64,000 nt of DNA. It comes from Spirosoma fluviale. GTDB lineage: Bacteria; Bacteroidota; Bacteroidia; Cytophagales; Spirosomataceae. The stretch covers positions 27,028 to 91,027 of the forward strand of contig CAMCXW010000003.1 in assembly GCA_945883625.1 (NCBI GenBank), in the 5' to 3' direction. Below the pieces are notes generated by a model that was not told where the DNA came from, searched no databases, and saw only the letters and a list, made by a program, of their open reading frames with translations. This document shows, one piece after another, positions 1 to 64,000 of this stretch. A program made the position numbers and the translations under genes. Positions within the stretch are counted from its first letter, which is position 1; each line of letters begins with the position of its first letter.

Positions 1-426
1 GTTTCTGAGAAGGGATTTGGTAAGCGTTCTGAGGTAGAGGATTACCGATTGACTAACCGGGGAGGTAAAGGGGTTAAGGCCTTGAATATCACGGAGAAAA
101 CGGGTAATTTAGTGGCTATTAAGGAAGTAAATGACTCGAATGACTTGATGATCATAACTAAGGCGGGTATTTTGATTCGTTCGAGTGTGGCTGAGTTACG
201 CGTCATGGGACGTAATACGCAAGGGGTGAAATTGATTCGATTGAAAAATGAATCAGATGAAATATCATCAGTAACCAAAATTGATAAAGAACCAGAGCCA
301 GAAGAAGTTGTCTTGATTGAAGGGGATGAACTTGTGGAAGGTGTGGTACTTGATCAAACGTCAGGAGAAGAAGCAGGGGAGGAGACTCCAAATGTGGAGG
401 GAACTGAAGAACAAATAGAGGAATAA
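1..426 (+). CDS. gyrA: DNA gyrase subunit A, C-terminal part
   Basis: This is the last 141 residues of GyrA, cut by the window edge. GyrA is the breakage-reunion subunit of DNA gyrase; its C-terminal beta-pinwheel wraps DNA. The reading frame is open from base 1 and contains the last blades, with GFGKRSEVEDYR followed by a GyrA-box-like TNRGGKG, then IMMITKAG-type and VMGRNTQGVKLI segments as in E. coli GyrA. It ends in a long acidic tail rich in Glu, usual for the family. The ATG-like start seen inside the frame is not the gene start. A strong terminator follows directly. Confidence 0.95.
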   Translation, partial: VSEKGFGKRSEVEDYRLTNRGGKGVKALNITEKTGNLVAIKEVNDSNDLMIITKAGILIRSSVAELRVMGRNTQGVKLIRLKNESDEISSVTKIDKEPEPEEVVLIEGDELVEGVVLDQTSGEEAGEETPNVEGTEEQIEE

Positions 427-433
427 TTTTTTG

Positions 434-461
434 GCCCGTATTTTTGAACGGGCTTTTTTTT
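434..461 (+). terminator. Rho-independent terminator of gyrA
   Basis: A 6-bp stem (GCCCGT / ACGGGC, 434-439 and 448-453) with an 8-base loop is followed by eight T. It lies just after the gyrA stop codon and just before the next gene. Confidence 0.85.
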
Positions 462-476
462 AATTTAACTAAACAT

Positions 477-1910
477 ATGAAAAAAGTAGTTTTAACCCTG
501 ATTACTGTGGTATTAGCCACAGGCTCAATATTCGCTCAAGTGGATAAGGCTTTGGTCGAAGTACAAAAGAAGAGTATTTTGGACGCTGTTAAAAAGACAG
601 ATGAATCGGTGAAGAAATCACCCACAAAACCAAAATTATGGTATGATCGTGCGATTGCCTATTTAGATTTGGCATCGTTTCCCGACTCCACAGTTTCTAC
701 GTTAGATTTGGATGCTCCTTTCAAAGCACTTGATTACATTGCTGAGGCGGTGAAATTGGATACCAAAGAAGGAAAGAAAGGTTCTATCGCTAAGGATGCT
801 GAAAAATTATTGGATGGCCGTGAGAAAGTATATGGTGCTCTAATGAATGTAGGTGTAGTTAAATATCAAGGAAAGGATTATTTATCCTCGTTCCGTTATA
901 TGTCCAAGGCATCTGCAATTGCCCCGAACGATACGATGTCTGCTATGTATACAGGTGTCGTAGCTCAATTATGTCAGAAAGATGCTGAGGCGCGGAAGTC
1001 GTATGAGCATTATATGTCGATTGGTGGTAAGGATATGGCGATTATTTACGGTTTAGCTCAGATTTATAAGGCGGCGAAGGAAGAGGAGACGGCTTTAGCC
1101 ATGTTGGACAAAGGAATTGCAATTTATTCATCGAACAAGGATTTGCGTAATGAGAAGTTCAATATGTTGATTTCATTTGGTCGTATTGATCAGGCGATTC
1201 TTCAGTTGAAGGGGTCACTGGAGAAGGATCCTAAGGATGTAATGAATTTATTCAATTTGGGTTTGTTGTATGAAAATAAGGTTAACGGTTTAAAAGAGGA
1301 AGTAAATAAAATTGCTGAAACGACCGTAAAAGTTGAAAATGCAAAACGCAAAGTAGTTTCACAAAAAGATAAGGCAGAGGTTTATGTGGATGAATTAAAG
1401 CGTGTGAAGGCTAAGTTAAAAACGGCCCAACCGAAACAAAAGCCGGTTTTTCAGGCCCAAATTAATAAACTTGAGGCATCGATTAAAGCGGATAGTGACG
1501 AATTAAAGCTGTTGATGGATGAGCAGGCAGAGGCGGAAAAGTTAGTAGGGGATGCAGCTGCGAATAAAGTCAAAATGGATGAATTTAACGCTAAAATTTC
1601 AGCTTTACGTGAGGAATTACCTGGTTTTTACAAACGTGCGTTGGAAATAGATGCTAATTATTATGATGCGTTGTACCAGTTAGGTGCGTTGTCTTATAAT
1701 GATGCGGCAGAAATTAAGCGTAAGGTGAATTCAATGGATATGGAGACATATAAGAAAGAAGGTAAGGCGGTAGAAGAACAAATCGCTGTGAAATATAAAG
1801 AGGCGTTGCCATATTTTGAGCGTGCATTAGTGGTGAAGAAAGATGAAGATTTGAAGGAGATTTTACGCCAAGTGTACCGTGAATTGAAGATGGAGAAAAC
1901 GGTAGATTAA
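477..1910 (+). CDS. Secreted TPR/coiled-coil protein
   Basis: A 477-residue protein with a clear signal peptide (residues 1-20, ending SIFAQ), so it is probably periplasmic or surface-exposed. Tetratricopeptide-like helices fill residues about 40-280 and 370-470. Between them (about 275-390) is a Lys/Glu-rich coiled coil. The ATG at 477 is chosen over the open frame from 444 because the signal peptide starts there and 444-461 is the gyrA terminator. TPR proteins of this kind are scaffold proteins; no specific role can be given. It stands alone, with a terminator at each end. Confidence 0.8.
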   Translation: MKKVVLTLITVVLATGSIFAQVDKALVEVQKKSILDAVKKTDESVKKSPTKPKLWYDRAIAYLDLASFPDSTVSTLDLDAPFKALDYIAEAVKLDTKEGKKGSIAKDAEKLLDGREKVYGALMNVGVVKYQGKDYLSSFRYMSKASAIAPNDTMSAMYTGVVAQLCQKDAEARKSYEHYMSIGGKDMAIIYGLAQIYKAAKEEETALAMLDKGIAIYSSNKDLRNEKFNMLISFGRIDQAILQLKGSLEKDPKDVMNLFNLGLLYENKVNGLKEEVNKIAETTVKVENAKRKVVSQKDKAEVYVDELKRVKAKLKTAQPKQKPVFQAQINKLEASIKADSDELKLLMDEQAEAEKLVGDAAANKVKMDEFNAKISALREELPGFYKRALEIDANYYDALYQLGALSYNDAAEIKRKVNSMDMETYKKEGKAVEEQIAVKYKEALPYFERALVVKKDEDLKEILRQVYRELKMEKTVD

Positions 1911-1921
1911 TAATAATAATA

Positions 1922-2013
1922 CGTTGGACGTCAGACGTCAGACATTAAGAAAAGGCTGCTCAGAAATGGGCAGTCTTTTTTTTAGACATTAGACAATAGT
2001 CGTTGGACGTTAG
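1922..2013. repeat. Heptamer repeat family A, two short blocks
   Basis: Blocks at 1922-1947 and 1983-2013 are built of 7-base units of the type TAGACNN / NNGTCTA (for example GACGTCA, GACATTA, GACGTTA). They flank the terminator at 1954-1983. The units are in the opposite orientation to the block at 2135-2175, so the two sets can pair into a long hairpin. Confidence 0.7.
1954..1983 (+). terminator. Terminator of the TPR gene
   Basis: A 9-bp stem (GGCTGCTCA / TGGGCAGTC with two G-U pairs) and GAAA loop are followed by eight T. It is embedded between two blocks of the heptamer repeat. Confidence 0.75.
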
Positions 2014-2134
2014 TTTAGTATCTATTTAACATAATATAAATTATATAACAATTTGATATAATTTGTAGAAACGCGATACTTCGCGTATTTTGATATGATT
2101 AGACGCAAAGTATTGCTTCTATACAGACTCTAAA

Positions 2135-2175
2135 GTCTAGCGTCCGACGTCTAACGTCTAATGTCTAGAGTCTAA
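2135..2175. repeat. Heptamer repeat family A, at the 3' end of the histidine kinase
   Basis: About six 7-base units of the form GTCTANN run in one phase. The array enters the 3' end of the histidine kinase gene and supplies its last codons and its TAG stop at 2165-2167. Confidence 0.75.
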
Positions 2176-3523
2176 TGGTGAATTTTGTCCATCCATTAAG
2201 TTCAGACTGGACTGATATTTGCCCTAGGTGTAAATGAACGATGCGTTCGACAAGTGATAAACCGATGCCATAGCCTTTAGCATTGGCTGTATTTTCGCCA
2301 CGAAAGAATGGCTGGAAAATATAGGGTAAATCAGCCTCAGGAATTCCTTTCCCTTCATTTTTCACCTCAATAATAATCTTGTTATCCTCAATGGCCAGCT
2401 GTACAAATGCTTGCTTATTTGGGCTGAATTTACAGGCATTTTCTAGCAGATTTTTTAATGCTGTCAGAATAAGTTTTTCATCGCCCTTGATCATCAACAA
2501 TTCTTCGTCTTCTGGCATGAATTGTGTGTCAAATGTAACTTTATAGGTTGTATTCAACTTTTGCGTTAAACTTCGCGCTTCCCAAAGTATTTCATCAATT
2601 CGAATGACCTGAAAACCTGCTTGGTAATCCGAAACGCTGATTTTGTTTAATTCCAACAAGGATTCCGTAATTGCCGCTAAGTCCTGTGTATCTTCTAATA
2701 CAGAGGCGATTGTCAACTTGTAATCTGCTGTTGATCGCTCATTTAATAAGCTTACTTCCAATTGGGCTGAGATCTTGGTTAGTGGGTTTTTTAACTCATG
2801 GGATACGTTGGCAATAAATGTTTTTTGAAAGCGAAATGCACTTTCAATTCGTTCTAAGAGCCGGTTAATGGTCGCTACCATTTTGCCAATTTCATCTTCG
2901 GAATCTGCTGTTTCTAACCTTTGTTCTAGTCGCTTAGGTGACAGTAAATCCACTTGTTTAATAACTTCTGAAATGGGTCGTACTGCCCTTCCGGCAAAAA
3001 ACCATCCAGAGATAACAACAATGAAGACAAATAAGAGAAACAAAGCGATCAGAATGTTCTTTAAATCCTTTGCATTTTCTGCTGAATATTGATCAACCGC
3101 ACCTGCAAAAACGACTATTTGGCCTTCTGGTGTAACAAATACGGTACCTAGTACCTCTAAATCGTCCGTTTCAAATCGAACTTCTTTTTTCTTGAAGACT
3201 TCTTTAACACGGTTTACGTCTATATGAAAGTTAATTGTGTCATTCGATCGATAAATACGCTCATTGCACGTGTCATACGCCATAATATTTTCACGATATA
3301 AGATATCGCGATTAGCGCGGTCGATGATTCTCAGTAGTTTAGAATCAACTTGTTTTACGTTGACTAATAATTCTGCGGCAGTGTTTGCTTTTTGGCGCAG
3401 CCGACTGTAAAATTTGTCTTTGTAATTCTGTTGGGTAAATACATAAATAATAAAATACGATACGAATAAAATCGCCGAAACTAAATATGTAAACTGATAT
3501 GTTAGTCGGGAACGTATCTGCAT
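2165..3523 (-). CDS. Sensor histidine kinase
   Basis: A 452-residue membrane sensor kinase that phosphorylates the regulator encoded just upstream. It has a first membrane segment (about 11-30), a roughly 120-residue extracytoplasmic sensor region, a second membrane segment (about 155-177), a HAMP linker (RAVRPISEV), a HisKA box with the phospho-accepting His242 in NVSHELKNPL, and an ATPase domain with N box (NLLENACKFSP), G1 (GKGIPEADLPYIF) and G2 (GYGIGLSLV). Its ATG overlaps the regulator stop (TAATG), so translation is probably coupled. The signal is unknown. The last residues IRL and the TAG stop come from the heptamer repeat. Confidence 0.93.
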   Translation of the reverse strand: MQIRSRLTYQFTYLVSAILFVSYFIIYVFTQQNYKDKFYSRLRQKANTAAELLVNVKQVDSKLLRIIDRANRDILYRENIMAYDTCNERIYRSNDTINFHIDVNRVKEVFKKKEVRFETDDLEVLGTVFVTPEGQIVVFAGAVDQYSAENAKDLKNILIALFLLFVFIVVISGWFFAGRAVRPISEVIKQVDLLSPKRLEQRLETADSEDEIGKMVATINRLLERIESAFRFQKTFIANVSHELKNPLTKISAQLEVSLLNERSTADYKLTIASVLEDTQDLAAITESLLELNKISVSDYQAGFQVIRIDEILWEARSLTQKLNTTYKVTFDTQFMPEDEELLMIKGDEKLILTALKNLLENACKFSPNKQAFVQLAIEDNKIIIEVKNEGKGIPEADLPYIFQPFFRGENTANAKGYGIGLSLVERIVHLHLGQISVQSELNGWTKFTIRL

Positions 3524-4203
3524 TATTCTTGTCGTAAAATGTATCCCATACCAAATTGTGTATGAATCAATTTGCTTGAAAAGCCTTTATCTACCTTTTT
3601 CCGCAAGTAATTTACATATACTTCGATCAAATTGGAGCTGTTTTCATCCTCTACCTCCCAGATATTTTCTGCAATTTCAGCCTTTGAAATTACTTTTTCT
3701 TGGTTGCGAAGAAAGTATTCCATTAATTGGAATTCCTTAGCGGTCAGGTTAATTTTCTGCCCGGAACGCGATACAATTTTACTTGAGAGATCCAATTCTA
3801 AGTCGGCAAATTTTAATACCTGTGCCTCAATCATCGTCTGATTAGAACGTTTAATCAAGGCTTTAACACGTGCTAAAAACTCCTTGAAATCAAATGGCTT
3901 AGCCAAATAATCATCCGCTCCAGCATCAAATCCTTCTATTTTATCGTCGGTAGTACTTAAGGCTGTCAACATTAATATGGGTGTCTGTATCCCCTCTATT
4001 CGTAATTTGCGACATAGTTCGAGTCCATTCAGCCCTGGTATAATGATGTCTGAGATGATTAATTGATACGTATTTCGTGTGGCTAATTGGTACCCCATTA
4101 GACCATCATACGCTACTTCCACTGCATAATTATTCTCTTCCAAACCTTGTTTCAAGGATTGGACGGTTTTAGGCTCATCTTCTATCAATAAAATTTTAAC
4201 CAT
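3523..4203 (-). CDS. OmpR-family response regulator
   Basis: A 226-residue transcription regulator. The receiver domain (1-120) has acidic residues E8-D9, phospho-acceptor Asp52 (ISDIIIPG) and Lys102 (AKPFDF). The C-terminal winged-helix DNA-binding domain (about 130-224) carries the usual AKEFQLMEYFLRN and VNYLRKKVD segments. The start codon follows the stop of the MazG-like gene with no spacing (TAAATG), and the histidine kinase overlaps its stop by one base, so the three genes form one operon. Targets are unknown. Confidence 0.95.
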   Translation of the reverse strand: MVKILLIEDEPKTVQSLKQGLEENNYAVEVAYDGLMGYQLATRNTYQLIISDIIIPGLNGLELCRKLRIEGIQTPILMLTALSTTDDKIEGFDAGADDYLAKPFDFKEFLARVKALIKRSNQTMIEAQVLKFADLELDLSSKIVSRSGQKINLTAKEFQLMEYFLRNQEKVISKAEIAENIWEVEDENSSNLIEVYVNYLRKKVDKGFSSKLIHTQFGMGYILRQE

Positions 4204-4671
4204 TTAACGTAAGATACTCACCAGGTCCGCCGGTGAATAATTAATGGATTTAAGTACTTTATTGTCGGACTTACGATATACTTTCCACAAGCCATTTTCC
4301 TCTAAAATTTCCGCTAGCGTACCATCTTTATCCGCATAAAATTTCACAGTTGCTTCTGCTTCAGCTAGGCTTTGACAAGCTTTTGACATATTCGATCGCT
4401 GTACTTCATTGAATAATTCGACGAATTTTTCACCCATGCCAAACTCCAAAACAGCCCCTGAAAGGACATATTGTAAATCACATAAAGCATCGGCTATTTC
4501 AACTATATCATTCGCAGCTATGGCTTCTTTGAGTTCTTCTAGTTCTTCTGCCAACAAGCTTACGCGGAGCTGGCAGCGTTCTGCACTTGGAATACCTGGT
4601 TTATCCACAATCGGAGCACCAAAAGTTTGGTGAAACTGGGCTACTTGATTTAAAGAATCTATTTTTTGCAT
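4204..4671 (-). CDS. MazG-superfamily nucleotide pyrophosphohydrolase-like protein
   Basis: A 155-residue all-alpha NTP-PPase (MazG/HisE-like) protein. The metal-binding signature is visible as E42-E43-x-E45-E46, then E58, D61 and D65 (AEELEELKEA ... EIADALCDLQ). Members hydrolyse nucleoside triphosphates or phosphoribosyl-ATP to monophosphate and PPi; the substrate cannot be read here. The gene leads the operon with the two-component system. A perfect DnaA box (4601-4609) lies inside its first codons, and more boxes lie in its promoter region. Confidence 0.8.
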   Translation of the reverse strand: MQKIDSLNQVAQFHQTFGAPIVDKPGIPSAERCQLRVSLLAEELEELKEAIAANDIVEIADALCDLQYVLSGAVLEFGMGEKFVELFNEVQRSNMSKACQSLAEAEATVKFYADKDGTLAEILEENGLWKVYRKSDNKVLKSINYSPADLVSILR

Positions 4672-4831
4672 GAATTAAGCGTTATTCATTAAAATTAAAC
4701 AATTATTTTTCCAAATTAAAAAGCTAATTAGCTACATATTAGCTCCATTTGTACACATTATTCATGGTTATCCACATAAAAATGTGGATAACTAATGGAA
4801 GAATTATTAAATTGTTCACAACTGTGGATAA
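4601..4831. other. DnaA-box cluster; candidate replication origin or DnaA-titration site
   Basis: Four perfect DnaA boxes (TTATCCACA or its complement) lie at 4601-4609, 4768-4776, 4783-4791 and 4823-4831. Two one-mismatch boxes of the form TTGTNCACA lie at 4749-4757 and 4812-4820. Boxes at 4768 and 4783 face each other as an inverted repeat. A very AT-rich stretch (4683-4740) adjoins the cluster and could act as an unwinding element. A 9-mer is expected by chance about once in the whole window. The gene order (MazG-like, XRE) does not show on its own that this is oriC. Confidence 0.6.
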
Positions 4832-4861
4832 GTCGTGGAAAAGATCTTGCGAATTAGCATA

Positions 4862-5353
4862 CTAAGACTGTGGCTTGCTTTCAGAAAAAGTTCCATCCGA
4901 ATAAAAAATTAGAACACGCTCAATTTTCTTTTCCAGGTAGGATGGGTTTGCATCTGATACTGCTAACGGAACGCTTGAAACGCGCTCTGAATTATTACTT
5001 TCTCTGGTACGTCTGAGATTTGATTGTACGATCGTTTGTTCAGGCAAAATATTTTTAACGGATTCTGAGGGCGTAGGTAAAACAGGATCAAAAAGAGAAG
5101 GAGCTGTTGGAGTAGTAACCATTTCCTTAGCGACAGCTAGTGATCCTAAGGTGCGATCCTCAAATAATAAATCCTCTGCCGTAATTTCAGGAAATACACG
5201 TAAAATTTTCTGAACGACATCTAAACTAGGTTTATTACGTCCAGAAAGTATATGAGATATGCTACTACGCGGTATACCTAATTTATCAGCGAATTGTGAA
5301 GCACTTAATTGCTTACGCTTAATTAACAATTCGATTTTCTCACTTAAATTCAT
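4862..5353 (-). CDS. XRE-family transcriptional regulator
   Basis: A 163-residue protein with an N-terminal helix-turn-helix (about residues 5-60; SASQFADKLGIPRSSISHIL, then SGRNKPSLD). A low-complexity linker follows, and the C-terminus has the segment KKIERVLIFYSDGTF, which recalls other Bacteroidota XRE proteins. It is probably a repressor acting on its own promoter: the region before its start holds several TTGTAA/TTACAA half-sites. Its stop lies 30 bases from the DnaA-box cluster. Confidence 0.8.
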   Translation of the reverse strand: MNLSEKIELLIKRKQLSASQFADKLGIPRSSISHILSGRNKPSLDVVQKILRVFPEITAEDLLFEDRTLGSLAVAKEMVTTPTAPSLFDPVLPTPSESVKNILPEQTIVQSNLRRTRESNNSERVSSVPLAVSDANPSYLEKKIERVLIFYSDGTFSESKPQS

Positions 5354-5361
5354 AATTGATC

Positions 5362-5442
5362 TTTGTAAACAAATAGTATTACAAAATTAAATTATAAATT
5401 AATAAAAACAAATTGAAATTAAGCCACAATTGTAATTTACAA
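5362..5442 (-). promoter_or_regulatory. Possible operator region of the XRE gene
   Basis: The upstream region carries a perfect palindrome TTGTAA-T-TTACAA (5430-5442) and a second imperfect one, TTTGT-AA-ACAAA (5362-5373), with another ATTACAAA between them. Repeated half-sites of this size before a helix-turn-helix gene suggest autoregulation. The region is very AT-rich, so some matches may be chance. Confidence 0.35.
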
Positions 5443-6276
5443 AAGTGATATACAGTCGGAATGCAAAGCAATTAGTTTACTTTTGTAAAGTGCGCCAACA
5501 CCCTTTTTGAAATCCTTTTTAGACATCCCTAATTCAAAATAAATCTCCTCTGCAGGGCTTTTGTCATGTAATTTTAATACGCCATTACTCGCTTTGATTG
5601 CAGTTAGGATTCGTTCAGCCTGTGCATCTATGCGTACCATACCCACAGGTTCTAGACGTAAATCAAGTTTACCATCTAGCCGAATATTATTAATGTATAC
5701 ATTTGTAGATTCGCCAAATGTCAAGTTTGTAAACACTTGATTTTTAAATAACATTCCTATTTTATAATTGTTTACAAGGCATTTGATTCCTAAATCTGTG
5801 TCTTCAAATGGAATTGCGGATACTTTGTCTCCAATTGTAAATTCACTACCATCGGTTAATGGCAGAAACTTCTCTATTCTTGCTGATGCGACGATACGAT
5901 CTGTTTGGCTATCCAAATAAACATATACGAAATATGATCTCCCTACCGACATCTTTTGAAATTGCTGACTAAAAGGAACAAAAAGGTCTTTGGCTAATCC
6001 CCATTCCATAAATACACCTAATGGAGTAACTGATTTTACCTCTAAATAAGCAAATTGGTCTATCGTTGCTTTTGGCTTTAGCGTAGTAGCTATAATTCGA
6101 TCTTCCGAATCGCGGTAGATGAATACATCAATAAAATCATCTATTTGATAATTTTCTGGTACATATTGTAAGGGAAGCAAGATTTCATCCTCATACCCAT
6201 CTAGGTATAAACCAAAAGGTACTTCCTTGATAATGCGTAGGTGATTGTATTCACCAATTTTTAATTCATTTTCCAT
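5437..6276 (-). CDS. cvfB: CvfB-family S1-like RNA-binding protein
   Basis: A 279-residue protein matching the CvfB/YitL family: three tandem S1-type OB folds (about 1-65, 70-135 and 145-215; FGLYLDG and GVFMEWGLAKDLFVP are typical) and a C-terminal winged helix (about 220-279; FELGMSKKDFKKGVGALYK). In Staphylococcus CvfB binds RNA and affects virulence-gene expression; here a general RNA-binding role is the safe inference. The ATG lies directly behind the T-tract of the dapD terminator, leaving no room for a leader or Shine-Dalgarno site. Confidence 0.85.
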   Translation of the reverse strand: MENELKIGEYNHLRIIKEVPFGLYLDGYEDEILLPLQYVPENYQIDDFIDVFIYRDSEDRIIATTLKPKATIDQFAYLEVKSVTPLGVFMEWGLAKDLFVPFSQQFQKMSVGRSYFVYVYLDSQTDRIVASARIEKFLPLTDGSEFTIGDKVSAIPFEDTDLGIKCLVNNYKIGMLFKNQVFTNLTFGESTNVYINNIRLDGKLDLRLEPVGMVRIDAQAERILTAIKASNGVLKLHDKSPAEEIYFELGMSKKDFKKGVGALYKSKLIALHSDCISLL

Positions 6277-6302
6277 AAAAAAACCCGGTTGAGTAAACCG
6301 GG
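6277..6302 (-). terminator. Terminator of dapD, abutting the cvfB start
   Basis: On the minus strand a 7-bp stem CCCGGTT / AACCGGG with a short loop is followed by seven T, and the next bases are the cvfB ATG. Confidence 0.85.
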
Positions 6303-6328
6303 CTGTAAAGGTAAGGATAGATTTTGGT

Positions 6329-7147
6329 TTAGACTACCACGTTATTTTCGCGCAAGGCTTGATTTAATGATGTTTTCAAATCTGTACTCTCTTTACGTTT
6401 ACCAATAATGAGTGCACATGGTACACCATACGTTCCTGCTGGGAAATTCTTTTGAATTGATCCTGGGATAACAACTGAGTTTTCAGGTACATAGCCTATG
6501 TATTCTACAGGTTCAGGACCACTTACATCAATGATCTTAGAAGAACCTGTAATGGTTACACCAGCACCCAAAACAGCCCTTTTACCGATGTGCGCACCTT
6601 CAACTACGATACAGCGAGAGCCGATAAAGGCACCATCTTCAATAATCACGGGAGCTGCTTGAGGTGGTTCAAGTACTCCACCAATACCCACACCACCACT
6701 TAAATGAACATGTTTTCCGATTTGTGCGCAACTGCCTACAGTCGCCCAAGTGTCAACCATGGTTCCTTCGTCAACATACGCTCCAATATTTACATAAGAG
6801 GGCATTAAAATTGTTCCTTTCGCCAAAAATGCGCCATAACGCGCTACTGCAGGCGGAACAACACGAACACCTAATTCCTTATAATTCGTTTTTAAACGCA
6901 TTTTATCATGGTATTCAAAAATGCCAACCTCACTCACGGTCATTTGACGAATAGGGAAATACATCACTATGGCTTTCTTTACCCACTCATTTACCTGCCA
7001 TGAGCCATCAGCATTAGGTTCAGCGGTACGTAGTTCGCCCGCATCAACTGATGCAACAACTTGTTCAATCGCCGCAATTACCTCTGGTGTATTACGCGTC
7101 TCTGGTTTGTCCCAGGCCGCTAAAATGATCTGTTCTACTGAATTCAT
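6329..7147 (-). CDS. dapD: 2,3,4,5-tetrahydropyridine-2,6-dicarboxylate N-succinyltransferase
   Basis: A 272-residue cytoplasmic enzyme that transfers succinyl from succinyl-CoA to tetrahydrodipicolinate in the lysine/diaminopimelate pathway, and so feeds peptidoglycan synthesis. The left-handed beta-helix of hexapeptide repeats is visible from about residue 95 (GAYVDEGTMVDTWATVGSCAQIG, VHLSGGVGIGGVLEP, GSRCIVVEGAHIG). Length matches E. coli DapD (274). The ATG at 7147 is chosen because family members begin close to this point; the frame is open 13 codons further upstream. It is a single gene with its own terminator. Confidence 0.95.
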   Translation of the reverse strand: MNSVEQIILAAWDKPETRNTPEVIAAIEQVVASVDAGELRTAEPNADGSWQVNEWVKKAIVMYFPIRQMTVSEVGIFEYHDKMRLKTNYKELGVRVVPPAVARYGAFLAKGTILMPSYVNIGAYVDEGTMVDTWATVGSCAQIGKHVHLSGGVGIGGVLEPPQAAPVIIEDGAFIGSRCIVVEGAHIGKRAVLGAGVTITGSSKIIDVSGPEPVEYIGYVPENSVVIPGSIQKNFPAGTYGVPCALIIGKRKESTDLKTSLNQALRENNVVV

Positions 7148-8642
<1,495 letters not shown>

Positions 8643-8661
8643 TTAATTCTATATCATTTTC

Positions 8662-8687
8662 AAAAGAGAGGCTTAGGCCTCTTTTTT
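8662..8687. terminator. Bidirectional terminator between gapA and trmB
   Basis: A 6-bp stem AGAGGC / GCCTCT (8667-8672, 8677-8682) with TTAG loop has T-rich tails on both strands. The trmB stop codon lies in the loop, so the hairpin serves both convergent genes. Confidence 0.8.
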
Positions 8688-9338
8688 GTTTTCTACCCGT
8701 GCATAATTTATGGTATAGCCTTTATCGAACCATATTTTCTCAAATCGGGTCTTAATTCCAAAGTGATCTTCATTCCAAATTGATGTATATAAGTCTTTTG
8801 TTTCAGCTAAGCTTCGTAATTGATACGCTTGGAATTGAGCCAATGAATATTCGAAAAATTCAGATGAATCCGTTTTTAAATGAATTATACCATCCGGTTT
8901 TAATAAGCGTAAATATTTTTCTAAGTAAAATGGAAATGTTAACCGCTTCTTTTCGTCTCGGTCTTTCATGCGTGGATCAGGAAAAGTAATCCATATTTCA
9001 TCAATTTCATTTGGCAGAAAGAAGTCTTCAATAAATTGAATCTGAATGCGCAAAAATGCCACATTGGTAAGTTGCATCGCTTCTGCTTGTTGGCCACCCG
9101 CAGCAAGGCGATCCCCTTTGATATCTACACCAATAAAATTTTTGGATGGAAATAATTTCCCTAAACCATTCGTGTATTCCCCGCGACCACATCCGATTTC
9201 AAGTACAATTGGATTTGAATTCAAAAAATAGTCCGACATCCATTTTCCTTGACAATTTTCAAAAAAATGCTTGGGATGTTGAATAACATTAGCCAATTGC
9301 TCGGCGCATTCGTACTTGTATATTTTTCTTCTACTCAA
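8673..9338 (-). CDS. trmB: tRNA (guanine-N7-)-methyltransferase
   Basis: A 221-residue SAM-dependent enzyme that makes m7G46 in tRNA. The SAM-binding motif EIGCGRGEY, the downstream VDIKGDRL, and the family signature WITFPDPRMKDRDEKKRLT are all present. The start is TTG at 9338: no ATG occurs before residue 34, and MSRRK at this point fits family N-termini. It lies in the same reading frame as folC, separated only by the folC stop and one codon, and is the last gene of the envelope/folC operon. Confidence 0.93.
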   Translation of the reverse strand: MSRRKIYKYECAEQLANVIQHPKHFFENCQGKWMSDYFLNSNPIVLEIGCGRGEYTNGLGKLFPSKNFIGVDIKGDRLAAGGQQAEAMQLTNVAFLRIQIQFIEDFFLPNEIDEIWITFPDPRMKDRDEKKRLTFPFYLEKYLRLLKPDGIIHLKTDSSEFFEYSLAQFQAYQLRSLAETKDLYTSIWNEDHFGIKTRFEKIWFDKGYTINYARVENKKEA

Positions 9339-9341
9339 AAT

Positions 9342-10625
9342 TTATTCAGCTAATTCAGCAACCATATACGTACTGCCTGTAATTAAAATAAAATCTGCTT
9401 GCGTTTCACGCGCTGAAGCTAAAGCGAGATTGACGTTGGCATAAATGTCTCCTCGTAATCCATAAACATTCGCTTTTGCTTGAAGTTCGCCTGCAGATAA
9501 AACTCTCGGATTCGATGCTTGGGTAAAATAATACCGCGCATCTTTGGGGAACAAAGCTAATACGCGATCCAAATCCTTATCTGCTACCATACCCAAAATG
9601 ATATGAAGCTGATTGATTTTCATTTGGTTTACTTGACCAAGTACCTCTGAAATGCCTGCTGCATTGTGTGCCGTGTCCGCCACAACCCACGGATTCCGAA
9701 CTATCACTTCCCAGCGCCCGCGCAACGAGGTATTTTGTCTTGTTAGTTTTATTCCGTGTTGAATCGATTGTGCTGAAAGCTGTAAAACACGCCTTTTAGA
9801 CAGCTGAGTACACCAAGCAATCACACCACGCAAATTTTGAACTTGATAGGTTCCTGCATAAGGACTTTCAATTTTCAAATCACCCCAGAGCTCTGTTTTG
9901 GCAACTAAATGAAGCTCTATTCCTTTTTGCTCTACAGCTGATATTTGTACAAGTTCATCCGCAAAATTCAAAAATGCATCACATGCTTGTGCCGTTGACT
10001 TAAATACCTCTTCTACTTCTTCCTGCCGCTCACTGATTAATATAGGAATTTGACTTTTGATGATACCCGCTTTTTCTGTGGCAATTTCTGGCAATGTTTC
10101 TCCTAAAATATCTTGATGATCATAGCCAATATTCGTAATGTAGGTAGCGATGGGTTCAATGATATTCGTCGAATCTAAGCGTCCACCCAATCCAGTTTCT
10201 ATCACCGCATAGTCTACGCCTTGTTCTTTAAAAAAAGCAAAGGCCATAAGTACGGTCCATTCAAAAAAACTCGGCTTTATCTCTGCAATGAGCGCAAGGT
10301 GTTTGGTAAAAAAGTCAACAACCCAATCATGCGAAACTTCTTGTCCATTTACTTTTATCCGCTCCGTAAATGATTTTAAATGAGGTGATGTGTATAAACC
10401 GACCCTAAATCCCGCTTCCTGTAATATGGAAGCCATGAAGTGAGATGAACTCCCCTTGCCATTCGTTCCTGCAATATGTAAACTTTTAAAATGCTGCTGG
10501 GGATTTCCAATCTTCGCAGCCAATTCCTGAATATTTCCTAAACCTGGTTTGAACGCTTTTTTACCTTCCCGATGAAAAACAGGAAGTTGGGCATACAAGA
10601 AGTTAATAACCTCTTCGTAAGTCAT
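9342..10625 (-). CDS. folC: Bifunctional folylpolyglutamate/dihydrofolate synthase
   Basis: A 427-residue Mur-ligase-type enzyme that adds glutamate to dihydropteroate and to folates, using ATP. The P-loop AGTNGKGSS is at residues 52-60, followed by GLYTSPHLKSFTERI, and the Mg-binding ETGLGGRLDSTN segment is near 145. ATG 10625 is chosen; the frame also allows TTG three codons upstream. It lies 21 bases after the tonB-like gene and directly before trmB in one minus-strand operon. Confidence 0.95.
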   Translation of the reverse strand: MTYEEVINFLYAQLPVFHREGKKAFKPGLGNIQELAAKIGNPQQHFKSLHIAGTNGKGSSSHFMASILQEAGFRVGLYTSPHLKSFTERIKVNGQEVSHDWVVDFFTKHLALIAEIKPSFFEWTVLMAFAFFKEQGVDYAVIETGLGGRLDSTNIIEPIATYITNIGYDHQDILGETLPEIATEKAGIIKSQIPILISERQEEVEEVFKSTAQACDAFLNFADELVQISAVEQKGIELHLVAKTELWGDLKIESPYAGTYQVQNLRGVIAWCTQLSKRRVLQLSAQSIQHGIKLTRQNTSLRGRWEVIVRNPWVVADTAHNAAGISEVLGQVNQMKINQLHIILGMVADKDLDRVLALFPKDARYYFTQASNPRVLSAGELQAKANVYGLRGDIYANVNLALASARETQADFILITGSTYMVAELAE

Positions 10626-10646
10626 ACGAGTCAAAATAGACTTAAA

Positions 10647-11426
10647 TTAGTTTGTTGGGACAATCTTGATCGTTTTAAACCCACTCGCACCACGTGAAAT
10701 ACCCTCACTACGTGGGTAAAAACGGGAATTCTTGATGAGTTTTTTATAGCGCTCTGCCAATGTAAGTTTTACATTGGTCCGATCAATACGAATTTCAGTT
10801 ACATTCCCTCGCTCATTAATCCGAATAAAAAAGGTGATTTCTCCGGTTTCAGATCCATTTTCGATTCCATTCAATGCTTTGGTATCAAATGTCCAATCTT
10901 GTGCAATTTTTCCTTCCCCTTGACCTGAACCATTTCCAGAACCACGTCCGCCACCACCAAGACCCGTCCCTAATCCTTTACCAGATCCTGCACCTGTGCC
11001 AGTTCCACCACCGGCTCCTGCGGCAGTTCCCTGTTTTTGACTGCGTTTTCCAAGTGTTAATGTTAAATCCACTGGCTCTTCCACCTCTTTCGGTTCTACA
11101 GGTACAGGCGGCTGTGTTTTTATAGTAACAGGACTTGATACCGTACTAGTTAGCGGTGGTGTAGGTGTCGTTTGCACCGCATCCGCAGTTGATTGTGTTA
11201 ATTCTTCTTTCTTAGGGGCTGGTGCTGGCGCCGGAGCTTCTTGCTCAAAACTAATTTCACCAATTCCTGCGTCTTGCACAGGAATAGCAGGTGGATTAGG
11301 TGAATCATTCCATATTTTCACTTGCCAAATCAGCAAAAACAATAGCGAATTGATTACTAATGTTATGACCAACGCTTTACGCTGATTGCTTTTTTCGAAT
11401 TTTTTATCTGAATATGCTAAACTCAT
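10647..11426 (-). CDS. TonB-family energy transducer
   Basis: A 259-residue inner-membrane protein. A single membrane helix (about 18-35), a Pro/Ala/Glu-rich periplasmic stretch (58-120), a very Gly-rich low-complexity segment (about 135-175) and a C-terminal TonB-like domain (about 185-259; GEITFFIRINERGNVTEIRI) occur in order. Such proteins pass proton-motive energy from ExbB/ExbD to outer-membrane partners. No exbB or exbD is next to it, although the barrel-like gene two positions upstream could be its partner. Confidence 0.8.
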   Translation of the reverse strand: MSLAYSDKKFEKSNQRKALVITLVINSLLFLLIWQVKIWNDSPNPPAIPVQDAGIGEISFEQEAPAPAPAPKKEELTQSTADAVQTTPTPPLTSTVSSPVTIKTQPPVPVEPKEVEEPVDLTLTLGKRSQKQGTAAGAGGGTGTGAGSGKGLGTGLGGGGRGSGNGSGQGEGKIAQDWTFDTKALNGIENGSETGEITFFIRINERGNVTEIRIDRTNVKLTLAERYKKLIKNSRFYPRSEGISRGASGFKTIKIVPTN

Positions 11427-11431
11427 CAGTA

Positions 11432-12403
11432 CTATTGTTTTTTAAACACCCAAATATCTAATTTCTTATCTTTCTTTAATTCAGCGGCCTTTTGGTAACC
11501 CAAATCAAAATTGGCCACACGTCCTATGCTCACCCGAAAATGCTTTTCTCCTGCTTCTTTTTTTATGATTTCAACTTCAGAAAAGCCTTTGCTGACTAAT
11601 TCAGACTGACAGATCGCTGCTTTTTTCTCCGTTAAAAAACTTGCAGCTACTAAATAAATATTCTCCTCTATCACTGGGTCAACTTTTTCTCTAACTTCCA
11701 CCGAAGCGGGCGTAGCTACAGTGACTGATTTTATTGGCGTAATTGGTGTAGCCACCTTCTCCTTTTTCTTGATTTTTATGGTTAAAGGGCTCAATGAACT
11801 ATTAACATAACGCGAATTTGGTTCTGTTAAAAAGTAAGCTGCCGTGCCACCTACTAAAAATGCTAAGATGACATAGGTGTAAAATTTGACAGATAAACGC
11901 TTTTCTTTAACCTCGGGAATTATAGGTTCCGCATCTACCATGGAAATGGCTACCGGACTTGGAATTAATGTAGGCTTTACTTTCTTCGTTTTAATCTGCA
12001 CCGGCAAAAGCCCAAATTGAGTTAAATCAAAATTTGTTTCCGGATTAGGCTCAAAACTGATTTTTGATTCATTACGCAATGTGAATGTTCCTACTTTTCC
12101 TAGAACAACCTTTTCACCTGCTTGTATTCGCTGATTTAAAGAAAGAGCAAATGCATGAATCTCCTTAAATGCATCTTTCTGTTTCATTCCATATTTTTGA
12201 GCCAAAGCCATCGCTAAGATTCCATCATCAGCACGTAAACGCTCGTTAAATGCAACCCACTTGCGCTTCGGATAAATGGTTGATGTTGATTGATCAAACA
12301 TGAAATCTTTTGTATTCAATACAAAACCCCCAAATTGTGGAATAATCACACAATCGTAGCTTAATAATGATTCTTCAATAAGGGATATAATCGTTTCTTG
12401 CAT
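11432..12403 (-). CDS. HU-CCDC81 and SPOR domain membrane protein
   Basis: A 323-residue protein. Residues 1-125 form the two bacterial HU/CCDC81-like domains (SYDCVIIPQFGGFVLN, then KVVLGKVGTFTL). A membrane helix follows at about 174-192, and a SPOR domain occupies about 245-323 (YLVAASFLTEKKAAICQSEL). SPOR domains bind glycan-stripped peptidoglycan, so the periplasmic end probably sits at the septum or wall while the HU-like part is cytoplasmic. Gaps of 5 bases to both neighbours show it belongs to the envelope operon. Confidence 0.8.
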   Translation of the reverse strand: MQETIISLIEESLLSYDCVIIPQFGGFVLNTKDFMFDQSTSTIYPKRKWVAFNERLRADDGILAMALAQKYGMKQKDAFKEIHAFALSLNQRIQAGEKVVLGKVGTFTLRNESKISFEPNPETNFDLTQFGLLPVQIKTKKVKPTLIPSPVAISMVDAEPIIPEVKEKRLSVKFYTYVILAFLVGGTAAYFLTEPNSRYVNSSLSPLTIKIKKKEKVATPITPIKSVTVATPASVEVREKVDPVIEENIYLVAASFLTEKKAAICQSELVSKGFSEVEIIKKEAGEKHFRVSIGRVANFDLGYQKAAELKKDKKLDIWVFKKQ

Positions 12404-12408
12404 GTGAA

Positions 12409-14112
12409 CTAAAATGAATAAGCTACTCCTACTGTATAATTAAGACCCTGCGTAGCGTAATTCAAATATCGTTGATATTCTTTACCCAACAAATTATTTG
12501 CGCTAACCGAGGCATTGAATTTTTTTGTAATCAGATAATTTACTTTCAAATTCAAATCAATTATGTCATCCATTTTAATGGATTTCCCTGTTTTTGCTTG
12601 CATGCCATAAAGCCCACCTACGTAAAATAAATCTGGAGATACGATAATACGATCCTTAAAAGTTATCGAATTAGTAAATGATAAACTCAGCATCGGCTTA
12701 GAAACCGCATTTCCTTCCGCGAAATCTATATTCGTATATTGATTATAGTCATACTTTAAAATCGATAATACTTTGTCAAAGGTCTGATAATTAATTTGCC
12801 CCGATAAATTCAAAACTTGTACTTTTTTGTCTCCCCCTGCATACTTAATGTCAAAGCGCGTTGAATCACTCGCCGGAATATAAAAGGCTAAATCACTAAA
12901 TTCAGAGTAAGATACCTTCATCTCAAAGTCTAAGTTCCGCTCATTGGATCCTTTAATCCCACCGTAAATATTAGATGTTTGAACGGTGTTTCGCAAATTT
13001 ACTTGCTGCGCCATCCAATTGTTTTCTGCAGCAAATTGGTTCAATGAATTGAAATAGGTTTCACCGCCTAGGCCAACAAACACATGTATGAAATCCGTAG
13101 GTTTGACGTCTAATTTCACGATTGGAAATAAACGCGTTTTATTTAAACCCAATAATTTATCTTTCTCATTGGCCAAATTAATACCTGCCGTCACTGATAT
13201 TCGGTTGTTTTTATACAAGAAACTCGGCTTAATGCGGTATAACTCCCGGCGATTTGTTTGTCCAAAGGTGTTCTCTGACATGTTCATTTCACCCACTAAG
13301 TAGGCAGACAAATTATCATTTACATGTAAGATTGATTGAATTTTGCTATCCCAAATCCATTCGCGAGTATTGTAATTTGTACTTAAATATGTTAATCCTG
13401 AAGATGCGATGTAATCAAATTTGGCATCTTTTTTAGCATTTGAAATACTCCCTGAATAGTTGAACTTATTGTACTTAATATCAAAATCACTAATAGTTCC
13501 TCCTCCATCAAAAATACGCTCATCGCGGCCATAGTAGTGATTACCTATACGCCTAAAACTAATTTGACCATCTAATAAATAGTTTCCCGTGAACGTTTTT
13601 GAATAGGCTTTTGCTTCATTTTCATTCCGTCCGGAATTCCCACCCCCAATGGGGCCGCGGCGATTTGCATCATGATTTATGTACAATCCATGAAACTGAG
13701 TTTCCTTTGGATTAAATCCAAAATGACCATTTAGTGTCGTATGGCCATAATTACCTGCTCCAACTTTCACTAAATTCATAAACTTAGGACCAAAGGAAGA
13801 AACCAACTCATCCCCTGTTCGAGGTCCGATTACCGATGTAGTCAAAATCGTTTTGTTGGCAGTTTCCCACCGACGATCAAAGAACTCATATTTCATTTTA
13901 CGCCCTTTTTGCGTATTCTCAATTTCTGATAAAGGTTCAAAATTGCGCGATATTTGTGGCTGAAGTACAATTTTACGCTCCTTCTCTAAAATGATATCAT
14001 CATTCTGAATATTACCTTCTTTTTTATCTTGAGCCCCAACTTGCGTCTGTACCCCAAAGATTCCAAATAAGCTGCAAAGGATTATTGATTTTGCGTTCAT
14101 TTCAATTTTCAT
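12409..14112 (-). CDS. Outer-membrane beta-barrel protein (TonB-receptor-like)
   Basis: A 567-residue protein with a signal peptide (MNAKSIILCSLFGIFGVQT...; alternative start 14100). After a short periplasmic part, alternating aromatic/polar strands run to the end and finish in Phe (VGVAYSF), the usual outer-membrane barrel ending. No standard plug domain is recognised, so it is a shortened TonB-receptor relative or a plain porin-like barrel. It is 6 bases after the large TPR gene and upstream of the HU/SPOR and TonB genes, which suggests a joint envelope complex. The substrate is unknown. Confidence 0.7.
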   Translation of the reverse strand: MKIEMNAKSIILCSLFGIFGVQTQVGAQDKKEGNIQNDDIILEKERKIVLQPQISRNFEPLSEIENTQKGRKMKYEFFDRRWETANKTILTTSVIGPRTGDELVSSFGPKFMNLVKVGAGNYGHTTLNGHFGFNPKETQFHGLYINHDANRRGPIGGGNSGRNENEAKAYSKTFTGNYLLDGQISFRRIGNHYYGRDERIFDGGGTISDFDIKYNKFNYSGSISNAKKDAKFDYIASSGLTYLSTNYNTREWIWDSKIQSILHVNDNLSAYLVGEMNMSENTFGQTNRRELYRIKPSFLYKNNRISVTAGINLANEKDKLLGLNKTRLFPIVKLDVKPTDFIHVFVGLGGETYFNSLNQFAAENNWMAQQVNLRNTVQTSNIYGGIKGSNERNLDFEMKVSYSEFSDLAFYIPASDSTRFDIKYAGGDKKVQVLNLSGQINYQTFDKVLSILKYDYNQYTNIDFAEGNAVSKPMLSLSFTNSITFKDRIIVSPDLFYVGGLYGMQAKTGKSIKMDDIIDLNLKVNYLITKKFNASVSANNLLGKEYQRYLNYATQGLNYTVGVAYSF

Positions 14113-14118
14113 GTTCTC

Positions 14119-17100
14119 TTATTTAAGGGGTAAGCTTTTTAACTTTAATTTGGCAACTTCAACGATAGCATTGTCCGTTGAATTATCAATGATAGATTTC
14201 AAGATTGCACGTGCCTGTGCAAGATTTTTTAGCAATACAAAGTTCTCGGCCAACAAGACATAAGCTTTTCCAATTACCCCATCAGATACATCTGCGAACT
14301 CATTTTTGAATTTGGTTGTAATCATCTCATTGGATTCTTTGTATTTACCTCCTTGACTTAATTGCATGGCTAATTCAATCTGTGCCTCACCACCTATATC
14401 ATTTTTGTCTAATGCGATTGTTTTTGCTAGCCATTCGTTACGTTGGCCTATTTGCGTACTATCCGAATATGCATCGGCTAATTTCCGACTCATCGTTGCT
14501 AATTCTGTTGTTGAATACAAGTCTAAGGGTTCAACTTCTAAAATAACTTTTCCCACAGAATCTAAATTCTTTGCTGCATAAAAGGCATTAAAGATCTGCG
14601 TATATCCCATCAGCACATTTTCCGGTTCTTTAATTTTCGCTTGATGCATGCGGTAATAATTCACAGACGACTGATAATTTCCAAGGGTATATTCCAATTC
14701 AGCCGTACGTAAAATAGCTTTAATTACCTGTGGGTGTGCATTTTGCTCAATAACCTTCTTGTAGGCTGCAACTGCTTCCGTAGAATCCTTAATTTGATCA
14801 GCCGCATCAGCAATTAAATAATAGGCTTCCACGACATTCTCATCAGTTGGATACTTAGTAACAAAATCTTTTAATGCAGGAATCGCTTTATCAAATTTCT
14901 TTCCATCATAAATCCCCTTTGCTGCACTATATTTTAAATCCATTGCCTCTGCATCATTGGATTCTGCTGCATGACTCGCTTGGTAATTTTCTAATACTTG
15001 ACCAAACTCCTCTGGACGGCCTACTTTGATCAAGTTCTCTTGTAAGCCGATCAAGGCATCTTTTGCAATTTTATCTCCAGAGAATTCATTGATTATGCGC
15101 TTGTAATCGCTAAGTGCTAACTCAAATTGCTCATTGTTCGTATACGCTTGAGCACGCTTTAAAATTGATTGAGCTAGGTACTCACTCTTCGTTTTGGCAT
15201 CAATTATTTCAGTAAATCCAATAATGGCCTCTTTATATTTAAGGCCATTAAATAATACTATATTCTCCTGAAAAATCGCATCTTCTGCAAATTTTGAATC
15301 AGGGAAATTCATGCGAACTTGCTTAAATGTTTGTCTTGCCTCAGCATCACGATTCAAATAAGTTAAGGTCATCCCTTTTTGATACAAAGCGTAGTCTTTT
15401 TCATTTTTAGCTATTTCCGCAGCTTGCGAATAATACATTAAGGCATCTTGATATTTACGTGAAATCAAATACGTATCAGCCAAACGAATTAAAATTGCTG
15501 GATTATTTTTTGAGTTTGGCGTTGCTTTTAATCGATCTACATACGCCTTAAATAGGTTGTTGGCCTTTGTGAAATCTTTCGTATTAAAATACGCAAACGC
15601 AAGACCCATGCGAACTTGTTGGATGAAATCTTCTGTTTGGCCTTTACCACTCAACAACGGGTTATATAATTCAATAGCTTCTTCAAATTGCTTTAATTGA
15701 GACAAGCTCTCTGCTTTTCCAAGTAACGCTAATTGGGTGTATTGTGCTTTTTGAGGCGTATTAATTGAAATATCAAATAACTTAATAGCCTCATCGAAAT
15801 GCTCTTCGTTATAGGCGCGAACTCCTAAATTATAACTTAAGGTTTGATAAGCTTCATTCAGTTTAGGTGATCGGTTTGTTAAGCCTTGCAAATATTCCAA
15901 AGCAACTTTGAGGTTATCTGCATGTAAAAATGCATCCGCAACTAGTTCGACAGCTTCTTCAGCAAATTTGCTTTTAGGAAATTTTGCCGTGAATAATTGA
16001 ATTTCTTGGATTGTTTCTGATGCCCGACCTAAGTCTAATTGTACCTTGGCGTGGTTATAAAATGCTTCCTCCTGAATCAGCGTATTAAAATTCAAGTTTT
16101 TCGCTAAATCAAATGCGTCTAACGTCGCTGCCAAATTTCCTGCATTTAACTGAGAAAGAGCAAGTGTAAATGCAGCATATTGGCCTAATGAGTCTTTTTG
16201 ACTAGCTAATCCTTTCAATTGTATGGCCGCATCATTAAACTTTTTGATCCGGTAAAGGGAATAGCCTAACCGATATTGAGAAACAGGATTGATTTTATTA
16301 CCTGTTGCTTTAATGAGTACCTCATAGCTTTTCGCTGCTTTATCGAAACGCTCTAATTTGAATTGGACGTCGGCCACCAACCGTGATAATTCATCTAAGC
16401 GGTACCCAGAGTTCTTTTTGACTAAAATAGGTTCAGCGTAATTCAATAATTCATTGAATTTGGATTGGTTAAAATAACAAAGGGCAATCCAATTTGGAAT
16501 TTCCCTACGATATTTGCTACTCGCCTCTGCTTTTTGAAAATCTGGCGCCGCATCAGCATAACGTTTATCATTGAATTGGATGACAGCTGCATAATATGCT
16601 GCAGAAAGTGCATATTCTTCTTCTTGTTCCACCTTAATTTCATTGAAATAAGGTAATGCTTCCACAAAGTTTTTTAGTTCGTAGTATGAAACAGCTAATT
16701 TGTATTTGGCCTCTAAATTTGTTTCGGATGATTTACTCAGGTATTTTACTGCTTTAGCATAGTCGCCATTGTCATAGAAAAACGTACCTATTCCACGAAG
16801 TAATTTGATGGCTTGTGGATGTTCCGGGTTATTGGCTACAAAACGCTCGGCTAATATTTCCGCTTCAGGCTGGCTCATATACAACGAGCACATCGTCATG
16901 TAATATTCAGCTAATACCTTTTGGCCTGCTTGCTCATTACTTAATGGCTCAATACTTTCGAGATATGCATTAAACTCTTCCCGTGCAGCTACATAATTCT
17001 TCGCATCAAAGTATTCTTTGGCCTGGCGGAAATGTAACGTATGATCTTTGAAACTAAGTGTTTGTTGGCCAAAAGCCCCCAAACTCATGCAGAAAAAAAG

Positions 17101-17142
17101 TATTGCTGTGATCCAGCTAGTCGATCTTGAATGGTTATTCAT
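14119..17142 (-). CDS. Large secreted TPR protein
   Basis: A 1007-residue protein with signal peptide MNNHSRSTSWITAILF... and then tetratricopeptide repeats through nearly the whole length (for example KYKLAVSYYELKNFVEALPYF, ALLGKAESLSQLKQFEEAI). It is the first gene of the six-gene operon ending in trmB, and is probably a periplasmic scaffold for the barrel protein encoded next. ATG 17142 is chosen over 17175 because a -7 element TATTTTTG (17180-17173) would start transcription after 17175 and because the signal peptide begins here. Confidence 0.8.
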   Translation of the reverse strand: MNNHSRSTSWITAILFFCMSLGAFGQQTLSFKDHTLHFRQAKEYFDAKNYVAAREEFNAYLESIEPLSNEQAGQKVLAEYYMTMCSLYMSQPEAEILAERFVANNPEHPQAIKLLRGIGTFFYDNGDYAKAVKYLSKSSETNLEAKYKLAVSYYELKNFVEALPYFNEIKVEQEEEYALSAAYYAAVIQFNDKRYADAAPDFQKAEASSKYRREIPNWIALCYFNQSKFNELLNYAEPILVKKNSGYRLDELSRLVADVQFKLERFDKAAKSYEVLIKATGNKINPVSQYRLGYSLYRIKKFNDAAIQLKGLASQKDSLGQYAAFTLALSQLNAGNLAATLDAFDLAKNLNFNTLIQEEAFYNHAKVQLDLGRASETIQEIQLFTAKFPKSKFAEEAVELVADAFLHADNLKVALEYLQGLTNRSPKLNEAYQTLSYNLGVRAYNEEHFDEAIKLFDISINTPQKAQYTQLALLGKAESLSQLKQFEEAIELYNPLLSGKGQTEDFIQQVRMGLAFAYFNTKDFTKANNLFKAYVDRLKATPNSKNNPAILIRLADTYLISRKYQDALMYYSQAAEIAKNEKDYALYQKGMTLTYLNRDAEARQTFKQVRMNFPDSKFAEDAIFQENIVLFNGLKYKEAIIGFTEIIDAKTKSEYLAQSILKRAQAYTNNEQFELALSDYKRIINEFSGDKIAKDALIGLQENLIKVGRPEEFGQVLENYQASHAAESNDAEAMDLKYSAAKGIYDGKKFDKAIPALKDFVTKYPTDENVVEAYYLIADAADQIKDSTEAVAAYKKVIEQNAHPQVIKAILRTAELEYTLGNYQSSVNYYRMHQAKIKEPENVLMGYTQIFNAFYAAKNLDSVGKVILEVEPLDLYSTTELATMSRKLADAYSDSTQIGQRNEWLAKTIALDKNDIGGEAQIELAMQLSQGGKYKESNEMITTKFKNEFADVSDGVIGKAYVLLAENFVLLKNLAQARAILKSIIDNSTDNAIVEVAKLKLKSLPLK

Positions 17143-17172
17143 TTGAATATGGTTACAACATGCACATTGCAT

Positions 17173-17180
17173 CAAAAATA
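17173..17180 (-). promoter_or_regulatory. -7 element of the envelope operon
   Basis: TATTTTTG on the minus strand fits TAnnTTTG. It lies about 31 bases before the ATG at 17142. No well-spaced TTTG is seen upstream. Confidence 0.4.
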
Positions 17181-17319
17181 CGATTTTTCTTTCAAATTAT
17201 TGTTTGAGGTAATTGATTTATTTTAGGTGCTTCCGACCAATTAATAGCTATTTCATAGGAGATACGGCCTATTTTATTAATTTTAGGTTTTCTATTTCAT
17301 CCTTATAAACTATAAATCA

Positions 17320-19089
17320 ATGTTACTGAAGAAATTAGCAATTCTAAGCCTATTTATTCTGGGGTTTGAATTGAGCGCTGCTCCCATCAAGCACTTGATT
17401 CAAATGTCTAATCCACAATCTCATTATTTTGAAGTCACAACTACTTTAGATGTGAGTAAAGAAAACGCCAAGTATATTGACCTTAAGATGGCAGCTTGGA
17501 CGCCAGGGTCCTATTTGATTCGTGAATTCGCCCGGAATGTGGAGCAGGTTAGTGCTACTGCAAGTGGGAATTCCTTACCTATCAACAAAATTTCTAAAAA
17601 TACGTGGCGGATTTCTATTGTTCCTGGCATGAAAAAAGTGCAAGTAAATTATTTGGTATATGCTTTTGAATTGTCGGTACGTACCTCATTTTTAGATGAC
17701 GTACATGGCTATATTAACCCTGCCAATATGCTAATGTATGTCGCGAAATGGGCAAAAGGTCCACAGGAACTTGAAATTATTCCGCATAAGGACTTTAAAA
17801 AAGTGTCAACCGCCCTGAAAAATGTGAGTGGCTTCAAGTATATCGCCAAAGATTTGGATGAATTATTTGATTCACCTATTGAAATAGGCAATCATAAGGT
17901 TTGGGATTTTAAAGTCAATAACATTCCACACCAAATTGCATTCTTTGGCCAAACTAAAGTAGATTCTGTCAAATTTATCGCCGATGTAACTAAGATGGCG
18001 CAAGAAGCCCAAAATGTGGTTGGCACGCATCCTTGTGACCATTATTTATTTATTATTCATAACATTCAACGTGGTACAGGTGGATTGGAGCATTTGTATT
18101 CGACTACGTGTTCCGTTTCTCGAACAGCCTATGAAACACCTGGCGGCTACCAAGGTGTCATAAATTTATTAGCGCACGAGTATTTTCACTTATGGAATGT
18201 GAAGCGTATTCGTCCAATTGCCTTGGGGCCATTCGATTATGAACAAGAAAATTACACGCACAATCTTTGGTTTTCTGAGGGTATAACTAGTTATTATGCT
18301 GAAGTGATCAATCTTCGGACAAAAATGGTTTCATCGGAAGCATATTTAATTGATCTGGGTAAAGACATTTCTTCCGTTGAAAACACACCTGGTGCATCTG
18401 TTGAATCTGCCGCTTCCGCTAGTTGGGACGCGTGGATTAAATACTACCGTCCAAACGAAAATTCGCGCAACTCCTCTGTTTCATATTATGACAAGGGATC
18501 CTTGCTTGGGGGTATTTTAAACATGTGGATTATTCAAAAAACAGCTGGTGCCAAGTGTTTAGACGATGTATTTAAATTGCTTTATACGAACTATTATTTG
18601 AAGCAAGGGCGTGGTTTTACCGACTCAGAATTAGAGAATGCATTCAGTACAGTGGCCGGTACATCTGCTGCTGGATTCTTCAAGGACCATATTTATGGTA
18701 TTAAAACACCGGATTATGCGAGTATTTTTGCCAAATTTGGTTATTCATGGACTGATACAAATCTAAGCAAATCAATACCTTATGTGGGTTTATCGGTTTT
18801 AAACAATCGCATTACATCGATTTTAAAAGCCGGTCCAGCATTTATAGCAGGATTGAATGTAGGTGATGAAATTGTACAGGTAAACCAAACAGATTTTGTT
18901 GGATTAGATAAGCTAATGGCCGACAAGAAAGTGGGTGATTTACTAACTTTTAAAGTTAAGCGTGACGGTTTAGAGCGTTCTTTTGAACTGAAAGTGACGC
19001 AAACTCCTTTGAAAGCTTTCGAGGTTAAATCAGTTGACAATCCAACTGATTCTCAATTGATGTTACGCAAAAAGTGGTTGAGTCTTTAA
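17320..19089 (+). CDS. M61-family metallopeptidase with PDZ domain
   Basis: A 589-residue secreted peptidase of the glycyl-aminopeptidase family. It has a signal peptide (1-21), an N-terminal beta domain, the zinc motif HEYFH (286-290) with the third ligand Glu in NLWFSEGITSYYAE (about 320), and a C-terminal PDZ domain (about 495-575; AGPAFIAGLNVGDEIVQVN). M61 enzymes release N-terminal Gly/Ala from peptides. Its stop overlaps the stop of the convergent small gene by palindromic TTAA. Confidence 0.92.
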   Translation: MLLKKLAILSLFILGFELSAAPIKHLIQMSNPQSHYFEVTTTLDVSKENAKYIDLKMAAWTPGSYLIREFARNVEQVSATASGNSLPINKISKNTWRISIVPGMKKVQVNYLVYAFELSVRTSFLDDVHGYINPANMLMYVAKWAKGPQELEIIPHKDFKKVSTALKNVSGFKYIAKDLDELFDSPIEIGNHKVWDFKVNNIPHQIAFFGQTKVDSVKFIADVTKMAQEAQNVVGTHPCDHYLFIIHNIQRGTGGLEHLYSTTCSVSRTAYETPGGYQGVINLLAHEYFHLWNVKRIRPIALGPFDYEQENYTHNLWFSEGITSYYAEVINLRTKMVSSEAYLIDLGKDISSVENTPGASVESAASASWDAWIKYYRPNENSRNSSVSYYDKGSLLGGILNMWIIQKTAGAKCLDDVFKLLYTNYYLKQGRGFTDSELENAFSTVAGTSAAGFFKDHIYGIKTPDYASIFAKFGYSWTDTNLSKSIPYVGLSVLNNRITSILKAGPAFIAGLNVGDEIVQVNQTDFVGLDKLMADKKVGDLLTFKVKRDGLERSFELKVTQTPLKAFEVKSVDNPTDSQLMLRKKWLSL

Positions 19090-19322
19090 TTGATTTGTTT
19101 CCCCATTTCAGCATACATCTGCTGAAAGGTGGTTATGACAAAATTTTGAAAGGAGGAGCTGGATGCCAGCTCCTCTATTTCTTTTTGGCCTGAAAAGTCT
19201 AGAACCGAGAATTTATAACTTTGCTCGAGTTGAGGCGTCTCAAATTTCAAAATATATTTTGAGTTCCATTCAAAAAGTGAGATTCGCATATTTTCATGCG
19301 GTATTTCTTTAATAAAATGCAC
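19086..19322 (-). CDS. Small conserved hypothetical protein
   Basis: A 78-residue protein with no signal peptide and no recognised domain; it looks like a small soluble alpha/beta protein (ISLFEWNSKYILKFETPQLE). The GTG at 19322 overlaps the stop of the cyclophilin gene (TAGTG), suggesting coupled translation. An ATG at 19289 would give 67 residues starting MRISLFEWN and is equally possible. It probably forms an operon with the cyclophilin gene. Confidence 0.6.
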   Translation of the reverse strand: MHFIKEIPHENMRISLFEWNSKYILKFETPQLEQSYKFSVLDFSGQKEIEELASSSSFQNFVITTFQQMYAEMGKQIN

Positions 19323-19759
19323 TAGTCGTGAATGATTTTAACGCTTTGAATCACATCCCCTTCGCGAATTTGATCGATTATGTCTAAGCCTTCAACAACT
19401 TTACCAAAGCATGTATGCTTACGGTCTAAGTGCGCTGTGTTGTTACGAGAGTGACAAATGAAAAATTGGGATCCTCCCGTATTTAATCCACGATGCGCCA
19501 TAGAAAGTACTCCACGATCATGAAACTGATTATTTCCAGTTAATTCACATGGGATTGAGTAACCAGGGCCACCTGCTCCAGTGCCATCTGGGCAGCCTCC
19601 TTGAATGACAAAATCTGCAATTACTCGGTGAAAAGTCAGTCCATCATAAAACCCTTTTTCAGCTAAATCCATAAAGTTTTTTGCGTGAAGTGGAGCATCC
19701 TCTGTATAAAATTCGATTTTCATTAACCCTTTATCGGTTAACATTTCTGCGTATGCCAT
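19322..19759 (-). CDS. Cyclophilin-type peptidyl-prolyl cis-trans isomerase
   Basis: A 145-residue cyclophilin without signal peptide, so cytoplasmic. Catalytic and binding segments FHRVIADFVIQGG, GSQFFICHS and HTCFGKVVEGLDI are present. It catalyses isomerisation of peptidyl-prolyl bonds during folding. The ATG has a TATCTTTG element (19790-19783) at the right distance upstream. Confidence 0.93.
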   Translation of the reverse strand: MAYAEMLTDKGLMKIEFYTEDAPLHAKNFMDLAEKGFYDGLTFHRVIADFVIQGGCPDGTGAGGPGYSIPCELTGNNQFHDRGVLSMAHRGLNTGGSQFFICHSRNNTAHLDRKHTCFGKVVEGLDIIDQIREGDVIQSVKIIHD

Positions 19760-19782
19760 CTTAATTAATTAAATTTGAGGCA

Positions 19783-19790
19783 CAAAGATA
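19783..19790 (-). promoter_or_regulatory. -7 element of the cyclophilin gene
   Basis: TATCTTTG matches TAnnTTTG on the minus strand, 24 bases before the ATG. No clear TTTG stands at -33. Confidence 0.4.
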
Positions 19791-19805
19791 AAAATTATAT
19801 CCATT

Positions 19806-20543
19806 ATGAGGTACCTCTTTCTATGCATGTTTGCGATTTTAGTAGTCTCTTGTCAATCAGACACCTCAAAAAAAGAAGCATCTGATTTTTTTCTGCGGGG
19901 TAACGCCAAATTTAAAGAAAAGGAATATTTTGAATCTATTAAGTGGTATACAGAATCAATTAAGAAGCAAAAGGAATTTCCAGATGCGTATTATAATCGG
20001 GGTTTAGTATACCAACAGCTCGAGAAAAATGATGAGGCCTTAGCTGATTTTACAATTGCTTACACGCAAGATCCCAAATTTGCCCCTGCCCTGTTTAAAT
20101 TGGCTGAAACTCTTCAAAATTTGGAAAAATATGATTTGGCCATTACTGAATCCGCTAAACTAATCAAGAATTTTCCTGATTCTGCGGCTAATTGGACACT
20201 TCACGGCAATATTCAGATGCATAAGGAAATGTGGAATGAGTCGATGGTTTCGTATGATCGAGCACTAGCTATTGATTCCCTTTCGGTAGAAACGATGATC
20301 AATCAAGGTGTGGTTTTTCAAGAATTAAATCAATTGGATTTAGCGGAAAAGATGTTCAAACTCGCGTTGCGGCAAGGAAAATATCAAGACTTAATTTATA
20401 ATAATTTGGGATATGTGGAGATTCAGCGGATGCATTGGGAACTGGCGAAGCAATATGTTCAAAAAGCATTAGCTGTTGATCCTAAAAACCCATTATATGT
20501 GAAAAATTGGGAGCGAATTCAAAAAAAATCAATGCTTGAATAA
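19806..20543 (+). CDS. TPR lipoprotein
   Basis: A 245-residue protein with a lipoprotein signal peptide (lipobox LVVSC, Cys16) and five or six tetratricopeptide repeats (AYYNRGLVYQQLEKNDEALADF and similar) filling the rest. It is probably periplasmic and membrane-anchored and takes part in protein-protein contacts. It stands alone and divergent from the cyclophilin gene; its 3' end overlaps menD by 15 bases in convergent orientation. Confidence 0.8.
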   Translation: MRYLFLCMFAILVVSCQSDTSKKEASDFFLRGNAKFKEKEYFESIKWYTESIKKQKEFPDAYYNRGLVYQQLEKNDEALADFTIAYTQDPKFAPALFKLAETLQNLEKYDLAITESAKLIKNFPDSAANWTLHGNIQMHKEMWNESMVSYDRALAIDSLSVETMINQGVVFQELNQLDLAEKMFKLALRQGKYQDLIYNNLGYVEIQRMHWELAKQYVQKALAVDPKNPLYVKNWERIQKKSMLE

Positions 20544-22145
20544 GTTCATGTAAGCTTGTAATTCCTCCGTATTTTTAGTTGAAGCGGTACAAATTTCTAA
20601 GATTTTAGCTCGATTGCTTGGCTCAAAAAAATGTCTTAGTTCTTGATTTAATTCATTCCAATTATGAGCTTCGAAGTAGTCTATTCCAGCATCTATAGCT
20701 GTATTTTTAGCTTTAAATGACTGATGCGTTATCATAAATTCACCCAGCTCTGGCAGGACTTTAGCTCCATCTAATATGCCAAAGATTCCTCCACCAGCAT
20801 TGTTGAAAATGATGATACGAACATTCGAACCTACATACGAATTCCAAAGTGCATTTCGGTCGTATTGAAAAGCCACATCACCTATCAGCGAGATAACTAA
20901 TTTTGTTGTTTTTTGGCTCGCTCCAATCGCCGTGCTTAGACATCCATCGATTCCACTAGTACCTCGATTGGAAAACACTTCAGTTTGAGTAAATACTTTT
21001 TCCGTCCAGTTGATGTATCGAATAGCCAATGAATTTGCCACATGAACCTCCGAATTTGGTGAGTCAATGGCGCCAATCAATCGGTTATAAATAACTATTT
21101 CGGACCAGCTTTCTTTTTTAAAATACGCGCCCTGTATATCCTCTATCCTGTTTTTGGCACTATTTATAGCCGACACCCCCCTCAGGGTTTGTTGGCACAA
21201 TGATTCTAAAACCGAGTTTGTTTCTGCATGAACTACCCTTGTTAGACATTGAAATGGATTAGGTTTTCCGATGGGATTGGGGTGCACTAACCATGATGCT
21301 TTGGGCTTATGGGTTCTTAGAAATTGTTTAATGCGTTTGCTAACAAACGATTTACCAAAATGAATATGAAATTCTGGTTGGAACGAAGATAAATTCGCTT
21401 CATTAGCCCAAATTAAATCATGATGCAGTTGGCATTCCGAAGGTAGATTTGCTGTTGCATCACCTACAACGGGTATCCCCTTAAGCGCCAATTGGGCAAA
21501 TAATTTATTCTCAGCTTGATTGAATTGTCTTTGGCCAACGGTGATAAGTAGTGAAGCATCTGGATTTACATCAAAATCGGTATCTAATTCAGGGGTTTTA
21601 TAGGCTTCAACTGCCTGAGGTTCCCGAATTTGCGGTAATGCCTCTCCGCTTGTTGGATAAAACGGCTCAGCAATGGGTATATTCATGTGTACTGGCCCTT
21701 GTGGAAATGCCATGGCTTTCTCCACGAGCTGATTTGGTTGATAGGGAATGAAGCTTTCGGCATGTTTGACATGCTTGCCGAATAGATTTTCCTGATAGAT
21801 AGTCTGACCATCCCACTGACCAATCCATTCGGCTGGTCGGTCTGCTGTTAACACAATGATTGGAACTTCTTGAAAGAATGCTTCGGCTATAGCCGGAGCG
21901 AAATTGAGACCCGCAGATCCAGATGTACAGCAGAGTATAACTGGTTTTTTCGTTTTCAATGCGCGACCGAGACCAAAGAAACCACCAGAACGTTCATCTG
22001 AAATGGAATAGCAATGAAATCCACCGTGGCGAACTAAGGCCAACATAATAGGTGCGTTTCGAGAACCTGGGCATATAATTGCCTCATTTACACCTTGTTG
22101 GTGCAAACCATCAATCAAATCCACAAGTCCATCAGGGTATGCCAT
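20529..22145 (-). CDS. menD: 2-Succinyl-5-enolpyruvyl-6-hydroxy-3-cyclohexene-1-carboxylate synthase
   Basis: A 538-residue thiamine-diphosphate enzyme of menaquinone synthesis, joining 2-oxoglutarate and isochorismate. The N-terminus has CPGSRNAP and SISDERSGGFFGLG; the ThDP-binding site is LIGDVAFQYDRNALWN followed by FNNAGGGIFGI. The ATG at 22145 is used; the open frame further upstream runs into the rpoD terminator. No other men gene is present in the window. Confidence 0.95.
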   Translation of the reverse strand: MAYPDGLVDLIDGLHQQGVNEAIICPGSRNAPIMLALVRHGGFHCYSISDERSGGFFGLGRALKTKKPVILCCTSGSAGLNFAPAIAEAFFQEVPIIVLTADRPAEWIGQWDGQTIYQENLFGKHVKHAESFIPYQPNQLVEKAMAFPQGPVHMNIPIAEPFYPTSGEALPQIREPQAVEAYKTPELDTDFDVNPDASLLITVGQRQFNQAENKLFAQLALKGIPVVGDATANLPSECQLHHDLIWANEANLSSFQPEFHIHFGKSFVSKRIKQFLRTHKPKASWLVHPNPIGKPNPFQCLTRVVHAETNSVLESLCQQTLRGVSAINSAKNRIEDIQGAYFKKESWSEIVIYNRLIGAIDSPNSEVHVANSLAIRYINWTEKVFTQTEVFSNRGTSGIDGCLSTAIGASQKTTKLVISLIGDVAFQYDRNALWNSYVGSNVRIIIFNNAGGGIFGILDGAKVLPELGEFMITHQSFKAKNTAIDAGIDYFEAHNWNELNQELRHFFEPSNRAKILEICTASTKNTEELQAYMNLFKH

Positions 22146-22148
22146 AGC

Positions 22149-22172
22149 AAAAAAAAGCCTCATAAGAGGCTT
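22149..22172 (-). terminator. Terminator of rpoD
   Basis: The hairpin AAGCCTC / GAGGCTT with an ATAA-type loop is followed on the minus strand by eight T that end two bases before the menD ATG. Confidence 0.85.
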
Positions 22173-22177
22173 TTGAT

Positions 22178-23041
22178 TTATCCAAGATAAGTTTTTAGGG
22201 CTTTACTACGTGACGTATGACGGAGGCGGCGAATCGCTTTCTCTTTAATTTGTCTTACGCGTTCGCGTGTTAGGTTGAATTTTTCACCGATTTCCTCTAG
22301 GGTCATCGCGTGCTCACCATTTAAGCCAAAATATAATGTAACGACATCAGCTTCCCGTTGGGTTAACGTAGACAATGCTCGCTGAACTTCGCGACGTAAT
22401 GAATCGTTGATTAAACCCGAATCTGGCTTATCCTCTGAATCATTTTCTAAAACGTCTAACAATGAATTTTCTTCACCTTGAACGAATGGTGCGTCCATAG
22501 AAACGTGCCGACCAGAAATCTTTAGGGTATCGACAACTTCGCCGGTGGAAATTTCCAATACTTCGGCTAATTCTTCTGGAGAAGGCTCACGTTCAAATTT
22601 TTGCTCAAGTTCAGAAAAAGTTTTCGAGATTTTATTTAGTGATCCTACGCGGTTCAATGGCAAACGAACGATACGAGATTGTTCAGCCAAAGCTTGTAAG
22701 ATAGACTGACGAATCCACCATACAGCATATGAGATAAATTTAAATCCACGAGTTTCATCAAAACGTTGTGCTGCTTTGATCAAACCTAAGTTTCCTTCAT
22801 TTATTAAGTCACCAAGGCTAAGACCTTGATTTTGGTATTGTTTAGCTACCGATACCACGAAACGTAAATTGGCTTTCGTCAAACGTTCTAATGATAACTG
22901 GTCTCCTTCTCGGATTTTTTGTGCGAGTATTACCTCTTCATCCGGTGTCAATAAATCCACCTTACCGATTTCCTGCAGGTATTTGTCAAGCGATTGACTT
23001 TCCCTGTTGGTAATTTGTTTGCTAATTTTTAGCTGTCTCAT
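22178..23041 (-). CDS. rpoD: Primary RNA polymerase sigma factor (RpoD/SigA)
   Basis: A 287-residue sigma-70 factor. Region 1.2 ([20 protein letters not shown]), region 2 ([36 protein letters not shown]), region 3 and region 4.2 ([20 protein letters not shown]) are all present, but there is no region 1.1. The short form is typical of Bacteroidota primary sigma factors, which read the TTTG/TAnnTTTG promoters seen in this window. It follows pnp after an 11-bp hairpin. Confidence 0.96.
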
Positions 23042-23061
23042 AGGATTTTACAACAGATTGA

Positions 23062-23088
23062 ATGGGCAAAAGGTTTTCTTTTGCCCAT
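23062..23088 (-). terminator. Intercistronic hairpin between pnp and rpoD
   Basis: A perfect 11-bp stem ATGGGCAAAAG / CTTTTGCCCAT with a 5-base loop lies between the two genes. No T-tract follows, so it may be a processing or partial-termination hairpin. Confidence 0.5.
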
Positions 23089-23095
23089 AAATAAT

Positions 23096-25231
23096 TTATT
23101 CAGCGCTTGCTTCTGGTTTTGGTAGTAGTGCTTTTGCAGAAAGACGGAATTTACCCGTTTTCTTATCTACTTCTACCAATTTAACCTGAACTCGATCTCC
23201 TTCTTTGAAAACACCGTCCATCGTTTCAATGCGATCCCATGAAATTTCAGAGATGTGCAACAAACCGTCTTTTCCCGGTAAGAACTCAACAAAAGCACCA
23301 AACGCTTGAATGTTTTTCACTTTTCCTTCATAGATTTCGCCTACTTCTGGAAGTGTAACGATTCCTTTCACCATGCGAACCGCATGTGCCATAGCATCTC
23401 CATTTGAAGAGAATATACTTACGTATCCTCCGTCTTCTTTTTCTTCGATGGTTACTGTGGCACCGGATTGCTTTTGGATATCTTGAACAACTTTACCACC
23501 TGGCCCGATTACTGAACCGATTTGATCTTTTTGGATCTTAATAACGGTAGCACGTGGAGTTTGTGGCTTGAATTCTTCACGAACGGCAGGCATAGCCTTT
23601 TTCATTTCATTCAAAATATGCAAACGGCCTTCTTTGGCTTGCGTTAACGCTTCAGCTAAAACTTCGTATGACAAACCTTGAACCTTAATGTCCATTTGGC
23701 AAGCTGTGATTCCGTTTTCAGTTCCTGTTACTTTGAAGTCCATATCACCTAGGTGATCCTCATCTCCTAAAATATCGGAAAGAACTGCATATTTTCCAGT
23801 TTTTGCATCCGAGATTAAACCCATTGCAATACCTGAAACTGGCGCTTTGATTTTAACACCAGCATCCATAAGGGCTAATGTTCCTGCGCACACTGTTGCC
23901 ATCGACGAAGAACCATTTGATTCCAAGATGTCTGAGACAATACGTAATGTGTACGGAAAATCTTCCATTTTTGGAAGAACCTTACGAATCGCACGCATGG
24001 CCAAGTTACCATGTCCTACTTCACGTCGTCCTACCCCACGATTTGGCTTAACTTCTCCTGTTGAGAAACCTGGGAAATTGTAGTGCAACATAAATTTATT
24101 GTATCCCTGCGTCATTGGTTGATCGATGATTTGCTCATCCATCTTAGTTCCAAGCGTGACTGTAGTCAAAGATTGTGTTTCTCCACGAGTAAACACTGAA
24201 GAACCGTGCGGAGTAGGTAAATAATCTACTTCACACGTGATTTGACGTATTTCGTTCAATTTACGGCCATCTAAACGGTAGCGCTCTTGCAAAACTAGTT
24301 GGCGAGCTGCTTCTTTTTCGATATCGTGTAAATATGTTTTTGCTAACGAAAGGTTAACCAAATGATCTTCAGGCAACGAAGCGATAAATTCATCTACGAT
24401 GGCTTTGAAGCCAGCTTTACGCTCCTCTTTCTTTGGATTAGCTAATTTAGCTACTGCCAAATACTTCTCGTAGTAGTTTTTCCACAATTCAGCACGCAAC
24501 TCTTCGTTGTGTGATTCGTGTGAATACGTACGTTTTTCTGTTTTTCCACACGCTTCAGTTAACTCATTTAATGCCTTACATTGAATTTTGATGGCATCAT
24601 GTGCGATGCGTAAAGCTTCTAACATTTCTGTTTCTGAAACTTCATCTCCTTCACCTTCGACCATTAAAATATCGTTTGCATTTGCAGCAACAATTAATTC
24701 TAGGCTGGCGCCGGCTAATTCGCTAACGCTCGGGTTGACTTTATATGTACCATTGATTTTTGCGACACGTACCTCAGAAATAGGTCCGTTGAACGGAATA
24801 TCTGATACGGCTAGAGCAGCAGCAGCTGCTAGGCCAACAAAAGCATCTGGTAAAACTTCAGCATCACCTGAAATTAAGTTGATCAAAACTTGAACATCTG
24901 CATGATAATCATCCGGGAAAGTAGGACGTAATGCACGGTCTACTAAACGCGAGATAAGGATTTCATAATCAGAAAGACGGGCCTCTCTTTTTAAGAAAGA
25001 ACCTGGAATACGTCCGTTAGACGCAAATTTTTCTTGATAATCTACAGATAATGGAAGGAAATCTACTCCTTCTTTGGCCTCTTTGTTTGCTACCACAGTG
25101 GCTAGCAACATCATATTTCCTGACTTTATGACAACAGCTCCATCCGCTTGCTTGGCTAATTTGCCAGTTTCAATTTGGATTTCCTTGCCATCTGGCATCG
25201 AAATATGCTTTGTAATGATGTTAAATGACAT
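23096..25231 (-). CDS. pnp: Polyribonucleotide nucleotidyltransferase
   Basis: A 711-residue 3'-5' phosphorolytic exoribonuclease, normally a trimer in the RNA degradosome. Two RNase PH cores are present (first about 10-220 with [22 protein letters not shown] split as usual; second about 310-540 with FTRGETQSL and [18 protein letters not shown]), then a KH domain ([16 protein letters not shown], about 560-610) and an S1 domain ([20 protein letters not shown], about 630-700). Length is typical. It lies downstream of rpsO, the common rpsO-pnp arrangement. Confidence 0.97.
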
Positions 25232-25249
25232 ACGTTTCGGATAAATTTT

Positions 25250-25341
25250 TCACGCAACCTCGCGTGAAGAAGTGTAATGTTTGAAGAATTCAAACGGAGT
25301 AAATTAAATAAAACAGGGCTCCATCGACATGAAACCCTGTT
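25250..25341 (-). promoter_or_regulatory. Hairpins in the rpsO-pnp intergenic region / pnp leader
   Basis: Three hairpins lie in the 117 bases before pnp: TCACGC / GCGTGA (25250-25267), GTTTGAA / TTCAAAC (25279-25295) and AACAGGG / CCCTGTT (25312-25341). The last is a weak terminator for rpsO. In other bacteria pnp leader hairpins are targets for RNase III and PNPase autoregulation; that function is only inferred here. Confidence 0.5.
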
Positions 25342-25348
25342 GAATTGT

Positions 25349-25624
25349 TTACTTACGAATTCCTAATTCAGCGATAATCGCACGGTAACGAGAAATCTCA
25401 GTACGTGTAAGGTAATCAAGTAAGCGACGACGCTTACCTACTAATTTTAAAAGTCCCAAGCGTGTGCTATGGTCTTTTTTGTTCTTCTTTAGGTGCTCAG
25501 TCAAATGATTGATTCTGAAAGTGAATAACGCAATTTGCGACTCAGCAGAACCAGTATCGATTTTAGACTTTGCATTCCCTTTTGATTCGAAAATCTCTTG
25601 TTTTACTTCGGGTGACAAATACAT
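25349..25624 (-). CDS. rpsO: 30S ribosomal protein S15
   Basis: A 91-residue primary rRNA-binding protein that binds 16S rRNA and helps the subunit platform assemble. The signature [22 protein letters not shown] and [23 protein letters not shown] are present and the length is normal. A near-perfect Bacteroidota promoter lies directly upstream, and pnp follows. Confidence 0.97.
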
Positions 25625-25660
25625 CTTTTACCAGTTTATTATGTTTGAAAAATTAATCCA

Positions 25661-25692
25661 CAAAAGTACTTCAATTAATCTAGAATTGCAAA
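25661..25692 (-). promoter_or_regulatory. rpsO promoter
   Basis: Minus strand: TTTG (25692-25689), a 20-base spacer, then TACTTTTG (25668-25661). It matches the Bacteroidota primary-sigma consensus. The expected transcript start is about 30 bases before the rpsO ATG. Confidence 0.65.
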
Positions 25693-27123
25693 TCAAATGG
25701 GGCGTTGCCATTTTTGTTTAAAGCGACTCCAAATAACCAAATAATTATCTGCTTCGAATAAGCGAGAGTCATTCACTGCGATGCGTAGAAAGTAGATTCC
25801 TATGAGCGTTAGGATGGTATTTGAAATCCATGCTCCGATTTCCAAGAGGACTTTCCCCTCTTTTGCCATCTTGTCGCCTTGCTGGCTCATGATGTACATC
25901 AAGATAAAAAAGGACACGGCTACGACGACAGGAATGCCAAATCCTCCTTTTTTGATGATGGCGCCTAATGGTGCACCGATAAGAAACATAATTAAAATAG
26001 CGAGTGAGGTCGTGAATTTTCTGTGCCATTCCAACCGTGTTTTCAATAGTTTATCTTGTCTTGATTCCAAATTCACACGATTCGTTTCACCAAATACTTC
26101 CATGTTGGTGATCTGCTGATCCACCAAATCATATAAATCTCTATTTCTTTTTTTTACTCCTGAATCGATTCGTGCAGCAACCCAGTTGGTTTTTTTCAAG
26201 GTCTTAAATGAATAACGAACGGGGTGAAAGAAATAAATAAAATTAGGCCCACATGCCTTGGGAAAGCCATTTTTGATATTTTTAATCACATGTCGCAGGG
26301 AATCTTCGTCTTCATCGAGTTGCACGTTGCTTCGCATTATTTCATGGTGGGCAAATTGGTTGTCCTCTGTTTTGTGCATGTCAAAAGCTTCAAGTGACAT
26401 GACAATTTTACTCTTTTTGAAATGGTGTAATGCCAAATCAGTTGCATTTAAATTACTTCCTCGATCGGCGTCCTCTACGTAGTCTTTTCCATTAAATAGC
26501 TCGAAAATGAGGTATTTTTTATTTAAAATGGTGTACATCTGAGCTGAATCTGCAAGTGTGACATGGCGATTTCCATCATTGTGGGTATGATCGTAAATAA
26601 TAAGGCTTTTAAGCGTTTTATTATCGGGATATTTTTTCGCCACTTTAATTGAATATCCGGGTAAGTCTGAATAGAAAATCCCTTCTTTGATATTCAAGGT
26701 AGTTTTGGTGGTTTTTATATCGTAAAGTAGTCCCCAACCTTTTAAATTGGCCCAGGGTAATGCCACATTATTAAACCAAAACATGAAAATACTTAGGCCA
26801 ATGGCCGCAATGAAAATAGGTCGCATGATGCGGTTAATGGATATACCGGCACTTTTAAGTGCTGTCAACTCGAAATTTTCACCTAATTTCCCGAAGGTCA
26901 TCAGGGAAGAAAGTAAGACGGATAATGGTAAAGCTAATGGTAAAGTAATGAGCGAAAAGTAGAAGAATAATTCGACGTAAACAAAGAAGCCTAGGTCTTT
27001 CCCAAATAGGTCAGAGAAGTAAAAGAGAACTAATCGGAGGAGGAAAATAAAAATGACTACCAGGGTGGTAAGCGCAAAAGGCCCCCAAAATGCTTGTAAT
27101 ACGAGTTTGTCAATTTTACGCAT
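25693..27123 (-). CDS. LptF/LptG-type permease (YjgP/YjgQ family)
   Basis: A 476-residue inner-membrane protein with membrane helices near the N-terminus (about 15-35, 50-75, 100-120) and three near the C-terminus (from about 355), around a periplasmic beta-jellyroll domain. The LPLALPLSVLLSSLMTFGKLGEN segment is the family hallmark. LptF/G with LptB and LptC extract lipopolysaccharide from the inner membrane. Whether this is LptF or LptG, or a fused-role single copy, cannot be told. It starts one base after the START-like gene. Confidence 0.9.
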   Translation of the reverse strand: MRKIDKLVLQAFWGPFALTTLVVIFIFLLRLVLFYFSDLFGKDLGFFVYVELFFYFSLITLPLALPLSVLLSSLMTFGKLGENFELTALKSAGISINRIMRPIFIAAIGLSIFMFWFNNVALPWANLKGWGLLYDIKTTKTTLNIKEGIFYSDLPGYSIKVAKKYPDNKTLKSLIIYDHTHNDGNRHVTLADSAQMYTILNKKYLIFELFNGKDYVEDADRGSNLNATDLALHHFKKSKIVMSLEAFDMHKTEDNQFAHHEIMRSNVQLDEDEDSLRHVIKNIKNGFPKACGPNFIYFFHPVRYSFKTLKKTNWVAARIDSGVKKRNRDLYDLVDQQITNMEVFGETNRVNLESRQDKLLKTRLEWHRKFTTSLAILIMFLIGAPLGAIIKKGGFGIPVVVAVSFFILMYIMSQQGDKMAKEGKVLLEIGAWISNTILTLIGIYFLRIAVNDSRLFEADNYLVIWSRFKQKWQRPI

Positions 27124-27124
27124 A

Positions 27125-27517
27125 CTAACTTCCGACTATTTCTTTTAGTTTATCCGTAAGATAGTCCCATAATTCTTGCGCGTCAGCAGGACTTTTGAAC
27201 GTTGATGCGCTGTCGTATATTTTCAAATAAGTGGCGTTGGTTAATTCACTTACATCGAGTTTAATTTCAATGAATGCGCTTAAAGGTGCTTGATCGGCAC
27301 TGGAAAAGTCGAATTTAACGGATTTGTTAACTTTATTTTGGACTAAATGTCCCGTGTGGGTTTCGTCGTCCCAGTTGAATATGAACAGCTCTGAATTTTT
27401 GACGGTTACTTTTTCCGCAAACCACTGCTGAAGCCCGGAAGCGGAACTGATATACGGATAAAGTACTTTTGGAGAGGCTTTTATCTCATATTCGAATTCA
27501 AAATGTTGCTGTCCCAT
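27125..27517 (-). CDS. START-like domain protein (SRPBCC fold)
   Basis: A 130-residue soluble protein with a helix-grip fold: FEFEYEIKASPKVLYPYISSASGLQQWFAEKV at the N-terminus is typical of the Bacteroidota START-like family. Proteins of this fold bind hydrophobic ligands; none is known here. It precedes the LPS permease gene with a one-base gap, so the two are co-transcribed and may act together on lipids, but this is inference. Confidence 0.75.
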   Translation of the reverse strand: MGQQHFEFEYEIKASPKVLYPYISSASGLQQWFAEKVTVKNSELFIFNWDDETHTGHLVQNKVNKSVKFDFSSADQAPLSAFIEIKLDVSELTNATYLKIYDSASTFKSPADAQELWDYLTDKLKEIVGS

Positions 27518-27604
27518 GTGCCTACTTTTATTGATACAAACAAAGGTAAACTATCTTGCCTAATTCCCAAATCTGTCCCAAATTTAATAAGTATTCATAA
27601 AATA

Positions 27605-27636
27605 TTTGTGACTGTACTAGCTTTCAACTACATTTG
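27605..27636 (+). promoter_or_regulatory. tRNA-Met promoter
   Basis: TTTG (27605-27608), a 20-base spacer and TACATTTG (27629-27636), followed 11 bases later by the tRNA. It is the clearest primary-sigma promoter in the window and has the same spacing as the rpsO promoter. Confidence 0.7.
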
Positions 27637-27647
27637 CACCATGTTTT

Positions 27648-27721
27648 GGCGGGGTAGCTCAGATGGTTAGAGCGTTGGATTCATAACCCAAAGGTCGGCA
27701 GTTCGATTCTGCTCCCCGCTA
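27648..27721 (+). tRNA. tRNA-Met (CAT), elongator type
   Basis: A full 74-base cloverleaf: acceptor GGCGGGG / CCCCGCT (first pair G-U), D arm GCTC...GAGC, anticodon loop TTCATAA with CAT, and T arm GGCAG-TTCGATT-CTGCT. CCA is not encoded. The D arm and the paired acceptor end argue against an initiator tRNA. A CAT tRNA could also be the lysidine-modified Ile tRNA, but the arms look like elongator Met. Confidence 0.9.
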
Positions 27722-27730
27722 CAAAAAAAA

Positions 27731-27755
27731 GACCTTGCTTTGCGAGGTTTTTTTT
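27731..27755 (+). terminator. Terminator of tRNA-Met
   Basis: The 7-bp stem ACCTTGC / GCGAGGT with TTT loop is followed by eight T; a heptamer repeat begins in the T-tract. Confidence 0.8.
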
Positions 27756-27793
27756 AGACGTTAGACGCTAGACTCTGGACGTTAGACTCTGGA
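27755..27793. repeat. Heptamer repeat family A
   Basis: Five 7-base units of the type AGACGTT, AGACGCT, AGACTCT, GGACGTT, AGACTCT run in one phase between the tRNA-Met terminator and the end of the dCMP deaminase gene. Unlike most arrays here it has no facing inverted arm. Confidence 0.75.
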
Positions 27794-27805
27794 TACGCGT
27801 CTCTA

Positions 27806-28264
27806 CTATATATCCTTGTAGGCAATGGCCTCTACCCCAAATTTACGTAAGAAATCGACTCCTTCGTCGGAGGCTAAGCCTTTGTAAGCAGCGTAGCTAT
27901 TGAGGTAAATCACACGTTTAATTTTCATGCTGTAGATGATGCGTGCGCACGAAATGCAGGGGGAAAGTGTCACGTAGATGGTTGATCCTTCAATAGAAGC
28001 ACCATTTTTTGAGGCATATAAAATGGCATTTTGTTCTGCATGTAGGGCAAGTGAACATGATCCTTTTGAATCTTTTGGACATCCGCCTTCTTCATGAAAA
28101 TCTTCGTCACAATTATGTGTTCCTTGGGGCGGCCCATTATACCCTATTGAAATGATTCGGGTATCTTTGGTCAGCACCGCTCCTACTTGCGCGCGCGTAC
28201 AATGCGAACGTAAGGCTAATTTTTCCGCAAGCTCCATGTAAATGGAATCGAAGGTTGGTTTCAT
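27806..28264 (-). CDS. Deoxycytidylate (dCMP) deaminase family protein
   Basis: A 152-residue zinc-dependent deaminase. The zinc site is H75-A-E77 (LHAEQNAI) and C103-x-x-C106 (SPCISC). An insertion with Cys and His residues (NCDEDFHEEGGCP, about 51-63) is typical of dCMP deaminases, which supply dUMP for dTMP synthesis. The ATG lies four bases from a heptamer repeat array that fills the space to slyD. Confidence 0.85.
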   Translation of the reverse strand: MKPTFDSIYMELAEKLALRSHCTRAQVGAVLTKDTRIISIGYNGPPQGTHNCDEDFHEEGGCPKDSKGSCSLALHAEQNAILYASKNGASIEGSTIYVTLSPCISCARIIYSMKIKRVIYLNSYAAYKGLASDEGVDFLRKFGVEAIAYKDI

Positions 28265-28267
28265 AAT

Positions 28268-28339
28268 TGGACGTCAGACGTTGGACGTTAGACGCTGGAC
28301 AGCAGATTATAAAGCTAACGTCTAATGTCCAACGTCTAA
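28268..28339. repeat. Heptamer repeat family A, hairpin array
   Basis: Left arm 28275-28298 and right arm 28315-28338 are inverted copies that agree at 20 of 24 positions, with a 16-base loop. Both arms are made of 7-base units with the core GTCTA/TAGAC or its GTCCA variant. The array fills the gap between slyD and the deaminase ATG, so it would form the deaminase leader or a slyD terminator. Confidence 0.8.
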
Positions 28340-28348
28340 AGTGTAATT

Positions 28349-28861
28349 TTAATGATGCACCCCGCCTTCGCCATGCACGTGACCATGTGCAAGTTCGTCG
28401 GCAGTGGCCTCTCTTAGTTTAATGATTTTACCTGTAAAAATTAATTCTTTTTCTGCCAAAGGGTGGTTGAAATCCATCATCACGTGATCGTCGCCGATAG
28501 ACACTACTAGACCTTGCATGCGCTCACCTTGATCATCTGTCATGGGAATGTAATTACCTACGACAAGGATGTCGTCGGCTTTTTGTCCCTCAACTTCAAA
28601 GATGGATTTTGGTAATGATATGATGGCATTGGGATCTAGGTTACCGTAGGCATCTTCTGCCGCTATATTGAAATTAAAGGTATCTCCAGCTTTCAGGCCC
28701 ATTAAATTGGCTTCAAAGCTTTCAGGAAGTCCGCTTAATCCGTGGATAAATACCATTGGTTCGTTCTCATCTACAATCTCAACAACGTCTGGTTGGCCAT
28801 TTTCATCTGGGAAAGCAAGTTCATACGAGATAAAAACAACGGTCTTAGGTGCAATTTGCAT
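28349..28861 (-). CDS. SlyD-like FKBP-type peptidyl-prolyl isomerase
   Basis: A 170-residue cytoplasmic isomerase with an FKBP domain split by an IF (insert-in-flap) chaperone domain: the N-terminus (ISYELAFPDENG) and HGLSGLPESFEANLMGLKAGD belong to FKBP, about 70-130 to the insert (AEDAYGN, MDFNHPLAEKEL). The C-terminus is His-rich (HGHVHGEGGVHH), a metal-binding tail as in SlyD. A TACCTTTG -7 element is 23 bases upstream of the ATG. Confidence 0.88.
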   Translation of the reverse strand: MQIAPKTVVFISYELAFPDENGQPDVVEIVDENEPMVFIHGLSGLPESFEANLMGLKAGDTFNFNIAAEDAYGNLDPNAIISLPKSIFEVEGQKADDILVVGNYIPMTDDQGERMQGLVVSIGDDHVMMDFNHPLAEKELIFTGKIIKLREATADELAHGHVHGEGGVHH

Positions 28862-28884
28862 GTAATCATGTTTTGAATGAGGTT

Positions 28885-28892
28885 CAAAGGTA
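28885..28892 (-). promoter_or_regulatory. -7 element of the SlyD-like gene
   Basis: TACCTTTG matches TAnnTTTG on the minus strand. A -33 TTTG is not clear (CTTT occurs at about the right place). Confidence 0.4.
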
Positions 28893-28914
28893 AAGAAAAA
28901 GTCCGAAGGAGTAA

Positions 28915-28930
28915 AGTCGCTAGTCGCTAG
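28915..28930. repeat. Heptamer repeat family B, left arm
   Basis: AGTCGCT occurs twice in tandem plus AG. The inverted copy (29022-29037, 15 of 16 bases) lies about 90 bases away in the same divergent promoter region. Confidence 0.6.
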
Positions 28931-29005
28931 GTAAATTGGGTATTAAGTTAAATAGAATATTTCTTTCACTTCTGACTAAGAGTTAATCTCTACCCTAAAA
29001 ATATT

Positions 29006-29013
29006 TATCTTTG
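29006..29013 (+). promoter_or_regulatory. -7 element of holA
   Basis: TATCTTTG matches TAnnTTTG. The predicted start of transcription (about 29020) would place the following family B repeat in the holA leader. Confidence 0.45.
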
Positions 29014-29020
29014 GAAATTA

Positions 29021-29057
29021 ACTAGCGACTAGTGACTAGTGACTGACAACTTGACTA
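29021..29057. repeat. Heptamer repeat family B in the holA leader
   Basis: Units ACTAGCG, ACTAGTG, ACTAGTG, ACTGACA and a degenerate end run up to the base before the holA ATG. They are the reverse complement of the YAGTNNY unit and pair with 28915-28930. Confidence 0.65.
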
Positions 29058-30098
29058 ATGCAAAAATCCCCTCAAGACGTACTTAACGACATTAAAGCCA
29101 AGAAATTTGCGCCTATCTATGTCATTTATGGGGACGAGCCATTTTTTATTGATCAGGTGGCTGATGGACTAGAAGACGGGATTTTGCAGGAGGATGAAAA
29201 AAGTTTCAATCAATTTGTGCTTTTTGGTAAAGATCAAACCATGGGTTCTGTGATTTCTTATGCACGCCGCTATCCAATGATGGCTGAGCGACAGGTCATT
29301 ATTGTAAAGGAGGCTAGTTTCTTAGAAGTTTTGGCAAAAGGAAAAGAGGTTAAAGGCAATGAAGATTTGAAAGCATGGGAAGATTATTGCGATAGACCTA
29401 CTGACTCAACCGTACTAATTTTTACGATTAAGAATCTAGTTGCAGAGAAAGCAAAGGTGCTCACACTTGCGGATAAACTTGGGGTAATCGTATGTTCCAA
29501 AAAGATTAAAGAAGATAAAGTGGGTGCCTGGCTCAAGGATTACTTGGCTCAAAAAGGGTTAACTATCCAGGCGGCATCACTTGAATTGATGGTTTCGTTT
29601 GTGGGTGCCGACTTGCAACGCATTGCGCACGAGGCTGATAAACTTGTGATTAATTTACCACAAGGTGCAGAGGTAGGTGCAGAAGAGATTGAGCGATTCA
29701 TCGGGATTAGTCGGGAATACAATATTTTTGAATTTCAAAATGCGCTTTCTACACGAAACATCGCCAAAGCACAAAAGATTGCCTTTTATTTTGCCGAGAA
29801 CACGAAGCAGAATCCCGTCCCTCCTATGTTAATCATGTTGTTTAACTATTTCATGAAGGTGCTTCAGGTACATGATTTAGGGTCTATGTCGGACGCAGAA
29901 ATTGCCAAAAACATTGGTGTAAATCCTTATTTTGTCCGAGATTATTTGAATGCCAAACGTAATTATCCCCTAGCTAAGGTTGTTCGCGTATTGGAAGCAA
30001 TTAAAAATGCGGATTTAAAAGTTAAAGGGGTAATCGGTCATGCCGTTTCCGAACGTGAAATAATCTTGGATTTAAGCTTTGAGATTTTACACCTCTAG
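29058..30098 (+). CDS. holA: DNA polymerase III subunit delta
   Basis: A 346-residue clamp-loader subunit that opens the beta sliding clamp. The N-terminal AAA+-like domain starts with PIYVIYGDEPFFIDQVADGLE, then EASFLE and the LVIFTIKN-type strand. The helical middle (AASLELMVSFVGADLQRIAHEADKL) and C-terminal collar domain are typical of delta. The stop overlaps the convergent gene by CTAG. Confidence 0.93.
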   Translation: MQKSPQDVLNDIKAKKFAPIYVIYGDEPFFIDQVADGLEDGILQEDEKSFNQFVLFGKDQTMGSVISYARRYPMMAERQVIIVKEASFLEVLAKGKEVKGNEDLKAWEDYCDRPTDSTVLIFTIKNLVAEKAKVLTLADKLGVIVCSKKIKEDKVGAWLKDYLAQKGLTIQAASLELMVSFVGADLQRIAHEADKLVINLPQGAEVGAEEIERFIGISREYNIFEFQNALSTRNIAKAQKIAFYFAENTKQNPVPPMLIMLFNYFMKVLQVHDLGSMSDAEIAKNIGVNPYFVRDYLNAKRNYPLAKVVRVLEAIKNADLKVKGVIGHAVSEREIILDLSFEILHL

Positions 30099-30832
30099 TC
30101 GATCGGAGAATAATCATTGACTTTAATATAGCCTATTTGACCATCTTGTAGGCAAGTCACCCAAACGTCTTTCGTATTCCAGTAGTTTATTCGATTCCCC
30201 TTCTGAAGTATTTGTTTTACGGGAGCTGCTGCCGAAGCAAATTCGCGTAAATAAGCTTTTTCACTTGTGATAATTCCATAGCGTAAAAATCCAGGAAAAT
30301 TTGCAAAAAGCAGTATCAGTAAAAAATAGGCCATTAAATACATAATTTGGATCTTTCTGAGGCGTCTGCGGCGGCGAAATTTAAGAAGGAGAATCAGTAC
30401 TCCGTAAAGACCCAAGGCGAGTAATATGCCGGTGACGTAGGGAAACAAAGCAAAATAAATCCATTCAATTTGATCTATAAGTGTGACTTCATACCCAGTT
30501 AGGTTACGCTTTACCCCTATTTCTTCCAAACGTTTAGCGATTGCAAGCGAATTTTGTCTCGCGTGAATACTTGATAAAAAGTACAATTCACTTAACCAAT
30601 CATTTTTTGCTTTGGAGATGAATGCCAATTTTAGTTTGATATTTTCAGACTCTGCAAGTGCATTAGGAAGATTTAAACGGTATATTTTTTCTGCTTCCAA
30701 TAGTCGATTCGCCTGAAACAGGGAATCTGCCATTTTTATTTGCTTTCTATCTATTTGGCTGTAAGCGCTTTGACAGAAGGCCAACAAAAAAATAGCAAAA
30801 AATATAATTTTATTTAGAAGGCTCGCTTGCAT
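30095..30832 (-). CDS. Membrane protein with SH3-like C-terminus
   Basis: A 245-residue protein of unknown function. A signal peptide (MQASLLNKIIFFAIF...CQSAYSQ) precedes a TPR-like helical periplasmic part (about 25-105), then two membrane helices (about 125-150 and 165-185) with a basic loop FRRRRRLRK between them, and a C-terminal SH3-like domain (about 195-245; KQILQKGNRINYWNTKDVWV). ATG 30832 is chosen because the signal peptide begins there. The arrangement resembles BatE-like TPR/SH3 proteins but no neighbouring aerotolerance genes are present. Confidence 0.65.
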   Translation of the reverse strand: MQASLLNKIIFFAIFLLAFCQSAYSQIDRKQIKMADSLFQANRLLEAEKIYRLNLPNALAESENIKLKLAFISKAKNDWLSELYFLSSIHARQNSLAIAKRLEEIGVKRNLTGYEVTLIDQIEWIYFALFPYVTGILLALGLYGVLILLLKFRRRRRLRKIQIMYLMAYFLLILLFANFPGFLRYGIITSEKAYLREFASAAAPVKQILQKGNRINYWNTKDVWVTCLQDGQIGYIKVNDYSPID

Positions 30833-30967
30833 AATTCGAAAAACCGTCTTAGTTTTGCACCGCAATAAGGCAATAAAATGCCTTAAATGCAAATGAGAGT
30901 CGGTCAGTGATCGAATCTCCTTTCGGTTCCAGAGTGAACCATTTTATATAACAAGTGCAAGCTTGAT

Positions 30968-31040
30968 GATTCCGTAGCTCAGTTGGTAGAGCAATACACT
31001 TTTAATGTATGGGTCCTGGGTTCGAATCCCAGCGGGATCA
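30968..31040 (+). tRNA. tRNA-Lys (TTT)
   Basis: A complete 73-base cloverleaf: acceptor GATTCCG / CGGGATC, D arm GCTC-AGTTGGTA-GAGC, anticodon arm ATACA-CTTTTAA-TGTAT with TTT, T arm CTGGG-TTCGAAT-CCCAG, discriminator A. CCA is not encoded. A near-copy of its 3' end occurs 8.3 kb downstream. Confidence 0.95.
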
Positions 31041-31043
31041 CTT
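31027..31043 (+). other. attL-like site in the tRNA-Lys 3' end
   Basis: TCCCAGCGGGATCACTT spans the T arm and the tRNA end. It matches 39367-39383 at 16 of 17 positions, in the same orientation, as expected for an element integrated into a tRNA gene. Confidence 0.5.
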
Positions 31044-31054
31044 TATTTTTAATC

Positions 31055-31092
31055 AAATGTCTGTAAACCAATAGTTTACAGACATTTTTTTT
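31055..31092 (+). terminator. Strong terminator after tRNA-Lys
   Basis: A perfect 14-bp stem (31055-31068 and 31074-31087) with CAATA loop is followed by a T-tract. It lies just inside the left border of the putative island. Confidence 0.85.
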
Positions 31093-31142
31093 GAATTTGT
31101 AGGTCAAAGTTCAAACTAATAATTAATTCTTTCGAAACTACC

Positions 31143-32432
31143 TCATTTCAACCACTCCCAGCGTTTGGCCCAATCATTTAATACGTCATCACGCCATCTA
31201 TGGACAGTTTTACCCCCTTGTATCTTTCCTTCATATAAATTTAATTCCGGCTTATCTGTATACCAGTAATCGCCTAAACGAAAATCCATAGGGTTCTTTT
31301 TTCCTGGCCACGTATTCGTGACAACGAGTTGGCCTGGTGATAATGCTATGCCAACGATCATACTACTAAAGCGATACGAAATGGTTTCTGCCTGCTTCGG
31401 TACATATTTTAAGCCATAATTTCCTTGACCTAAATAATACCCGGGCCATTTTTGGACATGATCTTTATAGCTGGTCTCCATCCAAAAACATGCTGAATCT
31501 TTCGATATAGAAATTTCAGGCCCTTTAAAATGAAATTCAACTAATGTGCAAAAGGCTACTGTATCTTTGAGCGTTGTGCTTCGATCAAAAATAACTCGTG
31601 GACTTTGAGAAATGGTGGTGAATTGGCCACCCCAACTAGCTTTCGTAGGATTTTCGGGATTACCGTCCATCATGTAGAGAAGTGATGGGGTATCTCCCAT
31701 TTTTATTTCTCCCTGGTAATAGTTTTTAAAATCTTTACCCAATTCACCAGCTCCCCGAATGTGTTTTTCATAATAATTGGAAGGATTAATCTCATCTAAA
31801 AGATCTGATTTTGAAAAGAAACCATAATAGCTGGAATTAACTTCGATCAAATGAAGCTTCGGAAAATTAGATGCTATATAGGAATAGCTGTTGGCCCCCC
31901 ACTTTTTGTTAGGTCCCCCAATCCAATAAACTCTAAGCTTACTTTGAATTTCTGGTGCATCATGCAAGGCCTGTGCCACATCATCTAAACCTCCCCAAAC
32001 CAACACCCATACGGGTTGGGCACTTTTCTTTTTAGCAGACTTTATAATCCAATTCGAACCCTCAGTCGGACTTAAATAACCTTTGTAAGGTGCGCTTCCA
32101 TGTCGTCCTTGTTTGGTAATCGAGCGTAAAAATTCAGGTGAAGGGTAGCCTTTTGTATGTTTTTTAAGTTTTGGTAAGTCTTTTTCATACAAATCAATCA
32201 TTCTCAAAATCTCAGCGATACTCCCCTTTCCGTAGGAAGGCGATGATATCAATCCTTCTAGTTGGAAGCGATCCGCATACATCAATAAATGCGCCATGGA
32301 TTGGTTATCGTCGGGGTCTGTTCCTCCAATATCCGTACTGATTAGAATTCTAGGCTTTTGAGGAACAAGTTTTTGAGCTACTATTCCTGTTGCTGTCAAA
32401 TAAATACTTAAAAACACTAATAACCCCTTCAT
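31143..32432 (-). CDS. DUF1593 (Sde182-type) nucleoside-hydrolase-like secreted protein
   Basis: A 429-residue secreted protein with signal peptide (1-19). The N-terminal domain has ILISTDIGGTDPDDNQSMAH, the aspartate-rich motif of the nucleoside hydrolase fold, and then VWVLVWGGLDDVAQALHDAP. It continues with the C-terminal beta domain of the family. The substrate is not known; Sde182 binds cellulose-like glycans. The gene ends the minus-strand run that starts at nanA. Confidence 0.85.
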   Translation of the reverse strand: MKGLLVFLSIYLTATGIVAQKLVPQKPRILISTDIGGTDPDDNQSMAHLLMYADRFQLEGLISSPSYGKGSIAEILRMIDLYEKDLPKLKKHTKGYPSPEFLRSITKQGRHGSAPYKGYLSPTEGSNWIIKSAKKKSAQPVWVLVWGGLDDVAQALHDAPEIQSKLRVYWIGGPNKKWGANSYSYIASNFPKLHLIEVNSSYYGFFSKSDLLDEINPSNYYEKHIRGAGELGKDFKNYYQGEIKMGDTPSLLYMMDGNPENPTKASWGGQFTTISQSPRVIFDRSTTLKDTVAFCTLVEFHFKGPEISISKDSACFWMETSYKDHVQKWPGYYLGQGNYGLKYVPKQAETISYRFSSMIVGIALSPGQLVVTNTWPGKKNPMDFRLGDYWYTDKPELNLYEGKIQGGKTVHRWRDDVLNDWAKRWEWLK

Positions 32433-32474
32433 CTATTCAAATTTATCTAAGCCAGTAAGCTTTATTTTAGCTTT

Positions 32475-33656
32475 TTATTGCACTAATTTCATCACTTCCA
32501 CATCCCCTTTTACTGCATTAGCAGGCAATGGATATGCTTCGTTAAATACACTCAATTCAGCTGGGCTTAGGACTTTGGAAGGACCTTCATCTATATTTCC
32601 ACCTGCATTCATGACGTTTGATAAATCTAAGGATAAGTATTTAGCCATGAAGGGATACATGCCCATGCGCTTATTTGGCCCATAATCATGTACATCTTTG
32701 GCTAGGTGCACATTCTCCACCAAGTTTTCTTTTTGGTATAATGCATAAATCTTTTGCATGAATGGAAATTCAACCTTAGGTGTATTTTGGGTCCAATCGG
32801 CCCCATCTGAAATCATCAACATAGGTTTAGGTGCCGTTAATGCAGCTATTTCTACGTTATTTGTCTGATAATTGCCTTTCTTATGAATAGGCATACCGCT
32901 CTCACAATTACATCCGCCAAAGAAATGAGATGAAATCATGACCGTGGGCACAGATACTTTAATGCGAGAATCTAGAGCCGTTAATAAAAACGTTTGCGTT
33001 CCCCCACCTGATTCACCGGTAATGCCAATCCGATTTTTGTCGATCGAAGGTAAATCCAATAAGAAATCCAATGCCCTAACACTATTGATCGTTTGTAATT
33101 TTAACGAAGATGCAATGCCATGTGAACATTGCTTGCTATCGTCATACCCAACCATATCCCAGGCAAATACAACGGCTCCCATGCGGGCTAAGGTAGCGCA
33201 ACGGATTTGCGTTTGATCTCTGGTACGTCCTTTTAATTGATTATCATGACCATGAGGACATAAAATACCCGCATAAGTAGCGTATTTTTTAGTAGGTCTA
33301 TATAAACTTCCTGTGACATAAAATCCTGGCAAGCTCTCAAAATAGACACTTTCAATCGTATAGCCGTCAAACTCTTTTTTACTATGGATGACGGCTTTTG
33401 AATTTAATTTAGCTGGAAATTTTTGTAGGCCCATCCCCTCTTTAATTTGTTGGACGATCAATTTCGACCTGCTTTCCCAAGCTTTTTTTGACACAGGCAC
33501 GTGTGCATTTAAAAATTCTGCTCCCTGAACCTCCGTGAAATATTTTCCTCGGCATAAATCAGTCGATACTGCATTTTGATTCGTTTGTCCTTTCATAATC
33601 TGTGTGCTTCCTAGGCATATCACTAAAGAAATACTGACAAGAAATTTATTTTTCAT
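32475..33656 (-). CDS. Secreted alpha/beta-hydrolase (acetyl-xylan-esterase-like)
   Basis: A 393-residue protein with signal peptide (1-23). The nucleophile is Ser216 in GITGESGGGTQT; the oxyanion part is GILCPHGHDNQ; an Asp (near DGADWTQN) and a His (about 322, DVHDYGPNKR) complete the triad. It is related to the dienelactone-hydrolase/prolyl-oligopeptidase type esterases found in polysaccharide-use clusters. With a lyase and sialidase-like protein nearby, removal of O-acetyl groups from sugars is a reasonable inference. Confidence 0.8.
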   Translation of the reverse strand: MKNKFLVSISLVICLGSTQIMKGQTNQNAVSTDLCRGKYFTEVQGAEFLNAHVPVSKKAWESRSKLIVQQIKEGMGLQKFPAKLNSKAVIHSKKEFDGYTIESVYFESLPGFYVTGSLYRPTKKYATYAGILCPHGHDNQLKGRTRDQTQIRCATLARMGAVVFAWDMVGYDDSKQCSHGIASSLKLQTINSVRALDFLLDLPSIDKNRIGITGESGGGTQTFLLTALDSRIKVSVPTVMISSHFFGGCNCESGMPIHKKGNYQTNNVEIAALTAPKPMLMISDGADWTQNTPKVEFPFMQKIYALYQKENLVENVHLAKDVHDYGPNKRMGMYPFMAKYLSLDLSNVMNAGGNIDEGPSKVLSPAELSVFNEAYPLPANAVKGDVEVMKLVQ

Positions 33657-33766
33657 AGCTGTAGGTTTTTATTCTCCTTTAATAAATTAATATTTTTCCC
33701 GTTCTGCCCTCTTTTGAACACGCGAAAAGAAATGCAAGTGGTACACATGCTAATCGTAAGAACTAA

Positions 33767-34060
33767 TTATCTAAAAAGGGCTTTATCCGCATAAAAAGTG
33801 CCAAAAGGTATGAGTGAAGCTACAAAAGCACCAACTATTTTCAGTAGGTTCCATCGATGTAAAAATGAAACTTGAAGCAGTAAAACGACGTAAATAACAA
33901 AAAGAATTCCATGCGCTAAACCAACGATGTAATTGGGCTGCGGCATAGCATATTTGTATTTCAAGATCATCGTAAAACCTAAAAGTAAATACGAACAACC
34001 TTCCAAAAATGCGACAATTCGCAGTCTTCCTATTGCCGTTTTTAGTAATTTATTTACCAT
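33767..34060 (-). CDS. DUF3817 small membrane protein
   Basis: A 97-residue integral membrane protein with three hydrophobic helices (about 13-33, 45-65, 70-88). The N-terminus RLRIVAFLEGCSYLLLG and the middle GLAHGILFVIYV are characteristic of DUF3817. Function is unknown. It stands between the esterase and the MFS gene with gaps over 100 bases, so it may have its own promoter. Confidence 0.8.
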   Translation of the reverse strand: MVNKLLKTAIGRLRIVAFLEGCSYLLLGFTMILKYKYAMPQPNYIVGLAHGILFVIYVVLLLQVSFLHRWNLLKIVGAFVASLIPFGTFYADKALFR

Positions 34061-34316
34061 GCTTTTATTTTTAAAGGACTTTATGAATAAACCAAATTAA
34101 CATATTTTGGTAAAACACCGCTCGACAAAAGTACAAATACTAAGTATGTGGAGAAAAGTCTTCCCAACAAATGTCTATGCATTTTAATTTAGAACCACTT
34201 CTTGGGATTAAATTTGCCTACCCAATTTTCAATTAATTTATTTCGAAAAAACTCCCACCCTTGGCAAGCCTTTGAAACAATTAAATTAGGTATTCCAAAT
34301 GATTATAATTTGGAAT

Positions 34317-35612
34317 TTACCCCACTAATTTTGCCGTTTTGTTTCTAAAATAAATAAGGGCCAAAGGCACAAGACAAAGTAGCATTACAAAGGAAGCAAA
34401 GATGAAAATATAATCCATAGAAATCTGTGCATCTCGGAGCATTCCTCCCGCATAAATGCCGATTCCTCCCACCAAACAAGCAAATAAATTTAAAATTCCA
34501 TAGGCTGTAGCCCGGTATTTTTCATCAATAATCGTACACAAAATTGGCATCAGGTTCGCATCCGAAAATACCTTGGTAAAGGCATACATCATAAATCCTA
34601 AAATCGCTATTTCAATGTATTGGGTATTCACGGCTAATAGAACACCAGGAATTGCAATCAATAGGCCTATCGCAGGTATCAGCATTCGTGCGCGTTTATT
34701 GCTTTGGTTCCAGCGATCAGCTACTAAGCCACCTACGACAACCCCAATCATCGAAAATGGATATAAATACCCCGTCGCATATAAGCCTGCCATTCCCTGA
34801 GAAACATGAAAATGCACTTGATAATATGTGGGTAGCCAGCCCATAATCAGCCAGCCTACAATTCCCAATAAACACCAAAATACAAGTAACAGCATAAAAT
34901 TGATATTAGTCATTAAGGTGCTCATCACCTGGAAAAAATCGATCTTTTTTTCTTCATTGCGATGGCTGGAGGATACTTCCTTGCTAACAGGTTTGTCTTT
35001 GAGGAAAAATGCCAATATCAATGCATATCCTATACCGATTATACCAAATAAATAAAAAGCATAATTCCAAGTATGCATTTCGGCCAACCACCCTCCCACA
35101 AAGCCTAAACTTTGCCCCGCGATAATGCCCGTCATATGGATTCCTACGGCTAATGATCTCGTTTTATTGCCATGATAATCCGTAATTAGTGCCAAGGCTG
35201 CCGGCAAATAACAGGCCTCACTGATACCCATAACAGCTCTAGACCATACTAGCATATTAAAATCCGTTACATAAGAAGTCAACCAAGTGACCACTGACCA
35301 AATGCATAAACTAAAAATAATTACCCGACTTCTTTGAAACCGATCAGCTAAAAAACCTCCGATGGGGCTACAAATCCCGTAGGAAAATAAAAATACGGTG
35401 GTCAATAATCCGAATTGTGCATTACTCATCGGAATTTTTTCAACAATCGAACTTCTCATCGTGCTCAACATCGTGCGATCGAGGTAATTCAGAAGCCCAA
35501 CCATGCATAATGAATAAACAATAAGCCATTCCTTTGACCATAAGCTAGTCTTTAGAGGTTGCTCAACCTCATGCACCGAGACTACTTGATCAGGCTTATG
35601 GTTTATGGACAT
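34317..35612 (-). CDS. MFS transporter (ACS-type anion:cation symporter)
   Basis: A 431-residue permease with 12 predicted membrane helices. The segments LLNYLDRTMLSTMRSSI, GGFLADRFQRSRVI and the second-half GGLVADRWNQSNKRARM are standard MFS loops. The family imports organic anions such as hexuronates or sialic acid. With N-acetylneuraminate lyase and a sialidase-like protein in the same operon it is probably the sialic acid or related sugar-acid importer; the substrate is inferred. Confidence 0.85.
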   Translation of the reverse strand: MSINHKPDQVVSVHEVEQPLKTSLWSKEWLIVYSLCMVGLLNYLDRTMLSTMRSSIVEKIPMSNAQFGLLTTVFLFSYGICSPIGGFLADRFQRSRVIIFSLCIWSVVTWLTSYVTDFNMLVWSRAVMGISEACYLPAALALITDYHGNKTRSLAVGIHMTGIIAGQSLGFVGGWLAEMHTWNYAFYLFGIIGIGYALILAFFLKDKPVSKEVSSSHRNEEKKIDFFQVMSTLMTNINFMLLLVFWCLLGIVGWLIMGWLPTYYQVHFHVSQGMAGLYATGYLYPFSMIGVVVGGLVADRWNQSNKRARMLIPAIGLLIAIPGVLLAVNTQYIEIAILGFMMYAFTKVFSDANLMPILCTIIDEKYRATAYGILNLFACLVGGIGIYAGGMLRDAQISMDYIFIFASFVMLLCLVPLALIYFRNKTAKLVG

Positions 35613-35652
35613 ATTTGCTCGTTTTTCAATGAGAAACTATTTTGAGAATTAA

Positions 35653-36735
35653 TCAATTTAGTTGATGTATGGCTTTTTTGAGATATGATTTTGATATTTT
35701 GGCTAAATAAATCGATGTTTTTCCCTCATGGGAAGAATAATAGGTAACCCATAAATAGTTGCCATACGTGACCATTCCTGCATAACTCGTGTCGCCACCT
35801 GAAGGCAATCGGATGATTTCTTTAAAATCCTCTGAGCCCTTTTTGACAAAAATACCAGTCGACATAGTTGTACCCTCATGGATTCTTGTTGCAGCTATGA
35901 TATTCGCTTGATTTTTGTCAAATATAAAATTCGGGCCACCAAGGCGCATGGGCATTTTTTGAAAGGCCCAATCTTCAAAAGGAAATGTACTCTTTGCCAT
36001 GACACCCATTTTATCTTCTAATTCCCTGCGGATCATGACATACATGGAATTTTGTTGGTCGATACGAATAGTTGCCTCATTAGGGAACCCTGACACCTCT
36101 AGTTTAGACACCTTGCTGAATTTTTTTCCGTCTCGTGTTTTGACGAGAAAAAGTGATGTAGGTCCCTTTCTCTCATCGGGTCCGACCTGATAATCGATTC
36201 CATATCCGATGCCTTTGTGCCAGGTGACTCTCCAGATCCAATCACCCCAAGAAACGATGGAGGGGTCGATTTCTACAGGTTCTGGTTCTGAAAATGTCGA
36301 GACAGATGCATTGGAAAAAGATACATGTGGGATTCTACCTTTTAAAATTTTATCGACATACATACTCCCACCTATGATAACCATGATTCGACCCTCAGGC
36401 GTTATCGATAATTTTGCATCACGTAAATCAAAGCCCTTTTTTTCCAATAAGGCCACTTCATTCCAGATTTTACCCTCTTTCGATTTTAGGATGCGAATTT
36501 TTCCATCGCTTCCACCAACGTGGCCTGATCCTTCACGGAAAACACAATAAAAATGACCTTTAAAGCGAATCAGATCAGTAAATGCGTTATGTTCTCCCTT
36601 GTCCCAAATTTTGGTAACTTGTACATTTTCCGAGGCTTGTCCTTGAAGGTAAAAGGCACAGCAAATAAAAATGAAAATAAGTGGACGTAGTTTCATAACA
36701 AATTGAATTTTAAATATAGGATTTAATAGGTTCAT
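35653..36735 (-). CDS. Sialidase-like BNR/Asp-box protein
   Basis: A 360-residue secreted beta-propeller protein. Degenerate Asp-boxes (LKSKEGKIWNEV, VKTRDGKKFSKV) and conserved FREGSGHVGG recall exo-alpha-sialidases, but a complete arginine triad cannot be confirmed by eye. The ATG at 36735 overlaps the stop of the preceding gene (ATGA); an ATG at 36696 sits directly before the signal peptide MKLRPLIFIFICC and may be the real start. Context with nanA supports a role in releasing or recognising sialic-acid-like sugars. Confidence 0.7.
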   Translation of the reverse strand: MNLLNPIFKIQFVMKLRPLIFIFICCAFYLQGQASENVQVTKIWDKGEHNAFTDLIRFKGHFYCVFREGSGHVGGSDGKIRILKSKEGKIWNEVALLEKKGFDLRDAKLSITPEGRIMVIIGGSMYVDKILKGRIPHVSFSNASVSTFSEPEPVEIDPSIVSWGDWIWRVTWHKGIGYGIDYQVGPDERKGPTSLFLVKTRDGKKFSKVSKLEVSGFPNEATIRIDQQNSMYVMIRRELEDKMGVMAKSTFPFEDWAFQKMPMRLGGPNFIFDKNQANIIAATRIHEGTTMSTGIFVKKGSEDFKEIIRLPSGGDTSYAGMVTYGNYLWVTYYSSHEGKTSIYLAKISKSYLKKAIHQLN

Positions 36736-37703
36736 TTAATTTTTTTGGCATTCATTCGTAACCAGGCATAGGCTGCTGCGGCTTTAATATCTAAATAATC
36801 GGCCTCAGTAGGGTCTTGAGAGGTCGTTGAATCCAATTTGATAGGCCTACTGGATAATTGAATACGTTCAATGATCATCTGGTCTTCTACGGAGTTGGAT
36901 GTCGCTAGGGCCTTGCATAATTCTATTTTTTCTGATTTTTTGGATGAATACTCAAAGCGAAGAAGACATTTCCTGATTTCTTGAAATAGGTCATCCGCAT
37001 GGTGCTTGAATTGTTTGTAATGAACATAAGCGCCACCTATTAGGTAGGCATAGGCTTCCGAATTGGGATCTTCTTTCAACGCGGAGTTTGCTAGGGATTT
37101 CCAAGTAGCTATATTCATTTTGGGCGATAAAAATCCGAAGCTATAGGCGGCTAAAGTTCGGTTTTTTGGATTTTTATTGCTTATTTCTTTGAGAAGGGCT
37201 GTGTAGTCGGGAAGTTCGCGTGGATGATTTCCTAGCGAATAACCCCACCGGGTAAATGAATAAATCATGCCGTCGGAATTAAGGTCCTGACCAACCACCT
37301 TCTGATTCAAATTTTTGAAGGAAACGCCAAGTTTGGCTAATGATTCAGCTGCATGAATTCGATCGGTCTCAGAGCTAGTTAAATAGGTATTTTTGATTTT
37401 AGTTAACCAAAAGTTGCGCTGAGCGCTTTCTTTGGAGGCGAGGAATTGGGCGCGCCAATATCCAATTCGTTTCTCAGGTGTTTTTTCAAAGGGTTTAAGT
37501 TGGGTCAGCGCTAACTTCTCGGCCTCTTTTTTAAAACCTAATTTTGCTAGAAATTCAATGGCATGGACAGATACCCAAAAGTTTTTGCACTGGGCCACTT
37601 GGATTAAGGCTTGGATTTGATTTGATTTGGTAGGCAATTCAGCGGGTTGACCTACATGCCCAAGCCACATACTAATGGTAAGAAATAAGGTCAATAGGCT
37701 CAT
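36732..37703 (-). CDS. Secreted HEAT-like repeat protein
   Basis: A 323-residue protein with a signal peptide (about 1-18) and repeated helical hairpins (WVSVHAIEFLAKLGFKKEA, IHAAESLAKLGVSFKN, RTLAAYSFGFLS) of HEAT/ARM type. No catalytic motif is seen; the role is unknown. It overlaps nanA (ATGA at 37700-37703) and is coupled to the sialidase-like gene, so it belongs to the sugar-acid operon. Confidence 0.65.
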   Translation of the reverse strand: MSLLTLFLTISMWLGHVGQPAELPTKSNQIQALIQVAQCKNFWVSVHAIEFLAKLGFKKEAEKLALTQLKPFEKTPEKRIGYWRAQFLASKESAQRNFWLTKIKNTYLTSSETDRIHAAESLAKLGVSFKNLNQKVVGQDLNSDGMIYSFTRWGYSLGNHPRELPDYTALLKEISNKNPKNRTLAAYSFGFLSPKMNIATWKSLANSALKEDPNSEAYAYLIGGAYVHYKQFKHHADDLFQEIRKCLLRFEYSSKKSEKIELCKALATSNSVEDQMIIERIQLSSRPIKLDSTTSQDPTEADYLDIKAAAAYAWLRMNAKKIK

Positions 37704-38635
37704 TTTCTTCCATCTAGGTAAATGATAGAATCAAAAAAACCAACTTCTTCCAACTGCCTTTTTAATCGCTTTAATTCCTCTGGATTTAAATTACGGAGAG
37801 GACTTCGACAAACACCAAAGTCCAAACCGGTCATATTCATGATTGCTTTTCCACCCACGATTGCGTTTACGTGATTTAACATGATTTCTACGACTTCAAT
37901 TGATTTCATTTGAAGGCTACGGGCCAAGGCATAGTTTTGATCAGAATACGCATTCAAAATCGCTTGGTAAACCCCAGGCATAAAATTAAATGTAGTACCA
38001 ATAGCTCCTTCGATACCTAAGACAAGGCCATTAATTAAAATCTCATCATGTCCATGTAAGATGTCGAATCGACCATTTTCTAAGGCTATGCATTGATGCA
38101 TATCCATGTAGTCGGTGTGGGTGAATTTAACACCGGCTAAGTTGGGGATAATCCCAGATGCTTTTTTGAATAATTGGTTTACCTTGATATGGGAACCCGT
38201 AACAGCGGGTAAATGGTAATAGTAAAAAGGGGTATTAGGCGCGGATGAGGCTACTTGTTTGCAAAAGTCAACCATCACATCTATATCAGAAGAAGGGAAA
38301 AAATTGGGGGCCATACAAGCCACGGTGTATACGCCAATTTTCTCTCCATGAGCGGCCAAGTCCTTGGCTATTTCGATACTGGAACTCCCTACATGAACGA
38401 TGATTTTGAAATTATCTTCGCTAAATTCCATCCATTTTTCAATGATGGCTTTCCGTTCCTCTATCGTTAATAACATTCCTTCTCCCGTGGAACCATTGAC
38501 AAAAACGCCGGCGACTCTTTGACTCTTTAACCGGGCGGCATAGGCTGGAATTAGGTCCAAATTAATCTTTCCATCTGGGCGAAAAGGAGTAAATACCGCT
38601 GCAATCAAACCTTTGATTTTTGGGTAAGGAAACAT
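37700..38635 (-). CDS. nanA: N-acetylneuraminate lyase (DHDPS/NAL family)
   Basis: A 311-residue aldolase that splits N-acetylneuraminate into N-acetylmannosamine and pyruvate. The pyruvate-binding GSTGEG is at 48-53, the catalytic Tyr pair is in FYYYHLPAVTG (138-147), and the Schiff-base Lys170 is in LAGVKFTHTD. The sequence is closer to the eukaryotic-type lyase (YYYHLPAVTG) than to E. coli NanA. No nanE/nanK is in the operon. Dihydrodipicolinate synthase is unlikely because of these substrate-site residues. Confidence 0.85.
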   Translation of the reverse strand: MFPYPKIKGLIAAVFTPFRPDGKINLDLIPAYAARLKSQRVAGVFVNGSTGEGMLLTIEERKAIIEKWMEFSEDNFKIIVHVGSSSIEIAKDLAAHGEKIGVYTVACMAPNFFPSSDIDVMVDFCKQVASSAPNTPFYYYHLPAVTGSHIKVNQLFKKASGIIPNLAGVKFTHTDYMDMHQCIALENGRFDILHGHDEILINGLVLGIEGAIGTTFNFMPGVYQAILNAYSDQNYALARSLQMKSIEVVEIMLNHVNAIVGGKAIMNMTGLDFGVCRSPLRNLNPEELKRLKRQLEEVGFFDSIIYLDGRK

Positions 38636-38880
38636 AGTATTTAATTTTTTTTTAATTTTTCTAAATTAAACATAATTATTTAAAATTTAGATCGGTCTAT
38701 TTAGCTTACTAGGCCATTTTACAACAAATCGAAAACACATCTTACACCTAATTCCCACGAAATTTATATTCCAAGTCCAAATTTAAGTTCAATTTTGATG
38801 TAAAGGGCAGATTTTGTCTTTTGTATTTCCCTGGTTCTTCCCATCATAAAAATCTAATTGTTCACCTAAACATTAAACCA
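38636..38880. other. Non-coding stretch upstream of nanA
   Basis: About 245 AT-rich bases with no gene; it should hold the nanA operon promoter, but no TTTG/TAnnTTTG pair stands out. Confidence 0.4.
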
Positions 38881-39286
38881 ATGAAATACGTGTGTGTCTA
38901 TTATTTTCCTTATATCTTTTCTCTTGCGATATGGAAAATCTCAATCTATCCTTAAAAATAACCGATTTGATGATTATGGTTGCATTCAATGCTTTTGATC
39001 CCTAACCGTGGATACCAACGGTGGTTACGAATCCGGCGACCTCTAGAACAAGTACTTCCGCTGTTTTATCTGCGAAGTTCAAAAGTGAAATTTCTGGTAT
39101 AACTGAAAAACGAAGTTGTTATGTAATTCTGACAGGACTACCGACTTTAAAGAAGGTTGTCAAAGAAAGAGCAGTCTTTCAACTAGTGCCTTAAATTTGA
39201 CCTCAGGATATGACTTAGTTATGTACTTTGCACCTGAAAAGGAATTTACAGAGTATTTTAAAGAACAAATATTCAAAAAGAAATAA
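38881..39286 (+). pseudogene. Possible relic of a secreted FN3/Ig-like domain protein
   Basis: Short open pieces occur in sequence: a signal-peptide-like ORF starting at 38881 (MKYVCVYYFPYIFSLAI...), a fragment from 39006 with PTVVTNPATSRTSTSAVLSA and ITEKRSCYV, which resembles repeated fibronectin/Ig-like domains of Bacteroidota surface proteins, and a C-terminal-like piece (39197-39286) ending in TAA. They are in different frames with stops between, as in a decayed gene. The evidence is weak similarity only. Confidence 0.35.
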
Positions 39287-39366
39287 ATGTGGCTCGCCTT
39301 TGAGTTGAGAATTTATTTTAGCAGTCTAATAATTTGATATTCTCTTAGTTAGTAATTAATAAGAGG

Positions 39367-39383
39367 TCCCAGCGTGATCACTT
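39367..39383 (+). other. attR-like copy of the tRNA-Lys 3' end
   Basis: TCCCAGCGTGATCACTT repeats the end of tRNA-Lys (31027-31043) with one mismatch. No other part of a tRNA is present here. It marks the probable right border of an integrated element. Confidence 0.5.
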
Positions 39384-39445
39384 AGTTGTGTATGGAGCCA
39401 TCATTTTTTTTGACAGCTCCTTGTTGTTTAAATTTTAGACTAAAT

Positions 39446-40069
39446 CTAGGGGATCATCCATAGATTACATTCCTGTTTATAATCAAAGAATGCTCTTCTA
39501 TGCCCTGTATGATGTAAGTATAACCAATCAATTGATTCAACGTGTATACACACAACACCAAAATTTTGTTGGCCTATCTCACTATCCTCCCAAGTAAAAT
39601 TGTCTTGTTCTATTTCAATTGATAATCCACTACTAGGAAAATCAATAAAACTTGAGGGACTTAAGTCGGTTAAATAACTTTTTCTACTAGATAAAGCCGT
39701 TTTCTGCCATGCCTCTGCTGCAATTTCATCATTATAGTGTAATTCTGCGATTCCCTTAATACGTAACTGAACGCGTGCTGTAGCATCATAAAACAGTCCA
39801 CTAATGGATGAATTTATCTTTAATTCGCTCCACTTTGGACTACGAATATCTGTATGAAAACATAACTCTTTTTCTAAGGGAGAAGCTTTTCTCAAGACAA
39901 CTGTTCGAAGGCTTGATTCTCCTTTGTTCAGGGTGGCTATGCATGGAGTGTGAAAGGAATCTCTACTTTTAGTGGCACCATTTACTAATCGTATCCAACA
40001 ATCCTTTTCTAAAGCTTCTAAATCATAACTTAAATTGTTGATGATTATGTGATCTTGTGTTTCTTTCAA
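39446..40069 (-). CDS. Pyridoxamine-5'-phosphate-oxidase-like FMN-binding protein
   Basis: A 207-residue soluble protein of the PNPOx-like split-barrel family. RTVVLRKASPLEKELCFHTDIRSPKW is the typical FMN-phosphate binding stretch, and QLRIKGIAELHYND matches the barrel core. It may be a flavin reductase or oxidase rather than true PdxH, whose C-terminal signature is absent. The start is a TTG at 40069: there is no ATG near the N-terminus and a TACCTTTTG element lies about 45 bases upstream. Confidence 0.75.
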   Translation of the reverse strand: MKETQDHIIINNLSYDLEALEKDCWIRLVNGATKSRDSFHTPCIATLNKGESSLRTVVLRKASPLEKELCFHTDIRSPKWSELKINSSISGLFYDATARVQLRIKGIAELHYNDEIAAEAWQKTALSSRKSYLTDLSPSSFIDFPSSGLSIEIEQDNFTWEDSEIGQQNFGVVCIHVESIDWLYLHHTGHRRAFFDYKQECNLWMIP

Positions 40070-40274
40070 TCGAATTTTAATTTTTTTAAATATAAAGAAA
40101 TTGATTTGTCAAAAGGTACAATGTTGATTAACTAATTTGAGAGTTTCTATTTATACATCTGTTATTATAGACGCTCTCCCGTGTAGTTATTGGCGTTCGC
40201 TTTAATTATGCATAATTTAGTGATTAAGTTAATTGATGACTCAAATCGAGCGCACTTTATACGTATTTAGAAAC

Positions 40275-41408
40275 ATGAGAATCGGATTTGAAGCAAAAAG
40301 AGCCTTTCATAATTTTACAGGTTTAGGTAATTATGCTAGATCTGTCATTCAAATTTTAGCAAATCATTATCCAGCAAATCAATATTTTATTTATAGTCCC
40401 AAACTGAAAAAAAACAATAGAACGGATTTTTTATACCTTTTAAGTAATGGGACAATAAGAACTTCGCCATTTAAATTATTCAAATCGTATTGGAGAAGTA
40501 AAGGAATAATAAGCCAACTTGTAAAAGATAAGGTGGAGCTTTTCCACGGCTTAAGCCATGAAATTCCATTCGGCTTAAATAAAAAGGGAATCAAATCCGT
40601 AGTGACGATACATGATTTAATTTACATACGGTTTCCTCACTTTTTTAAACCTATAGATCGATTTATTTACGGCATAAAATTTCGGTCGGCATGTGAAAAT
40701 TCGGATCGGATTATTGCGATAAGCCAACAAACGAAAAATGATATCGTTCAATTTTTCGGAATTGACGAACGTAAAATTGACGTGGTTTATCAGGGTTGCG
40801 ATCCAATTTTCAACTTGCCCATTAGTGCTGCCGAATTAGCACAAGTTCGATTAAATTACCAACTACCTACAAATTATTTACTCTGCGTGGGCACGTTGGA
40901 AAATCGTAAAAATCAATTGGTAATTCTAAAAGCTTTAGTTCATTTACCCGAACATATCCACTTGGTACTCGTTGGAAAATCATCTCCATACGAACACGTG
41001 CTGCGTGATTTTATTTTAGCCAATCAGCTTGAAGATAGGGTAAGCATTGTCTCTAATGTTGATTTTAAAGACTTGCCGGCAATTTACCAACAAGCAGAAA
41101 TGTTTGTTTATCCTTCTTTATTCGAGGGTTTTGGTATTCCGATTTTAGAGGCTTTAACCAGTGGTATTCCAGTGATTGCCGCAAAAGGGTCCTGTTTAGA
41201 GGAAGCTGGAGGTCCACATAGTTTATATTTTCAACCACACGACGAAATTGAATTGACTGCGTCTATCGCTCAGATTCTTGCTGACAAATTCCTAAAAAAT
41301 GAGATGATCAAAAATGGCAACGAATTTGCATTAAAGTTTAGTGAAGAAAACATCGCTAAAAATCTACAGGAGGTATATCACAAAACAATACAAGATTCAA
41401 ATCTGTAG
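40275..41408 (+). CDS. Glycosyltransferase family 4 (GT-B) protein
   Basis: A 377-residue cytoplasmic glycosyltransferase. The N-terminal half has GFEAKRAFHNFTGLGNYARS and KSVVTIHDLIYIRFPHFF, and the C-terminal donor-binding half has LCVGTLENRKNQ and the catalytic FVYPSLFEGFGIPILEALTSG. Such enzymes transfer mannose- or glucose-type sugars to surface polysaccharides; donor and acceptor are unknown. The ATG at 40275 is chosen, as the family starts at MRIGF; the frame is open to 40233. It is an isolated gene. Confidence 0.88.
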   Translation: MRIGFEAKRAFHNFTGLGNYARSVIQILANHYPANQYFIYSPKLKKNNRTDFLYLLSNGTIRTSPFKLFKSYWRSKGIISQLVKDKVELFHGLSHEIPFGLNKKGIKSVVTIHDLIYIRFPHFFKPIDRFIYGIKFRSACENSDRIIAISQQTKNDIVQFFGIDERKIDVVYQGCDPIFNLPISAAELAQVRLNYQLPTNYLLCVGTLENRKNQLVILKALVHLPEHIHLVLVGKSSPYEHVLRDFILANQLEDRVSIVSNVDFKDLPAIYQQAEMFVYPSLFEGFGIPILEALTSGIPVIAAKGSCLEEAGGPHSLYFQPHDEIELTASIAQILADKFLKNEMIKNGNEFALKFSEENIAKNLQEVYHKTIQDSNL

Positions 41409-41465
41409 AAATTTGAGTTCAATAGGATTAGTCCGCGTTTAATTACGATGAATAGCCTCGCACAT

Positions 41466-43538
41466 TTATTCTGGCTTATAGATGCGCTCTGCCGTTCTTA
41501 ATACCTCAGCCTTATCCAATGTCATCCGCTTGGTTTGTTGGGCCTGATACATCGCTCGCTGATCCGCGAAATGCTTGGATTCTGGATGCGAACTCGCTCC
41601 AAACGTATTCACGGTCTCAATAAGTGGTAAGCCTCCATCTTTAGGGAATTTGACAAAACCGATGTAGGCATCTCCACTAATCATCTTACGCTTTGACTCA
41701 CCATATGGTTCCGACATCACTGCTGCTAATACATCCGGCATGCCCGCCTGAGGCCAATCTTCATTTCCGCGTTTTAGCCGTTGGTATTCACCTAAGGTTA
41801 CATCCAAACGGCCATAATGCTTCAGTAAGAAATCATGTACATATTGACACAGCTGCACGGCTTCAGCTTCGGATAGAGGATCTTTGGATCCATTGGAGCG
41901 CATTTTGGAAGCATTGTAGTAGGCAATGTTGTAATATAAAGCACCCACACTCTCCACATTCGTCACATGATTCCATTGGTTAAGACCCTTTATAATGGTC
42001 GATAATGCTGGATATTTTGCAGCATCCAAGTTGAAAATCGCAGAGGCATCCCAACCATAGGGATATAAGATCTTAGCGGGTAGTTGGCGATCAAATTTGA
42101 TGCGTTTTAAATCGGTCCAACTGATCTTATCGAAGCTATCGATTAAATCTTTGGCTCTCCGGCTCCGATTATTGTGATAGGTTTCGTAGCCATCGTTTTT
42201 ATCGAATTTGGCTGGATTTAAGTTTTCGGATTCCGCCGTGGCCATAAAGGGCGAATGATTCGTATTAAACAAATACCCACTTGACGGATTCGTATACTGC
42301 GGTAATTCATCTAAAGGTTTGAATGTTTTCCAAAGCGTCGCGCGGGTATTTCCGGGCAGCGTGGAGGCCCAATTGTATTTTGGGTCCGCATTGCGATACG
42401 GCATCTTGCCATTCGAGATGTAAAAGATGTTATCTGACTTATCTGCATACATGATGTTAAACAGGGGCAAATGATTCTGATTCAACGCAGCTTTAAATTC
42501 AGCGAAATTTGTTGACCGATTCATCGCATACCATTGTTGCAATGCACCCGCATCCATCAAGGAAGGTAGTCGGATGGAGAAATATGCTCCTTTTGGCGTT
42601 TTTACGGTCGGTCCATAGATCGATTTATATGCCATTTTGCCCACGGAGAATGGAATGCCTTTGATGTTTAATTTGACTTTTCTTTTTTCTAAGTTTAGCC
42701 ATTCGTCATCCACTTTGTATTGTCCTGGATGATCCTTGTCGGTTTCCAACTGATATACATCGATTTTATCCTGAAAATTTACGGTATGCGCCCAAGCTAA
42801 ATTTGGTGTAACTCCGTGAAAGATTAACGGTCCACCGGGAAATAAACCGCCTAAAATATTCCAACCTTCTTCACTTTGCACGTGGGCCTCATAGAATGCA
42901 GTGGCGCCTTCAATGGGCTGGTGCGCATTAATGACCATCATCGTCTCCCCTGACGCAGATTTAGTACTTTTTATTGCAAAGGCATTACTACCCTCGCCCG
43001 TAAATCCTTTTAAGTGCGGAATTGATCCATCGAGAATCTTAGGAAGTGTTTTATCCACGCCGCAGAAAATGGCTACGGAGAACATGGATGTCGCAATGTA
43101 ATCCTCTAAAGTAATGGGAAATACGTGTTTGTTTAATACGTCGGATGGGTGTGCTTTGGCATAAGCGGTAATTCCTTGTAAATAGCCTTGTAACAACTGG
43201 AGGAAAGCGGGATCCATCGATTTGATTTGTTGGTCCACCACTTGCCGCGTATTCAATAGTCCAAAGACAAAATCCACGGGTGCTCCTTTTTTGCCAAGGT
43301 AGGTACTCAGCTTCCCTTTACCTGTCAAAATGAGTGTTTGGATGGTTTTGAAGTCGTCTTCCGCGTGTGCCCAAGCTAAGCCATACGCCACCTCTGGATC
43401 TGTAGGTGCGAAAATGTGTGGTACGCCATAGCTGTCGCGCGCGATGGTGATTTGGTTGGTACGGATGGTGGGATCTTCAGAGAATGCATTTGAAACTAGG
43501 CCAACAAAGCAAATAAGTACGAGTAAAGGTTTTTTCAT
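41466..43538 (-). CDS. Penicillin-acylase-family (S45) amidase, copy 1
   Basis: A 690-residue N-terminal-nucleophile hydrolase precursor with signal peptide (1-20). The alpha part begins ITIARDSYGVPHIFAP; the autocleavage site is before Ser184 in GEGSNAFAIK, which becomes the beta-subunit nucleophile. Members split beta-lactam side chains, acyl-homoserine lactones or other amides, so the natural substrate is uncertain. The ATG overlaps the stop of the DUF4197 gene. A paralogue lies at 60968-63118. Confidence 0.88.
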   Translation of the reverse strand: MKKPLLVLICFVGLVSNAFSEDPTIRTNQITIARDSYGVPHIFAPTDPEVAYGLAWAHAEDDFKTIQTLILTGKGKLSTYLGKKGAPVDFVFGLLNTRQVVDQQIKSMDPAFLQLLQGYLQGITAYAKAHPSDVLNKHVFPITLEDYIATSMFSVAIFCGVDKTLPKILDGSIPHLKGFTGEGSNAFAIKSTKSASGETMMVINAHQPIEGATAFYEAHVQSEEGWNILGGLFPGGPLIFHGVTPNLAWAHTVNFQDKIDVYQLETDKDHPGQYKVDDEWLNLEKRKVKLNIKGIPFSVGKMAYKSIYGPTVKTPKGAYFSIRLPSLMDAGALQQWYAMNRSTNFAEFKAALNQNHLPLFNIMYADKSDNIFYISNGKMPYRNADPKYNWASTLPGNTRATLWKTFKPLDELPQYTNPSSGYLFNTNHSPFMATAESENLNPAKFDKNDGYETYHNNRSRRAKDLIDSFDKISWTDLKRIKFDRQLPAKILYPYGWDASAIFNLDAAKYPALSTIIKGLNQWNHVTNVESVGALYYNIAYYNASKMRSNGSKDPLSEAEAVQLCQYVHDFLLKHYGRLDVTLGEYQRLKRGNEDWPQAGMPDVLAAVMSEPYGESKRKMISGDAYIGFVKFPKDGGLPLIETVNTFGASSHPESKHFADQRAMYQAQQTKRMTLDKAEVLRTAERIYKPE

Positions 43539-44251
43539 GGTTTGTCGAAAAGTCGTTTAAGTAGCGCGGATGTTCTAGCCACTGGGTTCGAGCGTATTTC
43601 TTTTTCTTGTAACGCGATTTCATCAAAGATCCCTTGCAGGGCTTTTTCTGTGACATAGTCGGCCAAATTAGGATTCATTCTTTTATTGCTAAATGGAATA
43701 GCTTGGTAGGCTTTGTTGAGTTGATCCCAGTATTTGGTGGCCTGAACGGTCGCCAAAGAAGCTTGAATGGTAGGTTTAAATTGTTCGGTCAGTTGGTCCT
43801 GCGTCTTGCTGCGTAAGTAATCAGTTGCTGCGCGCTCATTTCCACGTAAGATAGAAAGTCCATCCGTGACGGTCATTTCTTTGATGGCTTGCAGTAAAAT
43901 GGGAGCTGCCGTTTTGCAGGCGTCTTCTGCAGCACGATTTAGGCTAAGAATGAACGCGTCGGCGAGTTGGTTTAAACCCATACTTCTCAGCGTACTTTCT
44001 ATCTTTTGTGCTTCAGGGGGCATGGCGATTTTACGGGCGGCGTTTTTGAAAAAGCCATCATGCTTAGCTAAATCAGCACATCCTTTTTCTGCCCCAAGTG
44101 TTAAGGCTTCTTTTAATCCTGCTGATATATCAGCGGGATTGATTTGGGGTTTTGTTGTAATTTCTTGGGCTTTCTTGAGTATGCCGTTTAAATTCTGTGC
44201 TTTTAACTGCAGTGAAAGGAATAAGATGGCAAGGATGCGTAGGTAGGTCAT
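43535..44251 (-). CDS. DUF4197 protein
   Basis: A 238-residue secreted alpha-helical protein with signal peptide (about 1-18). The segments DISAGLKEALTLGAEKGCADL, LNRAAEDACKTAAPIL and YVTEKALQGIFDEIALQEKEIR are diagnostic of DUF4197. Function is unknown. It precedes and overlaps the S45 amidase gene (ATGA). Confidence 0.85.
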   Translation of the reverse strand: MTYLRILAILFLSLQLKAQNLNGILKKAQEITTKPQINPADISAGLKEALTLGAEKGCADLAKHDGFFKNAARKIAMPPEAQKIESTLRSMGLNQLADAFILSLNRAAEDACKTAAPILLQAIKEMTVTDGLSILRGNERAATDYLRSKTQDQLTEQFKPTIQASLATVQATKYWDQLNKAYQAIPFSNKRMNPNLADYVTEKALQGIFDEIALQEKEIRSNPVARTSALLKRLFDKP

Positions 44252-44318
44252 ATCCTTAAAATTAAGTCTTTTTTATTTTTATCACTATATTTAACGTCCA
44301 AGAAATCTATAGGTCTCT

Positions 44319-45692
44319 ATGAAAGTAACGCTTACTTTATTCTTAGCTCTTTTTATTCCTATTTTATCGTTTGCGCAGGCCGACAGTCTTTTCATAAAAA
44401 AGATTTCGGATGACATTATGCGTAACGGAAAAGCGTATGAGTTGTTATATGAATTGACGAAAAAAATTGGTGGCCGGTTGGCCGGATCGCCGCAGCATCA
44501 ACAAGCGATTACGTGGGGAAAGCGGAATATGGAATTGTTAGGACCGGATAAGGTATTTCTTCAAGCCTGCAAATCACCTAATTGGAAGCGTGGAGGTGCT
44601 GATTTTTCCGCAATTGTAGGCGTTCAAGGTGAGGCACGTGTTCAACCTTTGGCTGCATTAGCGCTGGGAAATTCGATGGGATCGAATGGCATGATTGAGG
44701 CTGAGGTATTGGCGGTGGCCAATTTTGATGAATTGGAAAAGCGGAAGAATGAGGTAAAGGGTAAGATTGTTTATTTCCATAGTGTTTTTGACCCAACAAA
44801 AATTCAAACGTTTCGGGCTTATAGTGAGAGCGGTGTGTATCGTCGGTCAGGTGCATCGCGCGCAGCTAAATACGGTGCTTTGGGAATCATGATTCATTCG
44901 TTGAGTACAGCTCCAGATAATGCGCCGCATACTGGATCCATGACGTATGAAAATGATTTACCGATGATCCCAGCGGTGGCTTTAGGGCCAAATGATGCTA
45001 AGATGCTGTACGCATTAGCTCAAAAAGGATCTGTAAAAGTTCAAATGCAAACCTATGGTAATTTCTTGCCAGATGTGGATGACCATAATGTGGTGGCTGA
45101 GATTAAAGGTTCGGAATTCCCGAATGAGTATATTACGTTGGGCGGCCATTTGGATAGTTGGGACGTCAACGAAGGAGCCCATGATGATGGCGCCGGAGTC
45201 GTACATACGATGGAAGTTTTACGCGTCATGAAGGCCTTAAATTATAAACCAAAGCGTACGATTCGCTTTGTGCTTTTTGCCAATGAGGAGAATGGGGTTC
45301 GTGGAGGCAATGAATATGCGAATCAGGCCAAGATAAATAATGAGAATCACATATTTGCATTGGAAAGCGATGAGGGTGGCTTCACTCCCCGTTCGATTGG
45401 AATCACGGCGCCCAAAGCAGCCTTCCAGAAATTTCAGGCTTGGTCTACCCTATTGAGGCCGTATGGTACGGAGGTGACCTTAGGTGGAGGCGGAACTGAT
45501 ATTGGGCCGCTGGCCCGTATAAACCCAGCGACGGTCATTGCGGGCTTGGTTCCGGATAGTCAGCGTTATTTTGATTTACATCATGCGAAAACGGATGTAT
45601 TTGAAAATGTAAATAAGCGGGAGTTGTTGTTGGGTGCGGTTAATATTGCAGCCATTATTTATTTAATTGATCAATACGGTGTAAATCCTTAA
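44319..45692 (+). CDS. M28-family zinc peptidase
   Basis: A 457-residue secreted aminopeptidase/carboxypeptidase-Q-like enzyme with signal peptide (1-19). Co-catalytic zinc ligands are seen in GGHLDSWDVNEGAHDDGAG (His and Asp), FANEENGVRGG (Glu-Glu) and ALESDEGG, with a final His in FDLHHAKTD. A PA-like domain (about 130-240) is inserted. It is four bases upstream of the ThuA gene, with which it forms an operon. Confidence 0.9.
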   Translation: MKVTLTLFLALFIPILSFAQADSLFIKKISDDIMRNGKAYELLYELTKKIGGRLAGSPQHQQAITWGKRNMELLGPDKVFLQACKSPNWKRGGADFSAIVGVQGEARVQPLAALALGNSMGSNGMIEAEVLAVANFDELEKRKNEVKGKIVYFHSVFDPTKIQTFRAYSESGVYRRSGASRAAKYGALGIMIHSLSTAPDNAPHTGSMTYENDLPMIPAVALGPNDAKMLYALAQKGSVKVQMQTYGNFLPDVDDHNVVAEIKGSEFPNEYITLGGHLDSWDVNEGAHDDGAGVVHTMEVLRVMKALNYKPKRTIRFVLFANEENGVRGGNEYANQAKINNENHIFALESDEGGFTPRSIGITAPKAAFQKFQAWSTLLRPYGTEVTLGGGGTDIGPLARINPATVIAGLVPDSQRYFDLHHAKTDVFENVNKRELLLGAVNIAAIIYLIDQYGVNP

Positions 45693-45696
45693 GCGA

Positions 45697-46518
45697 ATGA
45701 AAACGATTATTTTATGTTTAGCGGCTAGTATTTTTGTGGTTTTTTCGGGCTATTCAGTGCCGAAAAAGGGTCAGCGGGTTTTGGTGTATACCAAAAACGG
45801 ACCAGGTTATGTGCATGATAATATTCCAGCGGCTGTTGCCTGTTTTCAGGAGTTAGGAAAGTTGCATCAAATTCAGGTAGACGTGTCGGATGATCCTGCT
45901 GTATTTACGGAGGCGAATTTAGCTCAGTATCAAGCGTTGATTTTTACGAGTACCAATAATGATGTTTTTGCATCGGATGCGCAGCGTTTGGCATTTCGGC
46001 ACTATGTGGAGGCAGGTGGAGGCTTTGTAGGGGTGCATTCCGTGACGGGTACGGAGCGGAAATGGTCTTGGTTTAAGATGATGGTGGGTGAAACGTTCTC
46101 GTGGCATGCGAAGTTTCAGCCGTTTCGGATATTGAATATCAATGCGGCCCATCCTTCGATGCAGGGAGTTCCGATGCGCTGGGAAAAAGAGGATGAGTGT
46201 TATTTCGGGAAAGAGTTATATCCGGGCATTCAGGTGCTGATGATGCATGATTTGAGTAGTTTGGATGAGAAGCAGGCGGACTTGGTAAACCAATATAGCG
46301 GATCGTTTAAGGGGTATTTTCCAGCGGTTTGGACGCAGCATTTTCAAGGTGGACATGTGTGGGTGACGACGCTGGGGCATGATAAGGCGAATTACCAAGA
46401 GCCTGTTTACATCAATCATGTGTGGCAAGGCTTAAAATATGTACTCGATTCGGTAAAGAAAATTGATTATTCGAAGGCAAAGTCGGTGAAGTTTGATGAG
46501 GGGATTTGGGTGAATTAA
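45697..46518 (+). CDS. ThuA-domain secreted protein
   Basis: A 273-residue protein with signal peptide (about 1-20) and one ThuA (glutamine-amidotransferase-like) domain: VLVYTKNGPGYVHDNIPAA, YVEAGGGFVGVHSVTGTE, and VWTQHFQGGHVWVTTLGHD. ThuA proteins are linked to trehalose and other sugar use and are probably sugar-binding or hydrolytic. The stop codon lies inside the left arm of a long palindrome. Confidence 0.88.
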   Translation: MKTIILCLAASIFVVFSGYSVPKKGQRVLVYTKNGPGYVHDNIPAAVACFQELGKLHQIQVDVSDDPAVFTEANLAQYQALIFTSTNNDVFASDAQRLAFRHYVEAGGGFVGVHSVTGTERKWSWFKMMVGETFSWHAKFQPFRILNINAAHPSMQGVPMRWEKEDECYFGKELYPGIQVLMMHDLSSLDEKQADLVNQYSGSFKGYFPAVWTQHFQGGHVWVTTLGHDKANYQEPVYINHVWQGLKYVLDSVKKIDYSKAKSVKFDEGIWVN

Positions 46519-46553
46519 CAATAGTTTGCATTTTGCAAACTATTGTTAATTCA
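46511..46553. promoter_or_regulatory. Perfect long palindrome before the higA-like gene
   Basis: Arms of 20 bp (46511-46530 and 46534-46553) match perfectly around a TTT loop. It covers the ThuA stop codon and ends four bases before the higA-like ATG at 46558. It may be the ThuA terminator, the operator of the HigA-like regulator, or both. Confidence 0.75.
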
Positions 46554-46557
46554 TACA

Positions 46558-46959
46558 ATGAAATGGAAAGTTTTAAAAACTAAAAAAGATTATGCTAAAG
46601 CTGCCAAACGCATGATAGAGATTTTTCACGTGGAGGAGGAAGGTCCTTTACTTGATGAATTAGAGTTATTAATTGTCTTGATCAAAGACTATGATGATCG
46701 AATTTTTCCTTTGCTAAACATGGATCCACTTCAAGTCATTATTCTTAAAATGAATGAAATGGGAATTAAATCCAAGGATTTAGTTCCTTTGATTGGTTCT
46801 AAAGGGCATGTATCAGCCGTTCTTTCGGGCAAGCGCGAGATAACGTTGAAGATGGCTCAGCGTTTGAGAGAATTTTTTCAATTACCTGCGGAGGTGTTTA
46901 TTTTACTAGCTGTAAACCTCCTGCCCTTTTTTCAAACCCAATTTTACTTGCTGCACTAA
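46558..46959 (+). CDS. HigA-type helix-turn-helix antitoxin-like protein
   Basis: A 133-residue protein of the HigA family. The N-terminal KTKKDYAKAAKRMIEIFHV is typical, and the HTH lies at about residues 75-115 (MGIKSKDLVPLIGSKGHVSAVLSGKREITL). HigA proteins bind palindromic operators and neutralise HigB. No HigB-like toxin gene is adjacent, so it is an orphan. The last 18 residues (LLAVNLLPFFQTQFYLLH) read through the convergent WYL gene end and are unlike the family; they may not be functional. Confidence 0.75.
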   Translation: MKWKVLKTKKDYAKAAKRMIEIFHVEEEGPLLDELELLIVLIKDYDDRIFPLLNMDPLQVIILKMNEMGIKSKDLVPLIGSKGHVSAVLSGKREITLKMAQRLREFFQLPAEVFILLAVNLLPFFQTQFYLLH

Positions 46960-47973
46960 TTCTACTGGCTCAAGCACGCGAATTTCTTGCGCATAGCGTA
47001 AGAAGAAATTAACTACTTCTTGGTCAATCTCCAGATTTAGTCGTATTTCTACCGAGGAGTCGTTTGAAAGATTGATTTCTTGGCTCGCATGAATCGGATA
47101 TTTTTCAATGTAGTTTAGCATCCAACTGTCTTTGGAAAGCCAACAGCGAATTTTTGAAGCCGTCAGACTACTACTTCTAAAAAGACCTAAGCAATTTTTG
47201 AAATAATCCGCAGGCCTAAAGTCTGGATGTATCCGCACACGCGGTTGAACTGCCACGGAATTCACCTCTACAATCCGGTCTAAGGCGTATAATTGAAGTT
47301 GGTCTAGGTCAACCTTAATCTGAACCTCATCTGGGCTGACCGGTTGGAAAAGTACATACCAGCCGGTGTACCAACCATTATTGTATTCTTTAAGCAATAC
47401 GGGTAATCCGCGTGTTTTTTTTTGTTTGGACTGTGATGATAAACCGCGATGGCTGAAGTCGACCACACGTTTCGCATAAATGTTTTCCAAAATGATAGGC
47501 ATTAGATCAGCCCCGGAGCGTGCACCGTCTTTTACGAGTTCAATGGCCGACCAGGGTAATACTTCGTGGTATTGCGACAGGGTATTCTCTAATGCGATTG
47601 CACGTAATTTATTGACAACCCCCTCACCTGCTCCACCGGAAAATAAATGCTTATTGGCCTCAATTGATGAAGCTATTTGTTGCAACTCACGATCTGAAAA
47701 TGTAGGGAAAGCGCTAATGTCATCGCGTATGTATAGGTAATTTCCCGTGGCACGCGAAAATCGCAGTAATTCACCAAAGGTATCTTGGAGCGTCGGATAG
47801 CGTGTTTTCAGCAATTCCTTAAGCTCTCGAATATCTCGATTAAATGTCCGTTCGCTATAGACAGAAATATCGTGTTCATCCTGCAAATAAGATGAAATAC
47901 TTGCCAAATTCACTGCAAATGCTTTTTGCAGAAACAAGCCATTCAAAATTTTCAGTCGGTCCGTCGCTAACAT
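46906..47973 (-). CDS. WYL-domain transcriptional regulator
   Basis: A 355-residue regulator with an N-terminal helix-turn-helix (about 1-60; LNGLFLQKAFAVNLASISSYL, YSERTFNRDIRELKELL), a WYL domain (about 150-225; NNGWYTGWYVLFQPV) and a WCX-like C-terminal part. WYL proteins sense ligands or nucleic acids and often control stress or defence genes. It is the only gene on its strand here and overlaps the higA-like gene by 54 bases, tail to tail. Confidence 0.85.
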   Translation of the reverse strand: MLATDRLKILNGLFLQKAFAVNLASISSYLQDEHDISVYSERTFNRDIRELKELLKTRYPTLQDTFGELLRFSRATGNYLYIRDDISAFPTFSDRELQQIASSIEANKHLFSGGAGEGVVNKLRAIALENTLSQYHEVLPWSAIELVKDGARSGADLMPIILENIYAKRVVDFSHRGLSSQSKQKKTRGLPVLLKEYNNGWYTGWYVLFQPVSPDEVQIKVDLDQLQLYALDRIVEVNSVAVQPRVRIHPDFRPADYFKNCLGLFRSSSLTASKIRCWLSKDSWMLNYIEKYPIHASQEINLSNDSSVEIRLNLEIDQEVVNFFLRYAQEIRVLEPVELVQQVKLGLKKGQEVYS

Positions 47974-48006
47974 CTTTTTTTCTTAAAGCTATGAAATTTC
48001 TTATTA

Positions 48007-48025
48007 ACCGCCAAATGGTGGCGGT
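48007..48025. promoter_or_regulatory. Candidate operator between the WYL and small membrane genes
   Basis: Inverted repeat ACCGCCA-AATGG-TGGCGGT, 34 bases upstream of the WYL ATG in the divergent promoter region. It is a plausible binding site for the WYL protein. Confidence 0.4.
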
Positions 48026-48064
48026 CAGCTAATCTAGCTTTGTACCAACAAAAAAGCAAAACTT

Positions 48065-48358
48065 ATGATCACACAATCAATCAAATCGTTGTTAACCTGT
48101 CTTTTGGTGGTATTTATTTTCAGTTATGTTAGTGAAGGAATATTATTAGCATTTGCCTTGAAAAAATCACGTCGTTCAAATTGGATAAAAATCGGCCTTA
48201 TCACGATTTTATTTCTAAGCTGTTTAGGCTTTATTATTGCTCCATATCATGTCTTTGGACAAACCGAGGCAGATGGTTTATATACGTTGGCCTTCACGTT
48301 TTATGCGCTCGTTATGGCGATTGGAAGTGGATTACGCATGTTAGACGCTGGACGTTAG
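48065..48358 (+). CDS. Small membrane protein whose end is made by a repeat
   Basis: A 97-residue protein with three hydrophobic helices (about 6-31, 40-60 and 72-90) and no recognised family. It is divergent from the WYL gene and may be its target. The last residues LRMLDAGR and the TAG stop come from the heptamer repeat, so the native C-terminus was probably different. Confidence 0.6.
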   Translation: MITQSIKSLLTCLLVVFIFSYVSEGILLAFALKKSRRSNWIKIGLITILFLSCLGFIIAPYHVFGQTEADGLYTLAFTFYALVMAIGSGLRMLDAGR

Positions 48359-48442
48359 ACCCTGGACGTTAGACTTTAAATTCTAGCGTCTAATGTCTAA
48401 TGTCTAATGTCCAGGGTCTAACGTCTAGCGTCTATTGTCTAA
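48340..48442. repeat. Heptamer repeat family A, long hairpin array
   Basis: Left arm 48340-48374 is five units of NYTRGAC; the right part 48385-48440 is eight units of NNGTCYA in perfect 7-base phase. The outer right units pair with the left arm (29 of 31 positions) to give a hairpin between two convergent genes. Both genes end inside the array. The fixed core is GTCTA; the two other bases change from unit to unit (GC, AT, AT, AT, GG, AC, GC, TT). Confidence 0.85.
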
Positions 48443-50884
48443 CACATTCGCCATTAATCGCCACGCCCCAGGCACTCCCGCAGGTAGTTGACGGAAGAAT
48501 ACAAGTCCTGTGTAAATGAATTGACCTTTTCCGTAACGAGCCACAGCAATATTTCCCTTTTGTTCCGCTTCACCCGGATCAGTAAATGCTAATGGAAATT
48601 TAAAGTTTGGATCGGATGATTCAGCTAAGTAAATACTGCGTTCTTGAACCCAATCAGCAAAATCAGATTCTTTTATCTCATTTGGTTTGTGAAAAATAGG
48701 AAGATCCACCAAGAATTTTGGTGTAGCTTCTTCTTTAGTAATTCGGTTACGGGTAATGGCCAAAGGGTATGGGCCCATTTGGCTTTTTAATGGACCTAAA
48801 TTACTCTGAGTGTTGTACTGAACCACATAATTTCCACCTTGCTCCACATATTTCATTAATTCTGCATGGGCATTTGGAAGGTAATCTATTGTATTATGTG
48901 CTCGAACACCTGTCAAAACCACATCATACTGAGCCAGATTCGTTGCCTTCAAATCAGATTCAAGTAGGTAATCCACTTGATACCCCATCTGTTCCAAACT
49001 TTCCGGTACCTTATCTCCCGCTCCTTTAATGTATCCAATGCGCTTACCTGTTTTCTTGAAATCAATATGAAGTAAATTGACAGTTACAGGTGAAAAATAA
49101 CGCTGTACAGGAATATGCGGGTAATTAATACTTTCCATTTGTAGTGAATCAACCCAATTTCCGCGGCTTGTTTCATAGGCCAATTGCAATTTCCAAGTCT
49201 CCTTACCATCAAATTTTTGATCTTTCTCGCGTACGGTAATTGGGACATTTTTGCTCATTCCCATGGCTAGACCTTCTGGAAGATCCAATGTTCCCAAACG
49301 AGTTCCGGCTTGATTAAATACATCAACTTTCCCCGCTGCGATGGCTCCCATGGCCTTTATTTGTATATCAAACGACTTAGAATCCCCCGAACCTTTCGGT
49401 AATAAAATGTTGGGATGATTGATTTGAAATATACTGCGTGGCGTAATCGCAATCGGTTGGGAATATTCCCCTTTAACTGGATCTACCACGAGCTCCTGGA
49501 TAGGCCGACTGATCTGTAATTTTTCCCCTTCGATGGTCAAAAAGGCATGAACCAATAGTGCAGGATCTGATGCTGCTTGGCCAATCTTCTCTTGATCCTT
49601 CACCACAAAATGCCCGGTTTCTTTGGTATTTACTAACCAATACGGCTGTGTGATTGATTGACGAACTAGTTGAGTATGGTTCCAATTGACACGTTTGTAA
49701 GGAACAACAGGCTCTTTTAACACCGTATCTTTTTCGCCAATAGCAAGTTTCAATGACGTCACATGAATCGGGCTACGAACGATAAATTCCGTTTTAATCA
49801 TCATGGGATCACCTTGTGCGATCGTTCCGCGATTTGTGTTTCCAGCAAAATGTATGCCTGCTGCTTGTACGATCCACGCATCAATTTGCTTGATCTTTTT
49901 ACTCTTCAAGTAGCTATCATCCAGTTTGTTCAACGCTTTACGCACTTGAATCATATCTGGGATGCTTAAATAAGGCTTTTCTGTTTGATAATTTCGAATA
50001 AGCAGTCCGATCATTCGCTCAATTTCAGCACCAGCTTGGCTAATTTGCCAATGGTTTGGCACTCCCTCTTCAATTGAATTTTTAGGTGCAACTCCTCCCA
50101 AGGTTTGAAAATATTCAGTTGACTTTCCATGATCTACGGCAAATCCAAAACCCTGTGATTTGTGCTGGCTCCGACTAAATGCAGCTAATTCCCCCGTGCT
50201 TTGGCCTATACTAGGTAAGAAATTTCCAATTTGAATCTTGAATTGATCTTCTGAGACCGTTGACGAACTACCAAAACGAAAGGTATTCCAAAGCAATCGC
50301 GTTGCTTTCCAAGGTTTGATATCCCCTTTCAATTGTTCTGGAAAGCGTTTTGGATCTGCAGCAGCCTGATACGCCTCAATCGCTAACACCGCCGAAGCCG
50401 AATGGTGTCCATGTCCCGCGCGTGCGTCAGGTGGAAAACGTGTGAATATGATGTCTGGACGTAGTTTACGAATGACATATACTAAATTGGAAAGCACTAA
50501 TTCTTTATTCCAAAAACTTAATGCCTCATCCGTAGACTTTGAAAAACCAAAATCGAAGGCCTGCGAGAAGTGTTGATTTGCGCCATCGATTTTTCGCGCA
50601 GCTAATAATTCTTGTGTTCGAATTAGGCCCAACGGGATGCCTTGCTCATCGCCGATGAGGTTTTGTCCCCCATCGCCACGCGTGAAAGCAAAGTAATTGG
50701 TTTCCCAATGTTGTTCTTGGGCGAACCAGGCCAACATATGTGTGCTTTCATCATCGGGGTGTGCGGCAATGTGCAGCACGGTACCAGTTGATTCAATGCG
50801 TTTTAAATTTTCCAATAATTGGAGTCCGTTTTGTGCCCACGCTAAACTAGGCATTAACAATAAAGCGAGAATTAGTCTTTTCAT
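48425..50884 (-). CDS. PIG-L family deacetylase-like protein
   Basis: An 819-residue secreted protein with signal peptide (1-18). The N-terminal PIG-L domain has the zinc motif H42-P-D-D45 (AAHPDDESTH) and the later AGHGHHS; such enzymes deacetylate GlcNAc-type sugars. The long C-terminal region contains beta domains and a glutamine-amidotransferase-like fold (about 620-810; LTGVRAHNTIDYLPNAH, YVEQGGNYVVQYNT). ATG 50884 starts the signal peptide and overlaps the Gfo/Idh stop (ATGA). Its last residues LDNRR and TAG stop lie in the heptamer array. Confidence 0.85.
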   Translation of the reverse strand: MKRLILALLLMPSLAWAQNGLQLLENLKRIESTGTVLHIAAHPDDESTHMLAWFAQEQHWETNYFAFTRGDGGQNLIGDEQGIPLGLIRTQELLAARKIDGANQHFSQAFDFGFSKSTDEALSFWNKELVLSNLVYVIRKLRPDIIFTRFPPDARAGHGHHSASAVLAIEAYQAAADPKRFPEQLKGDIKPWKATRLLWNTFRFGSSSTVSEDQFKIQIGNFLPSIGQSTGELAAFSRSQHKSQGFGFAVDHGKSTEYFQTLGGVAPKNSIEEGVPNHWQISQAGAEIERMIGLLIRNYQTEKPYLSIPDMIQVRKALNKLDDSYLKSKKIKQIDAWIVQAAGIHFAGNTNRGTIAQGDPMMIKTEFIVRSPIHVTSLKLAIGEKDTVLKEPVVPYKRVNWNHTQLVRQSITQPYWLVNTKETGHFVVKDQEKIGQAASDPALLVHAFLTIEGEKLQISRPIQELVVDPVKGEYSQPIAITPRSIFQINHPNILLPKGSGDSKSFDIQIKAMGAIAAGKVDVFNQAGTRLGTLDLPEGLAMGMSKNVPITVREKDQKFDGKETWKLQLAYETSRGNWVDSLQMESINYPHIPVQRYFSPVTVNLLHIDFKKTGKRIGYIKGAGDKVPESLEQMGYQVDYLLESDLKATNLAQYDVVLTGVRAHNTIDYLPNAHAELMKYVEQGGNYVVQYNTQSNLGPLKSQMGPYPLAITRNRITKEEATPKFLVDLPIFHKPNEIKESDFADWVQERSIYLAESSDPNFKFPLAFTDPGEAEQKGNIAVARYGKGQFIYTGLVFFRQLPAGVPGAWRLMANVLDNRR

Positions 50885-52248
50885 GCGTTTAATTCGTTTC
50901 GTGACCACGGCTGGCGATAGGTTCTCGCCAACAAGGCTGTTGCCTCTGGATCGTTAATAACTGTTTTTGTTGATGGATCGTAGGAAAGCGGTCGGCCTAA
51001 TTTCATCGAAACATTGGCCAAAATACATGAGGCCGTTGAAATATGACCTTCTTGGATATCTGCGATGGGTTTGGTGCCTTTGTCGATGGCAGCTAGGAAG
51101 TCCAACATGTGTAATCTAGTTGCCGGAGCCGCATTTAATTCAATCCGATCTTCCGTTAAATCTTCCGGGTATTTTTCTTTCTCAAAGACACAATCGCCAT
51201 GTAATTTTTGCGCCTTCGGGTCCGTTGGCGTAAAATCATATTTCATCGTACTCATCCGCAAGGTTCCTTTTTCACCATAGATCGTAAGTCCCCATGGATA
51301 TTCAGGATCGGGAGGTGTTCCCCAGGTACGGTGCTGCCAAACACAATTCAGCCCATCGTATTCATAAACGGCCGTTTGCGTATCTGAAATGTTTGATTTG
51401 CCTTCTTTTTGAACATAGATTCCACCCTCGGAACTAATGCGCTTAGGCCAACCGAGCCCTAGCATCCAACGAGCGGTATCGAACATGTGGACACACATAT
51501 CACCCACGATGCCGTTTCCGTATTCATTGAATGTTCTCCACCAGCGCGTGTGAGGTAGTCCATCGTATGGACGCAATGGAGCGGGACCCGTCCACTGATC
51601 ATAGTCAAAAAAGTCAGGCACCGCCTGAATAGGTGGGTTACCATTGTTGCGCATGTGGTAATAACAATACATTTCCACATGAGCGATTTTACCTAATAAG
51701 CCTGCGTCAATAATATCTTTTTTGGCTTGAATTAAATGGGGAGTTGACTTGCGTTGTGTACCCACCTGCACCGTTTTGCCATATTTTCGGGCTGCAGCAA
51801 CCATGGCTTCCCCTTCTAAAACATCCACTGAAATAGGTTTTTGCACATATACATGGGCTCCTGCTTTCACAGCATCTATCATTTGCAAAGGATGCCAATG
51901 ATCCGGGCTTCCAATCAGGACAATGTCAAGTTGATTTTCAGCCAATAGCTTTTGGTAATTTCCATATAAACGGGGTGTTTTGCGGGATGTTTGACGTGCG
52001 GCAACGAGCTTTCCAGCCTGTGTCAACATGTTTCTATCTGGATCACAAAGAGCGATCACGTCTACCGGTGCCACTTGCATGAGCCTAAATAGGTCACTTT
52101 TGCCGTACCACCCCGCACCGATCAAACCGACACGTAGTGGTTTGGCAGGATTAACTAAATCGATTCCATGCGCCCCGAATGTCGAAAGCGCTAAACTTGC
52201 CGAAGCTCCTTTGAGGAAATGTCGGCGGTTAATGTTGAATAGGTTCAT
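50881..52248 (-). CDS. Gfo/Idh/MocA-family oxidoreductase with Tat-type leader
   Basis: A 455-residue NAD(P)-dependent sugar-dehydrogenase-type enzyme. A twin-arginine leader NRRHFLKGASASLALS suggests export of the folded protein. The dinucleotide motif is RVGLIGAGWYGKSD, and the usual EKP motif appears as VQKPIS. The C-terminal alpha/beta domain is complete. It is coupled to the PIG-L gene. Its leader, from four bases upstream of the ATG, is a 113-base heptamer repeat array. Confidence 0.88.
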   Translation of the reverse strand: MNLFNINRRHFLKGASASLALSTFGAHGIDLVNPAKPLRVGLIGAGWYGKSDLFRLMQVAPVDVIALCDPDRNMLTQAGKLVAARQTSRKTPRLYGNYQKLLAENQLDIVLIGSPDHWHPLQMIDAVKAGAHVYVQKPISVDVLEGEAMVAAARKYGKTVQVGTQRKSTPHLIQAKKDIIDAGLLGKIAHVEMYCYYHMRNNGNPPIQAVPDFFDYDQWTGPAPLRPYDGLPHTRWWRTFNEYGNGIVGDMCVHMFDTARWMLGLGWPKRISSEGGIYVQKEGKSNISDTQTAVYEYDGLNCVWQHRTWGTPPDPEYPWGLTIYGEKGTLRMSTMKYDFTPTDPKAQKLHGDCVFEKEKYPEDLTEDRIELNAAPATRLHMLDFLAAIDKGTKPIADIQEGHISTASCILANVSMKLGRPLSYDPSTKTVINDPEATALLARTYRQPWSRNELNA

Positions 52249-52253
52249 AGGTT

Positions 52254-52366
52254 GTCAGTTTTCAGTAATCAGTTGTCAGTATTCAGTCGCCAGTCACTAG
52301 TCGCTAGTCGTCAGTAATCAGTAGCCAGTTTCTACTCTCTACTCTCTACTCTCTACTCTCTACTCT
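52254..52366. repeat. Heptamer repeat family B, 16-unit array
   Basis: Sixteen consecutive 7-base units in one unbroken phase: eleven of the pattern NYYAGTN (GTCAGTT, TTCAGTA, ATCAGTT, GTCAGTA and so on) then five identical TCTACTC. It lies between the GH30 pseudogene, whose stop is inside it, and the Gfo/Idh start codon. Confidence 0.85.
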
Positions 52367-53116
52367 AATTTTATGCTCCCCCCCTTCCTCCGGAATTTCC
52401 ACTTCCGCATATTTTCCGGTTAGGTTGAGGTTTGTTGTTATTATTTTACTTGTTTCATTTTGTAAAATTAGGGCAATTTTGCCATCAGGTCGTTTGGCGG
52501 TTGTTCCGTTTAGTCATTTAGGTAAACCTTGTAAATCAATGCGAACAGATCCCGTAGGTATAATTCGCGATGCTTGGCCGATAATGTAATAGGCTTGATT
52601 TCGGCTAATTTCACCTTCTTTTGAGATCGTGAGTGCGCCTTTACATTCCGTACATCCGCCGGGTGTAATAGGTCCAAAATTAGAATTATTCACTAAATTC
52701 CACTCCAAAGCTTTGGCTAAATTGAATTTACGTAGGGAAACATCTCCCGCAATATCATCATAACTATATGCCTCACCATCTAAGTCGGTTGCCCCCACCC
52801 CTAAACGCAAGACTGAAATACCCATTTGTCCCGCTTGGGTACCAAATAATTCATTTAATAAGCTTGTGCGCTCAGCGGGTGCTAACGCTAGAATGACATC
52901 AGCAGATCCACCCGTGAGCGTATAGCCAAAACCGTCGATGGACTGAAACGTAGTTTGAAAGTTGATGATGATGCCAGTAGACTGGCCAGATTGAAATAAG
53001 AGACTTGGATTTTCGTGCCACATATCCGCTCGTTTAGGCTGAGATACCCAAACTTGCGCTAGCATTGTTTGATAAACACCTAGTAGCAATATACTACAGG
53101 TCAAAATCCGATTCAT
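52360..53116 (-). pseudogene. GH30 glycosidase pseudogene
   Basis: The gene starts well: signal peptide (1-20), then the GH30 N-terminus (FQSIDGFGYTLTGG, residues 57-70; SVLRLGVGATDLDGEAYSYD). At about residue 125-136 it jumps directly to the far C-terminal GH30 part (ALEWNLVNNSNFGPITPGGC, then SYYII-like and TGSVRI). The catalytic TIM barrel with both Glu residues is missing. An in-frame TGA at 52514-52516 ends the longest ORF (200 residues), yet the same frame continues with GH30-like sequence (LNGTTAKRPDGKIALIL) to a TAG in the repeat. It cannot be an active enzyme. Confidence 0.75.
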
Positions 53117-53186
53117 CGTATAGGTTTAATTGGGGTTCAATATATTGATTTTTTTTTGAAATTGGTGTCCTGACATTTTAAAGGGC

Positions 53187-53219
53187 AAAAAAATACCGCT
53201 AAAATCGCGGTATTTTTTC
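53187..53219. terminator. Bidirectional terminator
   Basis: The stem ATACCGC / GCGGTAT (53193-53199, 53207-53213) has A-rich and T-rich flanks, so it works on both strands. It ends the SulP gene on the minus strand. Confidence 0.75.
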
Positions 53220-53231
53220 TTAAAATAGAAA

Positions 53232-54818
53232 CTACTTTATGCGCTTATGTGCAGCCGCTTTATGACTAGAAACGGCTTGATGTTCTTCTAATCCCACAAT
53301 AGTGACCGTTCCTCCCTCGCGCTCATAATCGTTTTTGAAATGCTCTAAATTTTCCATCACGGAGTGATCAACTAATTGCGTTTTAGATAAATCAATGGTC
53401 ACTTGGAAAGCAGGTGGAATGGCTTCTAACTTTCGCTTTATACCCAGGAAATTTGTAAATACAGCCGCATCTGAAATCTCAACCAAGTAGGCATCACCTG
53501 TAAAGGAAACCTCCGTAGGTGCTTTGAATATGGAACCTAAAGGCTTTCCATTCAAAAGATTAACTAAAACTTCAATTAAAATACCAGCTACAATTCCAAC
53601 CAGTAAATCCACAGTTAGGGTGAATATAATGGTTACCATAAAGATTAATAACTGCTCTTTGCCTTTTTCAAACGTGCGCATGAACTCTTTGGGATGCGCT
53701 AATTTAATCCCAACGGTAATCAACATGGCCGCCAAAGCCGCATTAGGGATCAATTCGATCAAATCAGATGCCATGAGTACACAAATCAGAATGAAAAATC
53801 CATGAAAAAAATTAGCCCATCTTGTTTTGGCTCCATTCGTTATATTTGCCGAGGAGCGTGCGACCTCTGAAATCATCGGTAATCCGCCTAAAAAAGCGAC
53901 TAGCGTGTTCCCGATTCCAATAGCGATTAGGTCTTTATTTGCATTGGATTTGCGATTAAATGGATCCAACATATCTATGGCCTTTACGGTTAATAAAGAT
54001 TCGAGTGAGCCAATGAGCGCAAACATAAGTACATATTTGATAAAGGTTGCCGTTTGTGTAACCCCTTGAAAACTTACATTCAGTTTGATATTGTCTAGTA
54101 AATTTCCGACATGAACTAGTGCATATTTGGGTTCAGTTGTTTGAAAATCTAGTAGTAGTTCAGCTGGAATGGCGATCGCTAATACCACCAATGGAGCAGG
54201 AATTTTTTTGATGATTTGGTGTTTGATTAATGGCCAACCCATCATGATAACTAAGCTAATTATACCAATTCCTGTTGACTTGGGATCCCAGTTCAATACA
54301 AATTCGGGTATGGATGCAAACAACGCGATTGGGCCTTTCCCTTGGCTTAATGCAGGATTAACATCTAATAAAACCGGAATTTGCTTTCCAATGATGATTA
54401 ATCCAATAGATGCCAACATGCCATGTATAGCGGCTAAGGGAAAGAAATCCATCAGTTTTCCAAGCTTAAAAACCCCAAAAAGGATTTGAACCAAACCTGC
54501 GATCACCATAGCACCTAAAGCTAAGTGCCATCCCGTTTCTCCACCGCCAAATTCATTTACAGCACCTGCGACGATAACAATTAAACCTGCAGCAGGGCCT
54601 TTGATAGTCAAGCGTGATCCGGCAAAAAAACTGACAACCATTCCGCCAATGATTGCGGTGATTAAACCCATAATGGGTGGAAACTCTGACGCCTTAGCAA
54701 TTCCCAGACTTAAGGGTAAGGCCAATAAAAATACAATGAATCCCGAACTTGCATCCTGAATGAAATTTTCTTTTAAGCCCGCAAAACCATCCTTAGGATC
54801 TAAATTATGATTTTTCAT
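53232..54818 (-). CDS. SulP-family inorganic anion transporter
   Basis: A 528-residue membrane protein of the SLC26/SulP family with about 12-14 helices and a C-terminal STAS domain (about 430-525; AAFQVTIDLSKTQLVDHSVMENL). The signature FIVFLLALPLSLGIAKASEFPP near the N-terminus is typical. Members move sulfate, bicarbonate or other anions; no carbonic anhydrase is next to it to hint at bicarbonate. The ATG at 54818 is chosen over an upstream GTG. Confidence 0.88.
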   Translation of the reverse strand: MKNHNLDPKDGFAGLKENFIQDASSGFIVFLLALPLSLGIAKASEFPPIMGLITAIIGGMVVSFFAGSRLTIKGPAAGLIVIVAGAVNEFGGGETGWHLALGAMVIAGLVQILFGVFKLGKLMDFFPLAAIHGMLASIGLIIIGKQIPVLLDVNPALSQGKGPIALFASIPEFVLNWDPKSTGIGIISLVIMMGWPLIKHQIIKKIPAPLVVLAIAIPAELLLDFQTTEPKYALVHVGNLLDNIKLNVSFQGVTQTATFIKYVLMFALIGSLESLLTVKAIDMLDPFNRKSNANKDLIAIGIGNTLVAFLGGLPMISEVARSSANITNGAKTRWANFFHGFFILICVLMASDLIELIPNAALAAMLITVGIKLAHPKEFMRTFEKGKEQLLIFMVTIIFTLTVDLLVGIVAGILIEVLVNLLNGKPLGSIFKAPTEVSFTGDAYLVEISDAAVFTNFLGIKRKLEAIPPAFQVTIDLSKTQLVDHSVMENLEHFKNDYEREGGTVTIVGLEEHQAVSSHKAAAHKRIK

Positions 54819-54985
54819 GGGCAGATATATATGAATAAAGCACTTGAGTTTTGCTGAGTTTCGTACTGAATTTGGATTCACAAAAATACCGTATCCATGT
54901 AGATATAAGCTAAGCCCTTCTATATAAAACTTTGTCTAACCTGTCATAAGAATTTTTAATTTAATTAGTTGATATCCCCATAAAC

Positions 54986-55020
54986 AAACATTGCCAAACC
55001 GTCTAGGTTTGGCAATGTTT
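54986..55020 (-). terminator. Terminator-like perfect hairpin after the cytochrome gene
   Basis: Perfect 15-bp arms (54986-55000 and 55006-55020) around a GTCTA loop, 20 bases after the stop of the HEAT/cytochrome gene. The following T-tract is weak on the minus strand. Confidence 0.65.
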
Positions 55021-55039
55021 ACCATTGAATTACTTTCGA

Positions 55040-58000
55040 CTATTTCAACGAAGTCAAATATTCAACTACATCACGAATCTCTCGCTTACTCAACATCGAG
55101 CCCATCGCTGGCATCGATGAAGGATAATTTTCACGTGATTTAATCCGGCTCACCGCGATACGCAACGGCTCCGCCTCACTTGTCTTCAACTGAATTTCCT
55201 GATCCGTTTCAGAAATTACAGATCCACTAACTTCTTCTCCATCTGTTAATTTCAAGGAGATCGTTCCATAACCTGGAGCAATCCGTGCACTTGGCTCAAT
55301 TAATGCTTGCAATAATTGTTCGCGCGTCAACTTACTAGCTATCCCCTTTAACGATGGACCTACATTTCCACCTTCACCACCAGCAATGTGACACCGCACA
55401 CATTGTGCCGTTTGGTTGCGATTGAAAATAAAATTACCCGCCTGAATGTTTCCACCAAATAAGGCCTCTTTGAACTCATCTGTTAACGTCCCTTTAGTTT
55501 TCAATGCATCTAATTGAGCAACCAATTTTTCCTCTTTTGTCGCTTCCACCGCTTCCATTAAGTCTAATTTAATTCCAGCAGGTAATTTACCCTGCAACAT
55601 GCGCGCAATTAAATCTTGCAATACCTCCGATGTATTCGCGGGATCCATTTTGGCCATACTCTGCAATACTTGTTGCTGTTCAATAACAGTTCCTTTTTCA
55701 AAAATTGGTTGCACCACAACAGGCAATTGCGCTTTTGAAATCGCTATCTTATCCAAAGATCCCATCGCTAAACTGCGCACAGAACGATCTGCATCTTCCA
55801 TTCCCTTTTGAATAAGCAAAGGCAAATTCGTATCCTTTAATCTGATCAAGGACGTTAATTGCCCACCCCGAACTTTCGCAGTTGGATGATTTAAAAACAA
55901 CTGAGTCTGTTCCGCCGCTACATCTTTAATCCCCAATTCGGCTACTAATTGGCCCGTTGCATTCAATACTTCTGTATTCTTACTGCGAATGAATGTAGGA
56001 ATGATAGGCTGAATCTTAGTAACTACATCTTGTGCATTGCGGTCCAATTTACCACGATGCCGACCATCTACGCGGTCTAATACCGATGGGTCACCCCAGG
56101 TACCCAAGGTCGCAATCGCTTCCGCACGCATCGCATCCGGAATGTTAGTGCGCTGTACATAAGCAACTAACAAATCAATTTCTTTCGCTGTTCCCACTCG
56201 CAAGCAGGCATTAATCGCCCGACGAATAATTACTTCTGAAGTAATGGAAGCATTATTTAATGTAGCTGCCAAAGCAGGCAAAGCCGCAGGAATAGACAAA
56301 TCATCATGAATCGCTCGTGCCGCTTCCGCCACAATATACATATCTGAATCACTTAAGAATCGTGCTACCTCTGGACTAGCTAAACGTCTTAACACCAAAA
56401 CCGCCGCAATGCGCAACGAACGATTCGATGATGTAGCCAAAGCCGCCATCGGCTCCACTTGACCAATCCGACTTAACGCTAACACGGCCGCATGGCGGAT
56501 GTATACATCCTCATCTTTATTTTGCTCAATCAATTTCAATAAACCCGGAATTGCTGAAGCCGCTTGCGTACGTCCCAATGCCTGAGCTGCAAAGAATTGA
56601 ACGCGCGGTGAAACGGATCCCAATGCCGCAATAAGCTCTTTTTCGACACCTATATAACGCACATCCCCAATTACCTTCAATACCTGCGCTTGAATTTCTA
56701 CATCCGAATCTGATAAATAAGGCACTAAATTAGCCGCTATAGCATTGTTTTTGGCTGCCAATTGACCAATCCCCCAAATGCCATGCACACGCGCTAATTG
56801 GTTTTCTTTTTGCTCAATCGCCTTCCATAATTCCACAGCCTGCTCACGCGCGACTAATTCAAATTGTGCCTTTTGGCGAACGCGCATATCTTCATAAGCT
56901 AATAAACTTGCTAATTGAGCTACGCCAGCCTTGGAATAATCCATCTGAATGTTGGCTTTTGTCGTTGCACGCTCCACTTCCAAATCATTCGATTTTTGGT
57001 CCACATCTATCTTCCAAACACGGCCATAATTTTTAATATCCCAGCCCGTAACCCAATCCGCAACGTATAATGCGCCCTCTGGACCAAAACGAATACCTGT
57101 AGGTAAAATACCACTCACCACATCAACCTCAGATTTGAAATCAAACGAAGCGCCCTTTGGCTTTAAATCAAACGACCAAATGTGTGAGTTATTCACGTTG
57201 CCCACAAATTCAACTAAGAAGAATTTGTTTAACCACTTTTTACCTAACGCAGTACCTGGATTGTAAATCATCCCCGTAGGTCCATTGTGGAAATTCCGAA
57301 TCGGTGGAATGATGTAGGCTGCTTGCCCTTCCCAACGAGGAATATATAATTTCTCATCCATCCACACTTTGTACAAATTATTCTTTGGATCCGTGTACTT
57401 TCCATATTGCCAGTTGGAGCGCCAACCAATATCCGCTCCCTCAACAATATGCACTAATCGCTCGCTTTCACCTGGATGGTCACCATCATTGTCTGAACTA
57501 ATGATATTTCCATAGTGATCAAATACAAATTCGTGTGTATTTCTAATACCCGAAGCAACAATTTCAAAATCCGTACCGTCTGCATTAGAGCGAACTAAAA
57601 CACCTGAATTTGGATTAGCCAAATTTCGACCATCTACCGTCGTTATATTAGCGCCAATGTCACCAATCTGCCAATAGATTTTTCCATCAGGACCCTCAAT
57701 CACACTAGACATCCCATGTCCACCAAAACCAATATGTACCGCAAAACCTGTAGCAATAGATTTAGCATTGGTCCAAAGGCCCTTCTTATGTGTATTGTCT
57801 AAGCGCCATAAATCAGGCCCAACGGCCACAAACGCATCATTTTTACGTACGAGTAGGCCACCCGCGACATCCGTAACTTCTTCGTTGAATTGGTTTAAAA
57901 TGCGCGTTCCCTGATCTGCATAGCCGTCACCATTTTTATCCTCCAACTTCCAGATTTCTTCTTTTTCGACCGTTAAGTCATGCCAATCATGTATGCCGTC

Positions 58001-58420
58001 TCCATTTAAATCAGGAAGCCATGCATTCTTCTCACTGTTCTCTGGGGCAAATGTCCTACGCAAAAAGGCCCTGCGATCTTCTACCGTTTGAAAGCCAATC
58101 GACTCAGTCATCCAATCACGATGCCCACGAATGTCAAATTCAGAAACCTTACCACGATTTGCACTATTTAAATAAACAGCTCCCTGATCATCAATGTCAA
58201 TGGCTACAGGATCGGGTGCTAAACTGTCCGATGCCCAGCGCGTAATAGTCATTCCAGACGTCAACTTGATGGGTAATTTTTCTTTGGCGGCTTGTGCACG
58301 CTCGGCAATTTGATCTTGATCTTCTAAAATGACTTGATAGGTTTGTTTTTCTAATGCGCTTGTACAACCCCAAACTGCGAAAGCCAGTAAACTACTCGCG
58401 ATAATTTTAGTTTTTTTCAT
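55040..58420 (-). CDS. HEAT-repeat lipoprotein with beta-propeller and cytochrome c domain
   Basis: An 1126-residue lipoprotein (lipobox VWGC, Cys19). Residues about 50-480 form a beta-propeller with two calcium-binding loops (DLNGDGIHDW, DKNGDGYAD). About 500-985 are HEAT repeats (RQKAQFELVAREQAVELWKAI, VRQFFAAQALGRTQA-like). The end (from about 985) is a haem-binding domain with CVRCH (1007-1011), a Met ligand near MPAMGSM, as in the planctomycete-type membrane-bound glucose-oxidising family. It probably oxidises a sugar or alcohol in the periplasm and passes electrons to the cytochrome. No copper or PQQ site can be confirmed. It follows the TonB receptor gene by nine bases. Confidence 0.8.
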   Translation of the reverse strand: MKKTKIIASSLLAFAVWGCTSALEKQTYQVILEDQDQIAERAQAAKEKLPIKLTSGMTITRWASDSLAPDPVAIDIDDQGAVYLNSANRGKVSEFDIRGHRDWMTESIGFQTVEDRRAFLRRTFAPENSEKNAWLPDLNGDGIHDWHDLTVEKEEIWKLEDKNGDGYADQGTRILNQFNEEVTDVAGGLLVRKNDAFVAVGPDLWRLDNTHKKGLWTNAKSIATGFAVHIGFGGHGMSSVIEGPDGKIYWQIGDIGANITTVDGRNLANPNSGVLVRSNADGTDFEIVASGIRNTHEFVFDHYGNIISSDNDGDHPGESERLVHIVEGADIGWRSNWQYGKYTDPKNNLYKVWMDEKLYIPRWEGQAAYIIPPIRNFHNGPTGMIYNPGTALGKKWLNKFFLVEFVGNVNNSHIWSFDLKPKGASFDFKSEVDVVSGILPTGIRFGPEGALYVADWVTGWDIKNYGRVWKIDVDQKSNDLEVERATTKANIQMDYSKAGVAQLASLLAYEDMRVRQKAQFELVAREQAVELWKAIEQKENQLARVHGIWGIGQLAAKNNAIAANLVPYLSDSDVEIQAQVLKVIGDVRYIGVEKELIAALGSVSPRVQFFAAQALGRTQAASAIPGLLKLIEQNKDEDVYIRHAAVLALSRIGQVEPMAALATSSNRSLRIAAVLVLRRLASPEVARFLSDSDMYIVAEAARAIHDDLSIPAALPALAATLNNASITSEVIIRRAINACLRVGTAKEIDLLVAYVQRTNIPDAMRAEAIATLGTWGDPSVLDRVDGRHRGKLDRNAQDVVTKIQPIIPTFIRSKNTEVLNATGQLVAELGIKDVAAEQTQLFLNHPTAKVRGGQLTSLIRLKDTNLPLLIQKGMEDADRSVRSLAMGSLDKIAISKAQLPVVVQPIFEKGTVIEQQQVLQSMAKMDPANTSEVLQDLIARMLQGKLPAGIKLDLMEAVEATKEEKLVAQLDALKTKGTLTDEFKEALFGGNIQAGNFIFNRNQTAQCVRCHIAGGEGGNVGPSLKGIASKLTREQLLQALIEPSARIAPGYGTISLKLTDGEEVSGSVISETDQEIQLKTSEAEPLRIAVSRIKSRENYPSSMPAMGSMLSKREIRDVVEYLTSLK

Positions 58421-58428
58421 AGCGTTAA

Positions 58429-60834
58429 TTAATTTTCTTCATCCATCATGCTGCGTCGCTGTTTAGCGGCTTGCTTCGTGGTTTTAAATCGGTAATTAAA
58501 AGTTAGATTCACTTGGGTCAGTCGGCCTTGAAATCTACCTTTCGTGTAGAATCCTTCACCCATTGTTTCATTCCGATTAATTCGCGAACTAAATAAGTCC
58601 AACACGTTTAAACTTAAGGTTCCATTTCCTTTCATAATGTCTCTAGAAGCAGAAAGGTCCATCCACGCAATTTCTCCTCGTGTTCCTTGCGGAGTTTGTT
58701 GGGGCGCCTCGTAATTTGCCCGTATTTGAACGTCCACCCCTGAATTTAATTTTATGCGTGATGTATGTCGAACAAACCATGAATATGTATCGCTTTGGTA
58801 AGCTGCATTCACGTTTGTCGCATCTGTAATCGCCCTAAATGCATTTAAACTAATATCTGCCTTATAGGCTTTGGCTAAATTCAATGAACTCGTAACTTCA
58901 ACCCCCATGGATTGTTGGTTCGCAAAATTCTCTGGTAAAGTCCGCGAAAATCCATTCGCATCCACTGAACGGATCCGATCAATTTTACCCGTTGTATTTC
59001 GATAATAGATTGAAGAACTAATACTGCCCTGATCAAAATATTTTAAATGGCCCAAATCATAGGAATCCGTAAACTCAGGATTTAAATTGGGGTTACCCGA
59101 AAAGAAGTTTCGATTATCCGATAAGGTAACGAAAGGACTAAGGTCGTTGTACGTAGGTCTACGGACCCTACGTGAATATCCTAGTTGCAAGGAATTGTCT
59201 TTGGAGATCAAATAATTTACATGGGCACTTGGAAATAGATTCGCATACTGACGCGGATTCTTTTCTTTGGTCTGCAGTAATTCTGTTTGAATATCTGTGT
59301 TCTCCCCACGAATACCGACTTGATACGAGAATTGGTTTACTTTATTTCCATATATCGCATAAGCTGCCGTGATGTTTTCTTGGTACACAAATATGTTTTC
59401 CAAGCCTGGTATCGTTGTAAATTCTCCCGAAGCTTGTTGTTCTGTAACGATGTAATCATTCGTCATATCACGAAAACTAGTTCGTAAACCCGTTTCGATT
59501 TTACCCTCTTTGCCCACCGGATTAGCATAATCTACCTGAAGAATCCACTGCCGTTCATATTCATCATTTAATGCCCTTTGAACCAAACCGTTTTCCGGGA
59601 ATGCGGAGCCATCACCCTTCTTACTTACCTGGGTATACGTTTGATCCGAACGCTCCCAATAGTCCAAGTAACGCAAGTCGGCAGAAAACTCTTTACCCTT
59701 CTTCGCAAAGCTCTTTTTAAATGTTAAAGCATATTCTGCATTTGGCTCAGCTTCCAATTCAACCTGCTGGCGATCCGTAATACTGAATAAATTCAACTTA
59801 CTCAATTTATAATCTCGGTAATTGAAATCTGAAATACGCTTCACATCTGTCCTTCTGAAGATATATGAACCCGTTAAGATTGTTTTGTCGTTAAAAAAGT
59901 AATCCGCTCCGCCGCGAATGTTATTCACCATACCTCGAACGTTATTTTTAGAGGTTTGTTCCAAATAGTTCGTTTGCCCATTGGCATACACTTCCTGATA
60001 AATATTACCTCTACCTGGAGTCCTACGATAGAATAACCCATAATTTAAAAAGAAGTTTAATTTATTTTTTCGGTAGTTGACAATCGCCGTCGCACCAAAA
60101 TTCTCCGGATAACCCGTCGTCGTCTCAATCGCCCCATTAAACCCTTGGTTCTGATTTTTCTTTAGGACAATGTTAATAATACCGGCCATACCCTCTGCTT
60201 CATAGCGCGCAGATGGATTTGTGATGACTTCTACTTTATCGATTAGATTACCTTGTAAGGAGCTTAGGCCGGAGGATCCGTTGATGCCCACGAGCGTAGA
60301 CGGTTTCCCATCAATCAATATACGCACATTATCGCTACCACGTAAACTAATTCCCCCTTCTCCACTGACTTGAATCGAGGGTAGATTACCTAAAATTTCG
60401 GCAGCGGTCGCACCTTTATTGGCAATGTCTGTGCCTACATTAAAGATGCGGCGGTCTAATCCCATCTCCATGGATGCTTTTTGGCCTTTAACAGTAACTT
60501 CTTCGAGGGTTTTAGAACTGGGCTTTACGTCAATTTTACCCAAGTTGGTGGCTTTATCAATGGATACATTTTCTATTTTTTTTGTTTCAAAACCAATGCT
60601 CTCCACGAGTACATCATAAATTCCAACTGGAGTATCAAAAGAAAATAGCCCTTTCTCGTCGGTGATTCCACCCGAAATGACTTGCGTTGTTTTTGATTTT
60701 TGAATCCGAATACTTGAAAAAGGAACAGGAGCTTGGGAAGCAGCGTCGATTACATGTCCAGAAATTTTATACCGATTTTGTGCGGGGGAAATAAATGGTA
60801 AGACTAGTAAAAACAGGTATAGAAATTTTTTCAA
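58429..60834 (-). CDS. TonB-dependent receptor-like outer-membrane protein
   Basis: An 801-residue outer-membrane protein: signal peptide (KKFLYLFLLVLPFISPAQ), a CarboxypepD-regulatory-like domain (about 20-105; YKISGHVIDAASQAPVPFSS), a plug domain (about 115-225; GATAAEILGNLPSIQV, NIRILIDGKPST-like), and a 22-strand barrel (TonB_dep/OMP_b-brl_3 type). The start is TTG at 60834: the whole N-terminus has no ATG, and a TATGTTTG element (60866-60859) gives an 18-base leader. It imports a large substrate, perhaps for the cytochrome lipoprotein encoded next. Confidence 0.85.
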   Translation of the reverse strand: MKKFLYLFLLVLPFISPAQNRYKISGHVIDAASQAPVPFSSIRIQKSKTTQVISGGITDEKGLFSFDTPVGIYDVLVESIGFETKKIENVSIDKATNLGKIDVKPSSKTLEEVTVKGQKASMEMGLDRRIFNVGTDIANKGATAAEILGNLPSIQVSGEGGISLRGSDNVRILIDGKPSTLVGINGSSGLSSLQGNLIDKVEVITNPSARYEAEGMAGIINIVLKKNQNQGFNGAIETTTGYPENFGATAIVNYRKNKLNFFLNYGLFYRRTPGRGNIYQEVYANGQTNYLEQTSKNNVRGMVNNIRGGADYFFNDKTILTGSYIFRRTDVKRISDFNYRDYKLSKLNLFSITDRQQVELEAEPNAEYALTFKKSFAKKGKEFSADLRYLDYWERSDQTYTQVSKKGDGSAFPENGLVQRALNDEYERQWILQVDYANPVGKEGKIETGLRTSFRDMTNDYIVTEQQASGEFTTIPGLENIFVYQENITAAYAIYGNKVNQFSYQVGIRGENTDIQTELLQTKEKNPRQYANLFPSAHVNYLISKDNSLQLGYSRRVRRPTYNDLSPFVTLSDNRNFFSGNPNLNPEFTDSYDLGHLKYFDQGSISSSIYYRNTTGKIDRIRSVDANGFSRTLPENFANQQSMGVEVTSSLNLAKAYKADISLNAFRAITDATNVNAAYQSDTYSWFVRHTSRIKLNSGVDVQIRANYEAPQQTPQGTRGEIAWMDLSASRDIMKGNGTLSLNVLDLFSSRINRNETMGEGFYTKGRFQGRLTQVNLTFNYRFKTTKQAAKQRRSMMDEEN

Positions 60835-60858
60835 GGTTGGTAGGTTTAAACGTAAATA

Positions 60859-60866
60859 CAAACATA
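60859..60866 (-). promoter_or_regulatory. -7 element of the TonB-receptor gene
   Basis: TATGTTTG matches TAnnTTTG on the minus strand, 25 bases before the TTG start. It supports the shorter start at 60834. Confidence 0.4.
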
Positions 60867-60967
60867 AGTAGACAAGTCGAATTAATTTGCACGAATCTGT
60901 AGGTTTATGTTGGAGAATTTCAGGCTTTTGTCGAATTTTCAATAACCTAATTTCAATCAACTACTTT

Positions 60968-63118
60968 ATGAGCAAATACGTACTGAGTTTCTTTTTACTT
61001 TCACATCTCCTATTTAGTCAATCTGCAGCCGATCAGGCTCGTTGGAAATCCCAAGCATCTCGCGTCGAAATCTTCCGCGATACCTACGGCGTGCCCCACA
61101 TTTATGGCAAATCAGATGCGGATGCGGTGTTTGGTCTACTGTATGCACAATGTGAAGATGATTTTTCACGTGTCGAAATGAATTATATTGAGAAGTTGGG
61201 GCGCATGGCTGAAGTTAAAGGCGAGTCACAAGTAGCGAATGACTTGTATATACGTTTGATTATCGATGCGGAGGAGGCTAAAGCGGATTATGCCCAAAGT
61301 CCGGTTTGGTTAAAGTCCTTGTTACAAGCCTATGCTGATGGGATCAATTACTATTTATATAAAAATCCGAAGGTGAAGCCTGCCTTATTGACTCATTTTG
61401 AGCCTTGGTTCCCTTTATTGTGGACGGATGGATCGATTGGGGCCATATCCACTGGAGATGTGCAAGCTGAGGAGGCCGCTAAATTCTATCAAATTCGTTC
61501 TTCAGTCGCTTTTAAACAAGTCAAACCACATGGACCTGATGAAAAATTGACGGGATCGAATGGGTTTGCGGTTGGCCCAACTCTTTCAAAAAGTGGTCAT
61601 TCGCTCCTATACATTAATCCACACGTTACGTTTTATTTTCGGCCAGAGGTTCATATGAATAGTGAAGCGGGAATGAACGTTTATGGAGCTGTTACGTGGG
61701 GACAGTTTTTTATCTATCAAGGATTTAACCCCTATGGTGGCTGGATGCATACGTCAAGTGAGGTGGATGTGGCTGATTTGTATGCAGAGACGACACGTGT
61801 TCATGGTACAGGTTATCAATATCAACTAGACGGCCGCTGGTTGGACATCAAAGAAAAGCAAATCTCATTGCGTGTGAAAGGCGAATCTAATCCACGTACT
61901 ATAAAGGCTTTTTATACCCATCGAGGTGCGGTGATGGCGTCGCGGGATGGTCGTTGGATTTCAGTTCGTTCCTTTAACCGATCGTTAAAAAGTTTGGAGC
62001 AGAGCTGGTTGCGCACGAAAACCAAGGGGCTTGCTGATTATACGAAGGTGATGGAGATGCGGGCAAATACATCAAATAATACGGTTTATGCGGATAATCA
62101 AGGTAACATTGCCTACTGGCATGGCAACTATGTGCCGCGGCGTGATCCATCTATAGATTGGGGTTTAGTCCAAGATGGAAGTAAATCGTCTAATGATTGG
62201 AAAGGTTTACATGCCTTGAATGAAATTGTGTCAGTGGTGAATCCGGAGACGGCTTGGATTCAAAATTGCAATTCGACCCCATTTACAGTGTCGGGTACCT
62301 CGAGTCCCAAGCGGGCTAATTTCCCGGTTTATATGGCACCTGATGGTGAAAATTTTCGAGATAAAAATGCGGTGCGTTTATTTAGTGAGGCGCAGCGATT
62401 GGATTTACATGAGCTCATCAAATTAGGTTATGACCGAAATTTAGCTGCATTTCAAGTTTTGCTTCCAGCCCTTATGCGTGATTTTGATGCGCAACCGGTG
62501 GAGGCATTACGTCCTTTAGTGGATACCTTACGGCATTGGGATTATCAGGCACGGAGTTCATCGATTGCTCAAGCTTTAGCTGTTCGTTGGGGATTAAAAT
62601 TGTTACCTAAAATCCCGAAGCCTTTCGTCTTTGGTGGCCAAACGGATCCAGTACAAAATTTCACAAACTACGCTGCGAATCATCGTCCTGCTGAAACTGT
62701 GGAGGCATTGCAGGCTGTATATGCGGATGTTATGCGGGATTACGGTCGGTGGAATGTCACCTGGGGAGAAATGAATCGTTTTCAGCGTATCGCCAACATG
62801 CCCGTTTTTGATGATGCCAAACCTAGTATTGCGGTTCCTTTTACGTCTTCAGCGTGGGGACAGCTCCCTTCGTACACGAGTAGGCCTTTTCAGGGGTCTA
62901 AAAAATGGTATGGTGTGAATGGGAATAGCTTTGTGTGTGCGGTTGAGTTTGGCTCGAAAGTGAAGGCATATTCGTTGTTGGCCGGCGGCCAACAAGGCGA
63001 TCCGACCTCACCTCACTTTTTTGATCAGTCGCAAGATTATGCGGATGGTAAGTTTAAGGAGGTTTTATTTTATAAATCGGATGTGATGAAGCATGTGGAA
63101 AGAAAATATAGACCTTAA
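60968..63118 (+). CDS. Penicillin-acylase-family (S45) amidase, copy 2
   Basis: A 716-residue Ntn-hydrolase precursor with signal peptide (1-18; MSKYVLSFFLLSHLLFSQ). The alpha part has RDTYGVPHIYGKSD, and the cleavage/nucleophile site is Ser197 in LTGSNGFAVGP. The beta part has SGHSLLYINPHVTF and the Asn-rich NTVYADNQGNIAYWHGN typical of the family. It is divergent from the TonB-receptor gene. Compared with copy 1 it is a diverged paralogue, not a recent duplicate. ATG 60968 is used because the signal peptide starts there. Confidence 0.88.
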   Translation: MSKYVLSFFLLSHLLFSQSAADQARWKSQASRVEIFRDTYGVPHIYGKSDADAVFGLLYAQCEDDFSRVEMNYIEKLGRMAEVKGESQVANDLYIRLIIDAEEAKADYAQSPVWLKSLLQAYADGINYYLYKNPKVKPALLTHFEPWFPLLWTDGSIGAISTGDVQAEEAAKFYQIRSSVAFKQVKPHGPDEKLTGSNGFAVGPTLSKSGHSLLYINPHVTFYFRPEVHMNSEAGMNVYGAVTWGQFFIYQGFNPYGGWMHTSSEVDVADLYAETTRVHGTGYQYQLDGRWLDIKEKQISLRVKGESNPRTIKAFYTHRGAVMASRDGRWISVRSFNRSLKSLEQSWLRTKTKGLADYTKVMEMRANTSNNTVYADNQGNIAYWHGNYVPRRDPSIDWGLVQDGSKSSNDWKGLHALNEIVSVVNPETAWIQNCNSTPFTVSGTSSPKRANFPVYMAPDGENFRDKNAVRLFSEAQRLDLHELIKLGYDRNLAAFQVLLPALMRDFDAQPVEALRPLVDTLRHWDYQARSSSIAQALAVRWGLKLLPKIPKPFVFGGQTDPVQNFTNYAANHRPAETVEALQAVYADVMRDYGRWNVTWGEMNRFQRIANMPVFDDAKPSIAVPFTSSAWGQLPSYTSRPFQGSKKWYGVNGNSFVCAVEFGSKVKAYSLLAGGQQGDPTSPHFFDQSQDYADGKFKEVLFYKSDVMKHVERKYRP

Positions 63119-63155
63119 ATCAAATTTCATGTATTCATTTACAAAAAGAGTGCAC

Positions 63156-63233
63156 ATGAATTGGGCTCAGATTGAGCTAATTGCAATAAAGAGTATTTTA
63201 TTTATGATACTTATTGCTTTTTATTCTCCATGA
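63156..63233 (+). CDS. Possible 25-residue hydrophobic peptide
   Basis: ORF MNWAQIELIAIKSILFMILI...SP. It is hydrophobic in its second half. Its TGA overlaps the ATG of the next tiny ORF (ATGA), like the coupled genes elsewhere in this window. No family is recognised; it may be chance. Confidence 0.2.
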   Translation: MNWAQIELIAIKSILFMILIAFYSP

Positions 63234-63325
63234 TTTATCTATTAGTTACCCTAGGATTTGTAATTTCAGTTATAATCTTTATCAGGGCATACGCGTACAA
63301 AACCCGTTATTGCAATAATGAATGA
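63230..63325 (+). CDS. Possible 31-residue single-pass membrane peptide
   Basis: ORF MIYLLVTLGFVISVIIFI followed by the basic RAYAYKTRY: one membrane helix with a positive C-terminal end. It starts inside the stop of the preceding tiny ORF. No family is recognised. Confidence 0.25.
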   Translation: MIYLLVTLGFVISVIIFIRAYAYKTRYCNNE

Positions 63326-63691
63326 TACTACATATACTGCTATATCTATTTGCAGTAGAATTATTTTAGCATACGCTAATATTGAGAGTACAATCGCAAT
63401 TTAAAATCTAACTAATTGATCCATCTTACCAATGTTTTTTCTCATTTTGAATTACGTTTAGATTTAAACTAAAATTGTTATCATTTTAAATTAATCTCTT
63501 TTAATGGATAGTAGAACAATAAATTATTTAATTATCAAACTCGTATTTAAAGTATAATAACTTATTGCCAATTCTAATCAACGCTAACTAATTAATCTTT
63601 TTTTACTTTAACTAACTTTAAATTTTAGTAAGTGAAGGTTTAAATTTCGTAACCTTTTGGGATATTAAGTAAATGTAAAATGTTTTTTTAG

Positions 63692-64000
63692 TTATTTAAG
63701 GGGGCTATCTTTTTCCTTTTTTAAGGTATTGTAGACCATTCGGTCCAGCCAGCAGTTCATCCATTTATTTAAGAATACCGTTAGCTTACCTTGGAAAGTT
63801 AACACCAATGTTTTTTTTCTGGCTTCATAGGCCTTTCGGATTTCATGTGCTACTTCTTCTGCCGACATCATTTTGCCTTCTTCGCGCATGGAACTGCCGG
63901 CTAGGGAACCATCGCCAACTAAAGATGCGCTTCGGATGTTGGATGCCGTAAATCCGGGGCAGGCAGTTAATACGTGTATACCCGTGTCTAATAATTCAGT
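63692..64000 (-). CDS. Short-chain dehydrogenase, C-terminal part
   Basis: The frame is open to the window edge and gives 102 residues of an SDR-family C-terminus: GIHVLTACPGFTASNIRSAS (the PG motif after the catalytic Tyr/Lys, which are outside), then SMREEGKMMSAEEVAHEIRKA and a basic amphipathic tail that may touch a membrane. The substrate is unknown. The gene runs beyond the window. Confidence 0.8.
   Translation of the reverse strand, partial: TELLDTGIHVLTACPGFTASNIRSASLVGDGSLAGSSMREEGKMMSAEEVAHEIRKAYEARKKTLVLTFQGKLTVFLNKWMNCWLDRMVYNTLKKEKDSPLK

Follow-up and report, generated by a model that had tools for sequence, protein, structure and literature searches.

Gene content and predicted folds of the locus

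Four envelope genes follow one another on the minus strand of the window, which is the whole 64,000-nucleotide stretch of DNA analysed. They encode, in this order, a large TPR protein, a plug-less outer-membrane barrel, a protein with HU-like and SPOR domains and a TonB-like protein, and are separated by gaps of 6, 5 and 5 bases (Table 1). The original prediction, which named these genes from the sequence as a closely spaced set (5-6 base gaps) ending in a Gly-rich TonB, is borne out by open reading frames, profiles and structure models. The minus-strand run continues through folC and trmB, at gaps of 12 and 3 bases. folC lies inside the interval 9342-17142 to which that prediction applied and was not mentioned in it; the gene comes after tonB in many relatives too, and is probably a housekeeping passenger of the run. 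The genome assembly containing the window comprises 2.3 Mb in 86 contigs and is 88.8% complete.

Table 1. Features of the envelope gene run, with positions in the window.
Feature	Position	Strand	Basis
TPR protein, 1007 aa from ATG	14119..17142	-	ORF, TPR profiles, pairing with barrel gene
Plug-less outer-membrane barrel, TonB-dependent-receptor type, ~22 strands, 567 aa	12409..14112	-	Model, profiles
TonB-box-like motif of barrel, residues 38-56 (putative)	13945..14001	-	Alignment of 56 barrels, model disorder
HU-CCDC81 + transmembrane + SPOR protein, 323 aa	11432..12403	-	Pfam, model, orthologues
Tandem HU-like domains, residues 1-126, cytoplasmic by topology	12026..12403	-	PF18174 4.7e-17, PF18175 4e-14, model
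Transmembrane helix of HU/SPOR protein, residues 172-193	11825..11890	-	AlphaFold2 model
SPOR domain, residues 249-321, periplasmic by topology	11441..11659	-	Pfam in orthologues, model
TonB-like force transducer, 259 aa	10647..11426	-	ORF, profiles
folC, folylpolyglutamate/dihydrofolate synthase	9342..10634	-	TIGR01499 4.9e-108
trmB, tRNA m7G46 methyltransferase, end of gene run	8673..9338	-	NF001080 4.9e-71

The TPR protein begins with what appears by eye to be a Sec-type signal peptide and carries TPR-like repeats across most of its length, recognized by TPR families and by the YbgF-type TPR repeats of TIGR02795. The TIGR02795 score (135.7 bits; cut-off 90.1) is spread over five repeat stretches of the 1007 residues, and is therefore read as a repeat match rather than as orthology to CpoB/YbgF. 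Assignment to the type IX secretion protein PorW/SprE was rejected, with a score against NF052312 of 52.6 bits, far under the cut-off of 250.

The barrel protein of the window is not matched by any Pfam family. Its model (pLDDT 81; pTM 0.76) contains approximately 22 strands, as counted by hand from DSSP elements, and its nearest solved structures are BtuB (E 4e-18, TM 0.63) followed by other TonB receptors. Profile searches detected no plug domain among 56 barrel orthologues. Residues 20-109 are predicted to be disordered (pLDDT < 50) and contain a conserved motif, in which positions 40, 42 and 50 are hydrophobic and position 56 is K/R in 56/56 sequences. Its most frequent form is E-[IV]-x-[VI]-x-K, with L and [KR] further on, and variants such as EIVVTTAYKP occur; we take this motif to resemble a TonB box, and the designation is putative.

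Both HU-CCDC81 families match the HU/SPOR protein above threshold (HU-CCDC81_bac_1 and HU-CCDC81_bac_2; 62.1 and 52.7 bits against cut-offs of 26 and 35). Pfam does not reach the SPOR domain in the window's protein and does so in 22 of 31 orthologues. An AlphaFold2 model (mean pLDDT 84) gives the order HU-HU-TM-SPOR, at the residues listed in Table 1, and structure and profile searches return matches to HU, DedD, CwlC, RlpA and FtsN. In our reading of their secondary structure, the modelled HU domains lack a long DNA-binding arm, which makes a link to the nucleoid doubtful. The TonB-like protein consists of an N-terminal transmembrane helix, a Pro- and Gly-rich linker and a TonB_C-type end, the last scoring 16.9 bits against TonB_C (cut-off 24.6). 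When its family profile was compared with solved domains, the TonB C-terminal domain was matched with an E value of 0.0013 and TolA more weakly (E 0.066). The transmembrane histidine of TonB and TolA is kept in 6 of 35 TonB-like transducers, and is replaced by Asn in the window's protein.

Location of the exbB-exbD pair

Neither exbB nor exbD is present in the four-gene locus. The original prediction had expected both genes here from related Bacteroidota, correctly, given that the pair sits between the HU/SPOR gene and tonB in Sphingobacteriaceae, in Hymenobacteraceae and in a third family of the same order. The operon TPR-barrel-HUSPOR-exbB-exbD-tonB-folC(-trmB) was read in named loci of the first two families and in sample families f2, f3 and f4. 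The stated absence of exbB and exbD holds for the locus and not for the genome, an orthologous pair being found elsewhere throughout the window's family.

Outside the locus, the window's genome encodes two exbB and three exbD genes. Contig C28 carries a canonical exbB-exbD-exbD-tonB set, separate from the locus, and contig C12 carries an exbB-exbD pair (type A) that lacks tonB and adjoins a gene read by us as ppx-type. In the window's family, made up of Aquirufa relatives, 39 of 41 genomes have the C12-type exbB at 43% identity or more, the other two being incomplete assemblies (88% and 66% completeness), and the context of 30 family loci places the orthologous exbB-exbD pair away from the operon. 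The ppx-type neighbour recurs in nearer relatives, with other neighbours in more distant ones. In the window's genome, type-A exbB shares 99% identity with its counterpart in a pond 'Cytophagaceae bacterium' and 82% with the gene of Aquirufa ecclesiirivi, which places the window near Aquirufa. Named genomes were scanned with type-A ExbB as the query, the diversity of the barrel alignments being too great for this purpose.

Operon exbB genes share 41-49% identity with the C12 type, compared with approximately 30% for canonical copies. In an exbB tree, the C12-type copies are interspersed with type-A copies from operons and from detached loci, and the canonical copy lies far outside; the tree derives from a quick search with a single canonical row on a long branch, and its deep order is not readable. 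Because an orthologous pair is kept elsewhere, is closer to the operon exbB and groups with it in the tree, the pair is relocated and not lost in the window's family. True loss of the motor is ruled out by the two exbB genes of this genome and the retention of the C12 type across the family. That the TonB-like protein of the locus may use canonical ExbBDD only is a supposition made unnecessary by this same retention, the two exceptions being incomplete assemblies. Type-A ExbB matches TolQ slightly better than ExbB; canonical ExbB behaves alike, and classification of the motor as TolQ by score was dropped. The relocation serves as a warning against inferring 'missing' motor genes from a single locus.

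Distribution in Bacteroidia and septal context

Co-occurrence was assessed in an even set of 248 genomes of the phylum, 62 of them in class Bacteroidia. The barrel profile matched 61 of these 62, and outside the class the sample yielded no full-length barrel match and weak partial matches only. HU-CCDC81 was detected in 49 of the 62 class genomes and is nearly absent from the rest of the phylum sample, where the few matches are short or fall below threshold. In the six genomes of family f2, HU-CCDC81 stays under the Pfam threshold, the operon gene being recognized by its own profile where read. Type-A exbB is present once in each of 38/38 class genomes tested. Wherever a locus of the class sample is complete (58/58), the barrel gene has the TPR gene as its 5' partner, and the TPR protein measures 986-1092 aa across class loci. 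Within the window's genus, the TPR and barrel pair has also been duplicated without the other genes.

Linkage among the remaining parts is looser. HU-SPOR, the part most often unlinked, and exbBD-tonB-folC detach from the TPR-barrel pair in some families, whereas the pair itself is never split apart. In family f7, which we take for Flavobacteriaceae by gene content, the set is divided into TPR-barrel, exbB-exbD-tonB-folC and HU-SPOR alone. Some f7 genomes have one extra ORF between the TPR and barrel genes, which looks by eye like a PhzF-type enzyme, hence an insertion and not a member of the module. The original prediction had put forward co-occurrence across Bacteroidota as its test; parts do separate in some families, yet they co-occur throughout the class and the prediction is not refuted, a result that is mixed but positive overall. 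It is well supported that the module is a set of envelope genes present nearly throughout class Bacteroidia.

Neighbouring genes add a septal element. In 10 of 11 f7 loci and in one f9 locus, the TPR gene adjoins, or is one gene away from, a gene for an FtsE-like ATPase, whose best family is FtsE at 242 bits, slightly under the cut-off of 265. Beside or near HU-SPOR in f7 lies a gene for an M23 peptidase whose coiled N-terminus is EnvC-like. Both links come mainly from this one family. In Escherichia coli, FtsEX acts via EnvC on amidases, which make the denuded glycan that SPOR domains bind, so that the FtsE-like and M23 neighbours form a consistent septal picture. Together with the SPOR domain, they point to a site at the septal wall and outer membrane. 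The earlier suggestion of a machine that extends through both membranes and the septal wall agrees with the domain content and with these neighbours, though the arrangement itself is inferred.

TolB_N has no match in the window's genome and one weak match among the 62 class genomes, and no Pal lipoprotein gene lies within the operon. A published survey failed to identify tol-pal loci in Bacteroidetes, leaving unanswered by what means these bacteria tether their outer membrane and draw it inward (PMC12204202). PorE, a CpoB-TolB-Pal-like fusion, has been proposed as a tether between outer membrane and wall (PMC12204202).

Proposed function and comparison with known systems

The locus may represent four sixths of a trans-envelope module composed of the TPR protein, the barrel, the HU/SPOR protein, an ExbB-ExbD motor and the TonB-like arm, an explanation that as a whole is held with somewhat less than even confidence. 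The septal context, the absence of TolB and the combination of motor, force arm and TPR adaptor make a Tol-like role the best reading, in which a septal module driven by the proton motive force would have the barrel in Pal's place; this is a tentative assignment. ExbB and ExbD would convert proton flow into force, which the TonB-like protein would carry across the periplasm, gripping the barrel physically via the TonB-box-like peptide of the barrel's disordered N-terminal stretch. The barrel, fixed in the outer membrane, would be the point where force is applied, with the large TPR solenoid as its periplasmic adaptor, comparable to CpoB/YbgF in Tol-Pal. The SPOR domain may place or couple the machine at denuded septal wall, and the HU domains would act on the cytoplasmic side. 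The net effect would be to draw the outer membrane in behind the constricting septum, the task of Tol-Pal in Proteobacteria. A bolder form of this proposal is rather doubtful, namely that in Bacteroidia the module takes the place of Tol-Pal, as a force-driven and SPOR-positioned machine for outer-membrane constriction whose anchor barrel lost its plug and kept its TonB box. Several observations count against a Tol-like role: the TonB-like protein is distant from TolA and matches TonB_C only weakly, TolQ and ExbB scores do not discriminate, few transducers keep the transmembrane histidine and the parts are unlinked in several families. The earlier proposal of PorE as the tether from outer membrane to wall counts in the same direction (PMC12204202).

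The barrel and TPR protein may instead be dedicated to transport or export across the outer membrane, with the TonB arm serving to open or load this transporter and the SPOR protein a neighbour of unrelated function. TPR and barrel pairs occur in the export of polysaccharides or lipoproteins, systems generally known to include plug-less barrels that have a TPR partner, and this role would suit both the 22-strand TonB-receptor fold closest to BtuB and the standing of TPR-barrel as the only strictly kept unit, duplicated alone in the window's genus. However, the barrel lacks a plug, no synthase or binding protein is kept alongside it across families, it is found in nearly all class members whatever their way of life and several families have it linked with the SPOR and motor genes; a transporter is considered unlikely. 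The single chain of tandem HU domains, transmembrane helix and SPOR raises a different prospect, in which HU domains on the nucleoid and SPOR on the septum link partitioning to constriction. A role in chromosome partition was reportedly predicted for bacterial HU-CCDC81 proteins by Burroughs et al. in 2017, and would favour this coupling, which is nevertheless very improbable in view of the missing arm in our reading of the modelled HU domains and the frequent unlinking of HU-SPOR from the TPR-barrel pair.

An ordinary second Ton system serving nutrient receptors, its gene order a historical accident, would account for the TonB-like C-terminus and accord with the multiple Ton systems reported in Bacteroidetes (PMC12204202). 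The same genome, however, has a separate canonical exbB-exbD-exbD-tonB set, and type-A exbB, barrel, TPR and HU-SPOR genes co-occur and form a single operon in several families, which leaves this explanation improbable.

The Tol-like reading draws attention to a proton motor, a force arm, a septal-wall binder and a barrel resembling a TonB receptor put to a new use, which occur together in almost every class genome sampled. The module is a testable candidate for the inward pull of the outer membrane without Tol-Pal in Bacteroidia, and simple predictions follow for genetically tractable laboratory strains of Flavobacterium, Pedobacter or Bacteroides.

Compared with the proteobacterial Tol-Pal system (TolQRA-TolB-Pal-CpoB), the module would have in common a proton-channel pair (exbB/exbD), a periplasmic arm with a single transmembrane helix, a TPR accessory and a septal context, the last suggested by SPOR and by the FtsE-like and M23 neighbours. 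Unlike Tol-Pal, it has no TolB in the genome and no Pal in the operon, and it includes a plug-less integral barrel that bears a TonB-box-like peptide, an HU/SPOR protein and a TPR protein several times larger than CpoB; as TolB is absent, it is not a Tol-Pal system. With TonB-ExbB-ExbD and BtuB-type transporters it shares the 22-strand barrel, the TonB-like arm, the TonB-box-like N-terminal motif and ExbB/ExbD. It differs from them in the absence of the plug in 56/56 module barrels, for which reason the barrel is not an ordinary TonB transporter, in an invariant TPR partner and a frequent SPOR partner, and in having one main barrel copy across the class, in contrast to the substrate-specific receptors of TonB systems. 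PorE is a proposed answer to the same missing function and is a different protein, encoded outside this operon. In the literature searched, no paper deals with this operon or describes an HU-CCDC81/SPOR gene placed together with a TonB-type force machine in one operon. Known Bacteroidetes HU-CCDC81/SPOR proteins have both HU-CCDC81 domains, a transmembrane helix and SPOR, as does the protein of the window, whose gene, unlike theirs, shares its operon with such a machine.

The second TPR-barrel pair

An additional TPR-barrel pair (locus L028) is located on C41, another contig of the same genome, and its proteins share 29-34% identity with those of the window's pair. This locus is without HU/SPOR, TonB and exbBD genes, with a putative lipoprotein of 218 aa encoded after the pair. 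The C41 TPR and barrel genes are a duplicated two-gene unit, and three congeners likewise have a second barrel.

Features with coordinates in the window and on contig C41
Feature	Sequence	Position	Product
TonB-like gene	window	10647-11426	~40 aa shorter than in congeners
Further TPR gene, past M61 peptidase	window	19806-20543	TPR lipoprotein-like protein, 245 aa
TPR-barrel pair	C41, L028	6550-11249	TPR protein, 1006 aa; barrel, 560 aa

Window genes and their neighbours in relatives

Many family members have TPR genes at a position similar to that of the further TPR gene of the window. The VNYG...G motif that follows the TM helix is kept in most relatives and is absent from the window's TonB-like protein. 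At 11 loci (L065, L070, L072, L074, L075, L076, L083, L085, L088, L089 and L090), the TPR gene is adjoined by, or lies one gene apart from, a gene for an FtsE-like ATPase that runs on the other strand. At L255-L260, L272 and L273, the genes near HU-SPOR include dprA, one for an EnvC-like M23 peptidase and one for a 4HBT thioesterase; the thioesterase gene is again a neighbour of HU-SPOR in family f6 (L267-L269).

Variants of exbB and exbD

In family f8 (L163, L164 and L166), type-A exbB, the orthologue of the operon gene, is followed by two exbD-like genes. Bacteroidota-type exbB-exbD also occurs in a record titled Beijerinckiaceae (L238), which is probably a mis-binned contig.
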